Shown here: piece by piece, positions 1 to 64,000 of the stretch
Numbering within the stretch: position 1 is the first letter of the stretch
Layout: every line of letters starts with the position of its first letter
NCBI GenBank assembly: GCA_944383905.1
Contig: CALWRI010000002.1
Location: 100,913-164,912, forward strand
Direction of reading: 5' to 3'
Length of the DNA stretch: 64,000 bases
Origin: an uncultured Christensenellaceae bacterium
GTDB lineage: Bacteria > Bacillota > Clostridia > Christensenellales > UBA3700
Made by a program: the position numbers and the translations under genes
Notes under the pieces: model-generated
Database searches by the model: none
What the model saw: only the letters and a program-made list of their open reading frames with translations
What the model was told of the DNA's origin: nothing

Positions 1-781
1 AATTGACCTTGTCGCCGTATTCTATCCTGCCCTCGTCTATCAGGTCGCAATACGCCGAAACGTAATACGCGATCTGCGGAGCGAGTCTGCCCCAGTTTAT
101 GCTGTTGGCAGACGACAGTTTGAAGCCGTTGGCGTGGATGACCTTGTTGATCTCCTCGTCGGCAAAGATGTTCTTGACGGCGTTTTGCGTATCGTCGAAG
201 TTGCCTTCGATCGCGCATACGCACACGTTGTCTCCCGTCTGAGTTTTCATCTGCAGCTTCTGCATATCTGAAACGCCTTTTGACGGATAGAAAACGATGA
301 TATTCGTGCCCTCGACGTCCTTGAAGCCCTCGAGCGCCGCCTTGCCGGTATCTCCCGACGTCGCGACCATGATCAGCGTCTTGTCCTTTTCGCCGATCTT
401 CTTGCGAGCCGCGGTCAGAAGATGCGGGAGCATCGTAAGCGCCATATCCTTGAACGCGCAGGTGGGACCGTGCCAGAGTTCGAGGACGTAAACGCCTTCG
501 TCGATATTGACGAGAGGACAGGGATCGTCTCCGTAAAAACGCGAATACGCTTTCGTAGTATAGTCGAGCAATTCTTCAAAAGTGAAATCCTCGAGCAAAA
601 GCGAGAGGACGCGCGCCGCTCTCGACGGATAGTCCTCTTTCGCAAGTTCTTCGAAATCTTCTTTTTTGAGCCTGGGCAGGCTTTCGGGAACGTATAGTCC
701 GCCGTCGGGCGCGAGGCCGTTGACGATAGCCTCTGCGCTGCTGCACTTCTCGCTTTTGTTGCGAGTGCTGATATATTCCAT
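1..781 (-). CDS. thrC: Threonine synthase, 3' end beyond the window
   Basis: Catalyses O-phosphohomoserine to L-threonine with PLP in the cytoplasm, the last step of threonine synthesis. About 260 N-terminal residues are visible. They open with MEYISTRN and carry the family signature DGGLYVPESLP near residue 28. The PLP-lysine segment HGPTCAFKD follows, then the substrate-loop stretch TSGDTGKAAL. The reading frame is still open at base 1, so the C-terminal part is missing only because of the window edge. The ATG lies 9 bases after the stop of the preceding P-loop gene, which implies co-transcription. The partner enzyme homoserine dehydrogenase is elsewhere in the window (35.5-36.8 kb). Confidence 0.95.
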   Translation of the reverse strand, partial: MEYISTRNKSEKCSSAEAIVNGLAPDGGLYVPESLPRLKKEDFEELAKEDYPSRAARVLSLLLEDFTFEELLDYTTKAYSRFYGDDPCPLVNIDEGVYVLELWHGPTCAFKDMALTMLPHLLTAARKKIGEKDKTLIMVATSGDTGKAALEGFKDVEGTNIIVFYPSKGVSDMQKLQMKTQTGDNVCVCAIEGNFDDTQNAVKNIFADEEINKVIHANGFKLSSANSINWGRLAPQIAYYVSAYCDLIDEGRIEYGDKVN

Positions 782-790
782 TTTATTTCC

Positions 791-1204
791 TCAAACGATC
801 TTGTATTTCAATAAGAAGTCGGGCAATTCTTCCGCAGTAGCGCTGACGGTAACGGTCACCGATATGGAGAGTTTGTCAGCAAGCGAGCCGAGTTCGTCAT
901 AAAACTTTTTCATCTTGTCGGGTCCGCATCCCGCGATCCTCGACGCGCCGTCTATGTAGAGGTTCGTCAGATCGCTTCTGCTTGCGACGAGACCGCATAC
1001 GAACGCGAGAAGTCCTTCTTCGCCTGTGACCGGATATTCGGTCACGTCGATGAGCTTGACGTTTCTGTCGACGTCGTACATATACCTGTCGGTATCGTTG
1101 ACGAAGATGCAGTCGCCTTTTGCGCTTTTAACGTCCGCATTGGCCTTTTCGATGATACGGCTTGTCTTGCCGGATCCTTTACTTCCGCAAATCAGGTTTA
1201 CCAT
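791..1204 (-). CDS. Small P-loop ATPase-like protein, function unknown
   Basis: A 137-residue protein consisting of little more than a nucleotide-binding core. A Walker A loop (GSKGSGKTS) is at residues 7-15 and a Walker B-like strand ending in acidic D (LYIDGAS) is near residue 84. No further domain, signal peptide or membrane segment is seen. Proteins of this size in Firmicutes are often labelled ATP-binding or PilT-like, but I do not recognise a specific function. The start is supported by GGAGGG six bases upstream. It lies immediately before thrC and shares its promoter. Confidence 0.8.
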   Translation of the reverse strand: MVNLICGSKGSGKTSRIIEKANADVKSAKGDCIFVNDTDRYMYDVDRNVKLIDVTEYPVTGEEGLLAFVCGLVASRSDLTNLYIDGASRIAGCGPDKMKKFYDELGSLADKLSISVTVTVSATAEELPDFLLKYKIV

Positions 1205-1233
1205 GTTTTGCCCTCCGATAAGTTTATACTTAT

Positions 1234-1262
1234 ATTTTAGACTAAACCGGCGCGGATTTCAA
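1234..1262 (-). promoter_or_regulatory. Sigma-A-like promoter for P-loop gene and thrC
   Basis: On the minus strand, TTGAAA (1262-1257) is followed after 17 bases by TAAAAT (1239-1234). It sits about 30 bases upstream of the P-loop gene start and would drive that gene and thrC. Called from sequence only. Confidence 0.6.
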
Positions 1263-1294
1263 TAGCTTTTGCGAAAATTGTACCCGCTTCGACT

Positions 1295-2686
1295 TCAATA
1301 GGTCTTTATTGCGAGTTTCTTGTGCAGTTCCGGCGAAAGCGACATTATGATGGCGTCGAGCTCGTCGTCGCCCATATAGGTCGTCCTTCCTCCCTCGTAC
1401 TGTTTGTCGATGACCTCTTTGATCTTCACGACTATATCGTCACGCTTGTCGACCTTGTGACCTTCGGGAAGCGAATAGAACCCGTTCATCCAGTACGCTA
1501 TTCCCGCGAGACCGCTGTGAGCGTCGACGGATACGAGCGGAGGTTTGCCGAGCAGCTTTTCGGTGTTGAATATATTGTATATTTCCTCGTCCTTGAGAAG
1601 TCCGTCCGCGTGCACGCCCGCTCTCGTCGTGTTGAACGATTTGCCGACAAAAGGAGTCTGCGGCGGGATTATGTAGCCGAGCTCGTCCTCAAAGTATTTC
1701 GCGATCTCCGTTATCGTCCTGAAATCGATACCGTCGTCCTTGCCTTTGAGAGACGCGTATTCTATCATCATCGCTTCGAGCGGACAGTTGCCCGTTCTCT
1801 CTCCTATACCGAGCAGCGAACAGTTGACCGACGAACAGCCGTAAAGCCATGCCGTCGTCGCGTTTGTGACGACCTTGTAGAAGTCGTTGTGTCCGTGCCA
1901 CTCGAGGAGTTCGCTGGGCACTTCCGCATAATATTTGAGACCGCTGATTATACCGGGAACGCTTCTCGGAAGTGTTACGCCGGGATATGACAGACCGTAG
2001 CCGAGAGTGTCGCACGCTCTGATCTTGATGTCGACGCCGCTCTCTTTGCGCAACTTCATCAGTTCGTATGCGAACGGAGCGACGAAGCCGTAAAAATCCG
2101 CCCTCGTTATGTCCTCGAAGTGGCAACGCGGAACGATGCCCTTGTCGAGCGCCATCTTTACGATGTTGAGATATTTTTCCGCCGCCTGCTTGCGGGTCAT
2201 GTTCATCTTTTTGAAGATGTGGTAGTCCGAACAGCTTACGAGAATACCCGTCTCCTTGATACCCATCTCCTTGACGAGTCCGAAATCCTTTTCGTTGGCG
2301 CGGATCCAGCTGGTAACTTCGGGAAATTCGTAGCCGAGTTCCATACACTTGCGGACCGCCTCCCTGTCCTTTTCGGAATACAGGAAAAATTCACTCTGTC
2401 TGATCAGACCCTTTTTGCCGCCCAGCTTGTGCAGAAGTTTGTATATCTGCACTATCTGATCGACGGTAAACGGCGACGTGGACTGCTGTCCGTCGCGGAA
2501 AGTCGTATCCGTGATCCAAATTTCCTCGGGCATGTCCATCGGGGTCTGCCTGAAGTTGAACGCAACCTTCGGCACGCTGTCGTAGTCGAAAAGGTCGCGG
2601 AAAAGGTTGGGCTGCTCAACATCCTGAAGGAAGGGGCGCCAGTTGCTCTCGATCAATAAGTTCTTGTCTTTGTTGTACTTGATCAT
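1295..2686 (-). CDS. Re-type citrate synthase / isopropylmalate synthase-family enzyme
   Basis: A 463-residue HMGL/DRE-TIM metallolyase-like condensing enzyme. The metal and catalytic segment DTTFRDGQQS is near residue 59. The barrel motifs HFEDITRADFYGF, RACDTLGYG and EWHGHNDFYK (HxH metal ligands) follow in order, then GIGERTGNCPLE. There is no C-terminal LeuA regulatory domain. This long subgroup, with its N-terminal WRPFLQDVEQPN-type stretch, resembles the anaerobe proteins characterised as Re-citrate synthase (as in Clostridium kluyveri). Database labels are often 2-isopropylmalate or homocitrate synthase. The substrate therefore remains inference. The start is supported by GAGGAG six bases before ATG. 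It follows prfA by 64 bases, and no clear terminator lies between them. Confidence 0.75.
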   Translation of the reverse strand: MIKYNKDKNLLIESNWRPFLQDVEQPNLFRDLFDYDSVPKVAFNFRQTPMDMPEEIWITDTTFRDGQQSTSPFTVDQIVQIYKLLHKLGGKKGLIRQSEFFLYSEKDREAVRKCMELGYEFPEVTSWIRANEKDFGLVKEMGIKETGILVSCSDYHIFKKMNMTRKQAAEKYLNIVKMALDKGIVPRCHFEDITRADFYGFVAPFAYELMKLRKESGVDIKIRACDTLGYGLSYPGVTLPRSVPGIISGLKYYAEVPSELLEWHGHNDFYKVVTNATTAWLYGCSSVNCSLLGIGERTGNCPLEAMMIEYASLKGKDDGIDFRTITEIAKYFEDELGYIIPPQTPFVGKSFNTTRAGVHADGLLKDEEIYNIFNTEKLLGKPPLVSVDAHSGLAGIAYWMNGFYSLPEGHKVDKRDDIVVKIKEVIDKQYEGGRTTYMGDDELDAIIMSLSPELHKKLAIKTY

Positions 2687-2750
2687 CTCTTTCTCCTCTG
2701 ATCCGGTCTGATCTTAAATTTGTTTCTGTTTTATGCCGCCCGACGCGGTG

Positions 2751-3818
2751 TCATTCTTCCGCCGAAAGCAGTTCGTTTCTGCTTGCGAGCGCGAGCGCGT
2801 CCAGCATTTCGAAAAGGTCTCCGTCGAGAAACGCGTCAAGCGAATACAACGTGAGCCCGATCCTGTGGTCGGTGACCCTGCCCTGCGGAAAATTGTAGGT
2901 GCGTATGCGCTCCGATCGGTCGCCAGTACCAACAAGCATCCTGCGGCTCGAAGCGTACTCTTTCTGTTGAGCTGTACGGTAGTAATCGTACACTCTCGAT
3001 TTGAGCACCTTCATTGCGCTTTCCTTGTTCTTTCCCTGCGACTTTTCGTCCTGGCAGGTGACGACTATCCCCGTCGGGATATGAGTTATTCTGATTGCGG
3101 ATTCCGTCTTGTTGACGTACTGTCCGCCCGCGCCGCCCGCGCGAAAAGCGTCTATTTTGAGATCTTTTTCGAGTATCTCCACCTCGACGTCCTCGGCTTC
3201 GGGCAATACGGCGACCGTGACCGTGGACGTGTGTATCCTGCCTTGAGACTCCGTCTCCGGCACTCTCTGCACCCTGTGCACGCCGCTCTCGAATTTAAGC
3301 CTGCTGTAAGCGCCGTGCCCCGAAATCATGAATACAGCTTCCTTTATGCCTCCGAGGTCGTTGGCGTTGACGTCTATCTCCTTGACCTTCCAGCGACAGC
3401 GCTCCGCAAAACGCTCGTACATTCTGACGAGTTCGGCTCCGAAAAGCCCCGCTTCGTCGCCGCCCGCACCGGCTCGTATCTCGATAATGACGTTTTTGTC
3501 GTCGTCCGGATCTTTGGGAAGAAGCGCGATCTTGATCTGTTCGGTCAGTTCTTCTCTTTTTTTGAGCGCCGACGAAAGTTCTTCTTTCGCAAGCGCGGTC
3601 ATCTCTTTGTCGGAGCCGTCGTCGATGATCTCCCTGCATTCCGACACCGTCTTTTCGTTTTCCTCATACGAGTCGTAAAGGGAAACCGGTTCTTCAAGCG
3701 CCGACCTCTCCTTTACGAGCTTCTGCCATGTCGCGGTATCGGCAATGACGGCGGGATCGGAGATCTTCGCCGTAAGTTCTTCAAACTTTTTCTTCATGCC
3801 TTCGAGTTTTTCAAACAC
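2751..3818 (-). CDS. prfA: Peptide chain release factor 1
   Basis: Class I release factor reading UAA/UAG and triggering hydrolysis of peptidyl-tRNA on the ribosome. At 355 residues it has normal length. The catalytic GGQ loop is in [16 protein letters not shown] near residue 225, preceded by the RF1-type [12 protein letters not shown] stretch. [11 protein letters not shown]-like residues follow the GGQ domain. The start is GTG at 3818, giving MFEKLEGM, which matches family N-termini better than the internal ATG at 3797. The gene overlaps the end of prmC by 8 bases, fitting a modifier-substrate gene pair. Confidence 0.96.
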
Positions 3819-4632
3819 TCTTTTTTACCGCCCTGACTATTCTTTCGACCCCTCGGAGGTCGCGTACCGTCGTACAATCAAAACCGCCCAGCATCGCGGT
3901 TATCTCCGTCGCCTGACCCTCGCCGCATTCCATAACGAGCAAGCCGTTTTCTTTGAGCCGTTCCGCCGCTTCTTTCGTTATTTTTCTGTAAACGTCCAGC
4001 CCGTCCTCTCCGCCGTCGAGCGCGAGTCTCGGCTCGAAATCCCTGACCTCGGCGTCGAGTCCTTCTATATCCGCCGCGGGGATATAAGGAGGATTGGACA
4101 CTATCGCGTCGAAAACTCCTTTAAGATTCCCAAACAGATCCGAAAGTACGAATTCGACCTGCACGCCGTTCAACTCCGCGTTCTTTCTTGCGACGGCGAG
4201 CGCTTTTTCGGACACGTCGCTCGCGCACACTTCCGCATCGGTGAACTTCGCAAGCGCCACGGCGATGCAACCGCTGCCCGTACACAGATCGAGCACACGC
4301 GCGCGCTTCTTACCCTTTATATATTCCGCCGTCTGTTCGACGAGCAATTCCGTCTCCGGTCTCGGGGTAAGAACGTCTCCGTTCACATATATCTTTATCC
4401 CGCAGAATTCGGCGTATCCGAGAACCTGCGAAAGAGGCATGCCAGTAGCGCGTTTTTCCGCGATCCCGAGCATGAGCGAGAATTCTTCGTCCGTTATCTC
4501 CCGCCTCAATCTCAATGCCGCTCTGCCGCAACCGAGAACGTGACAGGCAATCCAGTCGGGTTCGCTCCCGTCCGCCGCGGTATCCTTTATCTTGTCCGCG
4601 ATAATAGCGAGCGCGCTTCTCAACGCCGTCAT
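3811..4632 (-). CDS. prmC: Release factor glutamine methyltransferase
   Basis: SAM-dependent enzyme that N5-methylates the glutamine of the release-factor GGQ motif. It has an N-terminal helical domain, then a Rossmann methyltransferase with motif [13 protein letters not shown] near residue 115. The catalytic NPPYIP, which binds the glutamine side chain, is near residue 180. At 273 residues it has the usual length. It sits between yqhQ (4-base overlap, ATGA type) and its own substrate gene prfA (8-base overlap), so the three are probably translationally coupled. Confidence 0.95.
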
Positions 4633-6038
4633 TCCGACTTTTTTCCTTCTTCGTCGGTCGGCATTTCATTGCCGGTATCCGCTTCATCTCCGACAGACGT
4701 TTGTCCGTCGCTATCGCGCGACTCGTCTTTTTCTTTATCCGACGATTCTGCGCTCCTGTCCTTCTCTCCGTCGGCTGTATCGCAGGCGTCGTCTTCCTTT
4801 TTTCCTTCTCTCTCTTCAAGCGCCTTCGCGTTGGCTTTTTTCGCTTCTTCCGCTTTGATGTTCAGTTCCACAGCCGCGGCAACGAGTTCGTCGTCGCTCA
4901 TCTCTCCTTTCGCGGCTTTGAGCATGAGCTGCAACCTCGAATGTCTGATATGGCTGACGCCTTCATAGCCGTCTTGGGAAACTCCCATGCCCTTGCATAC
5001 GAGCTCCTTTGCTCTCTCTTTTGTGACTCCCGCGGCAACGAGTTGCTCCTCGACCTTGCGCTTGAGCATCTTCGTGTCGAAAGTGCTCTCTTCGAGATCG
5101 GGATCTCCGTCCATCGCGAGCACGGTCTTGAAGGCGACTATCGCGACTTCGACCATACTGTCGTCTGGCTGTCTCGTCGTGAGTTTCTGGAGCAAAAGCC
5201 CGGGAGCTTTCAACGCCCTGACGAACGCGTTGTCGAATTTCGCGAGGAATTTGAGCACTTCGTAACTAACGCCCGCCACAACGGGAATGAGCGCGAGCCT
5301 GATAAGGAATCTGACCCAGAGCTGTCCGCTCCAGCCTGTCAGAGAGAATATCAAAACGCTTACGACCATCGTTATAAACATGAAGGTCGTGCCGCATCTG
5401 TCGTGTACGGTCGTCATCTTCTGCGCGTTTTCCACGGTAAGCTCGAGGTCGTGCTCGTAACAGCTTATCGTCTTGTGCTCCGCGCCGTGATACATATATA
5501 CGCGTCTGACATCCTTCATCGCCGAAGTTATCGCGATATAAGCGATGAAAATCAACATACGGATGAATCCTTCGAGAAGGTTCATCGCAATGCCGACCCC
5601 GACGTTGGCGTCCGTATCTATCGAGAAGAGTTTTTCAATGCCCGTCGTTATCAGTTGCGGCAAAAAGAAAAAGAGTCCGACCGAAAGCGCAACGCCTATT
5701 ATCACGGAAATCGCCATCACGACGCTGAACACGTCGACCTTGAAGGTCTTGGCAAACCATTTTTCCGCTTTGGAAGGCTCCTGCTCCCCGTCGAACACTT
5801 CGCCCGAACGCATAAGCGTGCGGACTCCCGAGATCATCGTCCCGACAAAACTGAAAATACCTCTCAAAAAAGGAGTGCGGAAAAGAAAGCTCTTTTCTTC
5901 GACGGGTTTGAGGTATCTGCTCTCGACGACGATATTGCCGTTTTCGTCGCGCACAGCCGTCGCCATACTGCGCTTGCCGCGCATCATGACGCCTTCGATA
6001 ACCGCTTGTCCGCCGATACTCACGCTCTTTTTTCTCAT
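4629..6038 (-). CDS. DUF1385 (YqhQ-like) membrane protein with long acidic tail
   Basis: The N-terminal SIGGQAVIEGVMMRG is the signature of the DUF1385/YqhQ family, whose role is not settled. Several membrane segments follow at roughly residues 105-130, 155-175 and 215-250. The loop between them carries the conserved YHGAEHKTISCYE and HDRCGTTFMFI stretches. After about residue 300 the protein continues for some 170 residues. That tail first has a small helical Lys/Glu region, then a strongly acidic Asp/Glu/Ser-rich end. The tail is unusual, because typical family members stop near 300 residues. The start has GGAG eight bases upstream, and the gene begins just after the rpmE terminator. Confidence 0.85.
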   Translation of the reverse strand: MRKKSVSIGGQAVIEGVMMRGKRSMATAVRDENGNIVVESRYLKPVEEKSFLFRTPFLRGIFSFVGTMISGVRTLMRSGEVFDGEQEPSKAEKWFAKTFKVDVFSVVMAISVIIGVALSVGLFFFLPQLITTGIEKLFSIDTDANVGVGIAMNLLEGFIRMLIFIAYIAITSAMKDVRRVYMYHGAEHKTISCYEHDLELTVENAQKMTTVHDRCGTTFMFITMVVSVLIFSLTGWSGQLWVRFLIRLALIPVVAGVSYEVLKFLAKFDNAFVRALKAPGLLLQKLTTRQPDDSMVEVAIVAFKTVLAMDGDPDLEESTFDTKMLKRKVEEQLVAAGVTKERAKELVCKGMGVSQDGYEGVSHIRHSRLQLMLKAAKGEMSDDELVAAAVELNIKAEEAKKANAKALEEREGKKEDDACDTADGEKDRSAESSDKEKDESRDSDGQTSVGDEADTGNEMPTDEEGKKSE

Positions 6039-6052
6039 TGCATTGTCTCCAT

Positions 6053-6086
6053 AAAAAAAATACGGTGCGGGATAAGTCCCCGCACC
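6053..6086 (-). terminator. rpmE intrinsic terminator
   Basis: On the minus strand an 8-bp GC stem (GGTGCGGG-type arms, 6086-6079 and 6071-6064) is followed by eight T residues (6060-6053). It lies between rpmE and yqhQ. It would make most rpmE transcripts short, with readthrough feeding the yqhQ-prmC-prfA genes. Confidence 0.85.
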
Positions 6087-6098
6087 ATTATTATCCGA

Positions 6099-6302
6099 TT
6101 ACAGACTGTAACGCTTCTTGAACTTATCTACTCTACCGCCGGTGTCAACGAGCTTCTGCTTGCCGGTATAGAAAGGATGGCACTTGTTGCAAACGTCAAC
6201 TTTAATGACGTCGACGTCCTTGGTGGTACCGCAAACGAACTTTTCGCCGCAGGTGCACTGGATGATTACGTCATGATATTTGGGTTGAATGCTCTCTTTC
6301 AT
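6099..6302 (-). CDS. rpmE: Ribosomal protein bL31
   Basis: Large-subunit protein of 67 residues beginning MKESIQPKYHDV. It has the zinc-binding (C+) form: cysteines 16, 18, 38 and 41 are all present, and CHPFYTGKQ follows. An upstream in-frame ATG at 6332 was rejected because GAGGTG lies seven bases before the 6302 ATG and because bL31 proteins begin at this point. It is the first gene of the rpmE-yqhQ-prmC-prfA order known in other Firmicutes. Confidence 0.96.
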   Translation of the reverse strand: MKESIQPKYHDVIIQCTCGEKFVCGTTKDVDVIKVDVCNKCHPFYTGKQKLVDTGGRVDKFKKRYSL

Positions 6303-6337
6303 GTTCTTCACCTCACTTATTCTTTTACGCACATACG

Positions 6338-6366
6338 ATTATACATATTTATTTTTTGCAAGTCAA
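6338..6366 (-). promoter_or_regulatory. rpmE promoter
   Basis: On the minus strand, TTGACT (6366-6361) is followed after 17 bases by a perfect TATAAT (6343-6338), about 35 bases upstream of the rpmE start. Confidence 0.8.
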
Positions 6367-6446
6367 GCGTTATAAAGGCTTTTTTTGCGGATTGAAAAAT
6401 TTACCGCGATTTGACGCACAGAAGCGTTCAAACGTGTTTTTTCGCC

Positions 6447-6475
6447 TTGCAATTTGCGCGGTTTTGTGTTATCAT
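6447..6475 (+). promoter_or_regulatory. Promoter for MDR-family gene
   Basis: TTGCAA (6447-6452), a 17-base spacer and TATCAT (6470-6475) precede the gene at 6507 by a normal leader length. Confidence 0.65.
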
Positions 6476-6506
6476 AAACCCACATTAGTGTGTGTGAGGA
6501 ATTTTT

Positions 6507-7475
6507 ATGAAATCCTTGGTTCTGACCGAGCCCGGCAAACTCGAAACTGTGGTAAACGAAGAAAAAGACGTACCGCACGACTGCGTCAAGATACGCATTG
6601 CGCGCGCGTCGATCACGTCTTCGGATCTGTCGGCGTACAAAGGAAAAGCCAACTTCTATCCGGTAATGCCGTCGAGAATCGCGATGGGGCTCGTGAGCGA
6701 AAGCTCCGATTTCACCCTCAAAACGGGTCAGAGAGTCATGCTTTCTCCCTACCGCAAATCGACGGGATCCCTGCAGGTGAGCGGCGTGGACAAAAACGGC
6801 TATCTCGCCGATTACGTCATCTGCCCTTATTCCGAAGTTTACGCAATTCCCGAAGGGATAAGCGACGAATCAGTCGTATTCATCGAAGACGTCGCTCTCG
6901 CCGAAAAGATGCTCGAGAAACTCGACATCGGCAAAACGCAGTATATCCTGCTCAACGGCTGTTCCGCGCTCAACTATATCATCGGACAGCTTGCGATCTA
7001 CTATCAGGCAATCCCCGTTATAATCGACAAAAACCAGGAGCTTCTCGACCTTGCGCAGGACCTTGGCATCTATTACACCGTCAATCCCAACGAAGAAAAC
7101 GTATATCAGAAGGTAAAGGAGATAACTTCGGGCAAAATGAGCGACTATATGGTACTCGACCTCGACGCCTATCCAAATGCCGAAGGGCTGCTCTCCTGCA
7201 TGAGAGACGGCGGAAAGATGTGCCTCGCAGGTCTCGACAAAAAGACCGAAGAGCTGACCGCAGATCTCGCCCCCGTATTCACCAAAGGGCTTGAGATCTT
7301 CGGGCTAAACAACGGCGACGGCGAGCTGGAAACGGGCATAAACATGATCGCAACCGAAGTCGTCAAAGTCGACAAACTCGTCGAGAGGATCGTCGACATA
7401 TCCGAAGCCGCCGACGTCTTCGCAAAGCTGGCATCGGAGCCTCCCCACCCCCTCAAAACGATAGTAAAATGCTGA
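6507..7475 (+). CDS. Zinc-less MDR (alcohol dehydrogenase-like) protein
   Basis: A 322-residue medium-chain dehydrogenase/reductase fold. It has an N-terminal GroES-like domain (VKIRIARASITSSDL, then GYLADYV), a Rossmann half, and the C-terminal strand LSCMRDGGKMCLAGL. The catalytic-zinc cysteine normally found before SD is Thr/Ser here. The GHE motif is replaced by AMG, the four-cysteine structural zinc lobe is absent, and the GxGxxG loop is degenerate (NGCSALN). It is therefore unlikely to be a classical zinc alcohol dehydrogenase. It could be a zinc-independent reductase or a non-catalytic relative. GAGGA lies six bases before the ATG. The gene stands alone with its own promoter and terminator. 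Confidence 0.75.
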   Translation: MKSLVLTEPGKLETVVNEEKDVPHDCVKIRIARASITSSDLSAYKGKANFYPVMPSRIAMGLVSESSDFTLKTGQRVMLSPYRKSTGSLQVSGVDKNGYLADYVICPYSEVYAIPEGISDESVVFIEDVALAEKMLEKLDIGKTQYILLNGCSALNYIIGQLAIYYQAIPVIIDKNQELLDLAQDLGIYYTVNPNEENVYQKVKEITSGKMSDYMVLDLDAYPNAEGLLSCMRDGGKMCLAGLDKKTEELTADLAPVFTKGLEIFGLNNGDGELETGINMIATEVVKVDKLVERIVDISEAADVFAKLASEPPHPLKTIVKC

Positions 7476-7489
7476 AAAGCAAAAATTCG

Positions 7490-7516
7490 CGCCGCTCTTC
7501 AAGGGCGGCGTTTTCT
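7490..7516 (+). terminator. Terminator after MDR gene
   Basis: CGCCGC (7490-7495) pairs with GCGGCG (7505-7510), followed by TTTTCTTT. It may also act weakly for murC from the other side. Confidence 0.75.
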
Positions 7517-7565
7517 TTATTGTTTATTCATTCGGTTTTTCACAAAATTTCTTTGTCTGTGTAGG

Positions 7566-8927
7566 TTATCGCTTAAATAACATATCCGCGATCCTGTCGA
7601 TCGTTCCTGCGCCGAGAAGAAGGATAATCCCTTTTTTGCCCAGCTTTGTTTTAATATAATCCGCTGCGGCTTCGTATCCGTCCATATAAAGACACCCCGT
7701 CTTTCTTTTTTTGAGTCTGATATAGAGATCGTATGCGCTCCCGCCCTCGATATTGCTCTCCCTCGCCGCGTATGTGGGCAGGATAACCACCTCGTCCGCC
7801 CAATAAAAGCTGTCTGCGAATCCGTCTATCAGGGATTTCGTGCGGCTATAAGTGTGAGGTTCGAAAAACACGCTGATTTCGCCCCTCGTCATGACCCTCG
7901 CGGTATCTATCGCGGCGGCGATCTCGTCGGGATGGTGCGCATAATCGGTTATCACCCTCGCTCCGCCTTCGAGCATACCTTTGCATTCAAAGCGACGGCT
8001 GACTCCGCAAAATTCGGACAGCGCTTTGCCCGCGTAGACGACGTCGAGACCCATTCCGTCCGCGACCGCGAGCGCCGCCAACGCGTTGAGTACGTTGTGT
8101 TTGCCGTAAGCGTGAGTGGTATAGCGCGCGACGAATTTTCCGTATCTGTAAAGAGAAAACGAATATATGCCATTGTCGAAAGTCAGATCGTCTGCCCTGT
8201 AATCGCAATCGGCACCGAAGCCGAAAGTCACCGTTTTCAGTCCTTTGACGGAGATCTCGTCTTTCAGACCACGGTCGATCACGAGCAATCCGCCTTCTTT
8301 CACGTTTTCGGCAAAACGTATGAACGCCTGCTTGAGATCGTCCGTATCCCTGTAACAATCTGGATGATCGAAGTGCACATTGAGTATCACCGCGACGTCG
8401 GGATTGAGAGCGAGAAAACTGCGCTTGTATTCGCACGCTTCGGTGAGAAAGACGTCTCTGCCCGTATCCGTCAGACTGATCTCCCCTCCCGGAAGATCCC
8501 CCCCTACATGTCCGATAAATCTTACTCCCTGTGCTTTGAATATGCCGCACATCATTGCAGTCGCCGTCGTCTTCCCGTGCGTACCTGCGACCGCGACGGT
8601 TTTTTTGCAAAGCGAAGCGACGAGCGCGAGAAACGCCTTTCTTTCCATCACCGTCTTGCGCAGCTCCCTGGCTTTCGCAAGTTCTGCGTCGTCGTCGGGT
8701 ATGCAGGCTGTATAAACTACGAGATCGGCGTGCCCGACGATTTTTTCGTCGCTTCCGCAATAGGCATAAATCCCGTTTTTGCACAGCGTTTCGATAACCG
8801 GCGTATCCGCTTTGTCGGAGCCGCTCACCGTCATTCCCGCTCTCGCGCACAAAAGCGCAAGCGCCTTCATGCTCACGCCCCCTATACCTATAAAATGCAC
8901 TCTGTGAAAATCGGTCAGATCCAGCAT
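7566..8927 (-). CDS. murC: UDP-N-acetylmuramate--L-alanine ligase
   Basis: ATP-dependent cytoplasmic ligase adding L-Ala to UDP-MurNAc in peptidoglycan precursor synthesis. The N-terminal HFIGIGGVSM Rossmann loop binds the UDP substrate. The Mur-ligase ATP loop GTHGKTTATAM is near residue 115, and the C-terminal domain includes ITDYAHHPDEI. At 453 residues it has normal length. There is no Shine-Dalgarno sequence before the ATG. Instead a TATAAT box ends only five bases upstream (see the separate promoter entry). Confidence 0.96.
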   Translation of the reverse strand: MLDLTDFHRVHFIGIGGVSMKALALLCARAGMTVSGSDKADTPVIETLCKNGIYAYCGSDEKIVGHADLVVYTACIPDDDAELAKARELRKTVMERKAFLALVASLCKKTVAVAGTHGKTTATAMMCGIFKAQGVRFIGHVGGDLPGGEISLTDTGRDVFLTEACEYKRSFLALNPDVAVILNVHFDHPDCYRDTDDLKQAFIRFAENVKEGGLLVIDRGLKDEISVKGLKTVTFGFGADCDYRADDLTFDNGIYSFSLYRYGKFVARYTTHAYGKHNVLNALAALAVADGMGLDVVYAGKALSEFCGVSRRFECKGMLEGGARVITDYAHHPDEIAAAIDTARVMTRGEISVFFEPHTYSRTKSLIDGFADSFYWADEVVILPTYAARESNIEGGSAYDLYIRLKKRKTGCLYMDGYEAAADYIKTKLGKKGIILLLGAGTIDRIADMLFKR

Positions 8928-8932
8928 ACAAC

Positions 8933-8962
8933 ATTATATGCTCGCGTTTGTCCGATTGTCCT
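8933..8962 (-). promoter_or_regulatory. murC promoter giving a leaderless transcript
   Basis: On the minus strand, TATAAT (8938-8933) is preceded after 18 bases by a weak AGGACA (8962-8957). Its end is five bases from the murC ATG, so transcription would start at or beside the start codon. This fits the missing ribosome binding site. Confidence 0.5.
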
Positions 8963-9101
8963 AAAGGTCTGTTTTTTTACTTGTTTCCCGCATGAAATTT
9001 CAAATGTATAAGACATTGTCCGATCTTTTGTCCGGTACGGAAGAAATCTCCGGCTTAAAATTACATTAAGAAAAATTTTAAGTTTTTTTTAATAAAAAAT
9101 A

Positions 9102-9130
9102 TTGTTTTTTCAACAGTTTTATGATATATT
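9102..9130 (+). promoter_or_regulatory. spoVG promoter
   Basis: TTGTTT (9102-9107), a 17-base spacer and TATATT (9125-9130) lie about 30 bases before the spoVG start, in a strongly AT-rich stretch. The sigma-H pattern of Bacillus spoVG was not evident. Confidence 0.5.
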
Positions 9131-9159
9131 GATATTACACTAAATTTCAGAGGAACCTC

Positions 9160-9432
9160 ATGAAAATCACCGACATCAAGATCAGAATGGTAACAAAAGA
9201 CAATGACAGGCTCAAGGCGGTCGCTTCGGTCGTATTCGACGAATGTTTCGTCCTGCACGACATAAAGGTCATCGACGGCAAGTTGGGACTTTTCATCGCT
9301 ATGCCGAGCCGCAAGACCCCTGACGGCGAGTACAAAGACATCGCTCATCCTCTCAACACGGAGACGCGCGATTCCCTCAACCGCGAGATCCTTGCCGCAT
9401 ACGAAAAGGCGAAGGACGCGCCTGCGGAATAA
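9160..9432 (+). CDS. spoVG: SpoVG, RNA-binding septation regulator
   Basis: A 90-residue protein matching SpoVG throughout: [11 protein letters not shown], then [21 protein letters not shown], then the [11 protein letters not shown] core and DIAHPLN. SpoVG proteins are small site-specific nucleic-acid-binding regulators affecting septation and sporulation in Bacillus, with broader roles in other Firmicutes. AGAGGA lies six bases before the ATG. It is monocistronic between a promoter and a strong hairpin. Confidence 0.95.
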
Positions 9433-9468
9433 CAAGACAATTCTCACTTTATAATACAACACCTCATA

Positions 9469-9508
9469 AAATATAGCCGCATCCTTTCGGGAAGCGGTTA
9501 TATTTTTT
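9469..9508. terminator. Bidirectional terminator between spoVG and FGGY kinase operon
   Basis: A 12-bp stem (9469-9480 with 9494-9505) has a T-run on the plus strand and an A/T-rich flank giving Ts on the minus strand. It ends spoVG and probably also the convergent 14.5-9.5 kb operon. Confidence 0.85.
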
Positions 9509-9541
9509 CAGTCAATAGATATTCTTGCTTTTTCCTGATCG

Positions 9542-11101
9542 TCAGAGCCTGTCCTTTTCCATCATCTTGTAAAGCTCGTTGTATATCGGCAGGTTGCGCT
9601 CATAGATCTTCTTGTAAACTCTCGTATAATACTGCATATATTTTGCGTGATTCTCCTCCGACGGTACAAATGTGTCCGTGACTCTCACCATATTCGAAAC
9701 GGCGTTTTCGAGAGAATCGTAGTAGCCGAGCGAGGTAAAGCTGACTATCGCACAGCCGAGTCCGCTCGTCTCGTAAGTCTGCACGCGGTACACCTCTCTG
9801 CCCATTATATCCGCGGTTATCCTGCATATTATGTCGCTTTGCGAGCCGCCGCCTGCGACAGCGATGCGATTGATCTTGCAACGCGCTCTTTTCTGGAGGT
9901 TTTCCAGCCCGTCGTAAAGCGCATAACCGAGACCTTCGATGATCGCCCTGTAAACGTGAAGACGGGTATGTATATCTGAAAAGCCTATCATTACGCCCTT
10001 CGCCTGCGGCGTCTTGAGACCGGGTCCCCAATAAGGCTGAAGCACGAGTCCGTTGCTGCCGAGAGGCACTTTTTCGAGCTTTTCGTCGAGGAGTCTTTCA
10101 GGTGAAATGCCCAGCTTTTCCGCCTCTATCTTTTCGTTGAGGGCGAATTGGTCTCTGAACCACGAAACCATCCAGAATCCTCTGAATATTTGTATTTCGG
10201 GATTGAATTTCCCGTTCGCGACCGCGGTATACGCGGGCATGAAGGTCTCCGGCTCGACGTACTTGTCCGTCGTGATCTCTACCGAAGCCGCCGTACCGAG
10301 ACTAACCGACGCGACGTTTTTGGCAAGACAGCCGTTGCCGACTGTTTCGCACGCCTTGTCTGCGCCCGTCGCTATGAAAGGCAATCCTTCTTTTATGCCC
10401 GTTTCGAGACTGCATTGCTTTGTGATATGTCCGATCACGTCTCCGGGATTGACGAGCTCGCACATCTTGTCCACCGGACAGCCGAAGACGGGAAAATTGA
10501 GAGCGTATTTCGTCATCCAGTCGCGTTTGCGGTAATCGTAAGGAAATTTCGCCGCCTGTCCCGCTCTGCTGTCCGCGAGTCTTCCCGTAAACTTGAAATT
10601 GTACCACGCCGTCGGCATGACTATCTTTGCCGTGCGCTCCCATACGTCGGGCTGATTGACGCGCACCCAATTCGTATACGATGTCTTTCTCGAAACTCTC
10701 GCAGTCTCGCCCATACCGACTATCGCGTAAAGAAATCTGTTCAAAAGCGGCATCGGGTCGGGGCATTTGACCTCTCTCTTGTCCATCCATAGAATGGCGT
10801 TGCGGGTGGGATTTCCTTCCTTATCGAGGAAAAACAAAGAATTTCTTATGCTTGTCGCGCATACTCCGACGACGTCGTTCCATTTGTCGCCGACCTTTTG
10901 TTTAAGCTCGCGCGAAACGGTGCAAATGCCTTGCCAACATTCGATCGGATCCTTTTCCGCCCTGTTGTCGTTTTGAGAAATGTAAGGCGGTTCGTCGTGT
11001 TTCGTCTTTTCGATAAGATTGCCGTGTTTGTCGAAAAGAAGCGCACGGGTACTTTGAGTACCGATGTCAAACACGAGAACGAGCGGTTCAGTACTGTGCA
11101 T
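9542..11101 (-). CDS. FGGY-family carbohydrate kinase
   Basis: A 519-residue sugar/polyol kinase. The first phosphate loop VFDIGTQSTRALLFD is near residue 10. A central TGADKACETVGNG precedes the FGGY C-domain adenosine-site motif AVAGGGSQSDIICR. These kinases phosphorylate glycerol, xylulose, ribulose, erythritol and similar substrates using ATP. The sequence does not decide which. It is the last gene of a four-gene run and overlaps the end of the AMP-dependent ligase by 14 bases. Its lipid-type neighbours make a glycerol-like substrate conceivable, but that is inference. Confidence 0.85.
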   Translation of the reverse strand: MHSTEPLVLVFDIGTQSTRALLFDKHGNLIEKTKHDEPPYISQNDNRAEKDPIECWQGICTVSRELKQKVGDKWNDVVGVCATSIRNSLFFLDKEGNPTRNAILWMDKREVKCPDPMPLLNRFLYAIVGMGETARVSRKTSYTNWVRVNQPDVWERTAKIVMPTAWYNFKFTGRLADSRAGQAAKFPYDYRKRDWMTKYALNFPVFGCPVDKMCELVNPGDVIGHITKQCSLETGIKEGLPFIATGADKACETVGNGCLAKNVASVSLGTAASVEITTDKYVEPETFMPAYTAVANGKFNPEIQIFRGFWMVSWFRDQFALNEKIEAEKLGISPERLLDEKLEKVPLGSNGLVLQPYWGPGLKTPQAKGVMIGFSDIHTRLHVYRAIIEGLGYALYDGLENLQKRARCKINRIAVAGGGSQSDIICRITADIMGREVYRVQTYETSGLGCAIVSFTSLGYYDSLENAVSNMVRVTDTFVPSEENHAKYMQYYTRVYKKIYERNLPIYNELYKMMEKDRL

Positions 11102-12740
11102 TTTCTCCTCCTGTTTCTTCGAGTTTTCTGTAATCGACTTTGCCTATCTGTGTGAGAGGCAGACGGTCGCGGAATTCGACTTGTCGCGGCATCGCGTATT
11201 TGAGCATTTTTGCCCCGATCTCTTGAAGAACAGCCTTTTTCAACGTGTCTCTGTCCGCGCCTTTACACGGCTGAACTATGAGTTTCACCTGCGGTTTGCC
11301 GTCCACCGTCATTGCCACGACGCAACTACGCCTGACTCCTTCGACCTTGTTGACTACGTTTTCTATCTCCTGCGGAAACACGTTGTTTCCGGCAATCTTT
11401 ATTACCCTTTTTTTGCGGTCCACGAAATAAACGAAGCCGTCCTCGTCTATCCTTCCCATATCGCCCGTACGCACCCACTTTGCGTCGTCATAATCGAAAA
11501 ACGCTTTTTTCGTACCTTCTTCGTCCGCGTAATATCCCGTCATCATCGTGTTGGAACTGATGCAGAGATTGCCTACGGAGCCGCACGGCAACGGCTTGTC
11601 CGAGTCGTCGAATATCCCGAAACGGGTGTTTTCGAAGGGCTTGCCTATCGACCCTTCGCGGTAATTCTGCGGCGTATTCACGCAACATATCCCCGCTTCC
11701 GTAAGTCCGTACCCCTCGTTGAGTCTGATCGGATTTCCCGCCGCCGCGGTAGCGTTGTAAAACCTTTCCTTCACGCTGTTGCTCAGCTTGTCTCCTCCGC
11801 AGTAGCAGTGTTTGAGCCGTCTGACGTATTTACCCTTGAAATACCCGCTGTCAAGCATCTTCGCGAACATATTGGGCACGCCCGAAATAAACGTCGCGGA
11901 CGTGGATCTCAACAGTTTGCACGCGCGCTTGGGATCGAATTTAGGCATAAGCACGACCTGCCCGCCCGCGCATATAGTCGTATGCATACATATCCCCAGT
12001 CCGAAGGTGTGAAATATCGGTAGCACCATCAGCATCCCGTCTCTGTCGTCGACGGGTTTGCCTCCTATAAGCGCAAGCGCGTTTTCCGCAAGGCAGTTGA
12101 ACGCAGAATTGTCGAGCATGACCGTCTTCGACGCGCCCGTCGTACCGCCGCTGTGCATATACACCGCAATATCCTTTCCCCTTATCTCGGGATAATCGGA
12201 TTTTTGCTCATCAAAACTTATTTTGCCGCTTATCACGTCGCGGTATCGGACGACTTTGCCGCCGTAAGGCACACTCTTTGCCGCCTTTGCCGTGTGCAAC
12301 CTGTAAAAAGGTTTGTACGCCGCGGGCAGATAGTCCGCCGCGCTTGCAATTATTAACGGCAAGTCGAGATCTTTCAGATACTCCGCGTATTTGGGATAGA
12401 ATTCCTCAAACAGCACAGCCGCGCAGGCGTTCATATCCTTGACGAATCCGCGCAGCGCCTCTCCCGTAACGAGCGGATGGACCGCGTTGACGACCGCTCC
12501 CGTCTTGTTTATTGCATAAAACGCGACGATAGCGTCGGGAATATTGGGAAGACACAACACGACGTTGCCGCCTTTTCCGACGCCCTGTGACCGCAGATAA
12601 TCGGCAAGCGCGTCGCAATGCGCGAAAAATTCTCCTTTGGACAGTGTGCGTCCGTAATATGATATGCACTTGTTGTCGTCCGACAGATGCGCGGTATTGT
12701 CCGCGAAATGACGGTACATCGATTTATCAGAATACCGCAT
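11088..12740 (-). CDS. Acyl-CoA synthetase (AMP-forming ligase)
   Basis: A 550-residue member of the ANL adenylate-forming family. It has the phosphate loop HSGGTTGASK near residue 192 and the A5 motif EGYGLTEAG. The A7 and A8 region is TGDMGRIDEDGFVYFVDRKK with the hinge. The catalytic lysine is in the C-terminal IGKVDYRKL. All key residues are present, so it should be active, most likely activating a fatty acid to its CoA thioester through an acyl-adenylate. It overlaps the upstream PAP2 gene (14 bases) and the downstream kinase gene (14 bases), suggesting coupled translation and a shared pathway. Confidence 0.88.
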   Translation of the reverse strand: MRYSDKSMYRHFADNTAHLSDDNKCISYYGRTLSKGEFFAHCDALADYLRSQGVGKGGNVVLCLPNIPDAIVAFYAINKTGAVVNAVHPLVTGEALRGFVKDMNACAAVLFEEFYPKYAEYLKDLDLPLIIASAADYLPAAYKPFYRLHTAKAAKSVPYGGKVVRYRDVISGKISFDEQKSDYPEIRGKDIAVYMHSGGTTGASKTVMLDNSAFNCLAENALALIGGKPVDDRDGMLMVLPIFHTFGLGICMHTTICAGGQVVLMPKFDPKRACKLLRSTSATFISGVPNMFAKMLDSGYFKGKYVRRLKHCYCGGDKLSNSVKERFYNATAAAGNPIRLNEGYGLTEAGICCVNTPQNYREGSIGKPFENTRFGIFDDSDKPLPCGSVGNLCISSNTMMTGYYADEEGTKKAFFDYDDAKWVRTGDMGRIDEDGFVYFVDRKKRVIKIAGNNVFPQEIENVVNKVEGVRRSCVVAMTVDGKPQVKLIVQPCKGADRDTLKKAVLQEIGAKMLKYAMPRQVEFRDRLPLTQIGKVDYRKLEETGGENAQY

Positions 12741-13602
12741 CGAGCAACCTTTCGAGTTTATTACTGCCGTCCAGAACCTGTTTGTCGAGCTTCTTGCCGT
12801 ATGCCACCGCGATAACGATAGCCTGGATGAAAAACGCTATGCCGAACCCGATCGTGACGTCGCTCAGATAATGATGACCGTCCGATATGCGCGCAAGCAT
12901 CGTGACGACGACGAACGCGAGCGCAACCAAAAAAACCTGTTTTTCCTTGTCTTTCAGCCTTTCGTCTATGCCGCAAAGCGGGAGAAGAAGAAACAATGAC
13001 GCCGCAAATGCGGAATGACCCGACGGGAAAGAATCCCCTCCCGTACGCTCAATCCTGTACCACGGCGTAAACATCGCGTCCCCCGTCTGCGTATCGACGT
13101 AACGCGCTCTGCCCCATATCGTCTTCAGAAGATAAACTATGACTGCGGTGAGCGCGACCGAGAACAGTACGACGAGCGCCCATTTCTTCATTGCGGCAAG
13201 TTTTTCTCCGTCAATCCTTTTCGTAACCGCATAAACAGTTACGGTCAAAGGCACCGACAACACCGCTCCGAGAGCGAGAGCGAAGAGTTTGCTTGAAAAA
13301 AGCATCTCTCCGAAATCGAGAAAAGTCAGGGCACCCGCGACGTATCCGAGAATATAAAACAAATATGTCTTTGCTTTCTTTTTTTCGTTGATCTCCGCAT
13401 TGCGTCCGAGCACGAAACAAGCGAAAGCAGACAGCACGAAAGCAGGCGCTTTGCCTATCGCTTCGTATATTTTGCCGAACGCGTTGTCTCTCGCATAAAG
13501 AACCTCGGAGACTTTGAGGTCAAACAATGTGGCTACGGCAAAAAAAACGAGAATCGCCGCAGCGACGAACGACGTCCAGATATACAATTTTTTACTATTC
13601 AA
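12727..13602 (-). CDS. PAP2-family membrane phosphatase (copy 2)
   Basis: A 291-residue multi-pass membrane protein, roughly six helices. All three PAP2 catalytic motifs are present: C1 KTIWGRARY, C2 PSGHSAF with the general-acid His, and C3 ARISDGHHYLSD with nucleophile His and Asp. Members remove phosphate from phosphatidate, undecaprenyl diphosphate or related lipids at the membrane. It resembles the preceding gene in order of motifs and in FTPWY before motif C2, so the pair looks like an old tandem duplication. It overlaps both neighbours. Confidence 0.9.
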   Translation of the reverse strand: MNSKKLYIWTSFVAAAILVFFAVATLFDLKVSEVLYARDNAFGKIYEAIGKAPAFVLSAFACFVLGRNAEINEKKKAKTYLFYILGYVAGALTFLDFGEMLFSSKLFALALGAVLSVPLTVTVYAVTKRIDGEKLAAMKKWALVVLFSVALTAVIVYLLKTIWGRARYVDTQTGDAMFTPWYRIERTGGDSFPSGHSAFAASLFLLLPLCGIDERLKDKEKQVFLVALAFVVVTMLARISDGHHYLSDVTIGFGIAFFIQAIVIAVAYGKKLDKQVLDGSNKLERLLDAVF

Positions 13603-14521
13603 GATCTGCCACTTCCTTTTCTTTATTTTCCGCTATACGGAAATTGTATCTGCCCCTTCTGAAAAACAGGTATCTGCAAAGGACGTATATCCAATAAGTA
13701 ACGTACCCGCCGACGAGGACATCAGACAAAAAATGTGCGTCGTCGACGATACGAGCGACCGCGACCACCGCGGTAAAAGCCACGCAGCATACGTTTGCGG
13801 CAGCGCGTAAAGACTTGTCGCATTTTTTCGGATAAAGATCGCACAGCACGCAAAGTACAAAGACGTGCGCCGCGCTCGACGTGTGCCCTGACGGGAACGA
13901 AGTATAATGATAATCGGGATTGGGATTTTCTCTGTTGATATTTATTTTATACCACGGCGTAAAACCGTCGAAATCACCCTCTTTGAGCATGTCGCGGTAA
14001 CGCATCCTGCAAAATATGTTCTTGCTTATCTGAATGACCGCAAGAGTGACGAGAGTGAATACGATCAGAAAAACTCCGTATTTGAACACCTTGTTCATCG
14101 TGCTCGTTTTTATAAGTGAGCCGACCCACAGCGTCAGTGCTCCTATTCCTGCCGCTCCGACTACGGAAAACGCCGCGAGATGCGGAGGCTCGTTGAGCTT
14201 GGTACCTGCGTAAAAGAAAAAGAACCAACCGCCGAATATCGCGAGACAGCCGATTGCTTTGATCAAAGCCTTCTGATATTTTTTCTCAAAAAGAGGGGCG
14301 TTGAAAAAGACTATGACTCCTCCGACGGGAACGGCAAAGTAAGCGGGATATTCTCCTATAAGCGCAAAGAGGTCGGCGAAAAAGCTGTCGCCGTCCGAAA
14401 GCGCATGATTGATCTGAAGGTCATACTTTGTCGCGACAGCCATCAGCGCTATAAAAAACGCAAACCCTATGGCGTTCACGATCCAGAAAGTCGTTCTTTT
14501 AAATCTTCCTTCCGTTTCCAT
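13595..14521 (-). CDS. PAP2-family membrane phosphatase (copy 1)
   Basis: A 308-residue membrane protein with C1 KNIFCRMRY, C2 PSGHTSSA and C3 ARIVDDAHFLSD, all catalytic residues kept. It is longer than its neighbour between FTPWY and the PSGH motif, where an Asn/Pro-rich insert sits. It is the first gene of the four-gene operon. The RBS GAGGA is seven bases from the ATG, directly after a hairpin in the leader. Substrate is unknown; phosphatidate or a polyprenyl diphosphate are the usual candidates. Confidence 0.9.
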   Translation of the reverse strand: METEGRFKRTTFWIVNAIGFAFFIALMAVATKYDLQINHALSDGDSFFADLFALIGEYPAYFAVPVGGVIVFFNAPLFEKKYQKALIKAIGCLAIFGGWFFFFYAGTKLNEPPHLAAFSVVGAAGIGALTLWVGSLIKTSTMNKVFKYGVFLIVFTLVTLAVIQISKNIFCRMRYRDMLKEGDFDGFTPWYKININRENPNPDYHYTSFPSGHTSSAAHVFVLCVLCDLYPKKCDKSLRAAANVCCVAFTAVVAVARIVDDAHFLSDVLVGGYVTYWIYVLCRYLFFRRGRYNFRIAENKEKEVADLE

Positions 14522-14532
14522 GTATTATCCTC

Positions 14533-14585
14533 GTGCGCAGATGCGCACCCTATATTATTATATAATCTTTTAGCGTGATAATCAA
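14533..14585 (-). promoter_or_regulatory. Promoter and 5' hairpin of the PAP2-ligase-kinase operon
   Basis: On the minus strand, TTGATT (14585-14580) is followed after 17 bases by TATAAT (14562-14557). The predicted transcript then begins almost at once with a perfect GTGCGC/GCGCAC hairpin (14548-14533), just before the ribosome site. Such 5' hairpins can stabilise mRNA. No ligand-binding motif is recognised. Confidence 0.7.
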
Positions 14586-14701
14586 GTACTTTGTGAATTT
14601 AGTCCCTTCCTATCGTTCCATCATTTCTGCAAAGTCCCTCGCCGATCTCCCGTTTTCGTCCGCGCGGAGTTTTTTCGCAAGAACACAACCGTTCCGGCGA
14701 A

Positions 14702-14731
14702 CAAAAAAAAGCACCCGAAATTCGGGTGCTT
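14702..14731 (-). terminator. Terminator of lipoprotein gene
   Basis: A near-perfect palindrome (AGCACCCGAA arms, 14710-14731) is followed on the minus strand by a run of eight T. The plus side also has a T-rich flank. Confidence 0.9.
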
Positions 14732-14753
14732 GATTTTTTGATTGACGATCGAA

Positions 14754-15728
14754 TTACTTGGTGAACATCTTTTCGGTCAGGTCTGCGGGAGTGAATCCCT
14801 CTTCGTTGCCGAAGTAAGAGAACTGTCTGAAGCTGTTCAGAGTGATCGTGGTGTCGATGAAGCCTGCGACCTGCATCAGGTAAGATTCGGTCAGATTGAG
14901 GCTCTTGATATAACCGTTGTCCCATATCGTGATGGTCAGTTTGATCTCCTTGAATTCGAAACCGTCGGGGGTAACGCCGCTGCTCTCGAGCATGTACATC
15001 ATCTGCTTGGTATATTCGACGGTGGAGAGCTTGGGATCCGCAACGATCGTGAAGGTATAGGTGCCGTCGTTGTTGCTTACGACAGTGCTGCTCTTCGCCG
15101 CATCGTATGTATTCTCGTCGATGTCGTACATCCAGATCTTGGTGGGGTTAGCCGCCTTTGCGCTCTGATATTTTTCGATGTCGTTAAACTGTTCGACGGG
15201 CTGGAAGGTCTTGCCCTCTTTGAAAGCCATATCGTAAACGCCCTTTTCCTCGTCGAGAGTTACTACCTGAAGGTCCTTCTTGAGACCGCTGCGGAAGTAG
15301 ATGTCTTCGGTCACGCCCTCTTTGGTGTAAGAGGTCTCTTCCCAGATGTAGACCTTCATGACGGAACCGCCTATACTGCCGGACAGGTTGTTGCTGAACA
15401 TGGTGTAGTCGCCGTCCGCGCTGCCGTTTCTTATGCTCTGCGATTTGACGAACTGCGTGAACTTAACGCCGAGAACCTCGGTAACGATGGAACCGGTCGC
15501 ATTGGAGGCTATATAGTCAGCCGCATAGAAGTTGTCGACGCCCGCGAGAAGCATCTCGATAGCGCTCATATCCGCGGTGATTGCGGTAGCGGATTCTTGA
15601 GTCGGTTTTTCGTCGCCGAAACCTTCGATACCGGAAGTGTCGACCACGGGATCTTTGCACGCCACGAAAGACATGCAGGTGAAAGCGATTACCAAAACCG
15701 ATACGATTGCGATAATGATCTTTTTCAT
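14754..15728 (-). CDS. Predicted lipoprotein, unknown function
   Basis: A 324-residue secreted protein. It has a lysine-start signal peptide, a hydrophobic core and the lipobox SFVAC, so the lipid-modified cysteine is residue 24. The mature part is hydrophilic and probably beta-rich, with no domain I recognise. In general form it resembles clostridial LolA/LppX-like lipoproteins, but this is not established. The start was placed at 15728 rather than an in-frame ATG at 15755 because AGGAGA lies seven bases upstream of it and the signal peptide begins there. It is monocistronic. Confidence 0.8.
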   Translation of the reverse strand: MKKIIIAIVSVLVIAFTCMSFVACKDPVVDTSGIEGFGDEKPTQESATAITADMSAIEMLLAGVDNFYAADYIASNATGSIVTEVLGVKFTQFVKSQSIRNGSADGDYTMFSNNLSGSIGGSVMKVYIWEETSYTKEGVTEDIYFRSGLKKDLQVVTLDEEKGVYDMAFKEGKTFQPVEQFNDIEKYQSAKAANPTKIWMYDIDENTYDAAKSSTVVSNNDGTYTFTIVADPKLSTVEYTKQMMYMLESSGVTPDGFEFKEIKLTITIWDNGYIKSLNLTESYLMQVAGFIDTTITLNSFRQFSYFGNEEGFTPADLTEKMFTK

Positions 15729-15786
15729 ATTCTTCTCCTTATAATAACTACCCATAAAATGGTTATTTTGTCGGGGTTCAATTGAT

Positions 15787-15815
15787 ATTTTATCTTAACC
15801 GCGCATAAAAATCAA
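15787..15815 (-). promoter_or_regulatory. Promoter of lipoprotein gene
   Basis: On the minus strand, TTGATT (15815-15810) and TAAAAT (15792-15787) are separated by 17 bases. The leader also contains an imperfect hairpin at 15741-15765 just ahead of the ribosome site. Confidence 0.6.
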
Positions 15816-15987
15816 GTAAAATACCGTTCAAAATATATACAATTTTATAATGCTTTTTTTTCGTTTCATCCATAAAATGCGGCAAATTCGCGCTTTTTCG
15901 CGTTTCAAACCGTTTATTTGCGACGATTTCGGTTTCCCCGCTAATGCGCAGATTTACGCCGCGGATTTATTTTGAAAGGATTTTTTA

Positions 15988-16016
15988 TTGACATATTTTT
16001 TTCCTTAATGTATTAT
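15988..16016 (+). promoter_or_regulatory. degV promoter
   Basis: A perfect TTGACA (15988-15993), a 17-base spacer and TATTAT (16011-16016) lie about 65 bases before the degV start. Confidence 0.85.
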
Positions 16017-16082
16017 GATAATATCCGTACATAACTGTACGAAATCGTCATTTGTGTAAAAAAAACAACAAGGATATTTGAT

Positions 16083-16967
16083 ATGAGTAGCTTTTTTATA
16101 ACTACCGAAGCGACAAGCGACTACCCTTCCTGTCTTTCCGAAAAAGATTTTGCCGTTATACCGATGTCATACAGCGTATGCGGAAAAGATTTTGACGGAG
16201 AAAAGGAAAAACTTTCCCCGAAAGAGTTTTACGACGCCTGCCGCAACGCGAAAACAAAAGAGGATCTGCCGACCACGGCGATGGTAACGGCGTATACGGC
16301 AAAAGAATTTTTCACTCCTCTGCTCCGTGCGGGGCACGACGTGCTTCACATCGGCTTTTCTTCCATGCTCAGCGGAACTTACGATCAGATCTGCGCCGCG
16401 GCAAAAGAACTGAAAGAAGAATTTCCCGAAAGAAAGATCACCGTCGTCGATTCGAAATCGGCTTGCTTTGTCGAAGGTCTCGTCGTTTATTACGTTCTGC
16501 GTGCACGCGACAACGGCGCGAGCTATGAAGAATGTGTTTCTCTCGCGGAAGATCTCTCCGGCAAGGCTTGTGGATTTTTCACGATCGAAGACATCAACCA
16601 TCTCTGCCGCACAGGCAGAGTCGGAAAAGCCGAAGCGTTTGTCGGCACTACCCTTCACATCAAACCGATACTGCACATTGATAAAGAAGGCAGACTCATA
16701 CCCGTGACCAAGGCAATTTCCAAAAAACGCGCAATGCACGGCGTTGTCGATCTGGCAAAAAAGAAGATGTTGCCCGCAAGCGAGCAAAAACTTGTCGGCA
16801 TAGGTCATGCGGACGCTTACGACGAAGCGCTTAATCTCGAAAAAATGGCAAAAGCAGAACTCGGCGTGCAAAACACCGTGATATTCGACGTCGGATCGGT
16901 CATCGGCTCTCACGTCGGCGCCGGTATGCTCGCGCTCGTGCTCCTGTGCTCTGACAGATCTGTCTGA
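16083..16967 (+). CDS. DegV family fatty-acid-binding protein
   Basis: A 294-residue DegV/FakB-type protein. The N-terminal TTEATSDYP is the variant of the TDSTADL motif. TTAMVTAYTAKEFF and GFSSMLSGTYDQ line the fatty-acid head-group pocket. VVDSKSACFVEGL and LCRTGRVGKA follow, then the family ending VGSVIGSHVGAGML. Characterised FakB proteins present a bound fatty acid to kinase FakA for phospholipid synthesis. Whether this copy does so is inference, and no fakA is in the window. AAGGA precedes the ATG by nine bases. Confidence 0.92.
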   Translation: MSSFFITTEATSDYPSCLSEKDFAVIPMSYSVCGKDFDGEKEKLSPKEFYDACRNAKTKEDLPTTAMVTAYTAKEFFTPLLRAGHDVLHIGFSSMLSGTYDQICAAAKELKEEFPERKITVVDSKSACFVEGLVVYYVLRARDNGASYEECVSLAEDLSGKACGFFTIEDINHLCRTGRVGKAEAFVGTTLHIKPILHIDKEGRLIPVTKAISKKRAMHGVVDLAKKKMLPASEQKLVGIGHADAYDEALNLEKMAKAELGVQNTVIFDVGSVIGSHVGAGMLALVLLCSDRSV

Positions 16968-16990
16968 CTCGTATAAAACAAACGCCAACG

Positions 16991-17019
16991 AAACGGACTT
17001 CCGGTCCGTTTCTTTTTTT
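16991..17019 (+). terminator. degV terminator
   Basis: The palindrome AAACGGACTTCCGGTCCGTTT (16991-17011) is followed by a run of seven T. Confidence 0.9.
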
Positions 17020-17200
17020 GTCTTGCACTCGATTTTCCGGCTGTACAATGCGGAATAATTTTATTGTCTTTTCCTCGTCCGTAGTTGAACCCAACTCTTT
17101 GTGTCATTCTCCGCTGTTTGAGAACGATTTTTCGCTTTGGATTTCTTTTTTCATTATTTCTTTTCACTACGACCGTCTGTTTTTACGCGCGGCGACTGCG

Positions 17201-17224
17201 TGAGATGAACCCGGAAAGTTGAAC
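17201..17224 (+). repeat. Left inverted repeat of the IS3 element
   Basis: A 24-base end beginning TGAGATGAACCC. It matches the complement of 18487-18510 at about 13 of 24 positions, with the first 12 bases matching at nine. Confidence 0.55.
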
Positions 17225-17244
17225 GCGTAAGGAGGTGCGGATAT

Positions 17245-17640
17245 ATGGCAAAAAAAGGACAAAAACAAATAAAGTACTCGCCTGAATATAAAATATCTGT
17301 TATAATCGATATGCGGATGAACCACTTGGGCTACGAAGAGACCGTAAGAAAATACTGGCAATGCCGCTCCGGAGAAGAAAAAAATTATACTGCAAGGCTC
17401 AAGCTGTGGGAACGCATTTATCTCGAAGAAGGACCGGAGGGACTTATGAAAGAACGCAGAGGCAGAACCACGAAAGCCGAGAGCCCCAGGGTTGGCAAAC
17501 CAAAAAAGCTCCGCCCAGACGTCGAACTCGACCTTATAGCGGAAAACCAGCGGCTAAAGATGGAAAACGAATACCTAAAAAAACTTATGGCCTCGACTCA
17601 ACGGGAGGTCGGGAACAAGAACGCGCAAAAGCGCTCATAG
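17245..17640 (+). CDS. IS3-family transposase OrfA
   Basis: A 131-residue helix-turn-helix protein (SPEYKISVIIDMRMNHLGYEETVRKYW) followed by a leucine-rich, charged segment (ENQRLKMENEYLKKLM) typical of OrfA dimerisation. It binds the element ends and, alone, usually limits transposition. AGGAGGTG precedes the ATG by about nine bases. It terminates in its own frame at 17640 unless the ribosome slips at 17577-17583. Confidence 0.9.
   Translation: MAKKGQKQIKYSPEYKISVIIDMRMNHLGYEETVRKYWQCRSGEEKNYTARLKLWERIYLEEGPEGLMKERRGRTTKAESPRVGKPKKLRPDVELDLIAENQRLKMENEYLKKLMASTQREVGNKNAQKRS
17577..17583 (+). other. Programmed -1 frameshift slippery heptamer
   Basis: Seven consecutive A residues sit in the zero frame as A AAA AAA, inside the OrfA codons for Leu-Lys-Lys. 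Slipping back one base joins OrfA to the open OrfB frame, giving KKTYGLDST after the shift. This is the usual IS3-family arrangement for making the OrfAB transposase. Confidence 0.85.
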
Positions 17641-18476
17641 TCTCGGAGTTGAGGCATACTTATCCTCTCAAAGATCTTCTCTCGTTTGCAAACCTTGCGA
17701 GAAGCACTTATTATTATCACCTGAAACGGCTCAACCGCCCCGACAAATATCTGCACGAAAAAGCGGAAATATGCAATATATTTCGCAAAAACAGAGGCTG
17801 TTACGGCTATCGAAGGGTCGGTTACGCGCTGCGCAATCTCGGCTACGTCATAAACCACAAGACAGTGCTCAAACTCATGGATTCGCTCGGACTCAAAGGC
17901 AAACGCGGCAAAGGGAAATACCGCTCCTATAAAGGAGAGATCGGCAGGATTGCGCCAAATGTATACGGCAGGGATTTCTCGGCACAAAAAGCGTACGAAA
18001 AACTCACGACCGACGTCACCGAATTCAGCGTCTGCAACGAAAAAGTGTATCTCTCCCCGATAATGGATCTGTACAACTCCGAAATAATATGTCACAGCAT
18101 CTCGCGAAGTCCGAACTTCGAACAGACGAGAGATATGCTGACAAAACTGCGCAAAGTATTGCCTGAAAATGCCCGACCCGTTCTCCACTCCGATCAGGGC
18201 TGGCAGTATCAGATGAAGGAATATCAGAGTTTTCTACGATCGGCGGGAATAGATCAGAGTATGTCGAGAAAAGGCAACTGCCTTGACAACAGCCCGATGG
18301 AGAGCTTCTTTGGAAGACTGAAAACGGAGATGTTTTACGGAGAAACATTCAGCTCCGCAGACGATTTTATTTCAAAACTCGAAGAATACATATCCTATTA
18401 CAACAACGAACGGATATGTTTGAAACTCAAAGGTATGAGTCCCGTACAATACAGGACTCTTGCAAACGGGATATAA
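17580..18476 (+). CDS. IS3-family transposase OrfB part (made as OrfAB fusion)
   Basis: The catalytic DDE integrase-like domain, about 299 residues after the shift. HTH_21-type residues (YYYHLKRL, then NRGCYGYRRV) precede the core. The three acidic residues lie in TTDVTEF, HSDQGWQY and NSPMESFFG. Exactly 35 residues separate the second D from E, the IS3-family DD(35)E spacing. The family ending YYNNERICLKLKGMSPVQYR is intact. The 5' limit given is the frameshift point, since no independent start with a ribosome site was seen. Confidence 0.9.
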   Translation, partial: KTYGLDSTGGREQERAKALIVSELRHTYPLKDLLSFANLARSTYYYHLKRLNRPDKYLHEKAEICNIFRKNRGCYGYRRVGYALRNLGYVINHKTVLKLMDSLGLKGKRGKGKYRSYKGEIGRIAPNVYGRDFSAQKAYEKLTTDVTEFSVCNEKVYLSPIMDLYNSEIICHSISRSPNFEQTRDMLTKLRKVLPENARPVLHSDQGWQYQMKEYQSFLRSAGIDQSMSRKGNCLDNSPMESFFGRLKTEMFYGETFSSADDFISKLEEYISYYNNERICLKLKGMSPVQYRTLANGI

Positions 18477-18486
18477 TATTTTTTTT

Positions 18487-18510
18487 ATTCATAAAAATGG
18501 GTTCGCTTCA
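18487..18510 (-). repeat. Right inverted repeat of the IS3 element
   Basis: Read on the minus strand it begins TGAAGCGAACCC, related to the left end. Matching weakens after the first 12 bases, so the true border may differ by a few bases. Confidence 0.5.
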
Positions 18511-18564
18511 AAATCGCCGAGCGACAGTTATAACTTTTATTTATCAAACGCAAACAACGCGCCG

Positions 18565-19428
18565 TCAATCGTCCTTTTTATCGGCTTTCCCGCTCTCCTC
18601 TCCGTCCGCTTTCGGATTAACGTCCGCGGGTTTTACGTCCGCAACCACGGTCGGAGGATCTTCGCACGGCTTCTCGCCGCAGTCGGGCTCATTCTCTTCG
18701 CAATCGTTTTCTTCAGAAGCTTTCGTTTCCCCGGCAACGGCTTCGTCCGCCGCTTCGGACTGCGCGGAATTCGATCCCTTTTCGGCAGAATCTTCAATCG
18801 CTCTCTGTTTGTCGGCTTTCTTGTTCTTCCTGACCTTGATGATCACCATTACTATATAAAGCAGAAGCACCGCTATAACTATGAAGAGGAAGACGGTAAG
18901 GATTATGTCGACGTAATCTTTGAAAAGATAGGTCAGAAGAGTGACGATGGCTCCCGCCGTCAGATTGCCCGCGACCACGCTTATCAGCGCCTTTCCGAAC
19001 GAGAGATCGAGAAACGCAGCGACTGCGCTGCCCGTCCATACCCCCGTCAGAGGCAGAGGAACGGCAACGAACGCATATACGCCGAGCATCTTCTTTTTTG
19101 TTTTTTTCGGACCGTTTCTGTCCGACTCCTTGACCACTTTGTCGGCGCGGGAACGGAAAGTGCTTTCCACCGCAAGCGCGAGAGATCGGAACCATTTTGT
19201 CTTTTTCATCCAATCGAGCACGGGTCGCAGGATAAGCAGAAGCACGGGGCACACGAGAGACGAGCCGACCCATGCCCACAGAAACGCTTCCCACAGTTCC
19301 ATTCCCATGGCAACGCCTACGGGAATACTTCCCCTCAATTCGATTATCGGAAAAATCGCAATGACGATGATCGTAAGGATATCGTTCTGCAAAGTGTTTT
19401 CAAAAAAATTGATTATCGCGTCAGTCAT
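18565..19428 (-). CDS. COG2426 small multidrug export-like membrane protein with acidic tail
   Basis: A 287-residue protein of the Sm_multidrug_ex family. The N-terminal helix has the conserved PIIELRGSIPVGVAMG near residues 27-42. A second conserved FVAVPLPLTGVWTGS is near residue 122, and there are about five membrane helices up to residue 200. The last 85 residues are a Glu/Asp/Ala-rich soluble tail not expected in the family. Transport function is only a database label for this group. The ribosome site is weak (TAGGT). The IS element ends 55 bases past the stop codon and may have displaced the terminator. Confidence 0.85.
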   Translation of the reverse strand: MTDAIINFFENTLQNDILTIIVIAIFPIIELRGSIPVGVAMGMELWEAFLWAWVGSSLVCPVLLLILRPVLDWMKKTKWFRSLALAVESTFRSRADKVVKESDRNGPKKTKKKMLGVYAFVAVPLPLTGVWTGSAVAAFLDLSFGKALISVVAGNLTAGAIVTLLTYLFKDYVDIILTVFLFIVIAVLLLYIVMVIIKVRKNKKADKQRAIEDSAEKGSNSAQSEAADEAVAGETKASEENDCEENEPDCGEKPCEDPPTVVADVKPADVNPKADGEESGKADKKDD

Positions 19429-19443
19429 AATTTTACCTATTAT

Positions 19444-19473
19444 ATTATATATAAAATTTCGCGTTCAAGTCAA
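19444..19473 (-). promoter_or_regulatory. Promoter of COG2426 gene
   Basis: On the minus strand, TTGACT (19473-19468), an 18-base spacer and TATAAT (19449-19444), directly upstream of the start at 19428. Confidence 0.7.
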
Positions 19474-19499
19474 CTATATGCCTTCAAGATTATTTTTTG

Positions 19500-19528
19500 T
19501 TGCATTCGCGGGATTTTTATTCTAATAT
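19500..19528 (+). promoter_or_regulatory. ttcA promoter giving a leaderless transcript
   Basis: TTGCAT (19500-19505), a 17-base spacer and TAATAT (19523-19528). The ATG of ttcA follows after only six bases, so the predicted start of transcription coincides with the start codon, and no ribosome site is present. Confidence 0.55.
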
Positions 19529-19534
19529 ATAGTT

Positions 19535-20290
19535 ATGCAAAAACTTTTGAGTCTTACGAGAAAAGCGATAAACGATTATAAAATGATTCAAGACGGCGAC
19601 AGAATAGCCGTCGGCGTGAGCGGAGGCAAAGACAGCATGGCTCTCCTCGCCGTACTTGCCGCATACAAAAAATTTGCGCCCGAAAAATTCGATCTTGTTG
19701 CCATCAACATCGATCTCGGCTTCTCCGAAACGGACGCCGACGAAGTGCAACGACTGCGCGATTACTGCGAAAACGCGGGAGTCCCTCTCGTGATCGAACG
19801 CACGCAGATAGCGCAGATAATCTTTGAAGAACGCAAAGAAAAGTCCCCGTGCAGCCTGTGTTCCAAAATGCGGCGCGGCGCTCTCAACGGCGCGGCGATA
19901 GCCAACGGCTGCAACAAGCTCGCTCTCGCGCATCACGCGGACGACATCCTCGACACGTTTTTCCTGAGCTTTCTGCACGAAGGCAGACTGTCCACTTTCA
20001 TGCCCGTCAGCTTTATGGACAGAACGGGCATAACTTTGATACGTCCGTTTATTTATGTCGAAGAAAAATATCTTGCTGGACTTTGCCGCAGATACGATCT
20101 TCCGATAGTTCACAATCCGTGCCCCGAAGACAAGCACACCCGCCGCGAAGACATGAAAAACCTTGTCGAAGATCTCGACAAAAGATTTGACTGCAGCAAA
20201 AAGCTCATGCTGTCCGCGCTTTTCAACCCGTCGAGAAACAACCTATGGGACAAGTGCGAAAGCTACCTGCGCGACGAAAAGGATAAATAA
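19535..20290 (+). CDS. ttcA: tRNA 2-thiocytidine(32) synthetase TtcA-like
   Basis: A 251-residue PP-loop ATPase with GVSGGKDSMAL near residue 28. CSLCSKMRRG (Cys106 and Cys109) and a third cysteine, Cys196 in NPCPED, match the three Fe-S ligands of E. coli TtcA. The enzyme would adenylate C32 of certain tRNAs and replace oxygen with sulphur. A broader TtcA/TtuA-family role is possible. No Shine-Dalgarno sequence precedes the ATG. Confidence 0.88.
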   Translation: MQKLLSLTRKAINDYKMIQDGDRIAVGVSGGKDSMALLAVLAAYKKFAPEKFDLVAINIDLGFSETDADEVQRLRDYCENAGVPLVIERTQIAQIIFEERKEKSPCSLCSKMRRGALNGAAIANGCNKLALAHHADDILDTFFLSFLHEGRLSTFMPVSFMDRTGITLIRPFIYVEEKYLAGLCRRYDLPIVHNPCPEDKHTRREDMKNLVEDLDKRFDCSKKLMLSALFNPSRNNLWDKCESYLRDEKDK

Positions 20291-20321
20291 ACCCCTCTCT
20301 ATCTCGGCAAAAATTTACCTG

Positions 20322-20349
20322 CCCGTGTCCGTCAGACGCGGGTCTTTTT
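20322..20349 (+). terminator. ttcA terminator overlapping the end of spoIIID
   Basis: CCCGTGTC (20322-20329) pairs with GACGCGGG (20335-20342) around a five-base loop and is followed by TCTTTTT. It overlaps the last codons of the convergent spoIIID gene. Confidence 0.75.
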
Positions 20350-20589
20350 GTTTTCGTACATTTTTTTCGTGCTGTCTCCTCCTCTGATATGCCTTTCCGA
20401 CAAGTTGACGTCAAGCACCTTTCTTACTTCCTCAAAGAGGATCGGATCCGCTCTTTTCAACTTTTTGGTCACGTCGGCGTGCACCGTGCTTTTTCCGACC
20501 CCGAACGCCTCCGCGCATTTTCTTACCGTCGCGTTGTTTTCTGCGATATACAACGCTTCTCTCAAAACTCTGTCCTCGCTCGTCTCCAT
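20332..20589 (-). CDS. spoIIID: SpoIIID, mother-cell sporulation transcription factor
   Basis: An 85-residue DNA-binding protein matching SpoIIID along its length. It has the helix-turn-helix NNATVRKCAEAFGVGKSTVHADV, then the conserved HIRGGDSTKKMY basic C-terminal region used for minor-groove contact. In Bacillus it is made under sigma-E and tunes mother-cell gene expression. Its presence argues that the organism sporulates or recently did so. A GGGGGG run precedes the ATG by about six bases. No convincing sigma-E promoter was found by eye. Confidence 0.95.
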   Translation of the reverse strand: METSEDRVLREALYIAENNATVRKCAEAFGVGKSTVHADVTKKLKRADPILFEEVRKVLDVNLSERHIRGGDSTKKMYENKKTRV

Positions 20590-20800
20590 GATTTCCCCCC
20601 GGATTATTTCTCTATACGATATTCAAGGCGGCAACTGTTTATGCACTTTACGGTTTTTAGTAAACGAATCAACGGATGAAAATATGTACTTTTGTCGAGA
20701 TCTCGCATGACAGTATCGACATATTACGATATGAGCATACGACCCCTTATTCATATCGACGAACGCGCATAAAACTCTTTGTTTCGCGCACGATAACGCC

Positions 20801-21193
20801 ATGGACAGAATCAGGACGTTCTTTTCAAGCCATAAAAAGACTGCGGTATTCGCCGCTGTCGCCTCCGCGCTTCTTACCGGTACCGCCAACGGACTTTTCG
20901 GAGGCGGAGGAGGAATGCTCGCAGTCCCCGCCTACACAGTCCTGCTCGGAGTCGACGAGAGGCGTGCGCACGCTACCGCCGTCGCCGCTATACTTCCGCT
21001 TTCGACGATAAGCGCGGCAATTTACATCGCAAACGGCAATTTCGATCCGTCATTCGGCTATTTCGTCTCCGGCGGCGTTATAATCGGCGGTATTGCAGGA
21101 TCTCTTCTACTCAAAAAAATCAATACGAAACTACTCGAATTCGTATTTTACGGAGTCATGCTCGCCGCAGGCATAAGGATGCTCGTCGGATGA
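20801..21193 (+). CDS. TauE/SafE-like half transporter, first half
   Basis: A 130-residue membrane protein equal to one half of a TauE/SafE permease. The glycine-rich entrance motif GTANGLFGGGGGMLAVPAY is followed by HATAVAAILPLSTISA, with three or four helices in total. Full TauE proteins of about 250 residues contain two such repeats; here the second is a separate gene beginning in the ATGA overlap at 21190. The two products presumably assemble as a heterodimer for sulfite, sulfonate or other anion export or uptake. Substrate is unknown. No good ribosome site is seen. Confidence 0.85.
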   Translation: MDRIRTFFSSHKKTAVFAAVASALLTGTANGLFGGGGGMLAVPAYTVLLGVDERRAHATAVAAILPLSTISAAIYIANGNFDPSFGYFVSGGVIIGGIAGSLLLKKINTKLLEFVFYGVMLAAGIRMLVG

Positions 21194-21618
21194 AAGCGGC
21201 GATATTATACGTCCTGGCGGGAATAGCGGGAGGAGTAATGGGCGGAATGGGGCTCGGCGGAGGCACCCTGCTCATTCCGCTTCTCACTCTTTTCCTCGGC
21301 GTCGCTCCAAAACAAGCCGCCGCCATAAACCTCGTCTCATTTATACCGATGAGCGTCGTTTCCTGCATTATCCATGCCAAAAACAAGTTGCTCGACTTCA
21401 AAAAAGCCTTCCTCGTCGCCGTTCCCGCCTGCGTAACGAGCGTATTGTCGTCCCTTCTTGCTCAAAAAGTCAAAGGAGAAGCAGTTACCAAGGGTTTTGC
21501 CGTATTTCTGATAGTCCTCGCGGTATCCATGCTTGCGTCACGAAGCGCAGCGCTTGTCAAAGACGCGTTCGCCGGGTTGTCGGGAGCGCTCAATTTTCCC
21601 CGTGCAGGCAAAAGATGA
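21190..21618 (+). CDS. TauE/SafE-like half transporter, second half
   Basis: A 142-residue membrane protein with the same repeat signature (GGVMGGMGLGGGTLLIPLLTL, then AAAINLVSFIPMS). Its start codon shares four bases with the stop of the previous gene (ATGA), so translation is coupled and equal amounts of the two halves are likely. The fold and pairing are inferred from family knowledge. Confidence 0.85.
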   Translation: MKAAILYVLAGIAGGVMGGMGLGGGTLLIPLLTLFLGVAPKQAAAINLVSFIPMSVVSCIIHAKNKLLDFKKAFLVAVPACVTSVLSSLLAQKVKGEAVTKGFAVFLIVLAVSMLASRSAALVKDAFAGLSGALNFPRAGKR

Positions 21619-21737
21619 CGCCGCCCTCCGGAAAAGTCCTTCCTACTCCGTTTATCTCGTTGCTTTAAGCCGTCTTTAACAAAACTTTACTTTTTGTTTT
21701 CATGCGAAAAGTTTATAATAAATGTAGGCGTTTTTAT

Positions 21738-21766
21738 TTGATTTTATCTCGCGCGTACTATATAAT
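21738..21766 (+). promoter_or_regulatory. Promoter of the 1280-residue lipoprotein gene
   Basis: TTGATT (21738-21743), a 17-base spacer and a perfect TATAAT (21761-21766). A short GC hairpin (21779-21792) lies in the leader before the ribosome site. Confidence 0.8.
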
Positions 21767-21831
21767 TATTAGAGTCAGCGGGCGCACGCCCGTTTATAAT
21801 AAGGAAATCAATAACTGACAAAGGTGGTTAA

Positions 21832-24800
21832 ATGAAAAGTAACAAGAAATTTTTGCTCGCACTGATCTCTGTTCTGCTCGTCATTACCTTGTTCGCTTCT
21901 TTCGCGGCATGCGATGACGACACCACTCCGACCACGAGCGAAGAAAGCACTTCCGAACTGTTCACCAACGGCAGTTTCAGCGGCGCAAGCGGTTCAAGCT
22001 ACCCGCTCACTCCGTCAAGCTGGACTGGAGCTCCCGGCTCTACGAGCAGCAGCGACAGCTATAAGACTCCGACAGGCAGCGACAATCTCATCGCGGGCGT
22101 TATCAGCACCGCCGACAAGACCTATCGCAGCAACAGCAAGACCTACGGCAATGCGGCTAACCCGGGCAAAAAAGGCGAAGACGACAACATCCTTATGATC
22201 TACAATAAGGTTTCCACCGTCTATAAATACACCTCTTCCAGCGTTTCTCTGAACAAGTCTTCTTATTACAAACTGTCCGTTTGGGTAAAGACTATCGGCA
22301 TTGACAAATCCGCAAGCGATTACAACGAAGGCAAGAGCGGCGCTTACGTTTACGTCAACGGCGCGGCTTACGCGGCGTTCGAAGCGATCGACACCGAGGG
22401 CGAATGGAAGGAATACGTCACTTATATCGAGACGTCCGACATCTCTTCGCAGACGATCACAGTCGTCCTGTCTCTCGGCACCGGTTCCAAGATGGAAAAC
22501 GCGATGACCAAAGGCTGGGCGTTCTTTGACAGCGTTACCCTGACAAACCTCACCGACGTCGAAGAAGGCGAGACCGCTTGGACGCAGACCGACTTTAACA
22601 ACGTCACCGAAAGCGACACTGTCGCCAAGTATACGATGAAACTCGCGGACGCGGATTTCGATTATACGACTTCCACTTCCTCCCCTTATACCCCGAGCAA
22701 GTACACCGCGGTCAAGGGTAAAGGCAACGGCGACGACGCTCCGTCCGCGTCAGACTACATCACCAAGGGTATTCTCAAGACTGCGGAGACTTCGGTCGTG
22801 ACGAACAGCTACGACAGCAGCGAGATCTCCGTAACCACCCACACCGGCGCTTCGGGCAGGATCTACTATCAGCAGAATAAAAAGGCTACAGCATACGGAA
22901 TCAGAGGTTCCGTCGCTACCCGTTTCCTCGGCGGCGAACAGTATTACAAACTCGGCGTCTGGGTCAGAACGGTAATATCCGACGCTTCCAAAGGCATGTC
23001 GATCAAACTCACCGACGGCACGACCGACTCCACCGTCTACTACGAAGTAAACGACATAAACACGCAGGGCGAATGGCAGCTCATCAATATCTATATCGAA
23101 TCCAACCAGTTCCGTTACCAGGACGTCTATCTCGAGTTCTGGCTGGGCGAAGGCGGTGCGGACGACGTTTCCACTCACGTCCAGGGCATTTATTTCGTGG
23201 ACGATATGAGCCTGACCTCCGTCTCTAAAGAGGATTATGAAAGCGCGGTCGAAAGCGACACGGTTTACAAGCACAGCTTCGCAAGCACTCTGACCGCCGA
23301 CTCTCTCGTCAACCTCGCCAACTTCGGCGAAGACAACGGAGAAGACGACATCACCGGCAGAAGCTCTTACGGCGTCGAAGACACGGCAAACTGGGAAACC
23401 GGCGCATACGCAGGCATAGACAACCCCGAGACTCCGACAAGTCTCGCGGCGGACGTTCTCGTCATCAACAACTACCTGCCCTCCGTATTCAAACTTTCCA
23501 ACATCTACAAAAATGCGGACGGCGCGGTCGTCGACGGCGGCTATACGCTCAACCCCAATTCCTATTATGTGTTCTCTCTCTGGATCAAGACGAAGGACGT
23601 TGACAGCTCAAGCGGCTTGACCGTATCCCTTATCGGCTATGACAATGAAAAGGAATACGACGAGTCCAAAACCACCTTGTCCACCTTCACTTCTCTCAAC
23701 ACAGAGAACCTCGAAGACTACAAGAGCGCGAACAACGCGGATTACACCGAAATCAGATTCTTCGTGCAGACCGGCACCGAAAGCGAAAAGGTCGGCTTTG
23801 ACATAAGCCTCGGTAGCGGCACGGCAAACGATTCTTCTTCTCACGTCATGGGTTATGCGTTTGTCTCCACAGTCACGGTCGAAAAGGTGACCGCGTCCGA
23901 CTACTCGTCCGCGACCACATCCACCGTGCTCAAGACCTACTCGTTCGTATCTTCATCCGGCAGCGCGGAAGTTTCCTCCAACGGCTACTTCAAACTGACC
24001 GACGTCAAAGCTACGCAGGAGCTTTACGGCGAAGACGTATATGACGACAACGGCAGCATCGCAGGCGCGCTCGGCGTGCCCAAGAACTGGACCGCTTCCA
24101 ATACCGACGCCCTCGAAGAAGGCGCAGTCAAAGGCGGCGTCCTTGAAATAAACAACCAGGCGCAGAAGACCGCGGTCGGACTTTCCGTCGATCCCGCTAC
24201 CTTCTACGACTCCATGAACCTTGAAGGCATGAACGCCGAGGACTTCCCCACCGTACTCGCGATCAGCGGCAGCTCGGCATACTTCGGCTACAAGTCCAAC
24301 ACGATCTCGCTGTCTTCGGATTCGTATTACCTCGTATCAGTATGGGCAAAGATGGAGGCAAACGCAGTCATCACCGTAACGCTCGACACGACCACCAAGA
24401 GCGCGAACTACTCCGTCTCCCCGATCATGGAATCCGTGATGGGCACGGGTTGGAATCAGTACACCTTCCTCGTAAAGACGAGCGCGACTTCGGTCAGCGC
24501 GACGATGGGTCTCTATATCGGTAGCGAAGAAGGCGAAGCGGGCGAAATCAAGACCGCATACTTCACCGGCGCGGCTTACAGCAAGATCTCGCAGACCGCT
24601 TACGACGCTCTCGTCGCTTCCGCTACAAGCGCGGGCACCCTCGACAAGACGGTATTCGAAAGATCCTTCAATACCGATTCGTTCGACAGCTACACGACGT
24701 CCGACTCGACCGCGTTCACTCCGTCCAACTGGACAGGCGCGAAAATCGACGACGACGCAAGCACCGACAAGGACGACCTTACCGCAGGCGTATTCAACCG

Positions 24801-25674
24801 CAAGGAAGGCGACTGGTCTCTGCTCGACTTCGACCCGGACGACAGCGCGGACGAAGCAATCGTCAACGCGATCTACAACAACACCGACTCCAACTACGTC
24901 GGAGACAACGTCCTCGTCATCTACAACAAGACCGAGAACGCTTACAAGTATACCTCATCTTCTTCGATCACCCTCAAGGGCGACACCTATTACAAGATCA
25001 GCGTATGGGTACTCACCTACGGACTCGAAGAGGACGACACGGCAACGATCTCCCTCAAGCTCAACAACCTGAGCTATACGTTCGGCAAGAAGACCCGCAC
25101 CGAGGATAACGACGTCAAACGCGCGATCAACACTTCCACCTATGCGGAAGACGGCACCGAGACGATCGGCTCCTGGACGCAGTACAACTTCTATGTCAAG
25201 ACCGAAGAGGACGTCACCCCGACCGCTACTCTGACCCTGTCTCTCGGCTTCGAGGACGAGGAAAACTTCGTCAAGGGTTATGCGTTCTTCGACAACTTCA
25301 CCGTTGACGAGATCACCGAGGACGACTTCATCGAGAGAAAACCCGGCGAAAACGACGACGAAGAAGGCGCGGAGATCGACGAATCTCTTATCGCGGACGA
25401 GCTTGTTCCCAACAACTACCGCATAGTGTTCACGCAGGAAAATGCGGACGCGGAAGAAGAGCCCGAAGAAACCGAGACCACTACCCCGAATCCGACGGGC
25501 GATCTGATGTGGCTGTGGATCTCCACCGGCGTGCTCGGAGCTCTGATCATCGTGGCAGTTATCGTCGTGATGTACAGGAAGTTCTCCAAGAAGAGCAAGA
25601 AACTCGTAAAGGGCGGCAAGAAGCAGACCAACACTCCCGCCGCAAAGAGCAAAAAGGATAAGTACACCAAGTAA
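21832..25674 (+). CDS. Giant repeat lipoprotein with C-terminal membrane anchor
   Basis: A 1280-residue surface protein. A signal peptide with lipobox SFAAC (Cys27) is followed by a Ser/Thr-rich mature region. About five diverged repeats of 200-250 residues can be seen, each marked by an aromatic YY(K/V/L)xSVWxKT strand near residues 145, 371, 578, 832 and 1053. Each repeat then has a GxW(K/Q)xY strand and an ending like GYAFFDNFTV. This jelly-roll-like pattern resembles carbohydrate-binding modules, but no named family is recognised. A hydrophobic helix (about 1226-1247) and a basic tail end the protein, so it appears anchored at both ends. AAGGTGG lies six bases before ATG. Confidence 0.8.
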   Translation: MKSNKKFLLALISVLLVITLFASFAACDDDTTPTTSEESTSELFTNGSFSGASGSSYPLTPSSWTGAPGSTSSSDSYKTPTGSDNLIAGVISTADKTYRSNSKTYGNAANPGKKGEDDNILMIYNKVSTVYKYTSSSVSLNKSSYYKLSVWVKTIGIDKSASDYNEGKSGAYVYVNGAAYAAFEAIDTEGEWKEYVTYIETSDISSQTITVVLSLGTGSKMENAMTKGWAFFDSVTLTNLTDVEEGETAWTQTDFNNVTESDTVAKYTMKLADADFDYTTSTSSPYTPSKYTAVKGKGNGDDAPSASDYITKGILKTAETSVVTNSYDSSEISVTTHTGASGRIYYQQNKKATAYGIRGSVATRFLGGEQYYKLGVWVRTVISDASKGMSIKLTDGTTDSTVYYEVNDINTQGEWQLINIYIESNQFRYQDVYLEFWLGEGGADDVSTHVQGIYFVDDMSLTSVSKEDYESAVESDTVYKHSFASTLTADSLVNLANFGEDNGEDDITGRSSYGVEDTANWETGAYAGIDNPETPTSLAADVLVINNYLPSVFKLSNIYKNADGAVVDGGYTLNPNSYYVFSLWIKTKDVDSSSGLTVSLIGYDNEKEYDESKTTLSTFTSLNTENLEDYKSANNADYTEIRFFVQTGTESEKVGFDISLGSGTANDSSSHVMGYAFVSTVTVEKVTASDYSSATTSTVLKTYSFVSSSGSAEVSSNGYFKLTDVKATQELYGEDVYDDNGSIAGALGVPKNWTASNTDALEEGAVKGGVLEINNQAQKTAVGLSVDPATFYDSMNLEGMNAEDFPTVLAISGSSAYFGYKSNTISLSSDSYYLVSVWAKMEANAVITVTLDTTTKSANYSVSPIMESVMGTGWNQYTFLVKTSATSVSATMGLYIGSEEGEAGEIKTAYFTGAAYSKISQTAYDALVASATSAGTLDKTVFERSFNTDSFDSYTTSDSTAFTPSNWTGAKIDDDASTDKDDLTAGVFNRKEGDWSLLDFDPDDSADEAIVNAIYNNTDSNYVGDNVLVIYNKTENAYKYTSSSSITLKGDTYYKISVWVLTYGLEEDDTATISLKLNNLSYTFGKKTRTEDNDVKRAINTSTYAEDGTETIGSWTQYNFYVKTEEDVTPTATLTLSLGFEDEENFVKGYAFFDNFTVDEITEDDFIERKPGENDDEEGAEIDESLIADELVPNNYRIVFTQENADAEEEPEETETTTPNPTGDLMWLWISTGVLGALIIVAVIVVMYRKFSKKSKKLVKGGKKQTNTPAAKSKKDKYTK

Positions 25675-25698
25675 TATATCCTGAAAATCAACGATAAA

Positions 25699-25727
25699 AG
25701 GCGGGCGCTCAAAGCGCCCGCCTTTTT
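25699..25727 (+). terminator. Terminator of giant lipoprotein gene
   Basis: An 11-bp perfect GC stem (AGGCGGGCGCT at 25699-25709 with 25713-25723), a three-base loop and a T-run. Confidence 0.92.
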
Positions 25728-25764
25728 GTTTGCCGCAGACCTTTTCTTCCGTTCGGCTTCGCGT

Positions 25765-26061
25765 TCAGGACTTTTCCGACGGTACGAGTATTCTCTGCCC
25801 GACGAAAACCGCGTCAATCCCGTTGAACGCCTTGAGTTTCTGCGAGGGCACCCCGAATTTTGCGGCTATGCTCTCAACGGTGTCGAACGGGCGCACCGTG
25901 TACCCGAACGCTTCCTCTTCGTCTACGAGCAGATACATTCCTTCAAAAGGTTCTCCGACAATGCCGTTTTTCGCCGCGAGCGCAGAGCTCGTCGTGCGGA
26001 ATTTTCCGGATATTTCCGCAAGCGTTTCCCCTTCTTTGACCGTATACAACAGCGTTTTCAT
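25765..26061 (-). CDS. Protein with two LysM domains
   Basis: A 98-residue protein made almost entirely of two LysM repeats. The first runs from LYTVKEGETLAEIS to about residue 45. The second (GYTVRPFDTVESIAAKFGV, ending VFVGQRILVP) fills the rest. LysM domains bind N-acetylglucosamine chains of peptidoglycan or spore cortex. No signal peptide is seen, which is common for spore-coat LysM proteins such as SafA or YaaH-type, but that link is inference. The start at 26061 has GGAGGG just upstream and is preferred over the in-frame ATG at 26106. Confidence 0.85.
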   Translation of the reverse strand: MKTLLYTVKEGETLAEISGKFRTTSSALAAKNGIVGEPFEGMYLLVDEEEAFGYTVRPFDTVESIAAKFGVPSQKLKAFNGIDAVFVGQRILVPSEKS

Positions 26062-26124
26062 AACTCCCTCCGCATTTTTCTCTACTATTAAAATATTGCG
26101 GCGCACCGCTTAATATCATATAGT

Positions 26125-27642
26125 ATGAAAAAAATCTTCAAGTCGTTTGCGCTCGTGACCGCCGCCGCGACGTTTACGAGGCTGTTGTCCTTCGCCTTCA
26201 AGATCTACCTCTCCCGCGCTCTCGGAGCGGAAATACTCGGAGTGTATCAGATCGCCGTTTCCGTCATCGCCACTCTTGCATGCGTGGGGTCGAGCGGCAT
26301 ACCCGTGACCCTTTCCCGTATGACAGCCGAAAACGCCGCCCTCGGAAAGCGCAGAGAAAGCGATTCTCTGTTGCTTGCCGCGACAACTCTTTCCCTGACC
26401 TTCGCGCTGCTTGCGTGCGCGGTTTTCTGCGCGTTTCCTTCTCTTACTTCCTCTCTCTTTTCGGACGAAAGGTGCGTGCCCGTTTTCTATATCCTGTTGC
26501 CTCTGCTCGCAACGGCGGCATTGTATTCATGTCTGCGCGGTTGGTTTTGGGGCAACAAAAATTACGGCGTCTATGCGGCGACGGAGCTCGCGGACGAGAT
26601 AACGAAAATACTGTTCACCGTGATACTGCTTTCCGGCACGCTCGCGGTCGTGAATTTTCAACTTTCATACGCCTACGCAATGGTCGCAAGTGACGTCTTT
26701 GTCGTCGTTATGCTCGCCGTGCTGTTTTTCGTATGCGGAGGGCGGATAAGACGTCCGCTAGGCTTTGCGCCCGTCGTAAAAAGCTCTTTCCCGCTCACCA
26801 TGACGCGATTGAGCGGCAGTCTCGTCACGACGCTCGTTTCCCTGACCCTGCCGGCAATGCTCGTCAGATCGCTCGGTATCGCCTCGGGAGAAGCGACTGC
26901 GGAGCTCGGACGGGCAACAGGCATGGTAATGCCTCTTCTCTTTGCTCCCGCCGCCGTGACGGGGTCTCTCGCCGTCGTCGTAATACCCGAATTCGCGTCC
27001 CTGAACGCCGGCAACGAGCGCGATCGGATCGGCAACGCGCTGTCGCTTGCCATCAAGTATTCCTGTATCGCGACCGGCTTCTTTTTCGCGCTTTTCGCAA
27101 GTTGCGGAGTCGCGCTCGGCGGGCTTCTGTACGCCGACGAAAAGGCGGGGCAATACGTCTGCGTCGCGGCGCTCGCAATGCTGCCGATGGGCGCAAACGG
27201 GCTGTGCGTATCCGCGCTCAACTCTCTCGGCAAGGAGAACTCGACGTTTGCAAGCCACATCGTCGGTCTCGTCGTACTTCTCGGCGTGCTCTTTTCTTTC
27301 GTCTGGTTTGCGGGGATATACGCGTATTTTGCCGCGCTCGCGCTGTCTCATGCGGTGACCCTCGCAATCAACCTGAAATCACTTTCAAAGCAAGTCCGAC
27401 TTGACAGAAAACCCCTGTTTCAGTCGCTTTTCGCATACGCTTTCTGTTGCATCGCCGCGCTGTCTCTTTCTCCGCTGTCCTCTCTCGTCGCAGACAAAGC
27501 GGGCAACGCGGTCGCCGTGCTCGCGACAGCCGCCGTCATAGTCGTCTTCTATCCCGTATATCTCGTCGTGAGCGGCACCGTCTCAAAAGCCGATCTCCGC
27601 CTCGTCGCTTCGGGCTCCGCCGCAAAACGCGGAGCAAAATGA
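26125..27642 (+). CDS. SpoVB/MurJ-like MOP-superfamily lipid flippase
   Basis: A 505-residue membrane protein with about 14 helices. Its N-terminus (ATFTRLLSFAFKIYLSRALGAEILGVYQIA) is characteristic of SpoVB-type exporters, and GSSGIPVTLSRMTAEN follows. Such proteins flip polyprenyl-linked wall or polysaccharide precursors. SpoVB is needed for spore cortex in Bacillus. The neighbouring LysM gene, divergently transcribed, fits a cortex or wall theme. No Shine-Dalgarno sequence precedes the ATG; a TAATAT box (26111-26116) sits eight bases before it. Confidence 0.85.
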   Translation: MKKIFKSFALVTAAATFTRLLSFAFKIYLSRALGAEILGVYQIAVSVIATLACVGSSGIPVTLSRMTAENAALGKRRESDSLLLAATTLSLTFALLACAVFCAFPSLTSSLFSDERCVPVFYILLPLLATAALYSCLRGWFWGNKNYGVYAATELADEITKILFTVILLSGTLAVVNFQLSYAYAMVASDVFVVVMLAVLFFVCGGRIRRPLGFAPVVKSSFPLTMTRLSGSLVTTLVSLTLPAMLVRSLGIASGEATAELGRATGMVMPLLFAPAAVTGSLAVVVIPEFASLNAGNERDRIGNALSLAIKYSCIATGFFFALFASCGVALGGLLYADEKAGQYVCVAALAMLPMGANGLCVSALNSLGKENSTFASHIVGLVVLLGVLFSFVWFAGIYAYFAALALSHAVTLAINLKSLSKQVRLDRKPLFQSLFAYAFCCIAALSLSPLSSLVADKAGNAVAVLATAAVIVVFYPVYLVVSGTVSKADLRLVASGSAAKRGAK

Positions 27643-27644
27643 AA

Positions 27645-27668
27645 AATCCCCTGCAAAAGCAAGGGATT
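27645..27668 (-). terminator. Terminator between spoVB-like gene and folT
   Basis: AATCCC plus TGC arms pair across an AAAA loop with one mismatch. On the minus strand the stem is followed by TTTTT, so it chiefly ends folT. It begins just past the stop codon of the convergent flippase gene. Confidence 0.75.
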
Positions 27669-27719
27669 CTCCTCTCTCTTATCTCGCGGTAAACCCCGCC
27701 CGATAAAAATGTTTCTTTT

Positions 27720-28454
27720 TCAGTGCATCACGACGCCGTCGTATTTCGAATGAGCGTTGCCGCACGCGGGCATACCCGCTATCACCACCCCGTCATAACG
27801 GGAAGGACAATTTCCCGCGGCGTTTTTCTGCTCCTCCGCCGCAGCGTAACCGCCCCTTTTGAGTATCGGCTGCAATCTCACATATATGACGTATGTGACG
27901 ATAGAATTGAGCACTATCCACAAAGGCTGCTGTATCATCTTTGCAAGCAGCATCTGGAAATACGGCTCTTTTACTCCCCAGCCCTGACCGATAATGACCT
28001 TTGCGAGAGTGTACGGATACAGGCTGTATATGCTCATGGATTCGTATTCTCCGACCGGTATTATGAGAACGCTGTTGACCTCGCCGATAACGGTGAGCGT
28101 AAGCGTGCAGACGACGAAAGACGTGAGCACGGTCGCAACGAGTTTCACGATTATCTTCCAATCGGTATATCTGCCGTAGCAACCGGCAATGAGCGCCATG
28201 ACCGCGTTGCTCACCGAAATCATTACCGAATACGGACCGACCGGGAAAAACACCGCAGGTATAAGATCGGCGATAAACGCGACTGCGAAACCGCGCCAGG
28301 GTCCGAGGATAAACCCGCTCAAATAACAGAATAAGTAAACGAGACTTATTTTTCCGAGATAAGTGCCAAACGACTGAAATGAACAAAGATTAAGCACTAC
28401 GCCGAGTGCAATAAAAATTGCCATATCAGCTATTTTTTGTGTCCTGCTTCTCAT
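27720..28454 (-). CDS. folT: ECF transporter S component, folate type (FolT-like)
   Basis: A 244-residue integral membrane substrate-binding subunit with about six helices. The N-terminal helix IAIFIALGVVLNL-like segment (MAIFIALGVV) is usual for energy-coupling-factor S proteins. FILGPWRGFAVAFIADLI follows near residue 50. Assignment to folate rests mainly on the tetrahydrofolate riboswitch directly upstream, plus family resemblance. The ATPase/EcfT module is not in this window, as usual for group II S components. The last 30 residues are odd: YDGVV appears twice (near residues 219 and 238) with cysteines between. AAGGAGG lies about seven bases before the ATG. Confidence 0.85.
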   Translation of the reverse strand: MRSRTQKIADMAIFIALGVVLNLCSFQSFGTYLGKISLVYLFCYLSGFILGPWRGFAVAFIADLIPAVFFPVGPYSVMISVSNAVMALIAGCYGRYTDWKIIVKLVATVLTSFVVCTLTLTVIGEVNSVLIIPVGEYESMSIYSLYPYTLAKVIIGQGWGVKEPYFQMLLAKMIQQPLWIVLNSIVTYVIYVRLQPILKRGGYAAAEEQKNAAGNCPSRYDGVVIAGMPACGNAHSKYDGVVMH

Positions 28455-28524
28455 ACGCAGTCCTCCTTAAAAATAGTGATACAGCAGAGCCGTTGCAATA
28501 AAATTTTATAAGAATAAGATTTTA

Positions 28525-28617
28525 CAGCGGACGCAACACAACACCGCAAGCATTCGCTTTTCGTTTGAAGGCGACATCCCATCCTTCAACACTTAACGCG
28601 TTGTATTTACTCTGCTG
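28525..28617 (-). promoter_or_regulatory. Tetrahydrofolate (THF-I, folT) riboswitch
   Basis: On the minus strand the leader of folT carries the ordered conserved segments of the class I THF riboswitch. They are GAGTAAAT, CGCGTTAAGTGTTG, GGATGGGATGTCG, ACGAAAAGCGA, GCGGTGTTGTG and GCGTCCGCTG. The closing P1 stem pairs CAGC (28617-28614) with GCTG (28528-28525). It ends about 70 bases before the folT start. By known function, bound tetrahydrofolate would reduce folate-uptake gene expression. Confidence 0.94.
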
Positions 28618-28728
28618 ATAGCATTATAACATCTGCCGCGCGCAATGTCATCTGTTTTGAAGAAGGTTGCGAAATATATATCGTACGGACTGCGGCATAA
28701 AACGCCTCCGTGCGCGCACAATAACAAT

Positions 28729-29412
28729 ATGTTGACGGTATTTACGCGCGCAATCATAATATACGTTTTTCTTCTGATCGCGATGCGGCTTATGGGAAAA
28801 AAGCAACTCGGCGAGCTGCAGCCTTTCGAATTTGCGATAACGCTTATCGTCGCAGAGCTCGCGTGCATACCGATGTCCGACACACAGGTGCCCGTACTTT
28901 ACGGACTCGTGCCGATATTCACTCTTTTTATAATCGAATTCGTCTTCACGAAAGCGGTAAAACATTCGATCGGGATCCGCAAGCTCGTCAACGGCAAACC
29001 CGTGATAGTCATGACCCCTCAAGGCATAGATTACAAGGCGATATCCCGCCTCGACATGACTATAAGCGACCTTATGGAAGCTCTGCGCGGCAACGGGTGT
29101 TTTTCCCCCTCTGAAGTTCAATACGCGATCGCGGAAACGAACGGAGACATCTCGGTCGTGCAGAAAGGCGGAAACGAAAATCCGCGTACGGTGCTCCCCT
29201 ACACGCTCGTATGCGAAGGAAAAACCATGAGCGAAAATCTTGAAAAAGCGGGGTTCTCTCAAGACGGTCTGACAGCGTTCCTGTCCGGCAAAGCGCTCAA
29301 GCCGAAAGACGTATTGCTTCTGACGGCGGAAAAGGACGGAGAGTATTATCTCCAACCGATAAAGGGCGCTTGCGAGACGGGCGACTCAAAGGAGATAAGA
29401 TGTACAAAATAA
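28729..29412 (+). CDS. DUF421 membrane protein (YetF/YrbG-like)
   Basis: Two or three N-terminal helices (LTVFTRAIIIYVFLLIAMRLMGKKQLGEL) end in the conserved GKKQLGELQPFEFAITLIVAELA, the family signature. A cytoplasmic or surface alpha/beta domain follows (IRKLVNGKPVIVM, then MEALRGNGCFSPSEVQYAIAETNG). The family is common in Bacillus and clostridial spore formers; function is unclear. From 28729 the product is 227 residues. An in-frame ATG at 28645 would add 28 residues but has no ribosome site and does not match family starts. Neither start has a clear Shine-Dalgarno sequence, so the 5' end is uncertain. Confidence 0.88.
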   Translation: MLTVFTRAIIIYVFLLIAMRLMGKKQLGELQPFEFAITLIVAELACIPMSDTQVPVLYGLVPIFTLFIIEFVFTKAVKHSIGIRKLVNGKPVIVMTPQGIDYKAISRLDMTISDLMEALRGNGCFSPSEVQYAIAETNGDISVVQKGGNENPRTVLPYTLVCEGKTMSENLEKAGFSQDGLTAFLSGKALKPKDVLLLTAEKDGEYYLQPIKGACETGDSKEIRCTK

Positions 29413-29780
29413 TATTGGCGGCGGTTCTTCTCGTCGTGATACTCACACTCGGAATTTGCGAGCAGGTGTTTATTAACAATTCTTTCAAAGATCTTTCGCA
29501 CGACTGCGAAAAGATACAGAAACTCCTTCTTTCAGGCGATTACGAAGCAGCGTTCTCCATGACCGAACACGTCGAAAGAGATTGGCGCAGAGAACGCGAT
29601 CTGCTTGAATTCGCCTGCCCGAATACGGATATAAAAGACATTGCCCGTGAGATCGGCGAGCTCAAGGGATCGCAGATCGCAGAAATGTACGACGACTCGA
29701 TCACGCGTTGCGAAGTGCTGATCGCGATGGCGGACAACTCCCGCAATCTTCTCGCATACAAATGGAAAAACGTATTGTAA
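29400..29780 (+). CDS. DUF4363-like small membrane-anchored protein
   Basis: A 126-residue protein with one N-terminal helix (IILAAVLLVVILTLGICEQ) and an amphipathic, alpha-helical, charged remainder (DLSHDCEKIQKLLLSGDYEAA, then ERDWRRERDLLEFACPN). This matches the DUF4363 pattern, a family regularly paired with DUF421 genes. It overlaps the end of the DUF421 gene by 13 bases and has AAGGAG six bases before the ATG, so the two are an operon and likely act together at the membrane. Function unknown. Confidence 0.85.
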   Translation: MYKIILAAVLLVVILTLGICEQVFINNSFKDLSHDCEKIQKLLLSGDYEAAFSMTEHVERDWRRERDLLEFACPNTDIKDIAREIGELKGSQIAEMYDDSITRCEVLIAMADNSRNLLAYKWKNVL

Positions 29781-29783
29781 AAA

Positions 29784-29805
29784 AGGACGCTCCCGCGTCC
29801 TTTCT
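29784..29805. terminator. Bidirectional terminator, DUF4363 gene and uvrA
   Basis: AGGACGC and GCGTCCT arms (29784-29801) around TCCC, with T-rich ends on both strands, located between two convergent stops. Confidence 0.85.
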
Positions 29806-29806
29806 T

Positions 29807-32626
29807 TTATTTCATACCGAGCTTCTGCTTCAGATATTGTCCCGTATAGCTCTTCGGATTTTTCGCGACTTCTTCGGGAGTGCCCTGCGCTATCACGGTA
29901 CCGCCCGCGTCGCCGCCCTCGGGTCCGAGGTCGATGATATGATCCGCGACCTTGATCACGTCGAGGTTGTGTTCTATCACGACGACCGTGTTGCCGCCGT
30001 CCACAAAGCGTTTGAGAATGGATATGAGTTTTTTGACGTCCGCGCTGTGCAGTCCCGTCGTCGGCTCGTCGAGAATATATATCGTCTTTCCCGTACTGCG
30101 TTTTGACAGTTCCGTCGCCAGCTTTACCCTCTGCGCTTCGCCGCCGGACAACGTCGTGGCGGGCTGTCCCAGCTTGATATAAGAGAGTCCGACGTCGTCG
30201 AGAGTCTTTATCTTGTTGTATATCTGCGGTATGTTCCTGAAAAACTCGCACGCCTCTCCGACCGTCATTTCAAGCACGTCGTAAATGCTCTTTCCTTTGT
30301 ATTTGACCTGCAGGGTCTCGCGGTTGTACCTCTTGCCTCCGCACACTTCGCAGGGGACGTAAACGTCCGACAAAAAGTGCATTTCGATCTTGATTATGCC
30401 GTCGCCCTGACAGTTTTCGCACCTGCCTCCGCTGACGTTGAAGCTGAATCTTCCCGACTTGTATCCTCTCGCCTGCGCCTCGGGAGTCTTTGCAAAAAGC
30501 TCTCTGATATTAGTGAACACTCCGGTATAGGTCGCGGGATTGGATCTGGGCGTTCTTCCGATCGGACTCTGGTCGATCTGAATGACCTTGTCGAGGTTTT
30601 CGACGCCGTCCACGCCGTCGCATTCCGAATACCCCTCTCTCGCCCCGTTGAGTCTCGCCGCAAGGACGGGGTAAAGTATACCGTTTATCAGACTGCTCTT
30701 TCCGCTGCCCGACACGCCCGTCACCGCGACGAATTTGCCGAGAGGAAGGGTCACGTCTATATTTTTGAGATTGTTCTTTCTCGCTCCGCGTATATTCACG
30801 TTGAGTCCGTTGCCGGGGTTTCTCGTCGCGGGCACCTCTATCTTTTCTCTGCCCGAAAGGTAGGCTCCCGTTATCGATCTTTCGCACGCCGCTACTTCCT
30901 CGGGAGTACCGCATACGACGACTTCGCCGCCGTGCACGCCCGCTCCCGGACCTATATCGACGATATAATCCGCCTTCTCCATCGTCTCCTCGTCGTGTTC
31001 GACGACTATGAGCGTGTTGCCCAGATCGCGCAGTTTCGTAAGAGTGTCGAGAAGTTTGCCGTTGTCTCTCTGATGCAGTCCGATGCTTGGCTCGTCGAGG
31101 ATATACAGCACGCCCATGAGTCCGCTGCCTATCTGCGTGGCAAGCCTGATGCGCTGCGCTTCACCGCCCGACAGCGTACCTGCCGCGCGCGAGAGCGTCA
31201 GATAGCCGAGCCCGACGTTTTTGAGAAAGCCGAGTCTCGCGTTTATCTCTTTGAGTATCTGATTTGATATCGTCGCGTCCTTCTGCGACAATTCGAGCGA
31301 CGCGAAAAACGCGAGCGCTTTGTCTATCGAAAGATCGCAAAGATCTGATATGTTCATACCCCCGACCGTAACGGCGAGCGCCTCTTTTTTCAGTCTCTTT
31401 CCGTGGCACAGATCGCACGGCACCTGGGTCATATATCTTTCGAGATCCGCCTTCACGTTGACAGAGGACGTTTCGTTGTATCGCCTCTGAAGATTGTTGA
31501 TCACGCCTTCGAATTTCCTCTTGAAAACGCCGTGGAAGGTCGCGCTGTCATAGGTCACTTCTATATCCGAACCGTCGCCGTAAAGAAGTATATCCTTTAT
31601 CTTGTCGGGCAGATCCTTGTACGGCACGTCAAGACTGAACCCGTACTTTTTGGCAAGAGAGACAAGCGCCTGCCTGTTGACCTTGCAGGAGTCCATGATA
31701 TACCATCCCGACGCGTCGAGAGCGCCTTCGTTGACCGATCTTTCGGGTTTGACGACCTTTGCGGGGTCTATCCTCGAAGTAAAACCGAGTCCCGAACATT
31801 TCGGGCACGCGCCGAAAGGACTGTTGAAGCTGAACAGTCTCGGGGTGAGCTCCTCTATGCTGATATCGCAATCGGGGCAGGCGTAAAGCGTCGAATAAAG
31901 GGCCTTTTTGCCGTCCGTCTCCACCTCGACGAGTCCGTTTGCCAGCTTGAGCGCCGCTTCGAGGCTGTCTGTAAGACGGCGCGCCAGATCCTCTTTCATC
32001 ACAAGTCTGTCCACGACGACGCCGATCTCGTGTTTGATATTCTTTTCGAGATTGATCTCCTCGTCGAGCGTATAATCGTTCCCGTCGACGATGACGCGCA
32101 TATATCCGCTCTTTTTGAGCTGTTCGAGCTGTTTGGAATACTCTCCCTTTCTTCCTCTGACTATCGGAGCTATCACGCGCAGTCTGGCTCCCGCGGGCGC
32201 GAGCATGACCCTGTCCGCGATCTGATCCACCGTCTGCTGCTCTATCTTCTTGCCGCACTTGGGGCAATGCACTTCACCTATTCTCGCATACAAAAGACGC
32301 AGATAGTCGTATATCTCCGTCACCGTGCCCACCGTGGAACGCGGATTGTTGGACGTGGTCTTCTGATCTATCGAGATCGCGGGAGAAAGTCCGTCGATGC
32401 GGTCGACGTCCGGCTTGTCCATCTGCCCGAGAAACTGCCTTGCGTAAGAGGAAAGACTCTCCATGTATCTGCGCTGTCCTTCCGCAAAAATCGTATCGAA
32501 AGCAAGCGACGACTTACCCGATCCGCTGAGTCCGGTAAACACTACCAGCTTGTTTCTAGGTATCGTCACGTCTATATTTTTGAGGTTGTGCACCCTCGCG
32601 CCTTTTACGAAAATATCCTCTCTCAT
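29807..32626 (-). CDS. uvrA: Excinuclease ABC subunit A
   Basis: A 939-residue DNA damage-recognition ATPase of nucleotide excision repair. It has two ABC modules with Walker [13 protein letters not shown] near residue 31 and [14 protein letters not shown] near residue 640. ABC signatures read [12 protein letters not shown] and [12 protein letters not shown]. Zinc-finger cysteines occur in [25 protein letters not shown] and CEVCGGKRY. Length and motif order are normal. It begins one base after the uvrB stop, so UvrA and UvrB are co-produced. Confidence 0.97.
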
Positions 32627-32627
32627 C

Positions 32628-34637
32628 TCATTTCCTCTTTTTGCGGGACCCTGCGTCTCCGCCTGCGCTCTTTGCGTTTTCCTTGTTTGCCTTTGCTATG
32701 CGGTCCTTGATCGCTGTGACCTGCTCTCTGTACTTTATCGCGAGTTCGAAATCGAGATTGTTTGCCGCGATCTTCATCGCGGAATTGAGCCTCTCGAGTT
32801 CCTTGTACAGATCCGCCGTCGACACGCGTTCTTTTTCTTCGAGCTTTTTCGTGATCTCGAGGGTATTGGAGATCTCCTTTACGATGGTTCTCGGAATTAT
32901 GTTGTGTTCCTCGTTGTACGCCTGCTGTTTTTCGCGGCGCCTGTTGGTCTCGTCGATCGCGCGCCTCATGCTGCCCGTAATGTTGTCGGCATACATGATG
33001 ACCTTCGCTTCGCTGTTTCTCGCCGCTCTTCCTATCGTCTGTATAAGCGCCGTCTCGCTCCTCAAAAAGCCTTCTTTGTCCGCGTCGAGGATAGCGACGA
33101 GCCTGACTTCCGGCAGGTCGAGTCCTTCGCGCAGAAGGTTGATGCCGACGAGCACGTCGAAATCTCCTTTTCTCAAACCCGTGACGATCTCGATACGTTC
33201 GAGAGTGTCGACGTCGGAGTGCATATACCTGACTTTTATGTGCTGTTCGGTAAGGTATTCGGTCAGACTTTCCGCCATCTTTTTGGTAAGCGTCGTGACG
33301 AGCACCCTGCCTTTCTTTGCCACGTTTTCGTTTATCTCCGACACGAGATCGTCGATCTGTCCCGCAATGGGTCTGATCTCGACCTCGGGATCGAGAAGTC
33401 CCGTGGGTCTGATAAGCTGCTCCACCACCTGTCCCGCCTCTCCGAGCTCGTAAGGAGCGGGCGTTGCGGAAACGCATATCATCTGCCCCACCCTCTCGTC
33501 GAATTCCTGGAAAGTGAGCGGTCTGTTGTCGTATGCGGACGGAAGTCTGAAACCGTATTCGACGAGATTGACCTTTCTCGAACGGTCGCCGTTGTACATC
33601 GCGCGTATCTGCGGCAGCGTCATGTGGCTTTCGTCGACGAACAGAACGAAATCTTTGGGGAAGAAGTCGAGAAGCGTATAGGGCGGTTGCCCCGGCTTTC
33701 TGCCGTCGAAGTATCGCGAATAGTTCTCTATGCCGCTACAATAACCCATCTCGCGTATCATTTCGACGTCGTAACTCACCCTCTCCTGAAGTCTCTGCGC
33801 TTCGAGCAGCTTGTTTCTCTTTTTGAAATCGTCCACACATTCGAGCATATCCAGCGAGATCTGTCGCAGGCTCTCCTCTCTCTTTTCCTTTTGTACGACG
33901 TAGTGCGACGCGGGGAAAAGATTAATGTGTTTTAGCTCGCTTATCGGCTTTGCCGTAAGCGGCTCGAATTGGACTATCCTCTCGATCTCGTCGCCCCAGA
34001 ATTCTATCCTGACGGCGATTTCGGAGCTGTCGACGGGGAAAACCTCGACGACGTCGCCCCTCACCCTGAAAGTCGCGCGTTCGAATTCGACGTCGCTCCT
34101 CTTGTACTGTATCTCGACGAGACGGTCTATCAGCTCCTCTCTGTCCATCGTCATGCCGGGGCGCAAAGAGATCGCCATACTGTAATATTCGAGCGGCGCG
34201 CCGAGTCCGTATATGCAGGACACCGAAGCGACGACTATGACGTCCCTGCTCTCGCAAAGAGCGCCTGTCGCGGAGTGGCGCAGCTTGTCTATCTCGTCGT
34301 TTATCGACAGATCCTTTTCGATATAGGTATCCGTGCGGGGGATGTAGGCTTCGGGCTGGTAGTAGTCGTAATAGGATACGAAATATTCTACCCTGTTGTT
34401 TGGGAAAAACTCCCTGAACTCATTGCAGAGCTGGGCGGCAAGGGTCTTGTTGTGGGCAATGACCAGCGCGGGGCGGTTGAGCCTCTTTATCACGTTGGCC
34501 ATAGTAAAAGTCTTGCCGCTGCCCGTAACGCCCAGCAAGACTTGAGTCCTCAAACCGTCGTTTATGCCTTCGACGAGTTTGTCTATTGCCTGCGGCTGGT
34601 CTCCGCAAGGCTGAAATTTACTGTGTAATTCAAACAT
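32628..34637 (-). CDS. uvrB: Excinuclease ABC subunit B
   Basis: A 669-residue repair helicase that verifies damage and loads UvrC. Walker [15 protein letters not shown] is near residue 39. The beta-hairpin region [15 protein letters not shown] precedes the DEAH-like box [10 protein letters not shown], and the C-terminal helicase motif is [11 protein letters not shown]-terminal UVR domain (about residues 615-650, [17 protein letters not shown]) is present for UvrC contact. The ATG directly abuts the stop of the preceding small gene with no strong ribosome site, implying translational coupling. Confidence 0.97.
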
Positions 34638-35000
34638 TTAACCCGCAATAGCCGTGAGAATACGCACAAGCGTAAAGCTCAGTATGGCTCCTGCAATAGT
34701 GAGTATGAGCTTGAAGACGATGGCGCGCTTTTCCGCCGCGATCTGTCTTGAAAACGCATACCCGTTCTGATGCAGGGTAAAGCAATAATATTCTTCCCCT
34801 TTCTTGTCCGTCGTAATCATTTCGAAGAAATCTTCGGTCACCAGCGCTTTCAGATTGGATTCAAGCTCGTCGCGCCTGAAATCGCTGCTCAAAGGGATCT
34901 CCTTGAGAAGATCTATCGGACGGATCAGACACACGCCCTCCTTGCGGATAGCGTGGGAATAAATCACTTTCATCAGCAACTTCTGTTTTTTTGTAAGCAT
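34638..35000 (-). CDS. Small winged-helix-like protein with C-terminal membrane helix (B)
   Basis: A 120-residue protein, not recognised by name. Residues 1-80 read as a winged-helix fold (KKQKLLMKVIYSHAI, DLLKEIPLSSDFRRDELESNLKAL, then the wing EEYYCFTLHQNGYAF). A single hydrophobic helix (about 93-118) ends the protein. The layout matches the next upstream gene, so the pair may act together or be distant paralogues. GGGAGA lies eight bases before the ATG. It abuts uvrB. Confidence 0.75.
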   Translation of the reverse strand: MLTKKQKLLMKVIYSHAIRKEGVCLIRPIDLLKEIPLSSDFRRDELESNLKALVTEDFFEMITTDKKGEEYYCFTLHQNGYAFSRQIAAEKRAIVFKLILTIAGAILSFTLVRILTAIAG

Positions 35001-35042
35001 AACTTATTCTCCCAAAATTGCCTTACCCGTGTCGGTAAAACG

Positions 35043-35498
35043 CTATTTTATCGCAAAATGCATGATGAGCGCGATTATCGTTCCTCCGATCAATCCGCCT
35101 ATCAGACCGCCGATTATGCCCCACACGAAGCTCGTCGAACGGCTGTGCATCTTCTTGCGAAGATGACTGATAAAACTGTCGCCGTTCCCCATCACCATGA
35201 CGGGTCTGCCCGCCGCGTCGGTACGGACTACGGCGTGCTCCTTGTCTCCCACGACGTTCATCGTCGCGAGCTCCTCGTTCATATTTCTGCCCTTGAGCGT
35301 GACCGCAAAGCAAACCGAGCTCTCGTCGTCGTATTTGACGGCGACGCACCCCTGCTGGACGAGGGCGCGCCATACGGCTTTGTTGCCGTCGTCGGGCCAT
35401 TCGTCGAACAGGTCGCTCCAATCGAAAACCGAATACTTTTCGCCTTGAGTCATTTCGCACAGCTTTGCGAGCAATGCGACCGCCTTTGAATCGAGCAT
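35043..35498 (-). CDS. Small winged-helix-like protein with C-terminal membrane helix (A)
   Basis: A 151-residue protein. The N-terminal part (LLAKLCEMTQGEKYSVFDWSDLF, VWRALVQQGCVAVKY, then SSVCFAVTLKGR) again looks like a winged helix. A polar linker follows, and then a glycine-zipper membrane helix (GIIGGLIGGLIGGTIIALIM) ends the chain. This places the putative DNA- or protein-binding domain in the cytoplasm, tethered by its tail. Its start overlaps the hom stop by one base (TAATG). Function unknown. Confidence 0.75.
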   Translation of the reverse strand: MLDSKAVALLAKLCEMTQGEKYSVFDWSDLFDEWPDDGNKAVWRALVQQGCVAVKYDDESSVCFAVTLKGRNMNEELATMNVVGDKEHAVVRTDAAGRPVMVMGNGDSFISHLRKKMHSRSTSFVWGIIGGLIGGLIGGTIIALIMHFAIK

Positions 35499-36769
35499 TA
35501 TCTCTCCACCTTAATTACGTTCCTGACGCCGATGACGTTGGAAAGACGGCTGATCTCCTCGATAGCCTTGGTCATAGCCTTCTTGTTGATCTCGTGAGTC
35601 ACAAACACGATGGGGATGATCTCCTTTCCGTCGTCCTGACGCATCTGACTGATCGAAACCTTGTATTTCTTGAATACTGCCGCAACGTCCGCGATAACGC
35701 CCGCGACGTCGTGCACGTCAAGTCTGATGTAATACTCGCTCGGATAATCCTCGTCGATGTCCTTTGCGGTCATGAGAGTGTTCATCTCTCCGTAACGCGC
35801 ATGCTTGTCCTGTCTCGCGCAGAACACTATGTCGCTGACGATAGCGCTTCCCGTAGGCAACGCGCCCGCTCCCCTGCCGTACAGCATTATGTCGCCGACG
35901 TTGTCTCCGACGAGGAAGACCGCGTTGAAGGAATCGTTGACGTTTGCGAGCGGATGATCCTTTGAAAGGAATACGGGATTGACTCTCGCCTCTATCTTGC
36001 CGTCGCGCTGTTTCGCGATCGCGAGCAGTTTTATGACGAAGCCCATCTCTTTTGCGATCGTGATGTCTTCTTTGGTTATCTTTGTGATACCCTCTCTCTC
36101 AATCAGTTCGACGGGCAGGCGCTTGTTGAACGCGAGCGAAGAAAGGATGCTCAATTTGTAGCTCGAATCGTAACCTTCGACGTCCGCCACCGGATTGGCT
36201 TCGGCATAACCGAGCGCCTGCGCGTCCTTGAGGACGTCGGCATAATCCGCGCCTTCCTTCGTCATCTTGGAGAGAATATAGTTGGTCGTGCCGTTGATTA
36301 TCGCCTTGATCTCGAGTATGGTGTTCGCCTGCATAGCCTGCGTCATAAGCCTGATTATCGGCATACCGCCGCCGGTCGTCGCCTCGTAATAGAGACCCGC
36401 GCCCGTCTTTGCGGCTACGTTTTCGAGTTCGGGCCAGCTCTTGCTGAACATCTCCTTGTTGGACGTAACGATGCTCTTTCCCGCAGCAAGCGACTTCATG
36501 AGGAAAGTCTTTGCGGGTTCCGTGCCGCCCATACATTCGACGACGATATCCACGTTGTTGTTGCTGCAGATCTCGTCGATATCCGCCGCGAAATAGCTCG
36601 CGTCGAGACCGTATCTCGCGCCCTTATTCTTGTCCTTGTCGAGGCAAGCCACGACGTCGACTTCAACGCCGTATTCTTCCGCGATCTGTTTTTTCCTCTC
36701 GATGAGGATCTGTGCGGTACCTCCGCCTACAACACCCATGCCGAGTATTGCAACACCGACTTTTTTCAT
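35498..36769 (-). CDS. hom: Homoserine dehydrogenase with ACT domain
   Basis: NAD(P)-dependent reduction of aspartate semialdehyde to homoserine, feeding threonine and methionine synthesis. The N-terminal loop GMGVVGGGTAQIL binds the cofactor, ECMGGTEPAK is near residue 80, and the catalytic segment has TSNKEMFSKSW and ADVEGYDSSYKL. A C-terminal ACT domain (from about residue 345, YYIRLDVHDVAGVIADVAAVF) implies threonine feedback control. At 423 residues it has normal length. AAGGAG lies six bases before ATG. Threonine synthase is at the left window edge, not in this operon. Confidence 0.96.
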   Translation of the reverse strand: MKKVGVAILGMGVVGGGTAQILIERKKQIAEEYGVEVDVVACLDKDKNKGARYGLDASYFAADIDEICSNNNVDIVVECMGGTEPAKTFLMKSLAAGKSIVTSNKEMFSKSWPELENVAAKTGAGLYYEATTGGGMPIIRLMTQAMQANTILEIKAIINGTTNYILSKMTKEGADYADVLKDAQALGYAEANPVADVEGYDSSYKLSILSSLAFNKRLPVELIEREGITKITKEDITIAKEMGFVIKLLAIAKQRDGKIEARVNPVFLSKDHPLANVNDSFNAVFLVGDNVGDIMLYGRGAGALPTGSAIVSDIVFCARQDKHARYGEMNTLMTAKDIDEDYPSEYYIRLDVHDVAGVIADVAAVFKKYKVSISQMRQDDGKEIIPIVFVTHEINKKAMTKAIEEISRLSNVIGVRNVIKVER

Positions 36770-36835
36770 ATTATTCTCCTTTGCTGCCGTGAGGCAAAAT
36801 TTGTTTTCGAAAGTATTTTACGCCTGAAACGCGGT

Positions 36836-37612
36836 TTATTTTCTGTTCATATCGTAAATGATCTTGAGCCCTTTCAGAGTCAGAGACCTGTCCACTATGT
36901 CGAGGATCTTTTCCTCTTCGACGCTCAGAATGAGCTGGCTCAGACCGCCCGTCGCCACCACTTTCGCGTTTTCGAATCCGGGCTGCTTTCTGAAACCTTC
37001 GACAATGTATTTGACAAGTCCCGTAAAGCCGTAAATGATGCCCGCCTGAAGATTGGCGTCCGTGCTCTTTCCTACTATGCTCTGCGGTTTGGTCAGTTCC
37101 ACCCTCGTGAGCTTTGCGGTATTGCTGACGAGAGACTCGAGACTGCTCTTCATGCCGGGGCATATACATCCGCCCATGAATTCGCCCTTTGCGGAAATCA
37201 GATTGAAAGTCGTTGCCGTGCCGAAATCCACGACGATCACCGGACCGCCGTAAAGTTTGTAAGCCGCCACGCTGTTGACTATCCTGTCTGCGCCGACCTC
37301 CTGCGGGTTGGTGTATTTTACGTTGAGACCCGTCTTTATCCCCGTGCCGACAGTCATCGGTTTTATTCCGATATAAAACTGACAAGCGTGTTCGACGGTA
37401 TAGTTGAGAGGCGGACAGACGGAGGACATTATCACACCCGTGATGTCCTTCATATCCACGCCGCCGACCTTGAACATATTGCTTATCTCTATGCCGAGCT
37501 CGTCCGCGGTGCGCGGAACTTTGACCGAAAGTCTCCACGACTGACACAGCTTGTCGTCCTTGTACAACCCGAGCTTGATATTGGTGTTTCCCACGTCGAT
37601 TACGAGCAGCAT
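36836..37612 (-). CDS. coaX: Type III pantothenate kinase
   Basis: Phosphorylates pantothenate, the first step of coenzyme A synthesis. This type is not feedback-inhibited by CoA and needs a monovalent cation. At 258 residues it carries the ASKHA phosphate loop DVGNTNIKLG at the N-terminus, then GADRIVNSVAAY near residue 104 and DFGTATTFNLI near residue 124. The start is one base past the stop of the ECF S-component gene. That adjacency is the main hint that the transporter carries pantothenate. Confidence 0.95.
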   Translation of the reverse strand: MLLVIDVGNTNIKLGLYKDDKLCQSWRLSVKVPRTADELGIEISNMFKVGGVDMKDITGVIMSSVCPPLNYTVEHACQFYIGIKPMTVGTGIKTGLNVKYTNPQEVGADRIVNSVAAYKLYGGPVIVVDFGTATTFNLISAKGEFMGGCICPGMKSSLESLVSNTAKLTRVELTKPQSIVGKSTDANLQAGIIYGFTGLVKYIVEGFRKQPGFENAKVVATGGLSQLILSVEEEKILDIVDRSLTLKGLKIIYDMNRK

Positions 37613-37613
37613 A

Positions 37614-38303
37614 TCAACCTTTTTTCTCCTGTTGTTTTCTTATCGCGAAAGCTATCGGCGGGGTGAGCACCGTCATAACTATCACCTCTATCACGAAATT
37701 CACCGAAACGAGTCCCGCCATGAATTCCGCATTTATCGCGCTGTCTCCGACGGTCTTGCCGCCGTAAAACAACCATATCATACCAAGTACGAGCGCGGTA
37801 TTTGCCATGACTCCCAAAGCGCTCGCGAGAGCGTCCGTCGCCGCACGCCACGGCTTGGGCATAGCGCGGACTTCGGTTTCGGAAACGATTTTTCCTTCTT
37901 CCGACTTTTCTCCGTCCTCCGCTTTTTCGCCGTCCCCTGCCCGTTTTGCCCTTTCAGCCGCTTTTCTGACTTGCGATTTCGTATAAAGCGCGACTATCCC
38001 TCTGTCTACCGCCCATGCGACGGCGGGTACGAACAGTCTCGGCAGTACCGAAACGAGCGGATTTCTGAAAAGGGGCGCCGTAAGACTTCCCGCCCCCACG
38101 GTGAACGCTCCTATCAGTGAGGTGACCCCCATTATGAGTCCTCCGAGAAGCGCCGTTTTGAAATCCTGCGTCATTGCTATGACGAGCACCGGGAGCAACG
38201 TCAACGCGAGCGACGCCGCGCCGAGGTTAATCGGCAAAAGACTGAAAATAACTATCAGTGCAAGTTCGAATGCGAGAAGCGCGATCCTGTGCGATCTTTT
38301 CAT
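37614..38303 (-). CDS. ECF transporter S component, possibly pantothenate-type
   Basis: A 229-residue membrane protein with about five or six helices. The opening LLAFELALIVIFSLLPINLG is typical of energy-coupling-factor S subunits. A soluble Lys/Glu-rich insert of about 45 residues, near positions 120-165, splits the helices and is unusual. Pantothenate as substrate is inferred from tight linkage to coaX, not from residues. ATG 38303 was chosen; GTG at 38312 is in frame and equally without a good ribosome site. It heads the coaX-hom-uvrBA run. Confidence 0.75.
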   Translation of the reverse strand: MKRSHRIALLAFELALIVIFSLLPINLGAASLALTLLPVLVIAMTQDFKTALLGGLIMGVTSLIGAFTVGAGSLTAPLFRNPLVSVLPRLFVPAVAWAVDRGIVALYTKSQVRKAAERAKRAGDGEKAEDGEKSEEGKIVSETEVRAMPKPWRAATDALASALGVMANTALVLGMIWLFYGGKTVGDSAINAEFMAGLVSVNFVIEVIVMTVLTPPIAFAIRKQQEKKG

Positions 38304-38403
38304 GACTACCACGCTTGAGTTTGCCGCGAAGCAATACCCATCCTTTCAGGTAAAATTGTCGTTTTGCGAACATACAACGGAAAAAGCCTGTCGTTGTTCA
38401 CGC
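38304..38403 (-). promoter_or_regulatory. Candidate structured RNA leader of the S component-coaX operon
   Basis: About 95 transcribed bases separate the predicted promoter from the start codon. On the minus strand they can form a 5' hairpin (GAAC plus AACG at 38399-38392 with CGTT at 38379-38376 and GTTC at 38371-38368). A small ACC/GGT stem at 38352-38337 and a TTGC/GCAA stem at 38334-38321 follow. I match none of the riboswitch classes I know. The stems are short, so this may be coincidental folding. Confidence 0.35.
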
Positions 38404-38405
38404 TA

Positions 38406-38434
38406 ATTATACCAAACAAACCGTCGTTTTACAA
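38406..38434 (-). promoter_or_regulatory. Promoter of the S component-coaX-hom-uvrBA run
   Basis: On the minus strand, TTGTAA (38434-38429), a 17-base spacer and a perfect TATAAT (38411-38406). Gaps downstream through uvrA are at most 66 bases, consistent with one long transcript. Confidence 0.75.
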
Positions 38435-38521
38435 CTAAATAAAAATAAAAATATGCGAATTGCGCGCCCGCGCCGTCCGCGCGTTATATTCTGAAAAAGA
38501 GAAAAAGTCTCCGACGACCCT

Positions 38522-39073
38522 TCAATTTGCCGCCGCCACTGCGATTGCGAGCGCGAAAAGATAAGCGTTCCAAAGCGTTTTAACGCAAAATACCGTCGCG
38601 GCAAAAGCGTTTTTCCTTATATTCACCGCCGCACACGCAACGGTGCACGCAAGCGCTATACCCGCGACGACGGCGGCAGCCGTCAGAGAACGAAGCCTGA
38701 AAAAGACGTAACACAGGAACACGTTGAAAAACCCGGTCGCGACGGGAAGACAAAAACCTATTCCCCTTTCGCCTCCGTATACGAGAGACGAGAGCGCGGC
38801 GACGTCCGCCGCGTATACGAGCGCCGTGACGGCAGTGTAACCCCCTCCCGCAAGCGCGAAACGAGGAAGCAGAAGCGAAGAATACCACTCCCCCGTCTCC
38901 ACGGCAAGCGCGGCGGGAAAAGCGTAAAGTATCACCGTCGCCAACGAGGCAAACAGCGCCCACAGGAATCTGACTGCTTTCACGAGAAAATTTATGCTTG
39001 TCGCTTCGTTGAAATGCATTAAAACGTCGCGTCTGCGGGCAAAAAAATCTCCGCGATCTGCGGAGAAAATCAT
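38522..39073 (-). CDS. TspO/MBR-like membrane protein
   Basis: A 183-residue protein with about five helices. Weak TspO-like features appear in the right order: EWYSSLLLPRF (cf. WYxxLxKPxF), GFFNVFLCYVFFRLRSL and KTLWNAYLFALAIAV near the end. TspO proteins bind porphyrins and similar ligands; this assignment is tentative. The 39073 ATG overlaps the stop of the preceding gene (ATGA), which suggests translational coupling. An alternative ATG at 39019 would remove an 18-residue polar N-terminus. Neither has a Shine-Dalgarno sequence. Confidence 0.6.
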   Translation of the reverse strand: MIFSADRGDFFARRRDVLMHFNEATSINFLVKAVRFLWALFASLATVILYAFPAALAVETGEWYSSLLLPRFALAGGGYTAVTALVYAADVAALSSLVYGGERGIGFCLPVATGFFNVFLCYVFFRLRSLTAAAVVAGIALACTVACAAVNIRKNAFAATVFCVKTLWNAYLFALAIAVAAAN

Positions 39074-39375
39074 TTTGTCTGAGGCTGACCGTCTGCGTCC
39101 TCTTTTTTCACATCGTCGTAAAATCCCGACGCCTTCCTCGGCACGAGCCTGCCCTTTTTGTAAAAATAATATTGCAATCCGTCCCACAGGTTGTCGACGA
39201 CGGCAACGGGCAGTATCACACACAGCGAAAACTGCCAATAATAATCGGGATATACGGCAACGAATACAACCCACAGAATAAACACGATCGGTGTGATCGT
39301 CATCTTCCATATCCTGTAAGGAAGAGGTTTCGCGGGCAGATCGAGCCACCATGTGACGAAATTGTATTTTTTCAT
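39070..39375 (-). CDS. Small two-helix membrane protein, unknown function
   Basis: A 101-residue protein starting MKKYNFVTWWLD. Two hydrophobic segments (about residues 25-40 and 48-65) are rich in aromatic residues. A charged C-terminal end follows, containing YYFYKKGRLVPRK. No family is recognised. AGGA precedes the ATG at 39375 by five bases; an in-frame start at 39426 has no such site. Co-transcribed with the TspO-like gene through a 4-base overlap. Confidence 0.7.
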   Translation of the reverse strand: MKKYNFVTWWLDLPAKPLPYRIWKMTITPIVFILWVVFVAVYPDYYWQFSLCVILPVAVVDNLWDGLQYYFYKKGRLVPRKASGFYDDVKKEDADGQPQTK

Positions 39376-39560
39376 AATCCTATGATACAACCTGCAAAAG
39401 AAAAAGTCAAACGGGTCAGCGCGCACTTTTCAGAGCGCGTTATCCCCGTTTTTCACGATATGTATTCGGTTTTGCCCGAAAACGACGACTTTTTTCGCAA
39501 AAAACAAAGTCGGCAGATACGCCGACTCCGTTTCTTGCTTTTTGCAGTATGTATTACGGT

Positions 39561-39737
39561 TTACTTGCAGCCGCAACCGTCGCCGCACCCGCAGCAGCTC
39601 AATGCCACGAGAATAGGAATGATGTTGCAGCCGGAGCCGCAGCTCTTGAAGCCGTTGCCGCCGCAGCAAAGCAACAGAAGGATTATCCAAAGGCAATCGC
39701 AGCCGCCGGACATTCCACATTCGTTGAAATTGTTCAT
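39561..39737 (-). CDS. 58-residue Cys/Gly-rich hydrophobic peptide
   Basis: A tiny protein with 12 Cys and 12 Gly in 58 residues. Two hydrophobic stretches (LWIILLLLCC and NIIPILVALSCC) are separated by a GGNGFKSCGSGC loop and end CGCGDGCGCK. GGAGG lies eight bases before the 39737 ATG, so the gene is probably real; the in-frame ATG at 39752 overlaps that site. Similar small Cys-rich membrane peptides occur in clostridia with no known role. Metal binding or spore-coat use are guesses. Confidence 0.65.
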   Translation of the reverse strand: MNNFNECGMSGGCDCLWIILLLLCCGGNGFKSCGSGCNIIPILVALSCCGCGDGCGCK

Positions 39738-39823
39738 GTTCGTTCCTCCCATATAGTCAACACGGGGCTTTTCTCATCCCGCTACTTCACAATACGCAAA
39801 TTGCGGCAAAAACGTTACATCGT

Positions 39824-39852
39824 TTGACAAAAACGGATAAAATTCTTATAAT
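39824..39852 (+). promoter_or_regulatory. Consensus promoter of glyQS
   Basis: Perfect TTGACA (39824-39829), a 17-base spacer and perfect TATAAT (39847-39852). A GGCGGAA/TTCCGCC hairpin (39874-39889) lies just before the ribosome site. No T-box-length leader is present. Confidence 0.9.
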
Positions 39853-39906
39853 CATATATTGATAATAATTTTAGGCGGAAAATTCCGCCGCGAGGAGTTT
39901 AAGAAT

Positions 39907-41292
39907 ATGGCAGAACTGACAATGGACAAACTTGTCGCCCTCTGCAAAAACAGAGGTTTCATATTTGCGGGCAGCGAAATATACGGCGGACTCGCAAACA
40001 CCTGGGACTACGGCCCGCTCGGAGTTGAGCTCAAAAACAACGTCAAGCGCGCGTGGTGGAAAAAGTTTATCCAGGAAAACCCGCTCAACACGGGTCTCGA
40101 CTGCGCTATTCTGATGAACCCCAACGTCTGGGTCGCAAGCGGTCACCTCGGCGGATTCAGCGATCCCCTTATGGACTGCAAGAGCTGCAAATCCCGTCAC
40201 CGCGCGGACAATCTCGTCGAAGATTATATGAAGCGCAAGGGCATCGAGCAAAGCATCGCGGGCTGGACCAACGAGCAGCTTGAAAAATACATAATCGACA
40301 ACAAGATACCCTGCCCCGTATGCGGCAAATGCGAATTTACCGGCATAAGGCAGTTCAATCTGATGTTCAAGACATTCCAGGGTGTTACCGAAGACAGTGC
40401 AAACACCGTATACCTGCGCCCCGAAACAGCGCAAGGCATTTTCGTCAACTTCCTCAACGTGCAGCGCTCCGCCCGCATGAAAGTGCCCTTCGGCATAGGT
40501 CAGATCGGCAAGAGCTTCCGAAACGAGATCACGCCCGGCAACTTCACTTTCCGTACCCGCGAGTTTGAACAGATGGAGCTTGAATTCTTCTGCAAACCCG
40601 GCACAGACCTCGAATGGTTCGCATATTGGAAAGATTTCTGCAAAAAGTGGCTCCTCGACCTCGGTATGGACGAAAACAAGCTCAAACTGCGCGATCACGA
40701 CAAGGAAGAGCTTTGCTTCTACTCCAACGCGACTACCGACTTCGAGTTCAAATTCCCGTTCGGTTGGGGAGAGCTGTGGGGCGTCGCAGACCGTACCGAT
40801 TACGACCTCAAACAGCATATCAAAGTCAGCGGCAAAAACCTCGAATATACCGACCCCGTTACGGGCGAAAAATATATCCCCTACGTCATCGAGCCGTCTC
40901 TCGGCGCGGACAGAATGGTGCTCGCCTTCCTCTGCAACGCTTACGACGAGGAAGACGTCGACGGCGAGACCCGCGTCGTACTTCACCTGCACCACGCGCT
41001 GGCTCCTTACAAAGTCGCAGTGCTCCCGCTCCAGAAAAAAGCGCTCGGCGAAAAGTCGGAAGAGATCTACCGCTCTCTCTGCAAGAAGTTCTCCGCGACT
41101 TACGACGAAGCAGGCAGCATAGGCAAGAGATACCGTCGTCAGGACGAGATCGGCACTCCGTACTGCGTGACCGTCGACTTCGAAACGCTTGAGAACAACA
41201 CGGTAACGGTCAGAGAACGCGACAGCATGGCACAGGTCAGGATCGACATCGACGACCTCGATAAGTACCTCGCCGACAATCTCGAATACTGA
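39907..41292 (+). CDS. glyQS: Glycyl-tRNA synthetase, single-chain dimeric type
   Basis: Class IIa aminoacyl-tRNA synthetase charging tRNA-Gly. The 461 residues include the N-terminal [21 protein letters not shown], motif 2 [21 protein letters not shown] and motif 3 [10 protein letters not shown]. The C-terminal anticodon domain begins about residue 365 (VAVLPL). This is the archaeal/eukaryote-like alpha2 form, not the alpha2beta2 bacterial form. The 39907 ATG has GAGGAG nine bases upstream and matches family starts; the ORF could open earlier at 39859 but without support. Confidence 0.96.
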
Positions 41293-41302
41293 AAAAACAA
41301 CG

Positions 41303-41330
41303 TACGCGTCCTTCGGGGCGCGTATTTTTT
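41303..41330 (+). terminator. glyQS terminator
   Basis: A 9-bp stem TACGCGTCC/GGGCGCGTA closed by a UUCG tetraloop (41303-41324), followed by six T. Confidence 0.92.
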
Positions 41331-41829
41331 ACTGCGCCGTACAACCAAAAGCATTAAACGCCCAAAGTACAGACGAACAAGGTTAAAATAAGGATATAAT
41401 TCAGCGACAAAGAAGGGATCTGCGACATGTCCCGTCCTCTTAGACGAGCGGGCTTTCATATCTGTTTTACCCGAGACTCATTGCCGTAGGTTTTCTCAGA
41501 CGACTGCATCTCATCTCTGCCGGTTGTGACCATATCCAACGTCGGAACGCCGCTCTGATACCGCTCCCCTGCGAATTGCTTTTTGTTTCCTATGCGCTAA
41601 CAAGAATTTCAAACGATAAAATCAACGACGCAAACATAATCAGTAAAACCGTCGTTATTAACAGCTCCGGAATAAATGGTAAGCAGCGATTTTTCCTACG
41701 CGGAACTTTTTCGACCATTCCAAGTTCAGGCAAAAACTCGCATAAGAAAAACGCTGCGACTTTATATTATCGCGCGGAGATTTCACAAATTTCAAATCCC
41801 GTTAATATTGCGCAAAAAGTCTGTTACCG
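41331..41829. other. Gene-free intergenic stretch
   Basis: About 500 bases between the glyQS terminator and the terminator of the DUF7662-like gene. A 107-codon open frame on the plus strand (41576-41899) has no ribosome site, runs through the opposing terminator and shows no familiar motif. I see no RNA or repeat. Confidence 0.5.
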
Positions 41830-41830
41830 C

Positions 41831-41855
41831 AAAAAAAAAGCCGCCTGTCGGCGGC
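41831..41855 (-). terminator. Terminator of DUF7662-like gene
   Basis: GCCGCC (41840-41845) and GGCGGC (41850-41855) arms around a TGTC loop, followed on the minus strand by nine T. Confidence 0.9.
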
Positions 41856-41886
41856 AACTTTTATGTTCTCATCGGATAATTCAAAA

Positions 41887-42279
41887 TCAGTCAAAATGAC
41901 GCTTCTTTTCAAAAACGACTTTGCGGCTTAACAAATTGACGTAAGTCGTCATATAGCCCGCCTGCATCCAGACTTTTGAAATGGAATGGGTATCGGTATT
42001 TGACCAATAAGCGCGGTGATTGTACGCAGAGCTCGGAAGAGGCTGACCTATAAGCTCCTCTATCTGCTTGAAGGTCATCGTTATGCTGTCGCCGCCGTGA
42101 TTGTGCAAAAAATCCGCCAGAAATCTGTATTTTCCCTTTACTCCGACGTTGTAAACTTCTTCTTTCTCTCTGGGCGCTTTTTGTGCGGGTGCCGATTTCT
42201 CAAGCATCGCCTCAATTTTTTCAAGTCTTTCCTGAAGCGCCTGCACCTGCACGGAGAGTTCTTCAACGGTAATAGCCAT
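41887..42279 (-). CDS. Coiled-coil plus DUF7662-like domain protein
   Basis: A 130-residue protein. An N-terminal coiled coil (VEELSVQVQALQERLEKIEAMLE) is followed by a short linker. A compact domain comes next: YRFLADFLHNHG, then MTFKQIEELIGQPLPSSAYNHRAYW and SKVWMQAGY. That domain resembles DUF7662-type modules found in restriction/defence-associated and standalone bacterial proteins. Function unknown, possibly nucleic-acid binding. GGAGG lies five bases before the ATG. It stands alone with its own terminator. Confidence 0.75.
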   Translation of the reverse strand: MAITVEELSVQVQALQERLEKIEAMLEKSAPAQKAPREKEEVYNVGVKGKYRFLADFLHNHGGDSITMTFKQIEELIGQPLPSSAYNHRAYWSNTDTHSISKVWMQAGYMTTYVNLLSRKVVFEKKRHFD

Positions 42280-42719
42280 AGCTTCCTCCGAATGTATCTT
42301 TTGCCTTTTCTAACGGTTACTATTATAACATTATTTTACAGTAAAAACAAGTAAATTTTTACAATATGTTAACAGAATTTGATTTGTTCCCCACGGTGAT
42401 AAAACCCGCACGAAATGCTACAAATTTTTCCTGTCCGTCGGATAATCCAGATCGCTGCGGATCAGATATAAATAACGTCTACGGTTATTATAATACGGCT
42501 CTAAAATAATAATTTCTCAAACACAAAATTATTGCATAAACAGTCAACGCAAGACAAAACGTCAAAAATGCGATCTCAACGTCAGTCGCGCAACTCTCGC
42601 TGAACAGAGAGCGCAGATTTCAAATATAATGAGTTTTTACCAACAGCGATATATTTGACAAATCCTTGACCGTAAGAATTGAAAACCGGACACTGCCGCA
42701 ATTGACTTGTATATTCAAT

Positions 42720-42733
42720 TATTATCAATTATT
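42720..42733 (+). repeat. 14-bp direct repeat, copy 1
   Basis: TATTATCAATTATT, identical to 42984-42997, 264 bases apart. Low sequence complexity means chance or slippage is possible. Confidence 0.4.
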
Positions 42734-42983
42734 ATTAATTATTATTTAGTCTCGTTTTGTCAACTTTCGATAATGTGACAAAAATTTATTTCTTCGCGCC
42801 CGACGACCGCAAACAACAACTCCTTGACATACCCGCAAGGCACCATACCGACGGCGATCTGTTATTCATTGCCTGAAACGTGCCTACAAAGTCAACGACA
42901 TTCGGCTTGTCATCATCTCACCCTGTTTCTGCTTTGAGCCCCTTTGTCGATTTGATTCGCTCTTGTTGAATAGTATTTTTTAG

Positions 42984-42997
42984 TATTATCAATTATT
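42984..42997 (+). repeat. 14-bp direct repeat, copy 2
   Basis: TATTATCAATTATT, identical to 42720-42733. Confidence 0.4.
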
Positions 42998-43173
42998 GTG
43001 CAGTTATAATTTTAGCCTTCAATAAATGTTTGTCAATTAACGCCCACGTCTCGATTGTTTGGCAAACGCAAACCATGTCTGTTAGCCGCAGCGTCTGAAG
43101 TTTCCGTTTTAAGCGCCTCATGATACTTTTTCGTACGACAAAACGGATGTAAAAAATCTCAGACTGTTTCCGC

Positions 43174-43204
43174 ATAAAAATAGCGCTCCCGAAAACGGGA
43201 GCGC
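43174..43204 (-). terminator. guaB terminator
   Basis: A 9-bp stem GCGCTCCCG/CGGGAGCGC with an AAAA loop (43183-43204), followed on the minus strand by a T-rich tract. Confidence 0.85.
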
Positions 43205-43264
43205 ATATCTTACGATTATGACGACCGCGCGTAAGCGACGCGGGCGATTTGCCTGAAAACATTG

Positions 43265-44719
<1,455 letters not shown>

Positions 44720-44746
44720 TTAACAATCTCCTTGTCGCTTTTTCTA

Positions 44747-44776
44747 ATTTTAGAACTTTTTGACGAACAAAGTCAA
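44747..44776 (-). promoter_or_regulatory. guaB promoter
   Basis: On the minus strand, TTGACT (44776-44771), an 18-base spacer and TAAAAT (44752-44747). Confidence 0.7.
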
Positions 44777-44911
44777 ATAAATATACCCCCATTTTGCCAT
44801 TTGCAACAAAAACTTGAAGAGTTTTTACCCTATGACCCGTCAGGAGTGTGTTTTCGGACAGAAAAGACAAAAACGTCCATTTAGTTTGTTAAAAGATATA
44901 CAAAATATAGC

Positions 44912-44940
44912 TTGCAACGCCTTATAAAAAATGGTATCAT
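44912..44940 (+). promoter_or_regulatory. Promoter of GH3 beta-glucosidase
   Basis: TTGCAA (44912-44917), a 17-base spacer and TATCAT (44935-44940), about 37 bases before the start. Confidence 0.7.
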
Positions 44941-44976
44941 TAAAATAAAAGATAAATAGATTAAAGCGGATTTTTT

Positions 44977-47571
44977 ATGGATAAAAACAAGATCAGAGAA
45001 CTCATTTCCCAAATGACGCTCGAAGAAAAAGCGTCTTTGTGTTCCGGCAAAGACTTCTGGACTACCAAGCCCGTGCAAAGACTCGGCATAGGCTCTTTCG
45101 TCATGTCCGACGGACCTCACGGATTGCGCAAGGAGAACGAGGACGACGACAACGTCGGGCTCAAGAGTTCTTTTCCCGCAACCGCGTTTCCTCCCGCAGT
45201 ATCTCTTGCCGCAACCTGGAACGAAGATCTCGCTAAAGAAGTCGGCGACGCGCTCGGCAAACAATGCCTGGATCAACAAGTCGATATTCTTCTCGGTCCC
45301 GGCGTAAACATAAAGCGTTCGCCCCTTTGCGGCAGAAATTTTGAATATTTTTCGGAAGATCCCTATCTCGCGGGCAAGCTGGGCGCCGCTTATATCGAAG
45401 GCGTACAGCAAAACGGGATCGGCACTTCGCTCAAACATTTCTGCGCCAACAACAACGAACATCTGCGCATGACGATAAGCAGTATCGTCGACGAACGCGC
45501 GCTCAGAGAAATCTATCTCCCCGCGTTTGAAACCTGCGCGAAAAAGCAGCCGTACACCGTAATGGCTTCATACAACAGGATAAACGGCGTATATGCGTCC
45601 GACAACATAAAACTTCTTGACGGCGTTCTGCGCAAAGAATGGGGCTTTGAAGGTCTCGTCGTCAGCGACTGGAACGCGACGAACGACCGCGTCGAAGGGA
45701 TACGCGCGGGAATGGACCTCGAAATGCCCGCAAGCGGCGGCAAAAACGACTCTCTGATAGTCGAAGCGGTCAAAAAAGGCACGCTCGACGAGGCCGCGCT
45801 CGACAAAGTCGTCGAGAGAATACTGACCCTTCTTTTCAAATGCGAAAGCGCGCGCAAAGATGGTTACAAGGCGGATTACGACGCCGCTCACGAGCTCGCG
45901 AGACGTGTCGCAGAAGAAAGCATAATCCTCCTCAAAAACGACGAAAACCTGCTCCCCGCAAACGAAGAGAACGACCTGCTCATAATCGGCGCGCTGGCAA
46001 AGCACAGCCGTTATCAGGGCTCGGGCAGCAGCAGGATTAACCCGTATAAGCTCACTTCGTTCGTCGACTGTCTGAACGAAAAAGGCAAAAAATTCGACTA
46101 TGCTGACGGCTATACTCTGAAAGGCAACGGGCACGACGAAAGACTCTTTGCCGAAGCGATAAACAAAGCCAGGAACTTTGACGGGACTATCGTCTGCTTT
46201 ATCGGACTTACCGACAATTACGAAAGCGAAGGATACGACCGTACCCACCTTTCTCTGCCGGCGGCGCACGACAAACTCGTATCCTCACTAAAAGAACTCG
46301 GAAAGGACGTCGTTTTCGTCCTCTCCGGCGGATCTCCCGTACTTATGCCGTGGCTCAAAAACACGAGCACTCTTATCAACGCTTATCTCCCCGGCGAAGC
46401 GGGCGGCGAAGCGATCTACAACGTGATATTCGGCAAGGTCAACCCCAGCGGAAAACTCGCCGAAACCTATCCTCTTGCCGAAAACGACTCTCTCGCGTCA
46501 AAATACTTCCCTATGGGACCGATAAACGTCGAATACCGCGAAAGTATCTTCGTCGGATACCGGTATTACGACGCGGCGAAAAAAGAAGTCGCGTTCCCGT
46601 TCGGATACGGGCTCTCTTACACCACGTTCGAATATTCCGACCTGAAGTGCTCGCAGTCGTCTGTCAGTTTTACCGTGAAAAACACGGGCAAGTATGACGG
46701 CGCGGAGATCTGCCAGCTCTACGTCTCGGACAAAAAACCCGTGGTATTCAAGGCTCCCAAAGAGCTCAAAGGTTTCAGAAAGATGTTCCTCAAAGCGGGA
46801 GAAAGCGCTACCGTGACTCTGCCTCTCGATATGCGTTCGTTCGCATTTTTCAATACCGCGACAAACAAATGGTACGCGCCGAAAGGCGAATACGATGTGC
46901 TCATCGGCTCGTCATCGCGCGATATAAGGCTCGAAGGCACGGTCAAGGTCGATTTCAAAGAATCTCAACCGATACCCGACTACGCGACGATCTGCCCGCA
47001 GTATTACGACATCGAAAATTCGGAGACGATAGACGACAGCCAGTTCCGCAATCTCTACGGAAAAGACATCGCGCCCAACGTCGCGCCAAAACGCGGAGAA
47101 TTCAATTACAACACGACGATAGGCGATTTCTCCTGCTGTCTCATCGGAAAGTTAATAATAAAAGTTGCGCCAAAACTGATAAAATCGCAGGTCCCCGACG
47201 CCGATATGACGACGATGATAATGCTCACCCAAGGTATGAAGGCAATGCCTCTGCGAGGTCTTACGGGCATTTCAAGCGGACTTATCGACACAAGGCTCAT
47301 TGACGGTATGTTGCTCTGGGGCAACAAGCACCGACTGCGCGGATTGTGCAAGATGATCGGAGGTCTGTTCGGATCTCTTTACAACATCAACAAGAAAGAC
47401 GAAGCCAACGCAAAACGCAAAGCGCTGAAACGTCAGCAAAAAGAACAGGAAAAGCTGCTCGCCCAGCAAGAAAAAGAAAAGACGAAGCAGGAAAAGGAAC
47501 AGGAAAAACTGACCATCCGGCAGGAAAAAGCGAAAATGCAACAGGATAAGTCAAATCAAAACAAAAAATGA
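44977..47571 (+). CDS. GH3 family beta-glucosidase with C-terminal extension
   Basis: An 864-residue cytoplasmic-type glycoside hydrolase with no signal peptide. The GH3 barrel has MSDGPHGLRKE near residue 43, the substrate motif KHFCANNNEH and the nucleophile region GLVVSDWNA (Asp about residue 230). The second sandwich domain (GSGSSRINPYKLTSF) and an FnIII-like domain (FPFGYGLSYTTFEYSD onward) follow. After about residue 665 come some 150 extra residues, then a Lys/Gln/Glu coiled-coil tail (AKRKALKRQQKEQEK and on). It should release glucose or related sugars from beta-glycosides taken up by the cell. The tail's role is unknown. Confidence 0.92.
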   Translation: MDKNKIRELISQMTLEEKASLCSGKDFWTTKPVQRLGIGSFVMSDGPHGLRKENEDDDNVGLKSSFPATAFPPAVSLAATWNEDLAKEVGDALGKQCLDQQVDILLGPGVNIKRSPLCGRNFEYFSEDPYLAGKLGAAYIEGVQQNGIGTSLKHFCANNNEHLRMTISSIVDERALREIYLPAFETCAKKQPYTVMASYNRINGVYASDNIKLLDGVLRKEWGFEGLVVSDWNATNDRVEGIRAGMDLEMPASGGKNDSLIVEAVKKGTLDEAALDKVVERILTLLFKCESARKDGYKADYDAAHELARRVAEESIILLKNDENLLPANEENDLLIIGALAKHSRYQGSGSSRINPYKLTSFVDCLNEKGKKFDYADGYTLKGNGHDERLFAEAINKARNFDGTIVCFIGLTDNYESEGYDRTHLSLPAAHDKLVSSLKELGKDVVFVLSGGSPVLMPWLKNTSTLINAYLPGEAGGEAIYNVIFGKVNPSGKLAETYPLAENDSLASKYFPMGPINVEYRESIFVGYRYYDAAKKEVAFPFGYGLSYTTFEYSDLKCSQSSVSFTVKNTGKYDGAEICQLYVSDKKPVVFKAPKELKGFRKMFLKAGESATVTLPLDMRSFAFFNTATNKWYAPKGEYDVLIGSSSRDIRLEGTVKVDFKESQPIPDYATICPQYYDIENSETIDDSQFRNLYGKDIAPNVAPKRGEFNYNTTIGDFSCCLIGKLIIKVAPKLIKSQVPDADMTTMIMLTQGMKAMPLRGLTGISSGLIDTRLIDGMLLWGNKHRLRGLCKMIGGLFGSLYNINKKDEANAKRKALKRQQKEQEKLLAQQEKEKTKQEKEQEKLTIRQEKAKMQQDKSNQNKK

Positions 47572-47573
47572 CC

Positions 47574-47603
47574 GAAAGCGCGTATCAAACGCGCTTTCTT
47601 TTT
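47574..47603 (+). terminator. Terminator of GH3 gene
   Basis: GAAAGCGCG (47574-47582) pairs with CGCGCTTTC (47590-47598), followed by TTTTT. Confidence 0.88.
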
Positions 47604-47667
47604 ATCCGGTTTCTCATGCGACGTACGGCGACCGTTTGCCGCCGTACGCGCGGATCTCATTGCCCGT

Positions 47668-48372
47668 TCAGGGTCTTACTCTCGAATTGACGATCTCCTT
47701 CGTCGCCGGGTCTATCAACACGGACATGTCGTCATTGCGATCGGCAACGAAAGCGACGTACCAATAATATTTGCTCTCGCTGTCCTTTCTGTCGCCGACG
47801 TATCGGACGAAGATCTCTCTCTGCCAGCCGTCTTCGGACGCAATTTCCGCGTCTATCTGCTGCTTGTAAAACTCGTATGCCGTCCTGATCGCTTCGTCCG
47901 AATCGATGACGTCTGCCATTTTGTTTTCGAGCGCTATTTCGTATTGTTCGGCGTCGTCGCCGCTCCCTTTTGTCACCGTCAGCGTCGTCGGCGCTCCGAT
48001 TTTGGAAAGGTCGGAGATCTCCGCGACGTAGGCGCTGCCCAGCACGTTTTTGGAAAGAGAACCGTCGATCTTGCCGCTCTCGGAAGCAATCGAATAAGTC
48101 ATCGTCTCGTCCCCTATTGCTTTGGGTTTGACGACGAGCGTGGTACGCGTCACCATTTTGCCCACTTTGCCGTCGGCGACAAACGCTTCTTCCTGCGACA
48201 ATGTCGTTAGAGTCACGTCAAAGTCGTCAGAGACTCCTCCGTAACAAAGCGTCTGACGACTGCTCACGCTTTCGCCGAGGATCTCGTCCGCGCCCTTATT
48301 CCCGTCGCAGGCGACGAAAACGAGGAGACAACAGACTATCGCACAAACTACAATCAAAATCTTTTTTGTCAT
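47668..48372 (-). CDS. Predicted lipoprotein, unknown function
   Basis: A 234-residue secreted protein with signal peptide MTKKILIVVCAIV and lipobox VFVAC (lipid cysteine 22). The mature region has no recognised fold. Its last 40 residues (YYWYVAFVADRNDDMSVLIDPATKEIV) look like a PepSY-type strand pattern, which would suggest a protease-inhibitor-like or wall-associated role; this is weak. Start 48372 has GGAGGG just upstream, and the in-frame ATG at 48447 precedes the signal peptide by 25 residues without support. Confidence 0.75.
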   Translation of the reverse strand: MTKKILIVVCAIVCCLLVFVACDGNKGADEILGESVSSRQTLCYGGVSDDFDVTLTTLSQEEAFVADGKVGKMVTRTTLVVKPKAIGDETMTYSIASESGKIDGSLSKNVLGSAYVAEISDLSKIGAPTTLTVTKGSGDDAEQYEIALENKMADVIDSDEAIRTAYEFYKQQIDAEIASEDGWQREIFVRYVGDRKDSESKYYWYVAFVADRNDDMSVLIDPATKEIVNSRVRP

Positions 48373-48549
48373 AATCCCTCCGTCAGGTACATTAAAGCAT
48401 ATTGCTCCGTCAGCGGCGTTATGACTATGCGTCTTCAAAAGTTTCAATAATATAATATTTTGTGTACCCGTGTTTGTTAACGATGATCAATACGACGCGA
48501 CGATTCGCTTGTTGAAATCTTTGTCAGTCCCGCAAGACTGCAAAAGCGC

Positions 48550-48580
48550 AAAAAAACGCGCCGACGTCTCCGTCCGCGCG
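48550..48580 (-). terminator. V-type ATPase operon terminator
   Basis: On the minus strand, a stem of about 10 bp (CGCGCGGACG/CGTCGGCGCG with one mismatch) and a GAGA loop are followed by TTTTTT. It lies some 30 bases past the subunit D stop. Confidence 0.85.
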
Positions 48581-48606
48581 ACCGTTTTCAGGCACTGCCC
48601 GCATTG

Positions 48607-49242
48607 TTACTGTTTGTCCGCAAGTATGGATTTTATTTTCATGAGACGCACGGTGTTGCCTCTCTCGTTTTCGTCCAGCTTCATCGTGATATAGCGTATC
48701 GTCTCCTCCGTCTGCGGTATCATGACGTATTCGAGCGCGTTCACTCTGCGGCGGTTTTTCTCGATTTCGTCCGCAAGCATATTGCATGTCTTTTCTATCT
48801 CCGCGAGTTTGACGAGCTTTTGCATAAGTTCGGTAAGAATGGCTATCGAGCCGTCGAGTTCCGCCGTTACCGAAGAATACGAATAGGGATATTTGTCCTC
48901 CCCCTGCGTCTTTTTCAGTTCGAATTGCGGGACTATAACGCTCATCACGTTTTTCGTCTGCGCTTCCAGCATGATCTGCGAGGACGGCATAGCGACGGCT
49001 TCCTGAATGACGTATTCGTCACTGACCGCCTTTGCGAGAACGAAGCTCTTGAGCGCCTCGGAGAGTTCCTCCTCGACCTGCTCGCGGAGCACCTTGTTCT
49101 GCTTGGCGTATTCCATAAACCGTCTTATCATTTCGTCCGACTTGTCTTTGAGCAGTTTGTGACCGCGGACAGCCGTTTTGAGTCTGTCCTTGAGTCGTCT
49201 CAATTCCATTCTGGTCGGATTTACTTTCAGTCTCTCAGCCAT
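48607..49242 (-). CDS. atpD: V-type ATP synthase subunit D
   Basis: The central-stalk rotor shaft of the V/A-type ATPase, a 211-residue mostly alpha-helical protein. The N-terminal VNPTRMELRRLKDRLKTAVRGHKLLKDK and the C-terminal RRRVNALEYVMIPQ are conserved family segments. It turns inside the A3B3 head to couple ATP chemistry to ion movement. Last gene of the operon, four bases after the subunit B stop. Confidence 0.95.
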   Translation of the reverse strand: MAERLKVNPTRMELRRLKDRLKTAVRGHKLLKDKSDEMIRRFMEYAKQNKVLREQVEEELSEALKSFVLAKAVSDEYVIQEAVAMPSSQIMLEAQTKNVMSVIVPQFELKKTQGEDKYPYSYSSVTAELDGSIAILTELMQKLVKLAEIEKTCNMLADEIEKNRRRVNALEYVMIPQTEETIRYITMKLDENERGNTVRLMKIKSILADKQ

Positions 49243-49246
49243 AATA

Positions 49247-50641
49247 TCATTCTTCCGCTTCGGATTTCTTTATTTTGTCGTAATACTGTTCGAGATACTT
49301 GTCGGAAATACGCTTCATCTCCGATCTGGGCAATATCGTGAGAAGTTCCCATCCTATTTCGAGCGTCTCCTCTATCGTCCTGTTTTCGTTGAAGCCCTGG
49401 TTGACGTATCTTTCCTCGAAAGCCTCCGCGAATTCCGCATATTTGCGGTCTACCGGGGTCAGAGCCGCGTCGCCGAGTATTGCCGACAGTTCCTTTGCCT
49501 CTTTGCCCTGCGCGTACGCCGCGAAAAGCTGGTTCATCGAATCGGGGTGATCCTCTCTCGTCTTGTTCTTTCCTATACCCTTGTTCTTGAGACGTGAAAG
49601 CGAAGGAAGGACGTCGATCGGGGGATTGATGCCTTTTTTGTAAAGCTCTCTGCTCAGGATGATCTGCCCTTCGGTAATATATCCCGTAAGGTCGGGGATC
49701 GGGTGGGTCTTGTCGTCTTCGGGCATCGTCAGTATGGGAATCTGCGTAATGCTTCCCGCTTTGCCTTTGATCCTGCCCGCTCTCTCGTAAATCGTCGCGA
49801 GGTCGGTATACAGATAACCGGGATAACCGCGTCTGCCCGGGACTTCCTTGCGCGCCGCAGAGACCTCTCTCAAAGCCTCGCAGTAGTTGGTGATGTCCGT
49901 CATAATAACGAGGACGTGCATATCCTTTTCAAACGCGAGATATTCCGCCGCGGTAAGCGCCATTCTCGGCGTCGCGATTCTCTCGACGGCAGGGTCGTTT
50001 GCGAGATTGACGAACATGACCGCCCTCTCGATAGCGCCCGTGCGCCTGAAATCCTGCATGAAGTATTCCGCCTCTTCGTAGGTTATGCCGATGGCGGCGA
50101 ATACGACGGCGAATTTGCTGTCCTTGCCGAGGACTTTCGCCTGTCTCGCGATCTGCGCGGCGAGTTGCGCGTGCGGAAGACCCGACGCGGAGAATACGGG
50201 CAGCTTTTGTCCTCTTACAAGGGTGTTGAGCCCGTCGATCGCGGAAACGCCCGTCTGTATGAATTCGTCGGGATAATCGCGTGCCGCGGGGTTTATCGGC
50301 TGACCGTTTATGTCTATTCTCTTTTCGGGAATTATAGCCGCGCCACCGTCCTTGGGATTGCCGAGTCCGTCAAAAACTCTGCCGAGCATATCTTCGGAAA
50401 CGCCAAGTTCGAGGCTTCTGCCGAGAAATCTCGCTTTGGACGTGGACATCTGTATGCCCTGCGAGCCCTCGAAAAGCTGTACGAGAGCGTTGTCTCCGTT
50501 GACCTCGAGCACTTTTCCGCGGCGGACGCTGCCGTCCTGTCCGCTTATTTCGACGAGTTCGTCGTACTTGACTCCCTGCACTCCGCTGACGAGCATCAGA
50601 GGTCCGACTATTTCTTTTATGGATTTGTATTCTTTAAGCAT
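49247..50641 (-). CDS. atpB: V-type ATP synthase subunit B
   Basis: The non-catalytic subunit of the A3B3 ring, 464 residues. Features include the N-terminal [25 protein letters not shown] near residue 85 and [26 protein letters not shown], where the Walker A of catalytic subunits is altered. SRLKNKGIG follows near the C-terminus. It forms the nucleotide pockets together with subunit A. Eleven bases follow the subunit A stop. Confidence 0.96.
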
Positions 50642-50652
50642 ATTTCTCCCCC

Positions 50653-52413
50653 TTATTCCTGCGAGGACAGCGAGTTGAGCTGCTGTCTCATCTGTTTGCC
50701 GACCTGCTCTATTCTGGAGAGTTCGGATTCAGGGATATATTTTACTCTGCCGATCATCTCGCGCGCGCCGATCTTGAGAATATCGTCGAGATCCACGTCT
50801 TTCGCGAGCGCTTCACGGCTGTATTTGTCGCACTCGAGTATGAGTTTGAGCATCATGAACTGTTTTTTGAGGCTTGCGTAGGTGTCCACTTCGTGGAACG
50901 CGTCCTGATGCAGATAGTCTTCTCTCAAGGATTTCGCCGTCTCCATCGTCAGGCGGTCCGAATAGGACAGCGCGTCCATACCGACGAGTCTGACGATCTC
51001 TTCGAGCTGCGCTTCTTCCTGAAGGATACGCAACGCCTTCGCGCGGTTTTCTTCCCACTCCGAATCCACGTTCTCCTTGTACCAATCCCCCATGCTGTCG
51101 CCGTAGAGAGAATAGGACTGTATCCAATCGATCGCGGGGAAATGTCTCCTGTATGCGAGCGAAGCGCTCAATCCCCAGAACACCTTGACTATTCTCAAAG
51201 TCGCCTGCGAAACGGGCTCCGAGAGGTCGCCGCCGGGGGGCGAAACCGCGGATATTGCGGTGATCGAACCCGTCCTGTCGTCCGACCCGAGGGTCTTGAC
51301 GACGCCCGCTCTCTCGTAATACTCCGCGAGACGGGAGGACAGATAAGCGGGATAGCCTTCTTCGCCGGGCATCTCTTCGAGACGACCGGACATTTCGCGT
51401 AGAGCTTCCGCCCAACGCGAGGAGGAGTCCGCCATTATCGCGACGTTGTAGCCCATGTCGCGGAAATATTCCGCGATCGTGATGCCCGTATAGATCGACG
51501 CTTCGCGCGCCGCGACAGGCATATCCGACGTGTTTGCAATGAGCACGGTGCGCTTCATCAAAGGTTCTCCCGTCGTCGGATCGACAAGCTCGGGAAACTC
51601 GTTGAGAACGTCCGTCATCTCGTTTCCGCGCTCGCCGCAACCGACGTAGACGATGATGTCCGCGTCCGCCCACTTCGCGAGCTGGTGCTGAACGACCGTC
51701 TTGCCGCTGCCGAACGGTCCGGGAATACACGCCGCGCCGCCTTTTGCAACGGGGAAGAAGGTGTCTATGACTCTCTGACCCGTGACGAGCGGCGTTACCG
51801 GCGACATCTTCGTCTTGTAAGGTCTGCCCTTTCTGACAGGCCATTTCTGGCTCATGGTGAGCTTTTTGTCGCCCTTATCCGTCTTGACGACGCAAACGAT
51901 CTCGTCTATCGTGAATTCGCCTTCCTGAATTTTGGATACGGTGCCCTCGACGCCGAACGGCACCATGATACGGTGCTCGACGACCTTGTTTTCCTGCACC
52001 GTACCTATAATGTCTCCTGCGGCGACCTTGTCTCCTTTTGCCACCTTGGGAACGAATTTCCATTTCTTTTCTCTGTCGAGCGCGGACATGCTGACGCCTC
52101 TCGCAATACGGTCTCCCGTAGCCTCGACGAGCTTGTTGAGCGGTCTTTGTATGCCGTCGTAAATGCCCTCGATGATACCGGGACCGAGCTCGACGGAAAG
52201 CGGCTCGTTGGTGGACACGACGTCTTCGCCGGTGCCCAGTCCGCCCGTCTCCTCGTAGACCTGGATCGAAGCCCTGTCTCCGCGCAGCTCGATGATCTCG
52301 CCGATGAGGTTTTTATCGCTGACTCTGACGACGTCGAACATCTTGCAGTTCTTGAGCCCCTCCGCGACTATAAGAGGTCCTGCGACCTTGACAATCTTTC
52401 CTGTTTCTTGCAT
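50653..52413 (-). CDS. atpA: V-type ATP synthase catalytic subunit A
   Basis: The catalytic ATPase subunit, 586 residues. Its Walker A reads [17 protein letters not shown] near residue 229. The adjoining region is [15 protein letters not shown], and Walker B is near [40 protein letters not shown]. The bulge domain typical of V/A ATPases is present (about residues 110-190). Starts two bases after subunit F. Confidence 0.97.
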
Positions 52414-52415
52414 AA

Positions 52416-52742
52416 TCAGTCTTCCTTATTGAACAATATATCCGTGCCGACAGCTTTTTCGACATCTTTTTTTATGTTTTCCATGCCGTAACCCGTGCTC
52501 CCCGAGCCGGACGGAATGGGCACGATCGCGGGATAAGCGGTGCTCTTGTAGCGGCTTATGACGTGCTCGCACGCTTTTGCGTAATCCTCTGTGATGAAGA
52601 TGACGGCGTGGGTCTTTGCGAGTTTTTTGATCAGGTTTTCGCATTGCTCGACGTCGGAAGCGGCAAACACTTCCATACCGATCGCCTTGAACGCGAGTAT
52701 CAGATCTCTGTCGCCTATGACGGCAATTTTACCCTCACGCAT
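52416..52742 (-). CDS. atpF: V-type ATP synthase subunit F
   Basis: A small 108-residue central-stalk subunit with a Rossmann-like fold ([21 protein letters not shown], then [12 protein letters not shown]) that binds subunit D. Its start overlaps the end of subunit C by 8 bases. Confidence 0.93.
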
Positions 52743-53730
52743 AGTAATCCCTCAACCTTGCTTTTATTTGCGCCGTATCGACGTGATTTTTGATGCAGAT
52801 AAGGATCATTCTGACGACCTTTATCTCCTGTTTCTTCGCGACGTAAAATCCCGCGAGCGGACTGATCGAGAAAATATCCGTGCGATCCCTCTTGAATATG
52901 TCGAGCAGATAGTTGTCCTGCGCGCGTTCAAAAGCGACCAGCGCGCCTTTTTCTCCCGAAAACGCCTCGTAAACCGTCTTTCCGTACGACGTGTATCTGA
53001 ACTTCTCGGCAACGGCTTCGTCCGTCGCTTCGAAGACCGACTCGAACAGCGAAAGGGATATCTCTCCTCCCTCCGCGAACGCTTTGCGGAAAGAACGCAG
53101 CTCTTCACCCTCTCTGCGGTAACGTATGAACGCGGTGACGTTGGCAAAGTCTATGCACGCGGTCCAATAGCGGATTATCGTCTTCTGCCTGCCCTCCTTC
53201 GCGACTTTGAGCACGTCTCTGAAACAAGCCTTGTCCAGCGTGACGTCGATTGTCCTCGGGCTCTTGTCCCCGTTGGCGCGGGCGACGTCGATCTCGCTCA
53301 ACGCTTCTGCCATAAGCGCGGGAAGCCTCGAATAGGTATCCGAATTGACGCAGTCCCTGAGAAGATCGATATCTATCGTTCCCTGCGGAGCGAGCATGAA
53401 ATCCGCGTCGTCGAGACGCATGTATTTCGCCTTTGTGAGCGCCTTTGCGTTGTGGTAATCCTGCTTCATCAAAAAGCTTTCCATACCGCATTTTTCGGGC
53501 ATGGATTCCGCCATAAACGCGCTGACCTTGTCCTCTTCCGCGCGAAGTATCTTTTCGTAATCCCCGTTCTCCGCTATCGCGCCGCCTCCGTAATTGGATT
53601 CCGCAAGCACTCTCAAAGCCTCGTCCACGCTTTCGCTGTAAACGAGTCTGTTGAATTTTTCCTGATTGAGAAATGTGTTCTCCATCACCCTGACGCGGGC
53701 GTTGGAATATACGGGCGATTTGTTTGCCAT
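52735..53730 (-). CDS. atpC: V-type ATP synthase subunit C
   Basis: The 331-residue central-stalk foot joining the D/F shaft to the proteolipid ring. It is largely helical, with NARVRVMENTFLNQEKFNRLVYS near the N-terminus and FKRDRTDIFSISPLAGFYVAKKQEIKVVRMIL near the C-terminus, both conserved. Confidence 0.93.
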   Translation of the reverse strand: MANKSPVYSNARVRVMENTFLNQEKFNRLVYSESVDEALRVLAESNYGGGAIAENGDYEKILRAEEDKVSAFMAESMPEKCGMESFLMKQDYHNAKALTKAKYMRLDDADFMLAPQGTIDIDLLRDCVNSDTYSRLPALMAEALSEIDVARANGDKSPRTIDVTLDKACFRDVLKVAKEGRQKTIIRYWTACIDFANVTAFIRYRREGEELRSFRKAFAEGGEISLSLFESVFEATDEAVAEKFRYTSYGKTVYEAFSGEKGALVAFERAQDNYLLDIFKRDRTDIFSISPLAGFYVAKKQEIKVVRMILICIKNHVDTAQIKARLRDYYA

Positions 53731-53736
53731 ATCTCG

Positions 53737-54318
53737 TTACTCCCCGAAAAGGACCGCGGCTATCTCTCCCTCGCATTCCTCGCGCATAGTCTGCAATTCG
53801 AGATCGAGCGACAGATTTTTGTCATAGTCCTTGCCGACGAGGATCACGCCGCCTATTATCGCGGCATACTCCTTGTCGAGCGTGAGTTTCTTTTTGCACT
53901 TTTTTGCGACCGACTCGACGAAAGCCTTGGTCAGGACGTCCGCGTCCTCTTTGCAGACGCGCACTTTGTCCCCGTCTTCCGCTGCCGCGGCTATCATCTT
54001 TCCGACCAGATCGCAGTACTTTTTCTTGTCCGCGCGCAAAATCTCCGCGGCACGGTCGAAAGCCTTGCCGACGAGCTCCGTCTTTGCGGTAAGAAGCGCT
54101 TTTTTGCAATCGAGGTTTGCAACCACTGCCGAATTCGCCACCACGGTGTCGAACGCGGCTTTTTTCTTTGCCTCGCCTTCCGCGATCACGTCTGCTGCGG
54201 TTTTTTCCGCCTTTTCCGCGATCGCGTCGCACTTTGCCTTGGCTTCTTCTGCGATCAGGGCGGCTTTCGCGTTTGCGTCGCCTATGATCTTGTCTATTAT
54301 TGCCTGCTTGCCGTTCAT
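53737..54318 (-). CDS. atpE: V-type ATP synthase subunit E
   Basis: A 193-residue peripheral stalk subunit. Its first half is a long Ala/Lys/Glu coiled coil (IADAKAKAALIAEEAKAKCDAI-like heptads), and its second half is a globular domain reaching the A3B3 head. It pairs with subunit G. Four bases separate it from subunit K. Confidence 0.9.
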   Translation of the reverse strand: MNGKQAIIDKIIGDANAKAALIAEEAKAKCDAIAEKAEKTAADVIAEGEAKKKAAFDTVVANSAVVANLDCKKALLTAKTELVGKAFDRAAEILRADKKKYCDLVGKMIAAAAEDGDKVRVCKEDADVLTKAFVESVAKKCKKKLTLDKEYAAIIGGVILVGKDYDKNLSLDLELQTMREECEGEIAAVLFGE

Positions 54319-54322
54319 ACGC

Positions 54323-56776
<2,454 letters not shown>

Positions 56777-56790
<14 letters not shown>

Positions 56791-57103
56791 ATTTCTCTTT
56801 TAGCCTCCCGATGACGACCTCTGCCGCCTTGTCGAGGTTCTTTTGAGCCTTTTTTGCGAGAGACTCGATTTTTTTATCGTTTTCCGCAACGGCGGCAACA
56901 TAGTTTTCGTCAGCCTTCTTCGCGGCTTTTTCAAGGTTTTCCTTTGCCGCCGCTTTGGCTTTTTCCTTTGCTTCGGAGATAGTCTCATCCGCGTCGGAAT
57001 TGGCTTTCGCAACTGCTTCTTTCGCCGCGGCGTTCGCCTCTTTGACGATTATTTCGGCTTGGCTTTCAGCCTTAACTATGCTGTCGATTACTTCCTGGAC
57101 CAT
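56777..57103 (-). CDS. atpG: V-type ATP synthase subunit G/H (peripheral stalk)
   Basis: A 108-residue, almost entirely Ala/Lys/Glu coiled-coil protein (VKEANAAAKEAVAKANSDADE and following heptads), in the first position of the Ntp-type gene order. It pairs with subunit E as the second stalk helix. Eight bases separate it from rpiB, so the whole ATPase operon likely reads from the rpiB promoter. Confidence 0.85.
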
Positions 57104-57111
57104 TTTTCACC

Positions 57112-57561
57112 TTATTTGAAATATTTGTCTTCGATTGCAGAGATCTTTTCTACTCTGCCTTCGTGCCTGCCGCCCTGGAAAGGGGTGTCGAGCCATATAC
57201 CGACCATCTTCGCCGCCATTTCGGGAGAAACCACTCTGCCTCCGATCGCTATCACGTTGGCGTTGTTGTGAGCGGAGATCATCTCCGCGGTAAACTCGTC
57301 GTGCACGACTCCCGCCCTGATGCCTCTGACCTTGTTGGCGGCAATCGAAATGCCTATACCCGTGCCGCAAAGGACTATGCCTTTGTCGCATTCTCCGCGA
57401 GAAACCGCTTCCGCGACCTTGAGCGCGTAGTCGGGATAATCGACGCTTGAAGTATCGTAGCAACCCATATCTTCGACCTGTATGCCTCTTTTTTCGAGAG
57501 TCTCGACGATCGCGGGTTTGAGCACTATGCCGCCGTGATCGCAACCTATCGCTATTTTCAT
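57112..57561 (-). CDS. rpiB: Ribose-5-phosphate isomerase B
   Basis: Interconverts ribose 5-phosphate and ribulose 5-phosphate in the pentose phosphate pathway. At 149 residues it begins IAIGCDHGGIVLK and has VLCGTGIGISIAANKVRGIRAG with the catalytic Cys near residue 65, then the SAHNNANVIAIGGR loop. GAGGT lies about five bases before the ATG. It leads the V-ATPase run. Confidence 0.95.
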   Translation of the reverse strand: MKIAIGCDHGGIVLKPAIVETLEKRGIQVEDMGCYDTSSVDYPDYALKVAEAVSRGECDKGIVLCGTGIGISIAANKVRGIRAGVVHDEFTAEMISAHNNANVIAIGGRVVSPEMAAKMVGIWLDTPFQGGRHEGRVEKISAIEDKYFK

Positions 57562-57591
57562 ATGTTACCTCTTTTTATTCGCTATGTTTCA

Positions 57592-57620
57592 AGTATAGCA
57601 CTGTTTTTTCGCGTTGTAAA
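57592..57620 (-). promoter_or_regulatory. Promoter of rpiB and V-type ATPase operon
   Basis: On the minus strand, TTTACA (57620-57615), a 17-base spacer and TATACT (57597-57592), about 31 bases before rpiB. No other good promoter was seen between rpiB and subunit G. Confidence 0.7.
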
Positions 57621-57666
57621 GATAAGATATTTTTTTAACGATCTTCGCCGTTTCCGTTCAGTGAAA

Positions 57667-58104
57667 TTATTCGCCGCTTCCCGTTATCCTGTCCGCTATC
57701 GCCGCCGCGAGTTTTTCGAGTTGCCGCGCGCATCTGCGGTACGCCTCTATGTCTCTGCCGTAAGGGTCGTCCACTTCTTCGCCGATAAGGTCCCTCGCTT
57801 CGAACAGCTTGTCAGCGGGGACGTAAGGAGCGAGAGCCTGTTTGTGCGGAGCGGTCATGCAGACAACCATATCCGACGATTCGAGAAGCGGACGGGTGAC
57901 GGGTCTGGACTGGTGCGTAAAGAATATTCCCTTTTCCGCAATAATTTTACGCGAATTTTCGGATACTTCTTCGCCGTAACCGCAACAAAGTCCCGCGCTT
58001 TCGCACTGCGCGTCGATCTTTTTTTCGTCGAACAGTTTTTGCGCAAGAGCCTGCGCAAGCGGAGAACGGCAAGTGTTTCCCGTGCATACGAAAAGTATCT
58101 TCAT
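57667..58104 (-). CDS. ywlE: Low-molecular-weight phosphatase, predicted protein-arginine phosphatase (YwlE-like)
   Basis: A 145-residue LMW-PTP-fold enzyme with catalytic loop VCTGNTCRSP (Cys7, Arg13) and the general acid in DDPYGRD (Asp113). Thr11 replaces the Ile/Leu usual in tyrosine phosphatases. In Bacillus YwlE this Thr is the residue associated with phosphoarginine specificity. Neighbours sua5 and rpiB match the Bacillus ywlC-ywlE-ywlF locus, supporting orthology. Its partner kinase McsB is not in this window. Starts in a 4-base overlap with sua5. Confidence 0.85.
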   Translation of the reverse strand: MKILFVCTGNTCRSPLAQALAQKLFDEKKIDAQCESAGLCCGYGEEVSENSRKIIAEKGIFFTHQSRPVTRPLLESSDMVVCMTAPHKQALAPYVPADKLFEARDLIGEEVDDPYGRDIEAYRRCARQLEKLAAAIADRITGSGE

Positions 58105-59087
58105 ACTATCTTTCCTCCCGCCGATTTAAGCACTCTGTTCATCACGGAGCCGCAAATTCCCTGTTCTCCGAAATGTTCGCAGACTATGAAGTCGGCAATC
58201 TTTTCCCCCTTGTGCAAAGCCGCGTAAATGTTGCGGCATATTTCCTTTTCGCTCCCCCCGACGTCAATACGCGTCCTATTGCCGAGAAGCCCGCAGGTAT
58301 CTGACCTCGCGATTATCACGGGTCTCGCCCCTCTCGCGAGCGCTTCGTCGTAAGCGCTTTTCGCGCTTTCCGCATCCGCCGCGACGACGGTTTCGCATTT
58401 CGGCGCGTAATGCTTGTATTTCATACCGGGAGCCTTCGCCACGACGACCTTGCCGCTGAACGTCTTTACCGCGCCCAGCACCTCCGCAAGCATCTGTGCC
58501 GTGATCGCGCCGGGGCGCAATATCGTGGGAACGTCAGTCGACATATCGATTATCGTGGATTCGATGCCGACCTCGCAGTCTCCGCCGTCGATGATAAGCG
58601 GTATCCTGCCTTCCATATCTTCAAAGACGTGTTGCGCGCTTGTGGGGCTTATATGCGTGGATCTGTTCGCGCTCGGCGCCGCGATAGGCGTGCCGCACTC
58701 TCTGATGAACGCCCTTGCCACTTTGTGAGAAGGCATTCTTATCCCGACCGTATCCAGACCGGCGGTGACGCTTTCCGGCACTTTTTCGCCTTTTTTCATA
58801 ATAACGGTGATCGGTCCCGGCATAAACCTGTCCATAACCGCTTTTGCCCCGTCGGGGATCTCTCTTACAAGTCCGTTCAGTCCGTCTTTGTCCGCTATAT
58901 GTACGATCAACGGATTATCCGACGGTCTTCCCTTTGCCTCGAAGATCTTTTTGACCGCATCTTCGTTGAAAGCGTCCGCGCCCAGACCGTAGACCGTTTC
59001 CGTAGGGAACGCGACGACCTGACCGTCCGCTATATATTCCGCTCCTTTTTCAAGCGCTTCGCGACCTTTAAGAACGAGTGTTTCCAT
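58101..59087 (-). CDS. tsaC: L-threonylcarbamoyladenylate synthase (Sua5-type)
   Basis: Makes threonylcarbamoyl-AMP from threonine, bicarbonate and ATP for the t6A modification of tRNA. The 328 residues comprise an N-terminal YrdC domain (GQVVAFPTETVYGLGADAF near residue 24, KGRPSDNPLIVH, then PSANRSTHISPTSAQHV). A C-terminal Sua5 domain follows (from about 215, APGMKYKHYAPK). This is the long YwlC/Sua5 form, not the short TsaC. GGAGG lies about five bases before ATG. Confidence 0.95.
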   Translation of the reverse strand: METLVLKGREALEKGAEYIADGQVVAFPTETVYGLGADAFNEDAVKKIFEAKGRPSDNPLIVHIADKDGLNGLVREIPDGAKAVMDRFMPGPITVIMKKGEKVPESVTAGLDTVGIRMPSHKVARAFIRECGTPIAAPSANRSTHISPTSAQHVFEDMEGRIPLIIDGGDCEVGIESTIIDMSTDVPTILRPGAITAQMLAEVLGAVKTFSGKVVVAKAPGMKYKHYAPKCETVVAADAESAKSAYDEALARGARPVIIARSDTCGLLGNRTRIDVGGSEKEICRNIYAALHKGEKIADFIVCEHFGEQGICGSVMNRVLKSAGGKIV

Positions 59088-59115
59088 TTTTCCTCCGAGG
59101 TATTCTCAATATTTA

Positions 59116-59144
59116 ATGATATACCCAATTTTGCCAACTTGCAA
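59116..59144 (-). promoter_or_regulatory. Promoter of sua5-ywlE
   Basis: On the minus strand, TTGCAA (59144-59139), a 17-base spacer and TATCAT (59121-59116), about 30 bases before the start. Confidence 0.7.
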
Positions 59145-59281
59145 TTACTTTACGAAAATTTTGCTGTTACGGAAGTTGCGCAACCACTCGCTTCTTGTCG
59201 CAAAAACTCGTTTTTCAACCTGTAATGCAAACTCTCAAGAATAAAAAAAGCCTCAAAAACCGAAATAAATATTTTTTTGTC

Positions 59282-59310
59282 TTTACAAGCGCGCGCCGGT
59301 GTGTTATATT
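59282..59310 (+). promoter_or_regulatory. Promoter of DUF1508 membrane protein
   Basis: TTTACA (59282-59287), a 17-base spacer and TATATT (59305-59310), about 32 bases before the start. Confidence 0.65.
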
Positions 59311-59342
59311 TAAAATATACCATGAAAGGGAGAAGCACAAGT

Positions 59343-60488
59343 ATGACCATTTTCAACAACTCGCTTACAGCGGCTTCCGGCCTGGACATGACCCAAAAAG
59401 TTTTCGGAGTCATTCCCCTCTGGGCAATAATCGCCGCAACCGCGGTTATCGTTATCATTGCAATAATCGCAGTTATCGCAATTCTCAAAAGCGGAAATAA
59501 GAAAGCTAAAAAGAAAGCTTATGACGTCGTCGCAGCCGGCGACGAGACCTCCAAACCCGACCGTCCTTCCGAGCCGGTCGAACCTGTGAGACCCACCGTC
59601 GTTCCCGACGTTACCGAGACCGCAAGCGCTCCCGAAGAAGTAGCTTTGAGCGAAGCGAGCACGGGTGCGGAAGCTACCGAAGCCGAAGAAAAGGCAGAAG
59701 AAACACCCGCAGAGGAAAAACCCGTCGAAGAAGCTCCCGCGAAAGAGGAAGCACCCGCAGAAGTTGCTCCCGTTGAAGAAGAAAAACCCGTTGAAGAAAC
59801 CCCCGTTGCGGAAGAGAAACCCGTAGAAGTTGCTCCCGCAGTTGAAGAAACTCCCGTCGAAGAAGCTCCTGCGGCTGAAGAAAAAGTCGAAGAAGCTCCC
59901 GCACCGGTTGCAGAAGAAAAGCCCGTGGAAGAAGCTCCCGCGGAGAAAAAAGAAGAACCCAAAAAGGTCGTCAAACCTCCCGTCAAAAAGCCTGCTCCCG
60001 CGGCAAAGAAGCCTCCCGTCAAAAAAGCGCCGCCCAAGGCAGTTCCCAAAGCGGCACCCAAGGCGGAATCCGCTCCCGCGGCAACGGACAAAAACAACAT
60101 CACCCTTCTCTTCGGAGACGCTCCGGAGCCGACCAACGGCAAATACGTCATCATCAAGGACGACCGCAACCCCACCCGTCCGTACAAGTATCAGCTCAAG
60201 GCAAACAACGGTCAGATATTGTACGAGAGCGAGGGTTACAAGATCAAACCCAAGTCAAAACAGATCGACGGCTTCCGCAATACGATCAACAACGGTACAT
60301 ACACTATCGACGAAGAAAAGAACGGTACTTTCCGTTACAAGATTTTCAAGGTCGACGGCACGATGTACGGCGTAGGCGAAGGCTACAAATCGAGAGCCGC
60401 AGCAGAATCCGCTATCGAATCCGTCAAGAAATTCGCCAACAGCGCAAACTTCATCGAGGATACCACGATAGATACCACGACGAAATAA
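59343..60488 (+). CDS. Membrane-tethered DUF1508 (YegP-like) protein with long Pro/Glu/Ala linker
   Basis: A 381-residue protein. One membrane helix (about residues 20-48) is followed by a Lys-rich cytoplasmic edge. An approximately 200-residue linker of Glu/Pro/Ala/Val repeats (EEKPVEEAPA-type units, later Lys/Pro/Ala-rich) comes next. A C-terminal DUF1508 domain (about 267-365) has KYVIIKDD, KYQLKANNGQILYESEGYK and GFRNTINNGTY. DUF1508 proteins are usually small and soluble with no agreed function. GGGAG lies ten bases before ATG; earlier in-frame starts (59277, 59322) lack support. Confidence 0.85.
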   Translation: MTIFNNSLTAASGLDMTQKVFGVIPLWAIIAATAVIVIIAIIAVIAILKSGNKKAKKKAYDVVAAGDETSKPDRPSEPVEPVRPTVVPDVTETASAPEEVALSEASTGAEATEAEEKAEETPAEEKPVEEAPAKEEAPAEVAPVEEEKPVEETPVAEEKPVEVAPAVEETPVEEAPAAEEKVEEAPAPVAEEKPVEEAPAEKKEEPKKVVKPPVKKPAPAAKKPPVKKAPPKAVPKAAPKAESAPAATDKNNITLLFGDAPEPTNGKYVIIKDDRNPTRPYKYQLKANNGQILYESEGYKIKPKSKQIDGFRNTINNGTYTIDEEKNGTFRYKIFKVDGTMYGVGEGYKSRAAAESAIESVKKFANSANFIEDTTIDTTTK

Positions 60489-60509
60489 TCTGCCTTCGGG
60501 CATAAAAAG

Positions 60510-60538
60510 ACTCCCGCGATAAAGCGGGAGTTTTTTTG
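60510..60538. terminator. Terminator after DUF1508 gene
   Basis: ACTCCCGC (60510-60517) pairs with GCGGGAGT (60524-60531), followed by seven T. The reverse direction also has T5 and may serve manA, whose stop is about 107 bases away. Confidence 0.88.
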
Positions 60539-60644
60539 TTTCCTATGATTTGTTTGCTATGATTTCCTTTTTCCGGCTGTCGCAAGTCTTGTTGCGCGTC
60601 GGCTCGTCGCGACCGACGGCAGTCTCTTCTCTTTCGTCGGAGAT

Positions 60645-61592
60645 TTATACGCGCGCAGTGATAAGCTCCGCTACTCCTTCGAAAACGACCTCTCCTATCC
60701 CTGCGGGAAGAAAATAAGTGTCGCCCGTTTTCACGTCGTAGCGCTTGCCGTTGTAGACGAATTCTCCTTCTCCTTCAACGCAGGTGACAGTCAGGAAGCT
60801 CTCTTCTCCGACGTCAAACGAGGCAGATCCGTCAGATACGACTTTGTCCGTCGTGAAATATTTGCACTGCGCAAGCCTCACCGTCTTGTCGTCGATCGCA
60901 CGCGTTTCTCCGTTCGGCTTCACGACCTTGTTTACGTCGGTGACTTCCACCGCCTTGTCGATATGCAGTTGTCTGGGCTTGCCCGTCTTGTCCACTCTGC
61001 CGTAATCGTAAAGTCTGTACGTTAGAGAGCTGTTTTGCTGTATCTCGCAGATCACGCATCCGCCGCATATCGCATGCACCGTGCCCGAAGGTATAAAGAG
61101 GCAATCCCCCTTTTTGACTTCGACGAAATTGAGCAGCTCCGTAACCGTTCCGTCAACGAGAGACGCGCGCAGCACCTCTTTGCTTACGGGTTTCTTGAAG
61201 CCGCAGTACACTCCCGCGCCCTTTTCGCATTCGACGATATACCACATTTCGGTCTTTCCGAACTGACCTTCGTGTTCGAGCGCGTATTCGTCCGCCGGAT
61301 GCACCTGTATAGACAAATTGGTCTTTGCGTCAATAAGTTTTACGAGTATCGGGAAAAACGGGAATTTTTCGCTGTTCGTCCCCTTGTAACGGGGATTGGC
61401 TTCGAGCACTTCGGCAAGCGTTATGCCCTCGTACTGCCCGTTTGCTATCGTGCTCGGTCCTTCGGGATGACACGACACTTCCCAACTTTCGGCAACGACG
61501 TCTCCGTCGCTTTCCTTACCGTAAAATTCCTTGAGTTTTATGCCGCCCCAGACGTAGTCTTTTGTCGCGGCTTTGAGTTTGAAGGGATACAT
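60645..61592 (-). CDS. manA: Mannose-6-phosphate isomerase, class I
   Basis: Zinc-dependent interconversion of mannose 6-phosphate and fructose 6-phosphate. The 315 residues include KDYVWGGIKLKEFYG and the metal site QVHPADEYALEHEG (Gln, His, Glu ligands). KTEMWYIVECEKGAG and the second metal histidine in IPSGTVHAICGG follow. This is the short Bacillus-type enzyme. Start 61592 has GAGGTG about eight bases upstream; a GTG at 61601 is in frame but less likely. It begins six bases past the histidine kinase stop, possibly the third gene of that operon. Confidence 0.93.
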   Translation of the reverse strand: MYPFKLKAATKDYVWGGIKLKEFYGKESDGDVVAESWEVSCHPEGPSTIANGQYEGITLAEVLEANPRYKGTNSEKFPFFPILVKLIDAKTNLSIQVHPADEYALEHEGQFGKTEMWYIVECEKGAGVYCGFKKPVSKEVLRASLVDGTVTELLNFVEVKKGDCLFIPSGTVHAICGGCVICEIQQNSSLTYRLYDYGRVDKTGKPRQLHIDKAVEVTDVNKVVKPNGETRAIDDKTVRLAQCKYFTTDKVVSDGSASFDVGEESFLTVTCVEGEGEFVYNGKRYDVKTGDTYFLPAGIGEVVFEGVAELITARV

Positions 61593-61597
61593 ATATT

Positions 61598-63337
61598 TCA
61601 CCTCTTGAATATTATCGTAAATTTCGAGCCCTTTCCGACTTCGGATTCTATTTTCAGCTCCGCCCCGTGATCGTCCGCAATATGTTTGACGATCGCAAGT
61701 CCCAGACCGTTGCTGTCGAGAGAAGTTTTGGAATGCGCGCTATTGACCCTGAAAAACCTCTCGCAAAGATGAGGAATATCCTTTTTGCCGATTCCTATGC
61801 CGGTGTCCTCGACGCACAACTCGACGGTATTTTCTTTTTGCGTTATCTTCACGGTCACGCTGCCGTTTTCCTTGTTGTACTTTATCGCATTGCTCACGAG
61901 GTTTGAGACGAGTATCGACAACTGATTGGGGTCGCCGTCAACGGTCGCCTCTCCGCTGCAAGTCATCTTTACGCCGATCGAATCTGCGATTATTCCCAGC
62001 CTTTTGAGCGCCTCGTCGCAAGTCTTTCTGAGATCGACGGTTTCAAAGTTTCTCTCCGCATATTGAGCGGAGTCCAGCCTTCCGAGAGTGATCATCTTTT
62101 CGATGAGAGTCGCCATGCGCTTGGAGCTTTCGTGAATATCGTTTGCGCATTTAGCCCTGTTTTCTTCGGACAGACCCGGTTTCATCATAAGCTCCGAAAA
62201 TCCCATTATCGCAGTAAGCGGCGATTTGAGCTCATGCGAAGCGTTGAAAAAGAATTCGCTCCTGATCTTTGCGAGATTAGCTTCACTCGTAACGTCGGTG
62301 ACAAGGATAAAATATTTGATGTCTTTCAGCTCTTCGAATATTTCTTCGCCGACTATCCTGCAATCCACCCTGTAAACCTTTCCTCCGATGACGGTTTCGC
62401 CGGCGGTAGCGTTTTCTCCCGTCTCTACGGCGCGCAAAACTTCGTTTAATATTTTTTCGTCCTTTATCAGACTTGATATCTCCATTCCCACCATATTGGC
62501 TTTTATGTCGAATATTTCAGCGACGACGTCGTTGAGGATCATGACTTTGTTTTGTCCGTTGAGAGCAATTATACCCTGCGCGACGTTTTCGATGATGAAC
62601 TTCGACTTGGTCTGCTCATAGCGCAGATCGCTGACTGTATTTGATAGTTTTTCTGCAGCTTCGTTGATATTGTCGACGATCTTGTCGATATCTCCGAATT
62701 TTGCCTCGTATTTTACCGGTTTGTAATTGCCCTTGTTGAAGTTTTCGAGCATCACCTGTATTTTTTCAAGAGGCATGACTTCGTCTTTGATGTAGTTGGA
62801 AAAAATGACATTGGTAATTGCCGCGATAATTATCCATGCGACTATACAACCGCCGACCGTCAGCCAGAAATAGAGGTCGTTGAAACTCATATCCACGCCG
62901 TAAGCGACGACGATGAACCCGTCTTCGTCAAGCGCGGGGCTTTCTATCGCCTCGTATATTATAAGCATCGTTTCGCCGCCCCTGTAAAAGCGCTCCAGCC
63001 TTGTCAGACTGCCTTTTTCTCTGACCTTTGCGGTGAACGACGAGTCTTTTACCGAAATTTCTTCTTCGGCAAGAGTGCTGTTGGAGATCACGAGTTTTCC
63101 GCTTGACGACAAAACTGCGACGTACAGAAGCCCTTCACCTTCTCCGACTGCGTCCTGCAATTCTTCAAAAGTGTTTGCCGAATGTATCCTGTCGCTATAC
63201 GAAGGCTTGTTCTTTTCTATCAATTCACGCTTTGAGTAATAGGTTATGCCGTAAATAAGAGAAAAGCAAACGACAACGCTGAGCAATAACACCAGCGCCG
63301 TCGCCCAAAATATTTTGCGGAATATTCTTTTGTTCAT
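61598..63337 (-). CDS. Sensor histidine kinase, PhoR-like
   Basis: A 579-residue membrane kinase. Helix one is about residues 8-32, then an extracellular sensor domain (about 33-155) and helix two (about 158-182). A HAMP-like linker and a PAS-type domain (about 245-355, IIENVAQGIIALNGQNKVMIL) follow. In the HisKA box FNASHELKSPLTAI the phosphorylated His is 368. The ATPase domain has SNLVSNAIKYNK, VEDTGIGIG and GLGLAIVKHI. It overlaps the response regulator stop by four bases, so the pair is a two-component system. The signal is unknown; PhoR-like does not prove phosphate sensing. Confidence 0.92.
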   Translation of the reverse strand: MNKRIFRKIFWATALVLLLSVVVCFSLIYGITYYSKRELIEKNKPSYSDRIHSANTFEELQDAVGEGEGLLYVAVLSSSGKLVISNSTLAEEEISVKDSSFTAKVREKGSLTRLERFYRGGETMLIIYEAIESPALDEDGFIVVAYGVDMSFNDLYFWLTVGGCIVAWIIIAAITNVIFSNYIKDEVMPLEKIQVMLENFNKGNYKPVKYEAKFGDIDKIVDNINEAAEKLSNTVSDLRYEQTKSKFIIENVAQGIIALNGQNKVMILNDVVAEIFDIKANMVGMEISSLIKDEKILNEVLRAVETGENATAGETVIGGKVYRVDCRIVGEEIFEELKDIKYFILVTDVTSEANLAKIRSEFFFNASHELKSPLTAIMGFSELMMKPGLSEENRAKCANDIHESSKRMATLIEKMITLGRLDSAQYAERNFETVDLRKTCDEALKRLGIIADSIGVKMTCSGEATVDGDPNQLSILVSNLVSNAIKYNKENGSVTVKITQKENTVELCVEDTGIGIGKKDIPHLCERFFRVNSAHSKTSLDSNGLGLAIVKHIADDHGAELKIESEVGKGSKFTIIFKR

Positions 63338-64000
63338 ATCTTACAGAATTTGTACCCCACGCCTCTGACCGTAACGATATACTGCTTGTCCGTTTTTTCG
63401 CCCAGCTTGCTTCTCAACGATTTTATGTGCATATCGAGAGTGCGCGTTTCTCCGACGTAATCGTAATCCCATACGACCGACAGAATGCGGTCGCGCTTTA
63501 CGACAGTATCCATATTCTCCATCAGAAGATGAAGCAGATTGTATTCCTTCAACGTGAGCTGTACGAGGCTCCCTTTGACCTTGACCTCGTGCTCGCGGTC
63601 GTTGATCTCTATATCTCCGTATGCGAGAAGATCGCCGTCCCTTTCGGCTGCAACAGGCGCTTTGCGCAGATTTGCTCTGATTCTCGCGACAAGCTCGTTC
63701 ATACTGAAAGGCTTGGCAACATAATCGTCCGCGCCCGCGTCGAGACCTCCGATCTTGCTTTTCTCGTCGTCCTTCGCGCTGGCTATTATCACGGGTATCG
63801 AAGCGTATCTGTCATCTCTTTTGAGTCTGTTGAGAGCTTGAAGTCCGCTCATTCCCGGCAACATAATGTCAAGGATGATCAGGTCGCAATGTTTCCCTTC
63901 ACCGAGCTTTGAAAACATTTCTTCTGCGCTGTTGAATCCGCAGAACTCAAAACCGGCATCTTCGAGCGCCATCGCGTACAATCCCATGATCCCCGCGTCG
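63334..64000 (-). CDS. OmpR/PhoB-type response regulator, 5' end beyond the window
   Basis: The frame stays open to base 64000, and the codons before the first in-window ATG (63987) read DAGI, the usual acidic-pocket start of a receiver domain. The first few residues are therefore missing by truncation. The phosphoacceptor is in LIILDIMLPGMSG, switch residues PVIIASAK and the Lys in VAKPFSMNEL follow. A winged-helix C-terminal domain (LTLKEYNLLHLLMENMDTVVKR, then SKLGEK and VRGVGYKF) binds DNA. Operon with the histidine kinase downstream. Confidence 0.95.
   Translation of the reverse strand, partial: DAGIMGLYAMALEDAGFEFCGFNSAEEMFSKLGEGKHCDLIILDIMLPGMSGLQALNRLKRDDRYASIPVIIASAKDDEKSKIGGLDAGADDYVAKPFSMNELVARIRANLRKAPVAAERDGDLLAYGDIEINDREHEVKVKGSLVQLTLKEYNLLHLLMENMDTVVKRDRILSVVWDYDYVGETRTLDMHIKSLRSKLGEKTDKQYIVTVRGVGYKFCKI

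Follow-up and report, generated by a model that had tools for sequence, protein, structure and literature searches.

In the 64,000-nucleotide stretch of DNA analysed here (the window), four overlapping genes form a conserved but modular cassette that encodes two PAP2-superfamily phosphatases (PAP2a and PAP2b), an adenylate-forming ligase (LIG) and an FGGY kinase (KIN), and we tentatively propose, with somewhat less than even confidence, that through the cassette a lineage which seems to make no fatty acids of its own puts scavenged membrane lipid to new use. Evidence for a lipid role comes from the missing FabB/F and FabA/Z, the fatty-acid-ligase character of LIG and the grouping of KIN with operons that carry alkyl-DHAP-synthase (AGPS) homologues, and weakly from a possibly LolA/LprG-like lipoprotein, LIPO, upstream. 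The features concerned are as follows.

13595-14521, minus strand: PAP2a, leading gene of the cassette; membrane PAP2-superfamily phosphatase (ORF call; PF01569)
12727-13602, minus strand: PAP2b, second PAP2 phosphatase (ORF call, TTG start; PF01569)
11088-12740, minus strand: LIG, adenylate-forming enzyme of the fatty-acyl-CoA-ligase type (ORF call; PF00501, PF13193)
9542-11101, minus strand: KIN, kinase from a distinct FGGY subfamily (ORF call; PF00370/PF02782)
14754-15755, minus strand: LIPO, lipoprotein-like, preceding PAP2 across much of the family (conserved position; AlphaFold2)
14557-14585, minus strand: promoter-like site TTGATT-17-TATAAT (pattern search and 13-row same-genus alignment)
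14709-14731, minus strand: terminator-like hairpin between LIPO and PAP2a (hairpin search)
9475-9512 (approximate), minus strand: hairpin 3′ of KIN, a possible terminator common to KIN and the convergent SpoVG gene (folding)
16083-16967, plus strand: DegV-family protein, divergent neighbour (PF02645, 202.3 bits; position)

The composition given by an earlier sequence-only reading, namely two PAP2 phosphatases, an acyl-CoA-ligase-type enzyme and an FGGY kinase with successive overlaps of 8-14 bases, was confirmed, as the overlaps in the order PAP2a/PAP2b/LIG/KIN are 8, 14 and 14 bases and each of the four genes passes its main cut-off in a Pfam profile search. As to the "one strong promoter" of that reading, a similar TTG-A/C-type first hexamer with TATAAT was found by eye in 11 of the 13 aligned same-genus upstream regions, but the site is weak evidence alone because seven promoter-like patterns were found against 6.0 ± 2.5 expected by chance. 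The two rows in which the same check found no such pattern (L038 and L045) may have a misplaced start codon. The terminator-like hairpin at 14731-14709 sets the cassette apart from the upstream LIPO gene, and the hairpin after KIN has a folding energy of -21.3 kcal/mol (z -2.43).

The expectation that the four genes would be neighbours in close relatives held, with the full order present in all 13 genomes of the window's genus, g1 (its own included), and in both genomes of another genus, g3. Across the family (f1) co-occurrence is partial: PAP2 and LIG adjoin in 37 of the 46 genomes, counted from coordinates, and also in two genomes of another family, f7, whereas a KIN orthologue occurs in only 24/46 and is absent from the other 22 with LIG and PAP2 kept. 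LIG lies outside the cassette in 6/6 g2 genomes, and in the three g4 genomes the cassette parts are on different contigs, so that the idea of one obligatory four-enzyme pathway is not supported; the absence of KIN beside the same PAP2-LIG core and the displaced LIG of g2 count against a salvage unit as well. The g1, g2 and g3 cassettes retain two PAP2s; second PAP2 genes were partly lost by the ORF picker, hence PAP2 pairs were counted from the PAP2 genome search, and the second cassette PAP2 of one genome (G008) was seen by BLAST clustering only. The synteny is partly general, since SpoVG and MurC are kept too, plus DegV in g1 and, again as a neighbour of the cassette, in g5 and g6.

FabB/F (PF00109) was found in only 2 of the 31 genomes searched and FabA/Z (PF07977) only in the same two, and FabB/F was found in none of the 19 family genomes; by sequence, therefore, type II fatty-acid synthesis seems to be missing from the window genome and from the 18 other members of the family that were searched. 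This deficiency is background rather than specific to the cassette, because 29/31 searched genomes are without FabB/F. PlsX is present in 31/31 genomes and PlsY in 26/31 (15/19 family genomes), the window genome included; PlsY was not found in three of the 13 g1 genomes (G015, G017, G019), nor in G002 and G057. Therefore, LIG and KIN are not the sole route into phospholipid, and KIN as the only source of lysophosphatidic acid through an absence of PlsY is ruled out for the window genome. There, plsX and the RNase III gene have 4 bases in common; in the Bacillus order fabD, fabG and acpP stand between the two.

Based on these findings, we propose a salvage cycle in which all substrates, the flux direction and the joining of the products into one pathway are inferred. 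First, the surface lipoprotein LIPO would hold or deliver lipid, and the PAP2s, which in characterised members have outward-facing active sites, would remove the phosphate of phosphatidic, lysophosphatidic or alkyl-lyso lipids from outside the cell, leaving an uncharged mono- or diradylglycerol that could cross the membrane. Inside, LIG would activate free fatty acids, as acyl-CoA or as a different acyl thioester, and thereby supply re-acylation in parallel with PlsX/PlsY. KIN would re-phosphorylate an acceptor of the glycerol type, which may be the mono-acyl- or alkyl-glycerol itself, and so return it to phospholipid synthesis; at least one PAP2 may also recycle undecaprenyl-PP. Of the earlier suggestion that the genes make or recycle an unusual lipid, the lipid role is kept, as recycling more than synthesis, while the making of a glycolipid is not, the cassette having no glycosyltransferase. 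The order proposed with it, activation of an acyl chain and a polyol followed by removal of phosphates, is not supported for the same reason and because the PAP2s may instead recycle undecaprenyl-PP.

Both PAP2 proteins belong to the superfamily by profile (PF01569: PAP2a 58.3 bits and PAP2b 71.9 bits, cut-off 27.2) and by motif, carrying PSGH as C2 and R-x5-H-x3-D in C3 (AR-x5-H-x3-D in PAP2a). The statement that all catalytic motifs are intact is true of the catalytic residues only, not to the letter, because in the alignment C1 is K-x6-R-Y instead of ending in R-P and C3 begins with A-R instead of S-R. The best matches of PAP2a in other genera are 38-46% identical, PAP2b is 29% identical to PAP2a, and the two are the only PAP2 matches in the whole window genome. 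A profile search for UppP (PF02673) gave no match in the window genome, and for this reason at least one PAP2 may also recycle undecaprenyl-PP; another job for the PAP2s counts against a salvage unit. It is conceivable, though rather doubtful, that the PAP2 pair is simply the cell's undecaprenyl-PP and/or PGP phosphatase, with LIG and KIN as unrelated neighbours held by operon inertia near murC. UppP exceeds the cut-off in only 4/46 family genomes (controls 10/14), PAP2 was found in 46/46, as expected of an essential function, UppP exceeds the cut-off in 2/3 of the g4 genomes, which are without cassette PAP2s, and MurC lies two genes beyond KIN. However, undecaprenyl-PP recycling needs neither an acyl-CoA ligase nor an FGGY kinase, yet the PAP2-LIG adjacency is kept in 37/46 f1 genomes and recurs in f7; moreover, one genome (G007) carries both cassette and UppP, and two PAP2s persist in three genera where one phosphatase should suffice.

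LIG has the AMP-binding (PF00501, 230.4 bits) and C-terminal (PF13193, 36.9 bits) domains and the class motifs of long-chain fatty-acid-CoA ligases (SGGTTGASK, YGLTE, TGD...DRKK and P-x4-GK). Its best NCBIfam matches are ligases of this kind, and it stays under the cut-offs of the best 25 families shown (best 299.4 bits against 766), which gives no equivalog-level assignment. LIPO could not be assigned through sequence families, with no Pfam or NCBIfam match, and has its own terminator in the window, which counts against its belonging to a salvage unit. It has an N-terminal hydrophobic helix and a conserved Cys33 (30 of 38 rows aligned), and its AlphaFold2 model, predicted from 8 sequences, is a half-barrel (pLDDT 87.4, pTM 0.82). 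A LolA/LppX/LprG-like fold was guessed before modelling, and LppX (Z 10.3) and LprG (Z 10.1) then topped the structure matches, tied with the OmpG porin (9.6) and not far above a stated background of 7-8; the rmsd is 4.2-4.8 with 6-8% identity over aligned residues, and the Foldseek result was weak, two matches passing E ≤ 0.001 and neither exceeding a TM-score of 0.30. LIPO is thus possibly LolA/LppX/LprG-like as modelled.

KIN is an FGGY kinase, above the cut-offs of PF00370 and PF02782 and with Asp248 invariant in the alignment (32 of 63 rows used). It is not an ordinary glycerol kinase: it scores 128.9 bits against the GlpK family TIGR01311 (cut-off 590.35), is only 28% identical to a genuine GlpK on contig C5 of the window genome (692.9 bits), and differs at the sites aligned with the GlpK pocket aromatics Y135 and F270. 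At position 137 none of the 135 rows shown (of 143) has an aromatic, and position 273 is T or S in 139/143, some genomes being entered twice in KIN counts (e.g. L125 and G023), and the pocket is perhaps roomier than that of GlpK. It seems unlikely that KIN serves the catabolism of a free polyol or of a sugar resembling a ketose and shares just the promoter with the lipid module. Polyols and sugars are indeed substrates of FGGY kinases, the strongest NCBIfam match of KIN is xylulokinase XylB (TIGR01312, 245 bits), no sequence feature of KIN shows a lipid site, and the PAP2-LIG core does without it in many genomes; nevertheless, the XylB cut-off of 380.25 is missed, a different XylB-like kinase (328.2 bits) accompanies GlpK in the same genome, no sugar transporter, isomerase or aldolase was seen among the annotated cassette neighbours, and the genes often found with this subfamily encode a GlpA-like dehydrogenase and an AGPS homologue.

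The operon partners often seen with KIN relatives are a GlpA-like dehydrogenase, DUF1667 and the AGPS homologue, the last lying within 4.5 kb of KIN in 50/80 named loci and all four partners occurring in 40/80, at bit-score thresholds of our own choice. On contig C5, the GlpA-like match of the window genome stops some 1.7 kb short of the GlpK match, and we therefore assign it to a glycerol operon rather than count it for a KIN operon. In a tree of 128 of 143 kinases (those under 450 aa and duplicates removed, sequences cut at 560 aa), the cassette kinases, the window's branch included, group among the AGPS-type kinases, and the AGPS homologues beside KIN relatives keep the Tyr, His-His-His and Arg positions (76 of 78 rows, over 450 aa). 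KIN thus appears, from its sequence relationships, to derive from a separate, apparently undescribed ether-lipid-like operon. That it still acts in alkylglycerol metabolism, now with no AGPS, and channels dietary ether lipids into phospholipids by way of 1-alkyl-glycerol-3-phosphate, is improbable: the tree and the SpoVG/MurC address on the KIN side, common to the cassette in f1 and f7 and the AGPS operon in two f3 genomes (G137, G309), speak for it, but a working AGPS elsewhere in the window genome was sought with 0 matches at E ≤ 1e-10, no homologue was found in any f1 genome outside g4, the g4 homologue has its Tyr and most His positions changed, and the site aligned with E84 of GlpK is D in 68/76 AGPS-type rows and N in 28/30 PAP/LIG-type rows. 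A fuller evolutionary scenario, which we think quite unlikely as a whole, would make KIN a kinase of a glycerolipid (mono-acyl- or 1-O-alkyl-glycerol) whose origin lay in an anaerobic ether-lipid operon, so far undescribed, where it stood with a GlpA-like dehydrogenase, DUF1667 and an AGPS that worked backwards and let the alkyl chain go as an alcohol. A lineage auxotrophic for fatty acids would later have drawn KIN into a lipid-scavenging cycle with the PAP2s and the acyl ligase, the phosphatases acting outside the cell and the kinase inside.

AGPS itself is not new, as homologues in many bacteria are reported in part of PMC11868695, and a passage on DUF1667 and glycerol-3-phosphate in the literature describes an oxidoreductase trio like GlpA-like/pyridine-nucleotide oxidoreductase/DUF1667. 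The anaerobic plasmalogen pathway is described, in an excerpt of PMC9702350, as starting from diacyl lipids. In the open PubMed Central texts we found no report of FGGY together with alkyldihydroxyacetonephosphate and nothing on this gene set. If true, the salvage reading would name a lipid-salvage unit for uncultured gut-type Clostridia, whose searched genomes are mostly without fatty-acid synthesis, and would help to culture them with fatty acids or lysolipids in the medium. The kinase subfamily, with its non-glycerol-like pocket, travels with an alkyl-DHAP-synthase homologue in anaerobes, and an anaerobic route of alkylglycerol breakdown, if true, would be new beside oxygen-dependent AGMO, described in excerpts of PMC3617469 and PMC7911779 as the sole known alkylglycerol-degrading enzyme.

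Among known systems, AGPS ether-lipid synthesis, as with agps of Myxococcus xanthus (PMC11868695, in part), resembles the operons of KIN relatives in their AGPS homologue, which the window genome lacks. The glycerol operon GlpA/GlpB/GlpK shares an FGGY kinase with the cassette, and a GlpA-like dehydrogenase and DUF1667 with the AGPS-type operons, but the window genome keeps its true GlpK and GlpA-like neighbour elsewhere and KIN differs in identity and pocket. The mycobacterial lipid-carrier lipoproteins LprG and LppX may share with LIPO its predicted half-barrel, alongside an N-terminal hydrophobic helix and a conserved Cys, but at very low identity and without a Pfam match. LIG is of the same enzyme class as the fatty-acid-activating FadD and acyl-ACP synthetases, with matching motifs, although it stays under the family cut-offs and sits with PAP2s. 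DegV proteins include FakB fatty-acid carriers, and the exogenous fatty-acid incorporation of Gram-positive bacteria through FakA/FakB, PlsX and PlsY is alike in the missing FabB/F and FabA/Z, the presence of PlsX and PlsY and the DegV (FakB-family) neighbour, whereas the cassette described here has a ligase of the adenylate-forming class as well as PAP2s and an FGGY kinase.

The four overlapping genes that the sequence-only reading had singled out form a real unit, as indicated by their open reading frames (ORFs), Pfam matches, conserved order, and head-to-tail overlaps of 8, 14 and 14 bases from PAP2a through PAP2b and LIG to KIN.

Genes of the cassette (each by ORF and Pfam) and the gene upstream
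15755-14754, minus strand: LIPO, lipoprotein-like gene upstream of PAP2a
14521-13595, minus strand: PAP2a, PAP2 phosphatase
13602-12727, minus strand: PAP2b, PAP2 phosphatase
12740-11088, minus strand: LIG, adenylate-forming ligase
11101-9542, minus strand: KIN, FGGY kinase

A promoter-like TTGATT-17-TATAAT lies upstream of PAP2a; of the 13 upstream regions aligned from the same genus, 11 show a resembling hexamer pair, judged by eye. A terminator-like hairpin lies 3′ of LIPO, ahead of PAP2a. The earlier statement that all catalytic motifs are intact holds for the catalytic residues, which are complete in both PAP2 proteins, but the motifs are not textbook ones, as R-Y replaces R-P and A-R replaces S-R.

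The four-gene order was then sought in relatives, as that reading had proposed, using the coordinates of PAP2, LIG and FGGY matches in 46 family genomes, part of them drawn as neighbourhoods. It was found in 13/13 genomes of the own genus (g1) and 2/2 of g3 (the second PAP2 of G008 being assigned by BLAST clustering), or 15/46 family-wide, while PAP2-LIG adjacency occurs in 37/46. Genus g2 keeps PAP2-PAP2-KIN in 6/6, with LIG at another place in five and no LIG match in G005; g5 (17/17) and g6 (5/5) have PAP2-LIG without a KIN orthologue; and g4 has the cassette in 0/3, its parts spread over different contigs. KIN orthologues (at least 46% identity) are present in 24 of the 46 genomes and LIG homologues (at least 38%) in 45. 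Outside the family, both f7 genomes carry PAP2-LIG-KIN ahead of SpoVG and MurC, the same layout as in the window. SpoVG and MurC are also kept around the cassette, and DegV in g1, g5 and g6, so some of the conservation is general synteny. The proposal of one candidate lipid pathway stands as to the unit, and its lipid context is stronger than could be known from the sequence, but the cassette is a modular assembly, not one fixed pathway.

That lipid context includes fatty-acid synthesis. Among 31 genomes searched, ketoacyl synthase (controls 14/14) and FabA/Z (controls 9/14) were each found in G046 and G049 only, and both FabB/F and FabA/Z are missing from 29/31; this genome (G000) and 18 other family members in the set have neither. 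Because most of the sampled order shows this loss, it is the setting of the cassette, not its signature. PlsX was matched in 31/31 genomes and PlsY in 26/31, including G000 (controls 8/14 for each); G015, G017, G019, G002 and G057 gave no PlsY match, and in these five a different first acylation route may matter more. In Bacillus, plsX and rnc are separated by fabD, fabG and acpP; in G000, plsX and the RNase III gene share a 4-base overlap, with none of these genes between them (L207:7907-9564), and the following ORF is read as Smc. We propose, tentatively and as the first-ranked reading, that the cassette serves the re-use of scavenged lipid.

The second-ranked reading, rather unlikely in our estimate, is that the PAP2s do envelope housekeeping. 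Whole-genome search of G000, a 1.69-Mb draft, returned two PAP2 matches, both inside the cassette, a single LIG match, and no match for the undecaprenyl-PP phosphatase UppP. UppP exceeded the cut-off in only 4/46 family genomes: G009 and G010, of the genus without cassette PAP2s (g4), G007, a genome that carries the cassette, and G033, where the match is partial. Because UppP has no match in G000 and so rarely exceeds the cut-off in the family, an undecaprenyl-PP role for at least one PAP2 would be a serious rival to lipid re-use, or a second function beside it.

LIPO has no match in Pfam or NCBIfam. A LolA/LppX/LprG-like fold was guessed before modelling, and a second-look structural alignment of the AlphaFold2 model (pLDDT 87.4, pTM 0.82) ranked LppX (Z 10.3), LprG (10.1) and RseB (9.9) highest, with a porin close behind (9.6), Foldseek matches being weak; this encourages the guess without deciding it. 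In g2, where LIPO-PAP2 spacing runs from a 4-base overlap to a 46-base gap, the two are more like a single operon.

Elsewhere in the window, two further features were recorded.

17245-18476, plus strand: 371-aa transposase-type ORF with an integrase core (rve; Pfam)
28523-28616, minus strand: THF riboswitch (Rfam RF01831, 79 bits)

The rve ORF adjoins the DegV gene, is preceded and overlapped by a shorter ORF, and has no counterpart among 43 other neighbourhoods compared; the riboswitch is the sole Rfam match at gathering threshold within the window.

By KIN identity (85-87%), the nearest named records among the matches listed are uncultured Christensenella/Christensenellaceae genomes. KIN orthologues occur in 73/347 genomes of the order by our own count of rows, sharply set apart (at least 42% identity versus at most 29% for the next kinases; E ≤ 1e-55). 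We examined neighbourhoods of 40 matches outside the family (three being next kinases) and of the best 80 named loci, which span several phyla. The arrangement seen most often has a GlpA-like protein, a pyridine-nucleotide oxidoreductase, DUF1667, KIN and a homologue of alkyl-DHAP synthase (AGPS), as at L081:4933-11566, L134, L135, L140, L158 and others, in hosts including Clostridia, Spirochaetota and one Thermotogota record, with AGPS active-site positions kept. Among the 80 loci, 50 have AGPS on the KIN strand at most 4.5 kb away, 40 have all four partners near KIN, and 19 have no scored partner, some at a contig end. Of 63 KIN rows (compared genomes and window), 26 have AGPS, 23 PAP2/LIG and 14 neither; thus the kinase also occurs apart from both. 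AGPS precedes the kinase in the loci examined from Lachnospiraceae (L158, L170, L176, L186, L187). No joint mention of FGGY and alkyldihydroxyacetonephosphate was found in the open PubMed Central texts searched.

The AGPS homologues match solved alkyl-DHAP synthases (E 6e-73), keeping the active-site Tyr (altered in solved variant 4bca) in 72/76, three His positions in 74, 72 and 74, and an Arg in 74. The four Tyr-less rows are all g4 (three genomes, one counted twice), whose homologues beside the kinase (L033, L034, L035) also have altered His positions; perhaps these changes reflect decay or new function preceding full loss in sister genera. Residual ether-lipid metabolism is the last-ranked reading of the cassette and seems highly doubtful.

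In a quick tree of 128 kinases (no bootstrap, midpoint root), the kinases of f7 and of the family, those of g4 among them, make up a single clade (support 91) placed among AGPS-type kinases, the deeper forks having support of only ~80-82; the PAP/LIG label requires two changes. The AGPS operon of G137 and G309, both from f3, sits at the cassette's address, adjoining SpoVG and MurC, and a LIG homologue (34-35% identity) stands immediately ahead of it in G309 and G357, so ligase and kinase may have become associated more than once.

G000 has three FGGY kinases at E ≤ 1e-20, namely KIN, a XylB-like kinase and a genuine GlpK, to which the KIN pocket was aligned. That KIN phosphorylates a free polyol is the third-ranked reading, and an improbable one. 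KIN retains R86 and D248 but differs in having K249, which is found in 139/143 rows, and N at position 87, a position that is D in 68/76 AGPS-type rows and N in 28/30 PAP/LIG-type rows (D in the other two). At positions 137 and 273, which we take to be the sites of the GlpK aromatics, KIN has serines, the latter position being T or S in 139/143 rows. By these differences from GlpK, KIN is probably not an ordinary glycerol kinase, and a larger acceptor is plausible.
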